Translations under genes and position numbers: made by a program
NCBI GenBank assembly: GCA_026874595.1
Contig: CM049317.1
Location: 17,881,382-17,945,381, forward strand
Source of the DNA: Sipunculus nudus
Lineage: Eukaryota; Annelida; Sipuncula; Golfingiida; Sipunculidae
Direction: 5' to 3'
Length of the DNA stretch: 64,000 bases
Notes under the pieces: model-generated
Told to the model about the DNA's origin: nothing
Seen by the model: only the letters and a program-made list of their open reading frames with translations
The model's database searches: none
Shown: positions 1-64,000 of the stretch, in pieces
How positions within the stretch are numbered: position 1 is the stretch's first letter
Layout of the letters: each line of letters begins with the position of its first letter

Positions 1-53
1 TATCAACGTTTGTACTGTTTTCATTAACCCCTCTTATTATATGTTATACTCAC

Positions 54-170
54 TATCCAGAGTCCATCGAAGTCTAGAACTTGTTTAAAGTCCACCGTTT
101 CCTGAATCCACCAATCTGTCGTGATGGGTTTGCAGTAGTCAGGGAAATACACGTTGTTAGGTGGCCAAAC
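54..170 (-). CDS. Gene A exon 11: up to the catalytic motif
   Basis: A 117-nt exon encoding [12 protein letters not shown] and ending D-F-D-G-L-W-I. The intron (GTGAGT) begins exactly before the codon expected for the nucleophile Asp of G-L-W-I-D-M-N-E. The next exon is beyond position 1. Confidence 0.92.
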
Positions 171-1903
171 CTGAATGGTAATATAAGGCAATTCACAGTA
201 AGTTGAATTTTTCAAATGATAGGTCTATGACATTTTGGTGAAACTCCCTGTTTAATAAAAATGAAAGTATTCACACAAAAGTGACATTAGTAGGTTTGGA
301 AAATCAGGTGTCATAACTTGAGAGCGAATTTCCCTGGTCCTATCGAAATTCACTATTTTATTTTTGAGGTACTTTCCAAGTTTTATAATATCGGGGACTT
401 TCATCTCCGCTGGGCGATGCCTAAATACTATGCCCCTTTTTTTCAGCAGAACCTTTATTTTTTTACTCTTATCATTTAAAAAAAAAACTTTATTACTTCA
501 CTCGGCGTCATGGGTATACAAGAAATTTAGTGACGAGAAGGTTTCCAATAGGCTCAGAAACCTTGCATATCATGGATAGTGTGGATAAACGGATTCACCC
601 CGAACAAAATGATTCCGATTGTACAGAAAGACGCCCTTTTAACAGTCGTGAGCCAAAAACATGATTCCAATATGTTGGTCAGAAGGCAAGCAGCATTAAG
701 TGGAACTAAAATCACAGGTTGTCACTATTATCTGGATATTTCTATAATTGACGCTTATTTATTATGTAAAATAAAGCACAAACATTTGCCAATAACGCTT
801 TTTTCTGCGACTAGCCGCTGTCTCAGTCGTAGCTCAGGTGTGACTTGGACTTGCTTGTCAAATACCAGAAACTGTCATGACCCAGCCCGGTATTGCACCT
901 GCAGGGGCGGATCCATAGACTTAGGATATAAAGGGGGGATGGTTCAATCAAGGAGGACTAAGAACAAAACCTAATAAAAAGGTCCCCAAGTCCGGGATAG
1001 GGGGAGGGTTGGGGGGGGGTCTAGTCAACAAAATTGATCTAACCCTTAAAAAGGCTCCTTCGGCTGAAAACTGGGTGGCGTGTGGTCCGGCTCTGCACCC
1101 CCCCCCCCCCCCCCCATCATTCCGTTTCTGACTAGAGCCTATCATGGCTCGAAGAGGTTGATAAGCAAAATTGTACATTATAACACTAAACCAACTAGGC
1201 ACTATCCAACTCATACCGACACTACCTTAGTGCAACTGTTACGCACGTTTGAAGGGAAATAGCACAGAATACTGTCAGGAAATAAATGCAAATGTAACGT
1301 AGTATCGGGAAGACCTTTGAGATGACCAGAGTAGATAACATAGAATAACCTGGCAAATATCTATTTATAGACATTTATCTGTTATTCATGTTTGGTTACA
1401 AATATATAATGTTTTGTTATCAATGAAATTGTTATTTGATAAATCACTCATCCTACCTTGCCCTCAGCAGGTGTGGAGCCGTCACCCTCTGTAACCCATA
1501 CATTCATAGACTGACCACGGTCAAACGGCGTGTACCCAGGTGCCTGGCCGATGTCAATGCACGGATCCTATGGACAAGTGCAGAAAAAACGTCATTTTAC
1601 ACAACGGTAAATTGCTGTGGTTGCTTTTTTTGTTCGCAAGGGTTTCAAATGCATGATATTTGCGAAAGGAGAATAAGCGAGAAAGTGAGACTTTCGTGAA
1701 TAAGAGGTCCGTCGTAAAAGGCAAAGTTTAAAATAAAAGCTTGACACTATGAATATACAGCGGAACCTTCCTTATATAAATATGTGATTGAGCATGTGTG
1801 TGTACGTACTGGAAATAAAAGATATAAATAATTATTATGAAGGACTTTCCTGCATGATGGATCAGCATTAACAGAGGGGTTATAAATTTATTTTGAATGA
1901 TAT

Positions 1904-1940
<37 letters not shown>

Positions 1941-4900
1941 CCATATAATATATATGTCTGTGTGTGCACCATAACTGTGTGCACCATAATGTGTATGTAT
2001 GTGTTCAAATTCGTATGTTAATTTTTTAAGAAACCCACATACCTGGATCGTCCTCCTGTTCCGACTTTTGTAAATAAACAAATGTAACTGGTTAATACCG
2101 AAATGTATTTACTTTTTTTTAATGTTTTTTTTGGTGGAGATAACCGCCTCCTTTTTAATGGTGACTTATCTAATTTTTAATCTAAGTATGTACATCTGCA
2201 GAGTTTCCATTTCGGTTTGGGACTACTTGACAGGGTGGTAGCACTCGCTTCCTATCATTTTTATTTTTTGTATCCTGGTGTCACCCAGGCCCGGTGTCTA
2301 CCGCACCTGCGGTTCCTGAGTATGTAGTCATCCCCATTGCTAGGTCATTACACCGAGGAAGCCCCCAAAAGACGCACTCGTGTGTGGGTGATACACGGCT
2401 GTGGGGCACAGCCTTCCCATTAAGCCTGCAGAGCGCTCACCCTGAATGAAAAACCTCACCGCTTCGGCTGAGATTCGAACCCACAATCTCCAGGCTTGAG
2501 AAGTCATGCGCTGTACCCCTGAGCCACAGAAGCCGGTTTAATGGATTTACTTACTAGGATAATAATATATCTGGTTCCCTGCTGTTTCAGCTCTTGAACA
2601 TAACCAGGCAGTCCGGCGAACCTCACTGGGTCATAAGTAAAATCCAAATTGTCCCTCATTGTGTCAATGTCACCGTGCTGTACGTCCTGTTAAATCAGAA
2701 AAAAACCCAACATTTTTAATTATATCATAGAATTTAGTGTGACGAAAATATACCTTATGGATATAATGTGGTGTGATAAACACGTTTAAAAGCCGACCAT
2801 GGGTTTAAAATGTGAAACTATAAAATGCTTAGGCAAAAAATACAAACTTTAATCTCTGAGATAAGACGTAATTTCCGACTACATATATAAGATATGTAAG
2901 GAATGTGTTGATATTAACAGTGGATGCAAAATACGGCAGGGGCAATTTTCATTGATAAGCTTTACTTTTTTTGGTGTGTTGTGGGAATATTTTAATTTTG
3001 CGACACAGCACATGATGGGTCATATATTTCTATTTCGTTATACTTACATGCGGTATGTCGTACTGCCTCAAGCGATTTACGGCATCTTTCATGGTTTGAA
3101 GGTTGTTGTACCCATAACGGGACAGATGGAACCCCAGTGACCAGTAGGATGGCATCACCGGCCGACCGATGGCCTGAGTAAAAATGAAAAATTCTGCTTA
3201 TTACTGTTTATGTATAAAAGTACATCCAATGACTGAGGATTACAATTAACTAATAGTATACCTGGCATTAATGTATAAATAAAACAGTTACATGTTTAAG
3301 GCTGAATCAAAAGTTTAAATGTTATAAAATCATATACATTTATAACATACATATACACATATCGCTCATTTCTATAAATACAACGTTTCAAGCATAATTG
3401 CTAAAACATTAAATATTAACGACATAACACGGTTATTTAGTTAAATTTTGACCTTAGCTTTATTATTCTATTAAAATATAAAAATCGACATTTTATCGAT
3501 AATTGGTTGTCAAAGCCGATCGCTGATTTAATTTTTTAAAACACATATTTAGTAAACCCCGGTCACTACTATAAAGCTCGCATCTATATATGCGTATGCA
3601 GTACGTATGCATATGCAGCTAGAGAACTGATGCCTGTGATTTAATTAAAACGTATTCGTATGCGGTACGTATGCAGCAAACTAGGTTTATTATTAAGCGC
3701 AGAAGAAGTAGAAAAGTCATCAGCTAGAGAAATTTCTCAATCACTGACGTAAAAGTATAGAATTTCCCCTTCCGTTACAATGTGCATGCCACTTAAATCA
3801 CTACAATGAGCGATCGAAAGGTTATGTATAAGCTTACGTATATATGGAATCACTGCAAGAAAATATAATATGTCCGATTCTACCGGCGGATCAAGGATTT
3901 AGGAAAAGGAGAGGTCCAACCCATGAGAACTATTGATAAAACCTAACAAAAAGCCCCAGCTCCTATAATATGGAGTACACACCGCGTACATTGGTTCGGA
4001 TCATATAAAAAAGGTGCGGTGGCCGAAAAAAGGCGGGGAGGGCCAAGACTCCTTTGGCCCCCTTCCCTGGATTATCTTCTCGATTTTTTGGTGCATAAGC
4101 ATATACGTTATGCATACACACATATGTAATCCTACCTTTAAATAACAAAATAGATAAGATGAAAACCAAAAAGCTTTCTCTGAAACTGATCTCTAAAGGT
4201 AGCATTCAGTATATACGTATGCGGTATGTATGCTGTAACGGAACCTAATATAAACAGATCACGTATGCGAGATGAACACAAATTCTGTAACGGAGATAAA
4301 AAAAAATCAGATTCTGTAACACTAGCCGTGTCACATAATAAAAAGAGCACCTGTAACAATGCATATTTACGACTGGTAGCTTAACTCCTCATCTACAAGT
4401 AGTATGCTAAATAGCGAGATGACCCATCACTGCCTGCTAAATATTAGCTAAAAAAGACGTGCCACCATCTGTCTACATGTAATCAGTCAGGGTATGAACA
4501 GCTTTGACTGACAAATAACGAACTCTTAATTATGATCAAGAACCTGTCACCTCAGTATACTGCTCCACGACATTCTCTGGTGTTGGTCCCAGGAACATGT
4601 AGAGGTCAAGTATACCGCCCGTAGTCCTGTAGATGTAACCCGGAAGTGGTTTCATCGTCACATCTGTAAACGCATTTAACTGTACATTTGTAGAGTAATG
4701 AATTTAATTTCTGCAAAAAAGTTTATTTTTCGAAGATAATGCGGACTGAAGGTGTATAGGTGAAATATCAGGATTATGAAGGATTCTTTTTTTTTTGTTT
4801 ATTTGTTTTTGTTGTTTGACGTAACCGCCTCTATTTTTAATGCTAGCTTAACTCGGAGTATTTGTACATCTGCAAAATTCCATTCCGGTTTCGGGCTACA

Positions 4901-7900
4901 TGACAGGGCAGTATCACACGCTTCCTCTCATTTTGTTACCCCGACCCAGTGACCTACAAAGCGCTCACTCTGGATGAGCGCCTCGGCTGAGACTTAAACT
5001 CACGATCTCCCGGCTTTGAGTCAAGTGCTCAACCCCTGAGCCACAAAAAAGCCAGTATATAACTATTGTTAAATATGTACAAACATGTCAGCAGAGCAGC
5101 AGGTGTTTAATTGGCTCCCTATTTGACAGAGACGTAAAACGATACATTTGCTCAACCAAGGTCTAAGGTATTCTGGTTGGATATGTCATTGCTTGTAACG
5201 CAACGAGAATTTTCCAAGTATTTATCGTCAGACTTTTTTTCACATCAGTCAAAGAGAGTCAATAGTACTTTATAAGGTAATCATGTGACTTTTTTTCAAT
5301 GTGACGTCATGAGCAATGGGGAAGGTAGAAGGAAGTACTAAATGACCGACCTTGGGCATTAGAGTTGAGGATCAGCACACCATGAGCATTTCCCGAGTTT
5401 TCCAGAACTTCGTAGTAAGGATGTACACCGTAAAGGTTATCAGCCTGAAGAAGAAGGCAAAATAATAATACCGGATATGGTAGAAAAAGTTTAATTACCT
5501 CCAAAGTTTTACTTTGAAAATGCGGTTCAAGCAGAAATTATTCAGACCATTCGTCTAGGCTTACTATATTGACTTTTTCATTTATTTTTTTTTTACTTCC
5601 CCAACATGTGAATTTGATATTACAAAATAAAAAAAAATAATGGAAAATGTTCACCCCCAGAGTTATCTGTACAAATACTAATGTCCTACAATACATCCCC
5701 TCAACCTTAACCATAAACAACCAATAGTTCATTGTGTGCATACTGCTTTACATTTTAACAATCCACATATATTCCATTGTTTTAAAATACACCCCAGACA
5801 AAATTTTCTTCTATGTAATATATTATATGTATTAAAATTATCCGGCCACTTGTAAAAGATGCTTTAATATAGTTTGTTTGAGATAACCTAGGGCCGATAT
5901 ATGTGGAATCAATTTTATATATGACGGATATCAGAAAATAATACAAACCTTATCATCCTTACAAAGTTTCTTTACCTGTACAGGTTGATCTCTGGCGAAC
6001 ATTCCCCAGGATCTCCAGTTCATGTCATGTTTCAGCTGAGTGTGTTCAGTCTCACCAAATCCGTAAACATTGGAGCTTGGGAGCTTTACAGCGATCTGCA
6101 GGTACTGGTCTGAGAAGATAAGACCTCCGTGAGACGTGTCAAATCTGAGGAAAACAAGAGAATGCAAGACCTCCATCAGACGTGTCAAATCTGTTAAAAA
6201 CAAGAGAATACAATACCTCCGTGAGACGTGTAAAATGTGTGGAAAACAAGAGAATACAAGCCATCCGTGAGCCTGTCAAATCTATAGGAAAGAGAAGACG
6301 GGATATCTGTTAGACATGTCGAAAAAGAGAAGATAAAACCTCCGTGAGATGTGTCAGATATGTCGGAATAGAGAAGATCTCCGTGGGATGTTGTAGATAT
6401 TTCAAAGTAGAGAATATGCGACCGCGTTGAGATGTGAATAAAATGAGAAGACGGGACATACGTGAGACTTGGGGAATTTTTTAGATAATAGGAGAGAATG
6501 AGTACTTTGTGAGACTACAAATCTGTAAAAAAATTAGTCGAGACACGACCTCATTGTTGTGAAAACTAGCAGAAAGAAAATAAGTGTGGTGCGAGAGGCT
6601 AATCTGTAAAATAAAAAAGAAGAAGATAAGACTACCATGAGCGAGCAATGTCAAGACCTTGGAAAATGAACGACGACATTTCCACGAGACGTTAATTTTG
6701 TAGAAAATAAGAGCCAATAAGACCTCCAGAAAACAAGTCAAATTCGAGGAAGTAAGCATAATAAGACCTCAGTGAGATGTAAAATATTAGTAACAATCCG
6801 TAAGTGTGTCAGATCTAGGGTAAACAAAAGAAGATAAGACATCGCTGAATAGTTCCTAGCCGGTAATGGTCACAAAGATGAACCATGTAAAACATAAGTA
6901 AAGAATGCTTTGTAAATGACCAATAATAAGATAACTCACATGACAGTGTTATCTGCTTTCCTTGTGACTTTGAAGTTGAAGGACGGGGTGTCGCTGAACG
7001 TGATAGTGTACAGAGTGTTGGTAGCGGCAGAGGCCGGGCTCTCGATGTTGAGAGGAGGTTCCCAACGCGAGGTGGCTGGATCATAAATCTACAATGATCA
7101 AAACGATAACATGTATATATTAAACCTGTAACCAGGTGCGGCAATGTATTAACTATCCGGTAAAGCTTCCATGTGGCGCAGCCGAGGAGCGTGTTGCAGA
7201 GGGTCAGCGTTCTCTGGAGTTCGAATCCCGTCTTTACAGATCTCCATATGGTGTGGGCATTAACCACGAGGGAGCGCCCTTGTCACGTTGAGGTTAATAA
7301 GGCGCCCGCTGTGGCTTGTTGAGGTGTTTGCAATGCCTAATAGGCTAATAGGAGAAAGAAAAGCTACACGAATGAACATACAAAATAAATAAACAACACG
7401 GAAAATGATAAAATTTGTTGAAGCTGATTTGAGACTCTAAACCTACCCTTTTTACCGATTTGTCAGATTTACAAAAGACCTTCTCAATTCTTGAGTCGAT
7501 TTATGAAGCTTTTGGAAATGTAGCACGTGTATTAAAAATCGATAGGTCGAGCACGTATGCCTGTTGCAAGGCCATGGTCAAGGGATGCTACTATTATTAT
7601 GTCTAATTATAAATCTAAATTACAATGCTTTTATAGTCTATTTATGTCGGCACATTTACGCTTTCGTTTAGATATGCATTGGTTTGGAAACCAGTGGAGC
7701 GCCGTTTATCCGAACATCTCGGGGGGACAAGGTTAATAGTTGGAATAAACGAACGTGCGGTTTAACGGTCGTATGTAAAATTAAAACACCGCGAGGTGTT
7801 AACACAGTTGGTCTTCACTTACCAGAGTTAACAGATATTGACCGAAACAGAATAATCTTTGATAAATACATAATTCTTTTCATATTGAGCAAAACAAACG

Positions 7901-10375
7901 ATCACTCAAGCAATAACGTTTTCGATCATTTTATTCAGATTATTTGTCACTGAAATACCAATAAACATCTCGCCGAACGCGCGTGCATATCCCATGACAC
8001 TTTTACCGTTCTTAGTGCTGTCTCTTTTGTTCGGACAAACGAACTCAAGCTTCTTATGCACGTTGATATTACATGCACCGATGTAAAGACTGGTTACATA
8101 AACAATCACAAATTTGAGGAAAGTGAAGTTGATTATTAAAAGGTGTGCGGGGATCATCGTAAATAGTGGTACTTGGCTTTTGACACCAAAAATCAACCTG
8201 ATGTAAAATGTCAGTGTGGCTTATACAGAAAAAAGGTTTTGCTTGCATTATATTAACGCTCAAATAATACTTCAGATCAACAACTTTCCTTATTATTGAA
8301 AGTTCGGATAAAGGTAAGGATAAGTGCTACATGGCAAGGGTCCGATTTAAATAGGCTGCTCTGGAATACTTGATGAAAAATGCTTTACAACTATTGTTGA
8401 CAAACTGCATGAACGCTCTCTGGTGATAAATAAATATTAACGAATGATATGGAAATACGTATTCTTGGACTCCCTGGAGTCACCATTAATTATGACATAC
8501 ATAATTCAGGATACCTTGTTTTGCCTGATTTTGGCAGTTTGCGTGGTTTAGTAAGTATAATTAATGCTCACCTTAACCCTAATACGTTGGTTAGTTTGAA
8601 ACTCCACGTCAACTCTTATGTCATTAATATCGGCACCGAACCACGATGGCGTCGTTTTACGTTTCAGGTCGACTCTCCAGCCTTTGGCTGTTTGTGTGGG
8701 GTTACCGTTCATGTAGTAACCGTGAGACTTAGGCATGAAGCACCACGGGACACCTTGAGTAGAGGAGGAACACCAGTAGCATCCTCTAGCGATGCACGTT
8801 GCTTCAGTGGCTCCCGGATCGGGATGGCAATCGATACGCTCGTTGTCTGTGTAACCGGAAGGACATACGGCGCCCCCTTGCGACACAGACGGGTCACTGA
8901 AGCAGTAGGGATAGCCGGGAGCCTCGCACCAGAGACAGCCTTTGGCTTTGCATGATTCTGGTGACGCTCCCGACTCGGGGTGACAGTCTACACGTTGATT
9001 TGGAGGGATGGTCGATGGGCATACTGTGTCGTCTATGAAGCAATAGGGAACTCCTGAGGATACAGAATACTTTATTATTGATTTTCTTACAAATATTTTA
9101 CAAATGGATATTGTATTACGTAACCTGCATTTTCTGTGTTACATAAAAGGTTTCTTTTTTTGTACCCTTATAATTTTGTAAAAAGTTATTTTTAAGTAAT
9201 TAATGTAACCTTTAGCTATAAAGCTAGTCTGTAAATGTAGTCAATAGATCTGCCTGTTTGCCTTTTATCATGTGTTTTTCATGCTGATTCTATGTGTTTT
9301 TCATGCTAATTCTATGTGTTTTTCATGCTGATTCTATGTGTTTTTCATGCTAATTCTATGTGTTTTTCATGCTAATTCTATGTGTTTTTCATGCTGATTC
9401 TATGTGTTTTTCATGCTGATGTATTGCTGTGATATAATAGGATATTTTATAATTGACTATCTTATATTCTTAAAGATATTATATTTTTACTGATATTTTT
9501 TGTGATAAAGATTAGGTTTCCTATTGGGTACAATTCTTATCATTTTTTGTTGTTGTTGTAATTATTGATTGCTATAAAAATATGTGTATACGTCATCCAT
9601 AATAAGACATTTTGATCGGCATCTTGATCGCAATGGGACTACTATGGATATAAGTTTTTAGTAAACCTTTTAGAACTATCCCAGGTGCATATCAGGGAGC
9701 TTTTTGTTTAATATTATGAATATATATACTTGTTACATGAATAAAATCAATCAATCATTTAACGTGCGATAACAAACTGCGCAGACTCGGATTATCAAAA
9801 GTACGCCTCTGCTGTTTTGGGTTTATGGGCGTCAAAATATGACCCCCACAATGCACCGCAGCTTCTGCATACACAAACGGCTTAGGTAAAAAATGTAATC
9901 CGTTTAAATATGTGGATTAGATTTGTTTAAGATAAATTACATAAACACGTGTGTTTTTGTGGTAAGGAATTCACTGAATAAGTAATCTTGTGTAAGTATA
10001 TGCATGTGAATTACAAATGTTTCCTTGAAATGTAACAAATTGTTATTTTAAAGTTTGATAGTTGAGATAAGAAGTCCCGGCTGTCCCTCAGTGCCCACCA
10101 GGAAGAGATTTGTTTCGAGTACGAACGACCTCTAGCGGAGTGCATGGTGATACAGTAAAACATGGATATTGCGGCCATCTGCGACATTAATAGTCGGTAT
10201 GGATTTCATTAACAGTTCTTGGCTATGTAATAAGTTTGGCTCTTGATTTGAGGGAAGTTCATTCATATAACACATTATACTAACTAGTATTTGGTTAAAT
10301 GTGTTATATTCTAGCATTTCAAATACAGCTACAGCCATACTGACTGGTAAAGTAAACAAACGAGACAGCTGCTAG

Positions 10376-10406
<31 letters not shown>

Positions 10407-12469
10407 CGGCGACTAGCTTAACTGATAATTCGTGTGTTGCAAGATATGCATTTGTTAAAGCTTTCATACAGAAAGTATCAGGCCTTGTTATTGTAAATTT
10501 TCGATTACAATTTCATATGACCTTGGGAAAATATGATAATAACATAATGTTTTGATAAACTGGTAAAACACATTATTGGACATGCAAGAAACCAACCTTT
10601 TAGTCTTACACATGGAAATACTTGGTAATTTACCTGGCGTGGTGTTGCACCACAAACATCCTCTGGCGTTGCAGGTGGCCTGGTTGGCACCGTCCCATTT
10701 ATAGCAGTCTCTTCTCTGGTCGTCAGGTACGCTGAACCCGCAGCTCTGGGCAGCAGCTTTAACAGATATAAAGAAGTATGTATTAAACTAGGGAGAGGTC
10801 ATGGAGCGTATACCGCCGCCAAAAGATTAATCTACCGCAAAATGAAACCGATTTGTCTGACAAAAAAAAAATCTTCCCGGTTAGTGGTCCAGCCTTTATC
10901 CAGTAAGAGACTATAGCCAAGATCATGCACACTGGCGCTTCCTGACGGGCGTCTTTGGTAACTGTGGTAGGGTCCACTGGACCTTAAATTGGGAGAACAA
11001 GTTCATCATTGTAGTTTGTAGTTCAACATATGGTTAGGGAATTAAACTATTATATATGCATCTTTATTGCGTTTTTATGCTTGATCTTCACAGAATTAAG
11101 CCTAAGGGGTTCTATATTGCACCTTGAGGGTTTCCGGGTATACAAAGAAGCAACGGTTAAGCTTCCCAGCATGATAATGTAAGCTTCAAATGAATAACTA
11201 TTTTATTGATAAACTTTAAGGATTGAGTCTGTCATTGTATTCATTTAAGAGATAATGATAACTTACAATCCGTTAAAGATGTAAACATCTTACATTATAA
11301 TGTAAATTTTAAGTAGGGATCAGTAATAATAATATCTCAGTAAAACTAGATTGTATTTATATGTAACATATGGTCCGTTGTCTTCATATGTGTGTTTGTG
11401 TGCGCGTGCGTGTGTGTTAGTGTGTATGAGAGAGTGTGTGTATGTAAGCTAAACGCTTCCGGACAATTTCTTTTTACATTGTTCACTGACTTTACAGTAA
11501 GAGGAACCATTACATTTATGCCATGAACAATATTACCCGGATATTTCTGTGGTTGCTTGCATGTTCGCGAGGCTATTAATGCGTGATTTATACTTTTTCA
11601 TTTTTTTTTCGCGAGGGTTCTATTTTCGCAATCTTACCATGCAGTAACCTACGCATAGGATATCCATTATCTTTGGATTAATTTATTGATCTTAAAAACA
11701 AGACAAGTACCCACAATAACGAGTAAAAATGCTTGTCCCTAATAGGCAGATACAATAGAGAACTGATATTATATATAAATATTTTTCCTGATTATTTGAA
11801 AGCTTCGGAAACACTAAACGAAGTGAGCCATATTTGCAACAAGCGTGTAATGAAAGTTGGTAAAAAATGTTAGGATATACCATATAGAAGTATGATTGAA
11901 AGAACACAGTGGTCCCTTTTTCGTTCGCCAGGGTTTCAAATTCGTGATAATCGCGAAAATCTACCCTTCGTGAATAAGACACCCCTTCCATACAGTTCAT
12001 CGTGTACTTTATTCATACCTGTTACTCTCTGTATCATCGACAGTCAAGATATCTCATTTATTATCTGTCAGCACTGAACAAGCCAAAAGGCCACTTCGTG
12101 AGGGTTACATTATGATGAGCTCGAGATAACGAAACCCTCGCGAAAATGTAACCCCGCGAATATGAAGCAAACTTCTCTTAATAGCGACTGAATAATTCTG
12201 ATACCTTAACGAGTTATCGGGCCCTAATCATATACGGTTACATTAGCTTCAAGCAACAAAAGAAAAACAGACCCTGACAGTTGTGTTTATTTGTGTAGGT
12301 ATTATTATACCTATTTGAACCTCGAAAAACCTTGCAAGTACTTCAGTGGGCGTTTAGTCTTGTTTTACAATCAAACTGAAATATACGTGGTTAACGGGAA
12401 AAAAAAGTATTATTGTTACTGACCTTGGCTAACTAGGGTAGCCAGCAATGCTGCAAGAATTCCGCCCAT
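54..12469 (-). CDS. Gene A: three-trefoil GH31 alpha-glucosidase (maltase-glucoamylase/sucrase-isomaltase-like), 3' part outside window
   Basis: Eleven exons on the minus strand join in frame (1662 nt, 554 codons), all with GT-AG borders. Order of parts: signal peptide starting [13 protein letters not shown]; three trefoil (P-type) domains with the six-cysteine pattern and R-x-D-C, G-C-x-W-C and G-V-P-Y-C-F motifs; the N-terminal beta domain with V-Y-G-F-G-E-T-E-H; and the first part of the (beta/alpha)8 barrel with P-S-Y-W-S-L-G-F-H and D-I-D-T-M. It stops at D-F-D-G-L-W-I, one residue before the expected catalytic Asp, so the active-site exons lie left of the window. By family this hydrolyses terminal alpha-1,4 (and possibly alpha-1,6) glucosides in the gut lumen or a lysosome-like compartment; that role is inferred. 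It is the tandem paralogue of gene B, with identical lengths and phases for exons 2-11. Which mammalian GH31 member it matches best cannot be settled here. Confidence 0.92.
905..1120. repeat. G/C-run dispersed element
   Basis: GGGGCGGATCCATAGACTTAGG followed by G-rich and C-run DNA. Related text is at 3885-4080 (GGCGGATCAAGGATTTAGG) and 16110-16300 (ACGGATTCAGAGG plus G-run), and probably at 54245-54290. Confidence 0.5.
1457..1567 (-). CDS. Gene A exon 10
   Basis: A 111-nt exon encoding [18 protein letters not shown] and [15 protein letters not shown]. It follows the I-I-I-L strand as D-P-x-I, the usual GH31 arrangement. Donor AAG|GTAGGA. Confidence 0.9.
2110..2536 (-). repeat. tRNA-derived SINE, family 1
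   Basis: The minus strand begins GGCTTCTGTGGCTCAGGGGTA (box A-like) and carries box B GGGTTCGAATCTC at 2470-2482, followed by a unique body and a poly-A-like tail at the low-coordinate end. Confidence 0.7.
2555..2686 (-). CDS. Gene A exon 9: substrate-binding D-I-D loop
   Basis: A 132-nt exon encoding [12 protein letters not shown] and G-T-R-Y-I-I-I-L. The D-I-D-x-M block contains a family-conserved substrate-binding Asp. Donor CTA|GTAAGT. Confidence 0.92.
3048..3173 (-). CDS. Gene A exon 8: start of catalytic barrel
   Basis: A 126-nt phase 0-0 exon encoding [20 protein letters not shown] then R-L-R-Q-Y-D-I-P-H, matching the R-P-x-x-P-x-W-S-L-G-F block at the first barrel strand. Donor CAT|GTAAGT. 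Confidence 0.92.
4551..4663 (-). CDS. Gene A exon 7
   Basis: A 113-nt exon encoding [20 protein letters not shown] and F-L-G-P-T-P-E, the Y-R-x-x-G-G-x-L-D-x-Y-x-F-x-G-P GH31 block. Donor GAG|GTGACA. Confidence 0.92.
4783..5056 (-). repeat. tRNA-derived SINE, family 1
   Basis: Shares TGGCTCAGGGGTTGAGC head, AGCGCTCA, CCTGTCATGTAG-like and AACCGCCTC body motifs with the copy at 2110-2536; internally deleted. In gene A intron 6. Confidence 0.65.
5351..5444 (-). CDS. Gene A exon 6
   Basis: A 94-nt exon encoding [13 protein letters not shown] and [12 protein letters not shown], the conserved G-V-H-P-Y and H-G-V-x-L-x-N-S-N motifs of GH31. Donor AAG|GTCGGT. Confidence 0.92.
5976..6144 (-). CDS. 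Gene A exon 5: GH31 N-terminal domain with Y-G-F-G-E-T-E-H
   Basis: A 169-nt exon encoding [14 protein letters not shown], then V-Y-G-F-G-E-T-E-H and [13 protein letters not shown]. The Y-G-F-G-E segment is a GH31 hallmark lining the substrate pocket. The 46-bp array in the upstream intron is made of copies of this exon's 5' end. Confidence 0.92.
6113..6850 (-). repeat. Degenerate 46-bp tandem array derived from gene A intron 4/exon 5 junction
   Basis: About 15 units follow the exon start leftward into the intron. Each carries a version of the exon-5 start (codons for F-D-T-S-H-G-G-L) and the acceptor CAG. Exon-start positions 6144, 6190 and 6236 give an exact 46-bp period; units decay with distance from the exon. 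Confidence 0.85.
6940..7088 (-). CDS. Gene A exon 4: GH31 N-terminal beta domain
   Basis: A 149-nt exon, phase 0 to 2, encoding [12 protein letters not shown] through [13 protein letters not shown]. Acceptor TAG|ATT, donor AT|GTGAGT. Confidence 0.9.
7150..7345 (+). repeat. tRNA-derived SINE, family 2
   Basis: Box A-like TGGCGCAGCCGAGGAGCG and box B-like GAGTTCGAATCCCG about 40 bp apart on the plus strand, then a body with GGGAGCGCCC. In gene A intron 3, opposite to gene A transcription. Confidence 0.6.
8572..9053 (-). CDS. Gene A exon 3: end of trefoil 1, trefoils 2 and 3, start of GH31 N-terminal domain
   Basis: The 482-nt exon runs from G-V-P-Y-C-F-I-D-D through two more trefoils ([10 protein letters not shown] and [10 protein letters not shown]). 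It ends in the linker K-S-H-G-Y-Y-M-N-G and the beta-domain start G-W-R-V-D-L-K-R-K, closing at R-I-R-V-K in phase 0. Acceptor CAG|GA, donor AAG|GTGAGC. Confidence 0.92.
9268..9423. repeat. 22-bp minisatellite, seven units
   Basis: Unit TATGTGTTTTTCATGCTRATTC repeated seven times (first and last slightly altered). The variable base R alternates G or A between units. In gene A intron 2. Confidence 0.92.
10376..10403. repeat. Poly-C tract, 28 bases
   Basis: Uninterrupted C run in gene A intron 2; the longest of many G or C runs in the window (others near 14560, 16132, 18073, 54266, 57672, 59631 and 62505). Confidence 0.9.
10634..10756 (-). CDS. Gene A exon 2: first trefoil domain, N-terminal part
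   Basis: This 123-nt phase 1-1 exon encodes [17 protein letters not shown] followed by G-C-L-W-C-N-T-T-P, i.e. five of the six trefoil cysteines. The sixth (Y-C-F) opens exon 3. Donor is CAG|GTAAAT. Confidence 0.9.
11540..12175. repeat. Cluster of TTCGCGAGGG-type repeat fragments
   Basis: Fragments resembling GTTCGCGAGGGTTTCAAATT and ATTTTCGCGA occur near 11560-11640, 11910-11985 and, inverted, 12095-12170. Others lie near 1620-1705 and, inverted, 29870-29965. Confidence 0.5.
12424..12469 (-). CDS. Gene A exon 1: signal peptide
   Basis: ATG at 12467-12469 opens [15 protein letters not shown], a short hydrophobic signal peptide. Donor AAG|GTCAGT follows, leaving phase 1. The split codon G|CT joins to exon 2 to give Ala. 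The 5' UTR extent is not visible. Confidence 0.85.
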
Positions 12470-12600
12470 AGCGGCCGTATGTTTGGTTTCAAGCTTACTA
12501 CAATGGCGCCTACATGTGTGTTTCTGTAACAATATCTCGTTTTATCTTATCTGCATCCCTTTGCACGTGTCCGTGTCCCACCACGTGAAATCAATGAAAT
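12470..12600 (-). promoter_or_regulatory. Probable promoter-proximal region of gene A
   Basis: Within 130 bp upstream of the gene A start codon the minus strand has two CACGTG E-boxes (12582-12587 and 12564-12569) and an overlapping GATA pair reading CAGATAAGATAAAA (about 12539-12552). No canonical TATA box is seen, unless GATAAAA acts as one. GATA factors drive intestinal glucosidase genes in vertebrates; relevance here is inference. Confidence 0.3.
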
Positions 12601-13964
12601 AAATCAAACATACACATAGATATATACGACCTATATGAACAGATTTGCATGCACTCTTAAGGTACGTGCGTTATGACCTGTGCTGTACGTGTCACACGGG
12701 TCACGATCGAATGTGGTACTCCAGAACTTAAATATAAAAAAAAAAACACACAGAAAGACAATTCTTCAAATTTATAATGTTATTATTTATATAATACATC
12801 TGCCATTGTGTTTTTTATTAATCAGCTATTTCCCCGTCTTCAGCGTCATTGTGGAAGATACCACTGCATTAACAGCCACCGCATAATAGGTTCAGATTTA
12901 AAAAAAATATATTCTTAATCTTTATCTTATTCTCTAAATCTGTATATTGATCCTAATACGTGTACTTTTTATTGTTCTCTGTAATATCTTTAACGGTAAG
13001 TGTTTACAGATCTGTGTTCAGTAATTTATCTAGATCATTATATGATATATTTTCCTAAATACTGTCATTATGCCAAATAATACCCGTATTTATACGTAAT
13101 ATTTGATTGAAAATTAGCCATTGTATAGGAACTTTTTCTCTATCTTGTTCAGTTAATTTGCTTTAGATTTAATTTTGAACATCCACAGTGTGATTCAATT
13201 CTCCTGAGATTTAAGTCTGGGATTTTAATAAAGCTCGAGGCTTCTGTGTGTTTCTTCAGCAGACGTCTATATGTTATTCAGATAGCAACATCTGATTCTA
13301 ATTATCTACGATCCATTATATATGATTATGAAGTGCTTCGAACCACACCATTTCAGATCCAAAAAGAAAAAAAAACCATAATTGCTTGGGATACCAGTCT
13401 AACGTCTGGGAAGTGGTGTAGTAGTTTCCCGGACAACAAAAGATGTCGCTAATGGTGACTAACGGTGTGGCAGCAAGCGAGGAATCCTGGTAACTGGGTT
13501 CCAGGAACTCGATGTCACCTCGTGCCGAGAATGAAAATTTCTGAGTTCAATCCGAGCTTAAGAAATGATCTGAGAATAAATTTCCTGAAGTTGTGGTCCA
13601 TGAAATCCATTCGTGCCCTCTTCTGTGTACTACAATAACTAAAACCTCATTCATGGTGTGGCATTTTAGACACATGACATCTGTCTATGGAGTTCCAGGA
13701 CAGATCTCATACACACATTCATTCGCACGACACACTTACAGATCCAAAATCCTGCCATTTTGCCTGGGACTTGAAAATTACAATAATGAAGGCAATGGAG
13801 AAACTATAGGAGAAAAAATTGACAACATTAATTTCAAATTTAACGATTATAAAGAATATGGTTGTCTTTTTTGTTTTTGGAATGTTGTAAAACCCGGGGA
13901 ACTACATTGCCGTTAGATATCGGTGACTTGGTAGTGTAAATGTATACAACAAAATTGTAGTTCT

Positions 13965-14315
13965 TAGGCTAAAAAAAAATAAAAGATATGGTTCTCAGGC
14001 ACCGCCCGTATCAATTTTAAACCCCCGCATCAAACATTTTTATTTTTATTTTCAACAGAAACTTACCAATTTTGAGCTGCAGCCGCTCGGAAATTTCTTT
14101 CAAGAAGATAAAATCATCCATTTTCCTCTATTATGTAGTGCTTTTACTTGTTTAGCAAAATAAATCTGTTATTTTCATGCTTTTCCCTTATCATTTGACA
14201 TTTTTATCGAAACATACCAAAAAATAAAAAATAAAAAATAAAAAAAAAACGCCCGCCCGCATTGATTTCTGAAAAAGGTGCCTGAGAACCATACCTTTTT
14301 TTTATGTTGGCCTTA
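13965..14315. mobile_element. MITE-like inverted-repeat element, copy 1
   Basis: Roughly 350 bp bounded by inverted ends TTAGGC(T/C)AAAA...ATGGTTCTCAGGCACC and its complement. The interior has CGCCCGCCCGCATTGATTTC near one end and AT-rich DNA with TTTATCGAAACATACC. No coding capacity, so non-autonomous. It lies between genes A and B. Confidence 0.7.
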
Positions 14316-15383
14316 TTCACCTCATTCCAGGGTGACGTCTTGGTCCCATCAGGGACACCTCGCCTGATCTTCGGGTGTTCTCGGGAGAATACGAAATCAG
14401 CCGAGGAGTCTATCATTTCCTCAACAGATCTAGACCATGTGCGGATGCTGATGGGGTGGCAGAACCTCGCGCAAGCTTTCTCAAGCTGGTGTGACAGGAA
14501 GTGATAGGGGACCTATCTGTTCTGATACACACCTGTCTACCTACCGCCGGTGGGGTGGGGTGGGGGGGGGGGGGGGGCAGCCTTTGACGATTAGGCACTA
14601 TTACCAGCAGACTGCTGGTCATCTTTCAGGCAGTTCCGGATAACTTTTTATTTACTGACCATGCATGGCATAGTCTTGAAAACCTGGATTTTGTAGTAAA
14701 CTGAAAATGGCTCGAGTTCCTAAAATTCAGAGAAACAAATCGTAGTGAAATGAGGCATATATATCTCAACGTCCTCAGTGAATACGAACACGTTATTCAT
14801 GTGTAGAACACTGACATGTTTATATGTTTGTCGGCGCTCTACTGAAGCTGCCATACTGCGACATCTACTGGCAACTATGAAAAATAAAAGGTATACTATA
14901 AATACATAGGGCATTAAGAGTGATAAACGTATATTTCCATGTATAGATCTACCTACTCAACACAATGTGCAAACAAAAAGAAAATATTCCGCAAAAATGT
15001 CTTGTTAATACCTTTTTGCTTTTCGGCGACATCTTTCACTCACTTAGGGAAATGAAATGTAACTCTCAGGCGTATGTTTATATGAAATAATCCATTTATT
15101 TATTCTTACTAGCACATTTTACTCGTCATTATTTTGCACTTAAAGATCAATTTATTTAATTTCAATAATATAGATAGAGCTGTTAATTCACCCACTACAT
15201 AAATAGGCATAGTTCAGTGCTGTCACTGGATTTAATACGAAAAGTATAAAATCTTACAAGAAAACGTATAAAAATGTCTGGAGACATTAGGAAACAAAGT
15301 AAAAATTGATGACAAATATCCCAACGTTTTACACAATTTACAGCATGCGACACCTCCTATCAAGTTTCAGGTATTAAAGTGCT

Positions 15384-15396
15384 TATATATATATAT

Positions 15397-15458
<62 letters not shown>

Positions 15459-15472
15459 AAATATATACCCAG
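15384..15472. repeat. TA microsatellite
   Basis: About 90 bp of TA dinucleotides interrupted by AAA/TTT. Comparable tracts: 1898-1953, 32283-32339, 42041-42111, 42521-42568 and 56157-56196. Confidence 0.95.
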
Positions 15473-17034
15473 CGATTTTGTAAAACATTACAAAAGAACA
15501 CAGAAAAGGTCATCCCAAATAAAATTCCTATTGACAAGGCATATTAACTGCGCTCATTTTGTTCAGGTAAACAGCCTATAACCACCAACTGAACATAATT
15601 TTCGTAAAAAGTATGAAAAATTAACCCCTGGAAAAGTATAAGAAGAGTTTGTGAAGAAGTTTCGTCTGAAAAAAGTATGTCACTTTTAAAAAGAATTGAG
15701 TGGCAACTACAGATAGCGCTGCGATAGGCATTTCGCAAATTAACGTCAATTTTCTATCATAATTAAAAAAATAAATGGTTAATGGTCCCCTAAGGGTACA
15801 CCTGGCATTGTTCTGATCACTGATTGAGACTAAATATGGGCCATTCTGAGCCGTGGTCACTGAGGAGTTACATGACAACGGTTTAGTACCACCGTCAACT
15901 GTAATAAAATGAAATAAGACTAGAGCAATATATAAAATATACCAGCGAACCGAGAAATTTAACGCTCCGGTTCAGTGTTGACAGGAAATATTTCCAACAA
16001 ATAATCGTTCAACACTTGAGCATTAGATGGCGCTGACAGGCAAACAGATAAACCAACAATGAAAAAAAAGTCTTATTACAAAGTGCACCAACATAACCAT
16101 AAACCTGTTCAGAAACGGATTCAGAGGAAGGGGGGGGGGGGGGGGAGGTCAGGGTTTCCAGACTCCTCCCCCCTCAAGCTTTTTTAAGTGTTCCAGTCTA
16201 TTTGTTTGTTGCAGGACCCCCTCCCTTTTAAGGAAATAGGGACCCTTTTTAGGTTTTACCATTAGGGTTTGACCACTCCTTTTTCAAAATCTATCTAATG
16301 TTGTCAATGTCCAATATAAAAGCAGCAGATATAAGGTAATTTATTATTCTAGATATAACATTAATCAAACAGAAGCAGTATTACATGAAAACAAAACTCT
16401 ATAATATGGGCGTCCTTGGAGCTTAGCTTAACGAGTGGAAAGTGGTACCCACTTTATGGGGGCCCTTGCCACATTACCACAACACACCTTATAAGAAGGA
16501 AAAGAAACAGGACTGTCAAAAAATGCTCACTTTATAGAGATGCCCACATTATGATGGTGCTCACTAAGAGAGGTTCCACTCTATTGTGTATGTAGAAGTA
16601 AAATCATACTTGCCTTAAGATATAGTTGCTTTAATTATTTGTTTTAAATCATATTTGAATTGAAAGATATTTGCTTTGTATATATCTTTTGTATGTTGGG
16701 GTGTGTAGGTGTCAATGAGTGTGCTTATAATATATTTGTTTTTAAATATATTGCTTTAAAATCATACATGCTTCAAGATAGAGTTGCTTTAATTTTAAGT
16801 TTAAAATAATATATGAATTAAAGTATACTTGCTTTAAAATATGTGTACGTTAGATTACATAAGCTCCAAGATGTATTTCCTTTAAAATATTGTTTATAAA
16901 AAGTGCCAAAGTTAAACTTTTGTCTGTTTAATTGTTTCACAAATTACCCTCTATGTTCTTTAAACATAAACAGCACCCTTTCTAAATCCTTTCTTCTAGT
17001 TGATAACGAACTACGACGACTTTTTTTTACCTTT

Positions 17035-17360
17035 AGCAGTCATTCTATCTGATGAACGCAAACTTAACCGCCTCAATTTTTTAATGCTTGTTTAACTTCT
17101 GTAAAATCTAAGTTTACCCACAGAATTTCCATTCCGGCTTCTTATACTCGAGGGAGTTACACACGATTAACGTTGCGTCACATGCGGGCCATTGGTGAAT
17201 TTCACCGAGGAACCACAGAAGGTGCATTCGTTTGTTAGTGAAATGCGACTGTTGGGTACGATCTTCCCATTAAGCCTGTAGAGCGCTCACCCTGTGTGGG
17301 GGTCGACCGTGTAAAAACGCGGCTAAGATTCGAATTCACGACCACCCGGCTGTTACAAGG
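17035..17360 (-). repeat. tRNA-derived SINE, family 1
   Basis: Same body motifs (ACCGCCTC, TTTCCATTCCGG, CCCATTAAGCCTGTAGAGCG and GATTCGAATTCACGA on the plus strand). The head is truncated near 17360. A head fragment of the same family lies near 18590-18643. Confidence 0.6.
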
Positions 17361-17651
17361 GAACTGTGACTTATTTATTTTTATTATTATGGTATTGCAC
17401 ATTCAAGTATGGAAAATATAACCAGGTGATTGTTTCTATAATTTGTTGTATATTAATATCCGGTATCAGGTATCGCTGTTAGCGTGGGTAATGCAGGTTA
17501 AGAGAACCCTCGTGTTTTGTTTGACGTTGGTTTCAGTACACTGGTAATTCCGTGAGGATCGGTTTGTTGTCGGTATTAGTCTAGACTGACCATAGAGTAG
17601 CACTTTTTCTGTAGACTTCAAAGACAACGCACCTGCATACTTGATTTTTTT

Positions 17652-18047
17652 TCATGCCTTGGTCTCTGGAAGCGAGTCCATTCTAGTAGTCATGCATTGA
17701 ACGACAGGCCGCATAATATTGTAAGGCGATAGGCAAAGAATGGTTACGATGTGTGACGTAAGCATCTGTATATATTGCTGGAAACTAAAAATAAAGACAA
17801 AGTCTCCTAGATCAGCGCGCTTGATGGCGTAGTCCGATAGTTTGAGATAGTTCAGGATTGTCTGTGAACTGAACATTTGAGGGACGATTTCCCGTAGGCA
17901 CATCAGAGTCTGCGGGCGATCAACGTAGATTTTGCTAACGGACATAGCTTGTGAATCGTGTTTACAGAAGAACTTGTACGCGGCCGATGTGTTTCTGCCG
18001 TGGTGAAGCCCAGCGAGCAGACCAAAAACAATCGACACGCTGATCAT
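17652..18047 (-). CDS. Hypothetical protein, 131 residues, possible secreted peptide
   Basis: An uninterrupted minus-strand frame starts in a good initiation context (CACCATGA). It begins M-I-S-V-S-I-V-F-G-L-L-A-G, which could be a signal peptide, has an N-T-S sequon and four cysteines (K-F-F-C, L-M-C, I-L-C, V-Q-C), and ends P-E-T-K-A-stop. It looks richer in G/C than the DNA around it. I recognise no family. It could be a single-exon gene, one exon of a larger gene (a C-run and AG lie just upstream), or chance. It lies 1.4 kb downstream of gene B on the same strand and is not part of it. Confidence 0.38.
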   Translation of the reverse strand: MISVSIVFGLLAGLHHGRNTSAAYKFFCKHDSQAMSVSKIYVDRPQTLMCLREIVPQMFSSQTILNYLKLSDYAIKRADLGDFVFIFSFQQYIQMLTSHIVTILCLSPYNIMRPVVQCMTTRMDSLPETKA

Positions 18048-19298
18048 GGTGATCGGTACCGAATATTATCTGGGGGGGGGGGGGGGGGTGGCAAATTCGG
18101 GAACAGAGTGCTGGATATATTAAGGGTAATACTGCAGCAACAGACATTCACTGAGTGATGTTTCAAATAAGGCTGTGAGCCCATCTGTCATTGATTCAGA
18201 GAAGTGAGTACTACAGGAGTGGGGGACTGTGTCAAGCCAGTGTTTTGTTTTAAGGCGAGAAGCGCTAGTGAGTCTCGTGTATACAGTGATAAACGGCCCG
18301 GACTTGAAAAGTGCATACCTAAGTCACATGCACGACGATCATGTGACCAGCAGCCGTGGCGCCAGGCGACCTGGCTGTAATTTGTGTTTACGGCGAGTGT
18401 CTGTAATTAGTATTCAGTGAATTTGTGTAATCATATGGACTCTAAGGATTATAATACTTAGTATGTGGTACTGCTCTCAAGAGAATAGTAAGTTTTATTT
18501 TATTTTACTTTTATTTTATGTTACATACGCCTTTCTCATCTTTTAAAGTGTTTTTGTTAAAAGATCCTGGAAAGTTCGATCATTTTTTTGGGAGTGTGAC
18601 TCAAGCTTTGAGCCATGTGCTCTACCCCTAGACTACAGAAGCCGGTTTGTACTTCCTGTGTTGTGCCAATTTATCGCGGTATTAAGCCCGTCATGGTATA
18701 TATGTATAAATATTGTCCACGTTCGCACATATATACAAACATACCCGCATAAAGGTAGCATAAACATTATTTTAGATCTTAAAGTTAGATGCTGATAGCA
18801 CCCCTCCCCCCTAAAAAAATAAATAAAAGTCTAACCGAGCCGAGATCAGGAATCAAAAGGGTTTCGTTTGTTTATTTTGGTTTCAACATTTAAACCAAAC
18901 AAATAGTCAGGGTTTATAAAGTGTGGACCATACAAGACATTAATATCTGATTTTGTTCTCTGATAAACTGTTCCTTTCTTCAACATAAAAAAAAAGTTAT
19001 ATGAGATAACATGGTTTTTATCTCCGAGTACGTGGTCTGGATTTTTCTGTTTTGATCTTGGGTTGGTCAGTTATGGTTATATCAGTTTGTCTTAACCTTT
19101 AATTCATTACTGTATATGGTCAACATCATTAAAAAAATCCGATTCCCTAACAAAAGAAAACAAACACCTGTAAATTTACAGGATGTCTTCGGAAACAATA
19201 TACAACCTTGTTCGTAAATGCACAGAGATTAAAAATATTTTTTTTTCGAGCTAGCTTATACAACATATCGTCATTGTAAGAAGCTGTATTCGGCGAAG

Positions 19299-19304
19299 TT
19301 TATT
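19299..19304 (-). terminator. Candidate polyadenylation signal of gene B
   Basis: AATAAA on the minus strand about 140 nt after the gene B stop. Another AATAAA at 19439-19444 directly abuts the stop codon and is probably too close to serve. Confidence 0.4.
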
Positions 19305-19444
19305 CTCTATTGAGACACTTAACTCGAAACCCCATGCATACGCCATAGTCTTGCTATACGGAAATTACTGCTGGTAATCTCTCAAAGCAATGGACATTTT
19401 GATTCAGAAGAGGATAGAAACTGACTGTATTAAACATATTTATT

Positions 19445-40886
<21,442 letters not shown>

Positions 40887-42039
40887 CTGTAACAGCGATA
40901 ATATAAGAGAGCAGTTAGAGAGCGCATGCCTCCACCATAAAATTGTTTATAATTTCTTGGAAATATTATGAACAATTGGATCGTGATCGATTGATAGATT
41001 GCAAACATATTCTACACAATCAACCTTGAAGCAAGAAATTTACTTTGACATAATGTATATACTTTCAAATAACGAATATAAAAATCAAATATAAATTCTA
41101 GTTAATATAGGCTAAAGTTTGGGATACAAAAAGGTTGACACAGAAACTAGATGACCATAGGTCGAGCGCTTGCCGAAGAAAGAATGAGACAGACAGGGCA
41201 TATCAGAGCGATTGCTTAGCAAAAGTGGCTTGTAGAATGCTTTATGTCAGGCTAAACAACAAGCAGGGATTGGGAACTTGACAACAACGGACAAACAGAC
41301 AGACATGCTGACAGACGGACACTACTGGAATGACAGTTGACTAGACCATGTTATCGGGAGTGAACAGAGAAACAAAATGAGCGATAATTTGTGCAAATAG
41401 AACATTCTTTCACAAAAGTTTGAGGAAATTAGATTTTGAGGTTTTTGATAACCTTGACCTCTGACCAATCTCAAATCAAACGAACAACCAATAAGATAAA
41501 CTGTAGAACTTTCAGGAATACTGCTCTAGAATCATGGCCTGATGAATGTTGAAGAGACGAAAAACAATGTGATGACTTAGAACTCAGAATATGCTACACA
41601 AAAAAAAAAAACTAATGAAAAAAGTTGGAAAAATAAGGGTCAAAATTTTCAAATTTTATTGGTTTCCTAAAATATACGTAACCATCGTCACAGTAATATG
41701 ATGCCATTTTATACAGAAATGAAAGGCCATGTTATAACGATTAAAATGAGCAAAGGTTATAGTGGCAATGACTATTTGTGACAAAGATATGAAGAAAAGA
41801 TTTTGAGGTGTTTTGATGAACTTGACCTCGGTCTTTATCCTTTATCGACCAAAAACAATAGGCTCCTAGGATTATAAGACATACATGTTACCTATATGTT
41901 TTGAAGCAATAGCTGCAAAACCATGGTCACAAAACCTTGGACAAACAAACAAACATACGGAACTGACCAACATGTAATGATTGAGGTACTATGAGGTAAC
42001 AAGCTAGTTGTATAAATTCTCTCAGAAAATTATCCTTCC

Positions 42040-42109
<70 letters not shown>

Positions 42110-42114
<5 letters not shown>

Positions 42115-42515
42115 ACGAAGACAAATTATTCAGGGGAAAATATCGGGCCGATCCGGGATTCGAACCCATGTCGGTGGCGCACAAGTCAGGCGTTCCAGCC
42201 GCTTCGCCAGTAATGCAAACTTCACTTGCAAGACAGTTCGGGCCGCTTTTATGTCACGCCGTAACACATCCCCACTTAAGAGCGTTCTCCTATCAGAACA
42301 AGACCAATTACCCTAGGAGTCACACTTTGGTGAGCTTATTCCCTGGGCCACAAAGTTTTACCGTCATCCCGGACGAGCCCCCATTTTGTTACGAAGACAA
42401 ATTATTCAGGAAAAAATATCGGGCCGATCCTGGATTCGAACCCATGTCGGTGGTGCACAAGTCTGGCGTTCCGACCGCTTCGCTAGTGAGACAGTTCGCT
42501 TTTATATCACCCCGT

Positions 42516-42520
<5 letters not shown>
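42110..42520 (-). repeat. Two tandem tRNA-like repeats within TA microsatellites
   Basis: The block GTTACGAAGACAAATTATTC... through the reverse of box B (GGATTCGAACCCATG on the plus strand) occurs at 42111 and again at about 42389. TA tracts flank both sides. Confidence 0.7.
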
Positions 42521-42570
<50 letters not shown>

Positions 42571-43879
42571 CCATCAACCGTTTTTCCCATTACCAGGAGG
42601 CAGTATCAACAAATATCCACCTATGACGTATAAAGGAAAACTGAATATTAGCCCTCCCTAAGCAGGCTCTATATATGATAAGGTAAGCACATCTGAGGTA
42701 AAAATGGTTTATATCACATCTATATAATGGATTGATATATATAACACCCTGGGCTATATAAGATAAGCCTACTATAAATATTCCATATGAAATTATTTAC
42801 CTAGGATAACACAATGACCCTTGCAAGGTTTCCCACTCAATCCTTTATAAATAACCTTGAAGGGTTTCTCTCGGTACATTTAAACGAGTTTTAGTAATGT
42901 TCCATAAAAGATCAATTGAAAGGTAAAAAAAACCCTGTGATGAGGTTCAATACTCAGTCCACTTTGAGGAATCATCTTTGCTTCTACCTAGACCCCTGTT
43001 TTCTAAGAGTGTTGTTATAAGAATTATGGAAAGAAGGAAGAGGTGGTAGCCTTGACAACATGATATCCAGGCCTTTTTAAAATAAACTAACATAGGAACC
43101 TGCGAGTCATGATATAAGTCATAATTGAACACCCATTCCGAGAGTCTTTATATAGTATATAGTATTTGATATCAGAGGCTAATGTGGCCGTGTTTAATTG
43201 GCTAAATAATGAAGAAAAATGTTTTTGCACAAAATGTTTTTGTGGTTACCCTGGCGGCGTATACTGTAGTTTCGAAACAGTTTCGGCTGCAGCAGTTCCC
43301 TCTGGGAAGCCGTCATGTGAAACGGAGAGATAAACCATCAGAGTAAAACCAGCCTTGTAATTAATAAACGTTGCATGAATACACGTAAGTCATCCGTGAA
43401 TGTAATATTTATTATTTTCCCAACAGAATAACGCCACTTTTTGTTTAACCTCCAATAATGATAGCACGACAAGCAGATGTAATTGAAAAAGTACTTTTAG
43501 AAATGTGCGAACCCTTCAGCTTATATTGCCAACTCGGTGTATTCAGTTAATTAGAAATCGATGTTTGGGTGATAGGCTGCCGCTAAAGAGGTGATGGCTG
43601 AGAACTGTTATTATCCTAACACATACACTAGAAACCGTAAAATAAGCTCACGCTAAATGTTCAAAACGTATAACAGGGGAACACAATTGAAGATGGGGAG
43701 ATCGGCTGAAATCAGCTTTAAATGATAGTTCCTAAATAATTAGTGATATATGGACTGGTTTAAATAAATTTATTCATGTTGCATTCACATTGAAATCTTT
43801 TTCAATCGACCCATAATAAAAACAGACTCGATTAAACAAAGATCTAGGATTTAACACAAGGTTTATAGTTCAGCGGTTA

Positions 43880-44400
43880 TGCTCCCATATTTGGAGGAAT
43901 TGTGCAAAAAATGAAAGAAGCATGAAAATTGGCAAAAGTATTCTTTGGAGCTTATTGATGAATTTCAGATATAGGGCTAAGCTAAAAATAAATTATCTTG
44001 GCCAAAATCCAAGATGGCGGCTAAGATGGCCACCAAATTAGAAAATGTATATAACTTGAGTTAAAATGTCCTGAGAAAGCATTGCAAGTACTCTAATATT
44101 ATGTTTTTTTGACTGAGAAATTCAATTTTTGAGGTTCCAACCCTCTCCAGGTACTCATTAGCTGGTTTTTATCACAAATTTGGTAATATTCCCATTAGTC
44201 CAATAGTTCAGCTGCATATTGAGAAGAATTGAAATGAAAACCTGGAAAGAAGAATGAAACTTGGCATAATAATTTTCCAGACCATACTCTATATGTTCAG
44301 ATATGGGGCCGAGCAGAATTCACAATATCTTGCTAAAACTCCAAGATGGCCACCGAAATCTAAAATACCAATATAGTCGGTTCTATTTGTCCTGGAATGC
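43880..44400 (+). repeat. AAGATGG-type dispersed repeat, two tandem units
   Basis: Two related units (about 43880-44130 and 44200-44400), each with a CTGA/ATGAAA...GGCATAA..., TTCAGATATAGGGC-like block and CCAAGATGGC-rich block. An inverted relative lies at 47620-47890. Confidence 0.6.
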
Positions 44401-44638
44401 ATTGCAAGTGAACTGTTTCTATGTTATTAGGATAAAAAAAAATTATTTATAAGGGTTCCAGGTCTGTATCATGCATCTGTGAATGAAGTCTATTTTGTTG
44501 GTATTGAAATTGTGCTAAAATTACCCTTTTTTACCAGCACATCTAACGGTAAAATGTATTTGTTGATTACCCTGCCGAAATTTAATATATTTGTTAATTT
44601 TAAGGATTTGAACACTATGTCTCTTTCAATGTAATGAA

Positions 44639-44830
44639 AAGGACAGTCGAATGGTAAAACGCTCGGCTCTCTTCAGTGGCGACTGAAGTTTCTGTCCCCA
44701 TTGTTGCTATGAGAATGAATTGTTGTGGTCCATACAGAGTCGGTTGTTTTCATCGTGTCCTCTGATTCCATCCACCACTTCGCCATCCGAGCCACGGAAA
44801 GTGCCTTGTAGTAGTTATTATAACCAGTAG
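44639..44830 (+). repeat. Dispersed SINE-like repeat, family 3
   Basis: Starts GGACAGTCGAATGGTAAAACG and ends with a CGCCATCCGAGCCACGGA block. Related copies lie at 46905-47100 (minus) and 60700-60870 (plus). Confidence 0.6.
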
Positions 44831-45144
44831 TACAATCAATGTAAAAGAAATTTTATTTGTTTGTAAGTTGTGGCTCTTTTGCCTTGAGGTGACGGTGCAG
44901 CATCAAGACTCTTTGCTTGCATGAAGACAGAATTAGTACATATTTAGCGGCTCACCACATTATGCTGTATGCTACGCTTTCTTTTAAAGTGATAGATTTA
45001 GGCCTGTTCGTATCACTTTCTACTGAATGAAAATGAAGTTATCCGTATGATAAAGATGGTATGTTGTTAAAAAGAAGTCATAACCTATCGTGAAGACATT
45101 AGAGAAAATATCATGGTTTGTGGCGAGATTTCACCATTATGCCA

Positions 45145-45206
45145 TTGCGACCTCGACGGGGTTTGAACCGGGGACCTACAAACATATCCTTAACCACGGT
45201 GCATGA
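45145..45206 (-). repeat. tRNA-like SINE head
   Basis: The minus strand reads CACCGTGGTTAAGGATATG, then box B CCGGTTCAAACCCCGT. It lacks a convincing full cloverleaf, so it is more likely a SINE head than a tRNA gene. Confidence 0.45.
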
Positions 45207-46904
45207 CAGAATCTGGACACTTGTGCAGTTTGCCGTTTACCTTCTACATTGATAATCTGGTTTATGATCCTTACTAATAAGCTTACTTTGCATTTCCAAG
45301 TGATGTCATAAATTTTTCGTTTGCGTACATAATGCACACTTTTAATAAATAAAAATGATAATTAGAAATAATAAATATTTGCTTCATTTAATGAAATAAT
45401 TTATCTTCATGTGCACAGGATGCCAGATTGTTGGTCGGACTGAACTTTGCATATAAGATTAAAAGAACCGATAGTAAGTTGGAATTGTGGGCGTATTACT
45501 AGAAGAAAAACGCTCTTGTCCTGCAAAATATAAAAGAAAGTATTCAGACAAGGTTATTAAATTTGCCGGCAATATAACAAAAAAATAATGTAATAAACTG
45601 TTCTGTTCAGTAATAATATTCAGAAGTAGTCTATCCTCATTAATATATGTTAACTAGATGAAGCGAATGGTATGAAATACAAGTTTCCTAAGCATTCTTC
45701 ATTTGGGCATAAAACTGACATAAAGGGAAAGTACAAAGGTTGCCAGTGCTCAGAAGCTGAAAGCACAGCAAAGTTACAATCACTAATCAGGTCGATGAAC
45801 TCAAACCGAACTTTGTACTGAATTTCTAGGTAATTAAGTTAATGGAGAAAGAATGCATGTCTGGAACCTGAGGATGCATTATATTTTTTAACCTTGTTTT
45901 GTGAATTAGATTTTCTATCTTCCGTCTTGCTGTACCATTTTCTTAGCATCCATCCATGTAAGATCAGCTAGCTTGAACCTCGCAACACCGACTCATACAT
46001 GTGGTGAATATTTCTAACAATATATGCATGTACTACAAGAATCTACAAATGTGCATAATATCAGTAAATGAAAGTATTTTGTTGACACCAACGCATAATG
46101 CAAAGTGAATTTTAATGGCAATTCGTTGGGAAGGAACAAGTTTTATATCACAAAAATTGCATCACAGCAAATGACAGTGATACTTTACTGACACATCTGT
46201 CGGTTCTTTCCTACAATCATGCAGTGTAAAGTCTGCATCGTCACCATATCACGAAATTAGTAATCTGCGTGAGTGTTATTTCATGCATTCATCACCATAG
46301 TACAAAGGCAGCATACAGCAACATGTTGCGCACCTCTAATGTGTGTGTAGCAGAATTATTTGATTTTTAATTGCATTAATCAAGATTTAGATGAATGTTC
46401 AAATTAAATATCATGTTTGTAGATTTTCGAAAATTCTGCCTATTCTTCACTGATATATGAAGCTCACACTGATACCAGACAGGATACCTAAGTTTCTTTC
46501 ATTCCTTACCTCGACAAAGCAGTAAATACATTCGTTAGCATGCAGATAAAGGGATTTCAAACAGAGGAAGTCAGATATTAAATATTAATATAATAAAACC
46601 TACCCAAGCAAATGACACTTTCATTTAAAAGTGCAGTATTCAGCAAATTTTATCAAGTTTACCGTTGAGTGTACTGATGTAAAAGGGAATTTGAGTACAA
46701 TTTCAGTAGGTACACACAAGGTGGAATCTTACAGCTGACAGGTGTGAGCTTCACACATAGGTCTGTATCCTGCCACGCACGCATAAAGTCTGATATAAAA
46801 GTAAAAGCAAGATAAACTTTATATTATATTGATTGTCTAATTTATTTTATTATAATATATAATTAATATGGATTGTACAGTTAGTTGTAATTACTATTAC
46901 AAGC

Positions 46905-47100
46905 CACTCTCCATGGCTCGGATCGTGGCGTTCGGTGGTATATATACATTGGTGAAGGAAAACGAAGGACAAAGAGGAATTCACCCACCTTGGATGGGCC
47001 ATTATAACCCAATAGGAATAGGAACGATGTTTAAATCTGGGGCGCCAGTGGAGATAGCCGAGCGTTTTACCACTCAATTGTCCGTACCATTACATTGAAA
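46905..47100 (-). repeat. Dispersed SINE-like repeat, family 3
   Basis: The minus strand reads GGTAAAACGCTCGGCTATC and ends CGAACGCCACGATCCGAGCC, matching the 44.7-kb copy. This explains the open frames seen on both strands here. Confidence 0.6.
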
Positions 47101-47619
47101 CAGACATTGGGCTAAAATACGGATTAAAAATTAATATATATGTTAAATGTCAGCACAGTTGGATTTATGCATTTGATATTTCCCAATTGCCCTAACAAAG
47201 GTTTACATGAATGCTGATCGTAAAACCTAAGTACATGTATGTAGGTTACAAATATTCTAATGGTAAATGTTTACGGACATATCCTAAGTTCGTTGCAGAT
47301 TTCGACAGATAAGTTTTTTTGCACCCTTCACCTCTTCAAAGGAATTATATTTGTTAGCATGCAAATAAAGGGGAAGTAAAAGGTAGAAAGGAAGAAACAT
47401 TGCAATAAAATTTGTTCTACTATTAAAGCATCCGAATTCATGACAAAACAGACAAACCTAAGCCAGCATATGACACTTTCATTTGACTACGATCACAATG
47501 TATGCGTTTACTGTGCAGAACTCGACAAATAATGTTTGCCATCCATTGTGCTGGTAAATAAGGGAAAATGTAGGACAATTTCAGTATAAACAAAACCAGG
47601 ATTCATTCGCAGAGTCATT

Positions 47620-47890
47620 TTACAGACTTTAAACCCTTATTAATGAATTTTCCGACCCTAAAAACGCAGAAATAGTGCACTTGGAAAGCATTCTAGGACA
47701 AATATAACCGAATGTATTAATATTTGATAATTTGGCGGCCATCTTGGCCGCCATCTTGGATTTTGATCAAGATCGGATGAATTCCGCTTGGCCCTATATC
47801 TGAAAATGTTAAGTAAGGTCTGGCCAACTATTATGCTACAAGTTTCATGCTTCTTTCACTTTTTGCACAATTCTTCTCTTAACAGCTGGA
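47620..47890 (-). repeat. AAGATGG-type dispersed repeat, inverted copy
   Basis: The plus strand reads GGCGGCCATCTTGGCCGCCA then TTGGCCCTATATCTGAAAAT, the reverse of the 44-kb units. Confidence 0.6.
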
Positions 47891-50727
47891 CTTTTAGGAA
47901 CTATCTAAACCCATGGTTTGAATAAAATTGGCAAATTTGCAGTCCTAAACATTGCAGTATTCTCGAGTTTACGTCTTCTCTTTGTGTCCTTTTCATTAAC
48001 GGGGAAATGTTAATATGAAGACATACAAACGGACAAATGAACACCCTCACCTTGGTTTAGTAAGCACACAATCAAAGCTGCCAGTGTCACGTTTATTTCG
48101 GCCATTTTGTAACAGATGTGGCACCGCGGGAACAAGCGACTGTTATAAGCGCCCTCCTGCCCTCTTGTCATTGACCACACTTACGGCCTTCATCTGTTTA
48201 TATAAACAACCAGGTCAAGGCGACGGGAAGGTTAACTTGGTGCACATCCCTATTTAAACCAGCTTTTGAATAATTCATAATTCCGCATCTTTTTCTTACT
48301 CTTTTCCGTGACATTCGCGTTCCTGGAAAATACTTTCACAAGAATAATTAAAAACTATGTTTAAAGAAACGGATGATATCCCTTATATTAATTATGATAA
48401 GATACTTTTACGACAACCAGAAAATGTCAATTTCTGCCAGGTGTCAAACGTGGATGTTTCTCTCAATTAATACGTTATTTTACAAATTGGTAAAAGCAGA
48501 ACAATGGAATTGTAGAGTGCATTTGGCGTTGGAACATATGCCCCGTTCGATACAATTCTGGATCCTCAAGGACACGGAATTGTATATTTTTATCAAAACC
48601 AGTAGATTCGTTGTAATGGTTTGACTCTAAGTAATGAAAGTCTGCTTATCCCTGCCTCATGCATATGATACCAGAAACTGATTAGGGGTAGGTACATTCT
48701 TATTAAACGGTCACTATATTTCAATAATAATGGTTGAAGTCTCATTGGTCATCTTCGTATATCGAGATAAATATATATTCAGTATACTTCATACGTTATG
48801 AGAATAAGCCATATATTTTGACAGCCATGGAAGTTGGATATATGGCACCTGTTTAGTAAAGAGTTCCTCATTTTGGTCGTAATATTTCCCCCAAAGAAGA
48901 CACTACAACGTATGTTTAAATATTTTAGTAATAACCCCATATGGAGGATAGCGGAAACAGAAAATAAGACTGTCGGAAAATTCCGGAGATACTTGCGGAG
49001 ACTGAGTTATTTATGCACTCTTTAAATGATGAAATGCCCATATATAAAAACACACACATACACACACCACCATACATATATATATGTGTGTGTGTGTGTG
49101 TTTGTGTGTGTGAAATGATATTTTTGGTTAAATTCTTGCCTTCGCATTAAATGGTTGACCATATATCTATCCTTTATCTTATCTTTATTTACACAATAAA
49201 TGTAAGCCGGGTCTATTTATACCAGGGGGTATTAAATAACCAGGGTATAATTGAACGGTAAACTACCTGCAATAATAGCTACTATAGTTGGAAGAACTGT
49301 ATACCAAATCAATGCATGTATATGAATTTTTTTCAGAATTTATCCGAATGAAAACTGATACCAATCTGCTATGCCTATATTAAGCCCATTTATACCATGA
49401 TTTTAAAACCCCCTCCCGTGGTCTGCACACACATTATTTAATGCCGGCTGTCTAATTAACCCCTCGTGACAAATCACAAATATTTAATGCTGTCAAATAT
49501 CTATCTCTAAAGTTTAAATCATGAATAATCTTCTGTGTTATGCAACACTTTATCGTACGTATACTGAGCGAACATCAATGGAACATTATAAACACGATAA
49601 AAGAATTAAGCAGGTCACATTTTGTATCAAATATATCCACAAAGTGGTTTACCAAAGCTTTAATATGGTTAAATATGTGATGTACAGCTCCGAATGCCTC
49701 GTATGGCTTGTATAACTCTGTGAGAAAGTAGCATGTGTAATCTAACTTCCCCGCAACGTCTCCACGTGTACGAAATGTGACCTAAAAACATGCATTCGCC
49801 ATCACACGCGGCCTCCCTTTCATTACGTCATTTGATCCGCAAGGGATCATTCCAGTTACATTATGTAGCTAATTTATTCTTGCCACAATCATTAACGGTT
49901 ACAATATAGTCTGAATAAGATCCAGACCCGTTTATTTGCAAGTTGTTCTATGACAGAAACCTTCATTTGAAAATGCAAATAAAACATTTATAACCTGAGT
50001 AAGCTGACACGGCTGAGAAAATTTCTCAATGTATCGGACATTTCCCGATATATTTCTTTGATATTTTGAGGATTGGCAATGGGTGTAAGAGGAAACTGAA
50101 ACCGATCTACAATATTATAATAGGGAGATGTATCCCGATTCTGGCATAGTTGGTTTAGTATGTCTGCATAAGTGTTTGCTATTCCGAACAACATCTAAAT
50201 GAATTTGTTCGCAAAAAAAAAAAAATTAACCCACTCTTACCAATAATTACTCACCTTAAGAAATTAGAAAACACAACAACCTATTCCAAAGGGTGTTAGA
50301 CCTTGGAGAACCTAACAAAAATAGTAGAACAGACTGCAATGTTGTCCAATATAACAATAAGTTATTCTGAAATGAACAATTACGTTTACCTAAAGGGAAA
50401 AGAAAAAAGGTATATAAAAGTAGGGCTATCAAAATGTTAGCCTGAACTAGTTTAGTCTAGTTAACTAGTCTTAACTAGTCTTAACTAGTTTAGTTTAGTC
50501 CTTTAGTCTGATTTGTAATATTTTGAATAATTAATTACATGGTAATGTTCAAAATAGAATGATTTAATTTAAATCTGATTGCCTTGGGTTTCTCCTTAAC
50601 TATTGTATCCCACGTTATCACAACCATAGGGCAGTGGGGTCATCTTACCAAGGTCAAGCTCATGTCATCTTCCACAGCTGTCGTCTGTTGTCCGAGTGTA
50701 GGGCGGGAAGACGTAAAGAGAGACAAC

Positions 50728-63918
<13,191 letters not shown>

Positions 63919-64000
63919 TAATAACAGTTTATTGTGAAGCGTTATTGGAGATAACAGCTCTACGATGCGGTTCTGGGAACAGAATGTCGCATATTTCTCA

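Follow-up and report, generated by a model that had tools for sequence, protein, structure and literature searches.

The human interferon-induced gene 6-16/G1P3/IFI6, the subject of a 1995 paper, carries a splice-donor minisatellite with a 12 bp unit, and alternative use of its sites is reported. The closest described systems are the 'mirage' minisatellites of lancelets, found in the globin genes BflGb6 and BflGb9 and in Adh3, troponin C and PGBD5 (PMC3087553, PMC3902484). In the sections of these two papers drawn on here, regular splicing is reported to be undisturbed, unit numbers vary by haplotype and intron gain is proposed; the Adh3 mirage has, as cited there, a unit length of 10-72 bp, and imperfect or degenerate copies occur in PGBD5 and BflGb13. 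The VNTR in intron 6 of TERT consists of 38-nt repeats with a reported effect on splicing (relevant passage of PMC8150890). In potato RdRp an intron was gained by tandem duplication across an intron-exon boundary, and the duplication carried a putative branch site, a pyrimidine tract and a 3' splice site (relevant passage of PMC4974935). A literature search with most subscription papers outside its scope returned only the lancelet papers for the structure described below, and cases from other organisms may exist.

The window, a stretch of 64,000 nucleotides, contains genes A and B on the minus strand and gene C on the plus strand; a further paralog, gene D, lies beyond it (71.7-97.5 kb in window coordinates, plus strand). 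Judged from its sequence, gene A is a minus-strand gene for a starch-digesting, maltase-glucoamylase-like GH31 enzyme. Its predicted protein has GH31 and trefoil domains (Pfam PF00088, PF13802, PF01055), and its best solved relatives are maltase-glucoamylase, sucrase-isomaltase and lysosomal alpha-glucosidase. The original prediction described a tandem array of exon-start copies in the intron before exon 5 of gene A; the minus-strand position of the gene, the sharing of the array with paralog B and a donor-side duplication in paralog C go beyond it. The elements concerned are as follows.

6940..7090, minus strand: gene A exon 4, with donor TCAT/GTGAGT and split codon AT/A
6939..6145, minus strand: gene A intron 4, 795 nt, GT..AG
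5976..6144, minus strand: gene A exon 5, coding for part of the GH31 N-terminal domain, the seed of the array; first exon base 6144
6145..6848, minus strand: junction-seeded tandem array in gene A intron 4, 17 units from d1 (6190-6145) to d17 (6848-6815, partial)
6145..6281, minus strand: units d1-d3, the youngest-looking, 45-46 nt, 83-89% identical to the exon junction
6282..6477, minus strand: units d4-d8, 38-41 nt, with the intron part shortened in most
6478..6848, minus strand: units d9-d17, older-looking, 29-54 nt, d17 partial
36500..36668, minus strand: paralog B exon 5
36669..36890, minus strand: homologous junction array in paralog B intron 4, five units
54224..54553, plus strand: paralog C intron 4, the equivalent position, without array

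Exon 4 of gene A (ending ..GTC AT) and exon 5 (starting A TTT GAC ACG TCT CAC at 6144) join in frame, and the real acceptor of exon 5 reads TTTTCCTCAG/ATTTGACACG, with the slash at the splice site. Other repeats lie in and around the window. An intron of gene A holds a 22-bp minisatellite at 9270-9420 (6.9 copies, 96% matches), and a dispersed repeat occurs in three places (13951-14315, 52600-52853 and 56343-56698; 73-87% identical, one copy inverted). Upstream of the cluster, at about -99.8 to -98.0 kb and -84.2 to -82.3 kb in window coordinates, there are long open frames of short repeated peptides; these are further large tandem arrays.

The array unit has two parts, the terminal 13 nt of intron 4 and the opening 33 nt of exon 5. 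Cyclic (wraparound) alignment of gene A intron 4 with this junction unit scores 410, against a maximum of 46 among 60 dinucleotide shuffles, and the TRF program finds a period of 46 (3.9 copies, 80% matches) at 6112-6291, in agreement with the claim that the array fills the intron. The resemblance to exon 5 is above chance in the distal part as well: the stretch more than 500 nt from the exon scores 98 by itself and the stretch more than 620 nt away scores 60 (maxima 34 and 26 respectively, 30 shuffles each). The units are tandem, as predicted, but the predicted figure of about 15 units of 46 bp gives way to 17 units of which only those near the exon are 45-46 nt long. TRF reports a 39-bp period (1.9 copies) at 6340-6414, and the autocorrelation of the array has its peak at 46 near the exon and includes 39 among the peaks in the middle part. 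No Rfam family matches at gathering scores. A 201-base query (6100-6300) was searched at the DNA level against the whole genome, an assembly of 1,426,538,692 bases in 153 contigs, and was placed, among the best candidates scored, at three sites, all of them at the A and B arrays; at the sensitivity of that search, an origin of the array from a dispersed repeat or transposon is rejected. The contig sizes of the assembly (C1 111 Mb, C12 79 Mb, C17 61 Mb, and at most 0.24 Mb in the 18 contigs sampled from C18 on) suggest 17 chromosomes. Searches of the genome for the hemocyanin and GFP families returned no match, but neither did those of the 14 control genomes.

Identity to the exon junction is 0.89 in d1, 0.85 in d2 and 0.83 in d3, and 0.50-0.79 in the units farther away. 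The expected fall of similarity with distance is thus seen as a drop after d1-d3, but not beyond it, since substitution distance is unrelated to position in d4-d17 (Spearman 0.02, p 0.95; all 17 units 0.44, p 0.077). A smooth age gradient along the array is therefore not supported. When the intronic units of both genes, 22 in total, are compared all against all, 11 are closest to an exon junction, three are ties and eight (A6-A9, A16, A17, B2 and B5) are nearer another unit, and with decay that is not a clean age gradient this means that unit-by-unit growth from the exon is not established. Adjacent units of gene A share somewhat more changes than other pairs (10:7 vs 35:71, one-sided p 0.04), which argues that copying within the array also took place. 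In the exon-like part, the columns of the two exon CpGs are retained at 0.66, against 0.81 for other columns and 0.78 for other C/G columns. Changes at CpG comprise 16 transitions and 10 transversions, compared with 18 and 25 at other C/G columns, a transition excess that is not significant (p 0.14). Retention by codon position (0.71, 0.78, 0.69) gives no coding pattern in the decay of the units.

The direction of copying is indicated by the exon. The protein segment of exon 5 aligns with the chains of maltase-glucoamylase, sucrase-isomaltase and lysosomal alpha-glucosidase and has conserved counterparts in paralogs B, C and D; together with the lower retention of CpG columns in the units, this identifies the exon sequence as the ancestral state and bears out the proposal of a minisatellite seeded from a coding splice junction.

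Paralog B carries the same array in its intron 4, which scores 186 with the junction unit (maximum 42, 60 shuffles), at a length of 222 nt compared with 704 nt in A. The array is absent from intron 4 of C (score 22, shuffle maximum 36) and from intron 4 of D (22 vs 26 with the A unit, 22 vs 30 with the D unit). Since it is found in A and B and missing from C and D, it would have arisen in the A/B line, or in one of the two genes and then been passed to the other. In a BLAST comparison, and in a test of introns 4, 5 and 6, the array is the only part of the homologous A and B introns that aligns. The units of the two arrays align best in register 0 (116, against 54-76 in other registers), and the summed pairwise identities of matched units are 217, compared with 216 for one permuted pairing. 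One-to-one orthology of the A and B units is thus suggestive only, as the matched pairing hardly beats the permuted one. At synonymous sites, two exons of A and B resemble each other far more than the others compared.

5976-6144 in A and 36500-36668 in B, minus strand: exon 5
5337-5450 in A and 35894-36009 in B, minus strand: exon 6

In a comparison of ten exons, with exon 9 lacking a usable frame and exons 5 and 6 picked after inspection, fourfold sites differ at 8 of 37 in these two exons and at 80 of 149 in the seven others (p 0.0004). Gene conversion or some constraint could account for this closeness. Since the intervening intron 5 cannot be aligned, a single gene-conversion tract over both exons is not supported.

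The copies bring potential splice sites into the intron. An AG is kept at seven of the 16 decoy positions of gene A (6191, 6282, 6523, 6566, 6604, 6658 and 6815; units d1, d3, d9, d10, d11, d12 and d16) and CAG at all four positions in units d1-d4 of gene B (36715, 36761, 36805 and 36848). The two copies nearest the exon in A had been expected to retain CAG-like acceptors. This is true of d1, whose decoy acceptor ends at 6191, but not of the copy at 6236: d2 has lost its AG, the exon-like part there being preceded by CACAC rather than CAG, and the next decoy acceptor is that of d3, ending at 6282. For a test of reading frames, intronic AGs were retained if they followed C or T and were preceded by at least half pyrimidines; 12 sites in A (one just past the array) and six in B pass this filter, including 10 of the 11 unit-aligned decoy AGs, while site 6658 failed it and was left out. 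Use of any of these 18 filtered upstream sites would lead to an in-frame stop (18/18), and the stop predicted after the acceptor at 6190/6191 is among the results confirmed.

An acceptor weight matrix was built from 23 acceptors of the cluster, with the exon-5 sites left out for the scoring of decoys; it is small and its scores are rough. The real acceptors of exon 5 score 6.0 in A and 6.8 in B, each the highest in its own array. The best decoys reach 5.7 in A (6604) and 5.3 in B (36761), and A 6191 scores 4.4; the median of the 23 cluster acceptors is 3.0, and among 427 background AGs the 99th percentile lies at 5.1. Array AGs above that median are 6191, 6604 and 6724 in A and 36761 and 36830 in B, so that with this small matrix some decoys score on a par with real acceptors of the cluster.

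Local copies of exon-intron junctions are not confined to exon 5. A scan of 97 coding blocks of genes A-D, taken from tblastn between the paralogs and probably including some repeats that are not exons, found such copies at seven blocks: exon 5 of A and of B, one donor-side case each in A and C, and three in D, two of which belong to one array. The donor-side cases are the following.

about -490 to -1150 in window coordinates (contig about 17,880,230-17,880,890), outside the window, minus strand: donor-side junction array of gene A, after the exon coding DMNEPANF
61647..61785, plus strand: donor-side junction duplication of paralog C, the last 60 nt of a coding exon (end 61706) and its donor, repeated once
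95973-96228 in window coordinates, outside the window, plus strand: donor-side junction array of paralog D, exon end and donor

The gene A donor-side array consists of 48 bp x 14.5 copies (82% matches) and scores 696 beyond its first unit (maximum 68, 40 shuffles); its unit is not found in the corresponding introns of B, C and D (20 in each, against shuffle maxima of 42, 30 and 28). The real donor of the DMNEPANF exon in A is GTAGGA, placed as in the paralogs, and ten of the listed copies carry GTAAGT; reading on past the real donor reaches a stop 8 nt inside the intron. The matching donor of gene B, at 30042 on the minus strand, has an apparent GC (CCAA/GCAAGT), which makes this a probable GC-AG intron. 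The duplication in C (73 bp, about two copies, 77%) is backed by TRF and BLAST and is weak in the cyclic test beyond the first unit (34, shuffle maximum 28); a stop follows at intron nucleotide 58 past its real donor. The D array (99 bp x 2.8 copies, 79%) is strong in the cyclic test (168 vs 30). A looser cut-off adds one donor-side copy in A near -27.1 kb. An earlier scan of 28 exons in the first part of genes A, B and C gave no junction copies besides exon 5, except for a B exon that matched its counterpart exon in C, and 12 exons from the first part of C and D gave none.

These copies are no commoner at coding blocks (7/97, 7.2%) than at matched random non-coding segments (31/291, 10.7%), the latter drawn from the same regions and possibly falling inside arrays. 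Junctions as duplication hotspots are thus not supported; short tandem duplication is common in this DNA, and its general rate explains arrays at junctions with no special device required. Where a duplication does cross a junction, it probably persists because splicing still works at the outer copy.

We consider it very likely that a tandem duplication spanning the junction occurred in the A/B line and grew into a minisatellite. The anatomy of the array, the homology of the exon, the presence of the array in A and B and its absence from C and D, the recurrence of such copies in the cluster and the lack of enrichment at junctions all enter into this reading. The order of events would begin with a short tandem duplication across the boundary of intron 4 and exon 5. 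Selection would then have preserved the coding copy at the exon end of the array, whereas those in the intron, under no coding constraint, would have accumulated point mutations and small deletions, so that the former is intact and the latter are degraded. The outermost, exon-side acceptor would still keep the reading frame and the tested upstream copies would bring a premature stop. Splicing would be expected to proceed correctly at the real outer site, likely bypassing an array that is probably mostly neutral.

As a likely by-product of such growth, the real acceptor would now depend on a branch point within the former coding sequence of unit d1, because the upstream AGs would cut the old branch region off from the real AG. 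The first AG downstream of a branch point is used and AGs within about 12-15 nt of it are bypassed, as stated in the relevant passage of PMC1431707. With the closest preceding AG ending 27 nt before the exon, the branch point should fall within roughly 42 nt of the real acceptor, and in A this candidate stretch is exon-derived except for its last 13 nt. Two candidate motifs occur in it: CTGAT, whose A lies at 6176, 32 nt before base 6144, and, right at the margin, TTGAC, whose A lies at 6185, a distance of 41 nt. The only motif of this pattern in B is TTGAC, likewise at 41 nt. From these motifs we infer a branch point of exon origin for intron 4. A bolder proposition holds that junction duplication is so frequent in this genome that genes carry long strings of decoy sites, some closer to the consensus than the real one, as after the DMNEPANF exon of A (GTAAGT in ten downstream copies, GTAGGA in the real donor); position and exon definition rather than site strength would then set splicing, with the branch point of intron 4 rebuilt from coding sequence. 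This is put forward only tentatively and seems to us on the unlikely side.

Other explanations start from the same features. The decoys might have been selected for regulation, as a set of poison acceptors by which premature stops and decay lower or tune the mRNA of A and B. Such a role would fit the stops that follow all 18 filtered upstream AGs, the CAG kept by all four proximal decoys of B, the scores of A 6191, A 6604 and B 36761, which resemble those of real acceptors, and the alignment of the array alone between the homologous A and B introns. Yet the AG survives in only 7 of 16 decoys of A, about as the decay of the units predicts (a rough estimate from mean identity squared), conservation within the units is lower in the intron part (0.62) than in the exon-like part (0.73), and local copies are at least as frequent at random positions as at coding blocks. 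We consider a regulatory function improbable; the original suggestion of poison acceptors stands in principle, since every tested site leads to a stop, but their use, or selection on them as regulators, is unsupported.

That the units are what is left of complete exon duplications, such as dead alternative exons, is harder still to credit and is contradicted by their extent: they do carry exon sequence behind an acceptor, but they repeat no more than the first 33 nt of the exon, in tandem units of 29-54 nt that lack the remainder of the exon and a donor. The reverse history, in which the repeat came first and the start of exon 5 was taken from a satellite, might be read from the way the exon start is embedded in the array, and is the least credible of all, as that start codes for a segment common to maltase-glucoamylase and to the array-less paralogs C and D; to the extent of this protein homology, it is refuted. 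A junction duplication in the A/B line, with subsequent decay of its intronic copies, remains the reading that we prefer.

With near-identical splice-site strings, graded decay and two paralogs, the locus amounts to a natural experiment on splice-site choice. Such arrays bear on which copy wins, why it is the outer one and what effect decoys closer to the consensus have, and they hint at how coding sequence can rebuild the 3' end of an intron, a proposed step towards intron gain. If duplication is indeed so frequent that position prevails over site strength, they would be natural libraries for the choice of the spliceosome among near-equal sites and a source of new introns.

Among the known systems, the IFI6 minisatellite is said to lie on the donor side with a short unit, whereas the present array is on the acceptor side. 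The TERT intron 6 VNTR is likewise an intronic tandem repeat, with no exon-junction seed described in the passage cited above. As in the cited account of potato RdRp, the duplication runs from the 3' end of an intron into the following exon; there one duplication produced a new intron, whereas here the array lies within an old intron and no new intron is visible. The likeness to the lancelet mirages, as presented in the sections used here, is closer: the tandem units are intronic and lie across an exon-intron boundary, acceptor- and donor-side cases both occur, unit length varies, and AG or GT survives in many units, though not in all (here 7/16 decoys in A and 4/4 in B). The units of BflGb6 are 81-100% identical to each other, unlike those of the present array, which are 50-89% identical to the junction; given the imperfect cases in the literature, we do not treat high unit identity as defining mirages. 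The array also differs from the mirages of those sections in having up to 17 units, in being common to two paralogs and in recurring at other junctions of the cluster. The genome here, at 1.43 Gb, exceeds the ~0.5 Gb of lancelets. Should the host not be a lancelet, arrays of this type at junctions would be no lancelet peculiarity. On sequence grounds, we count the intron 4 array shared by genes A and B as a further case of the mirage kind.
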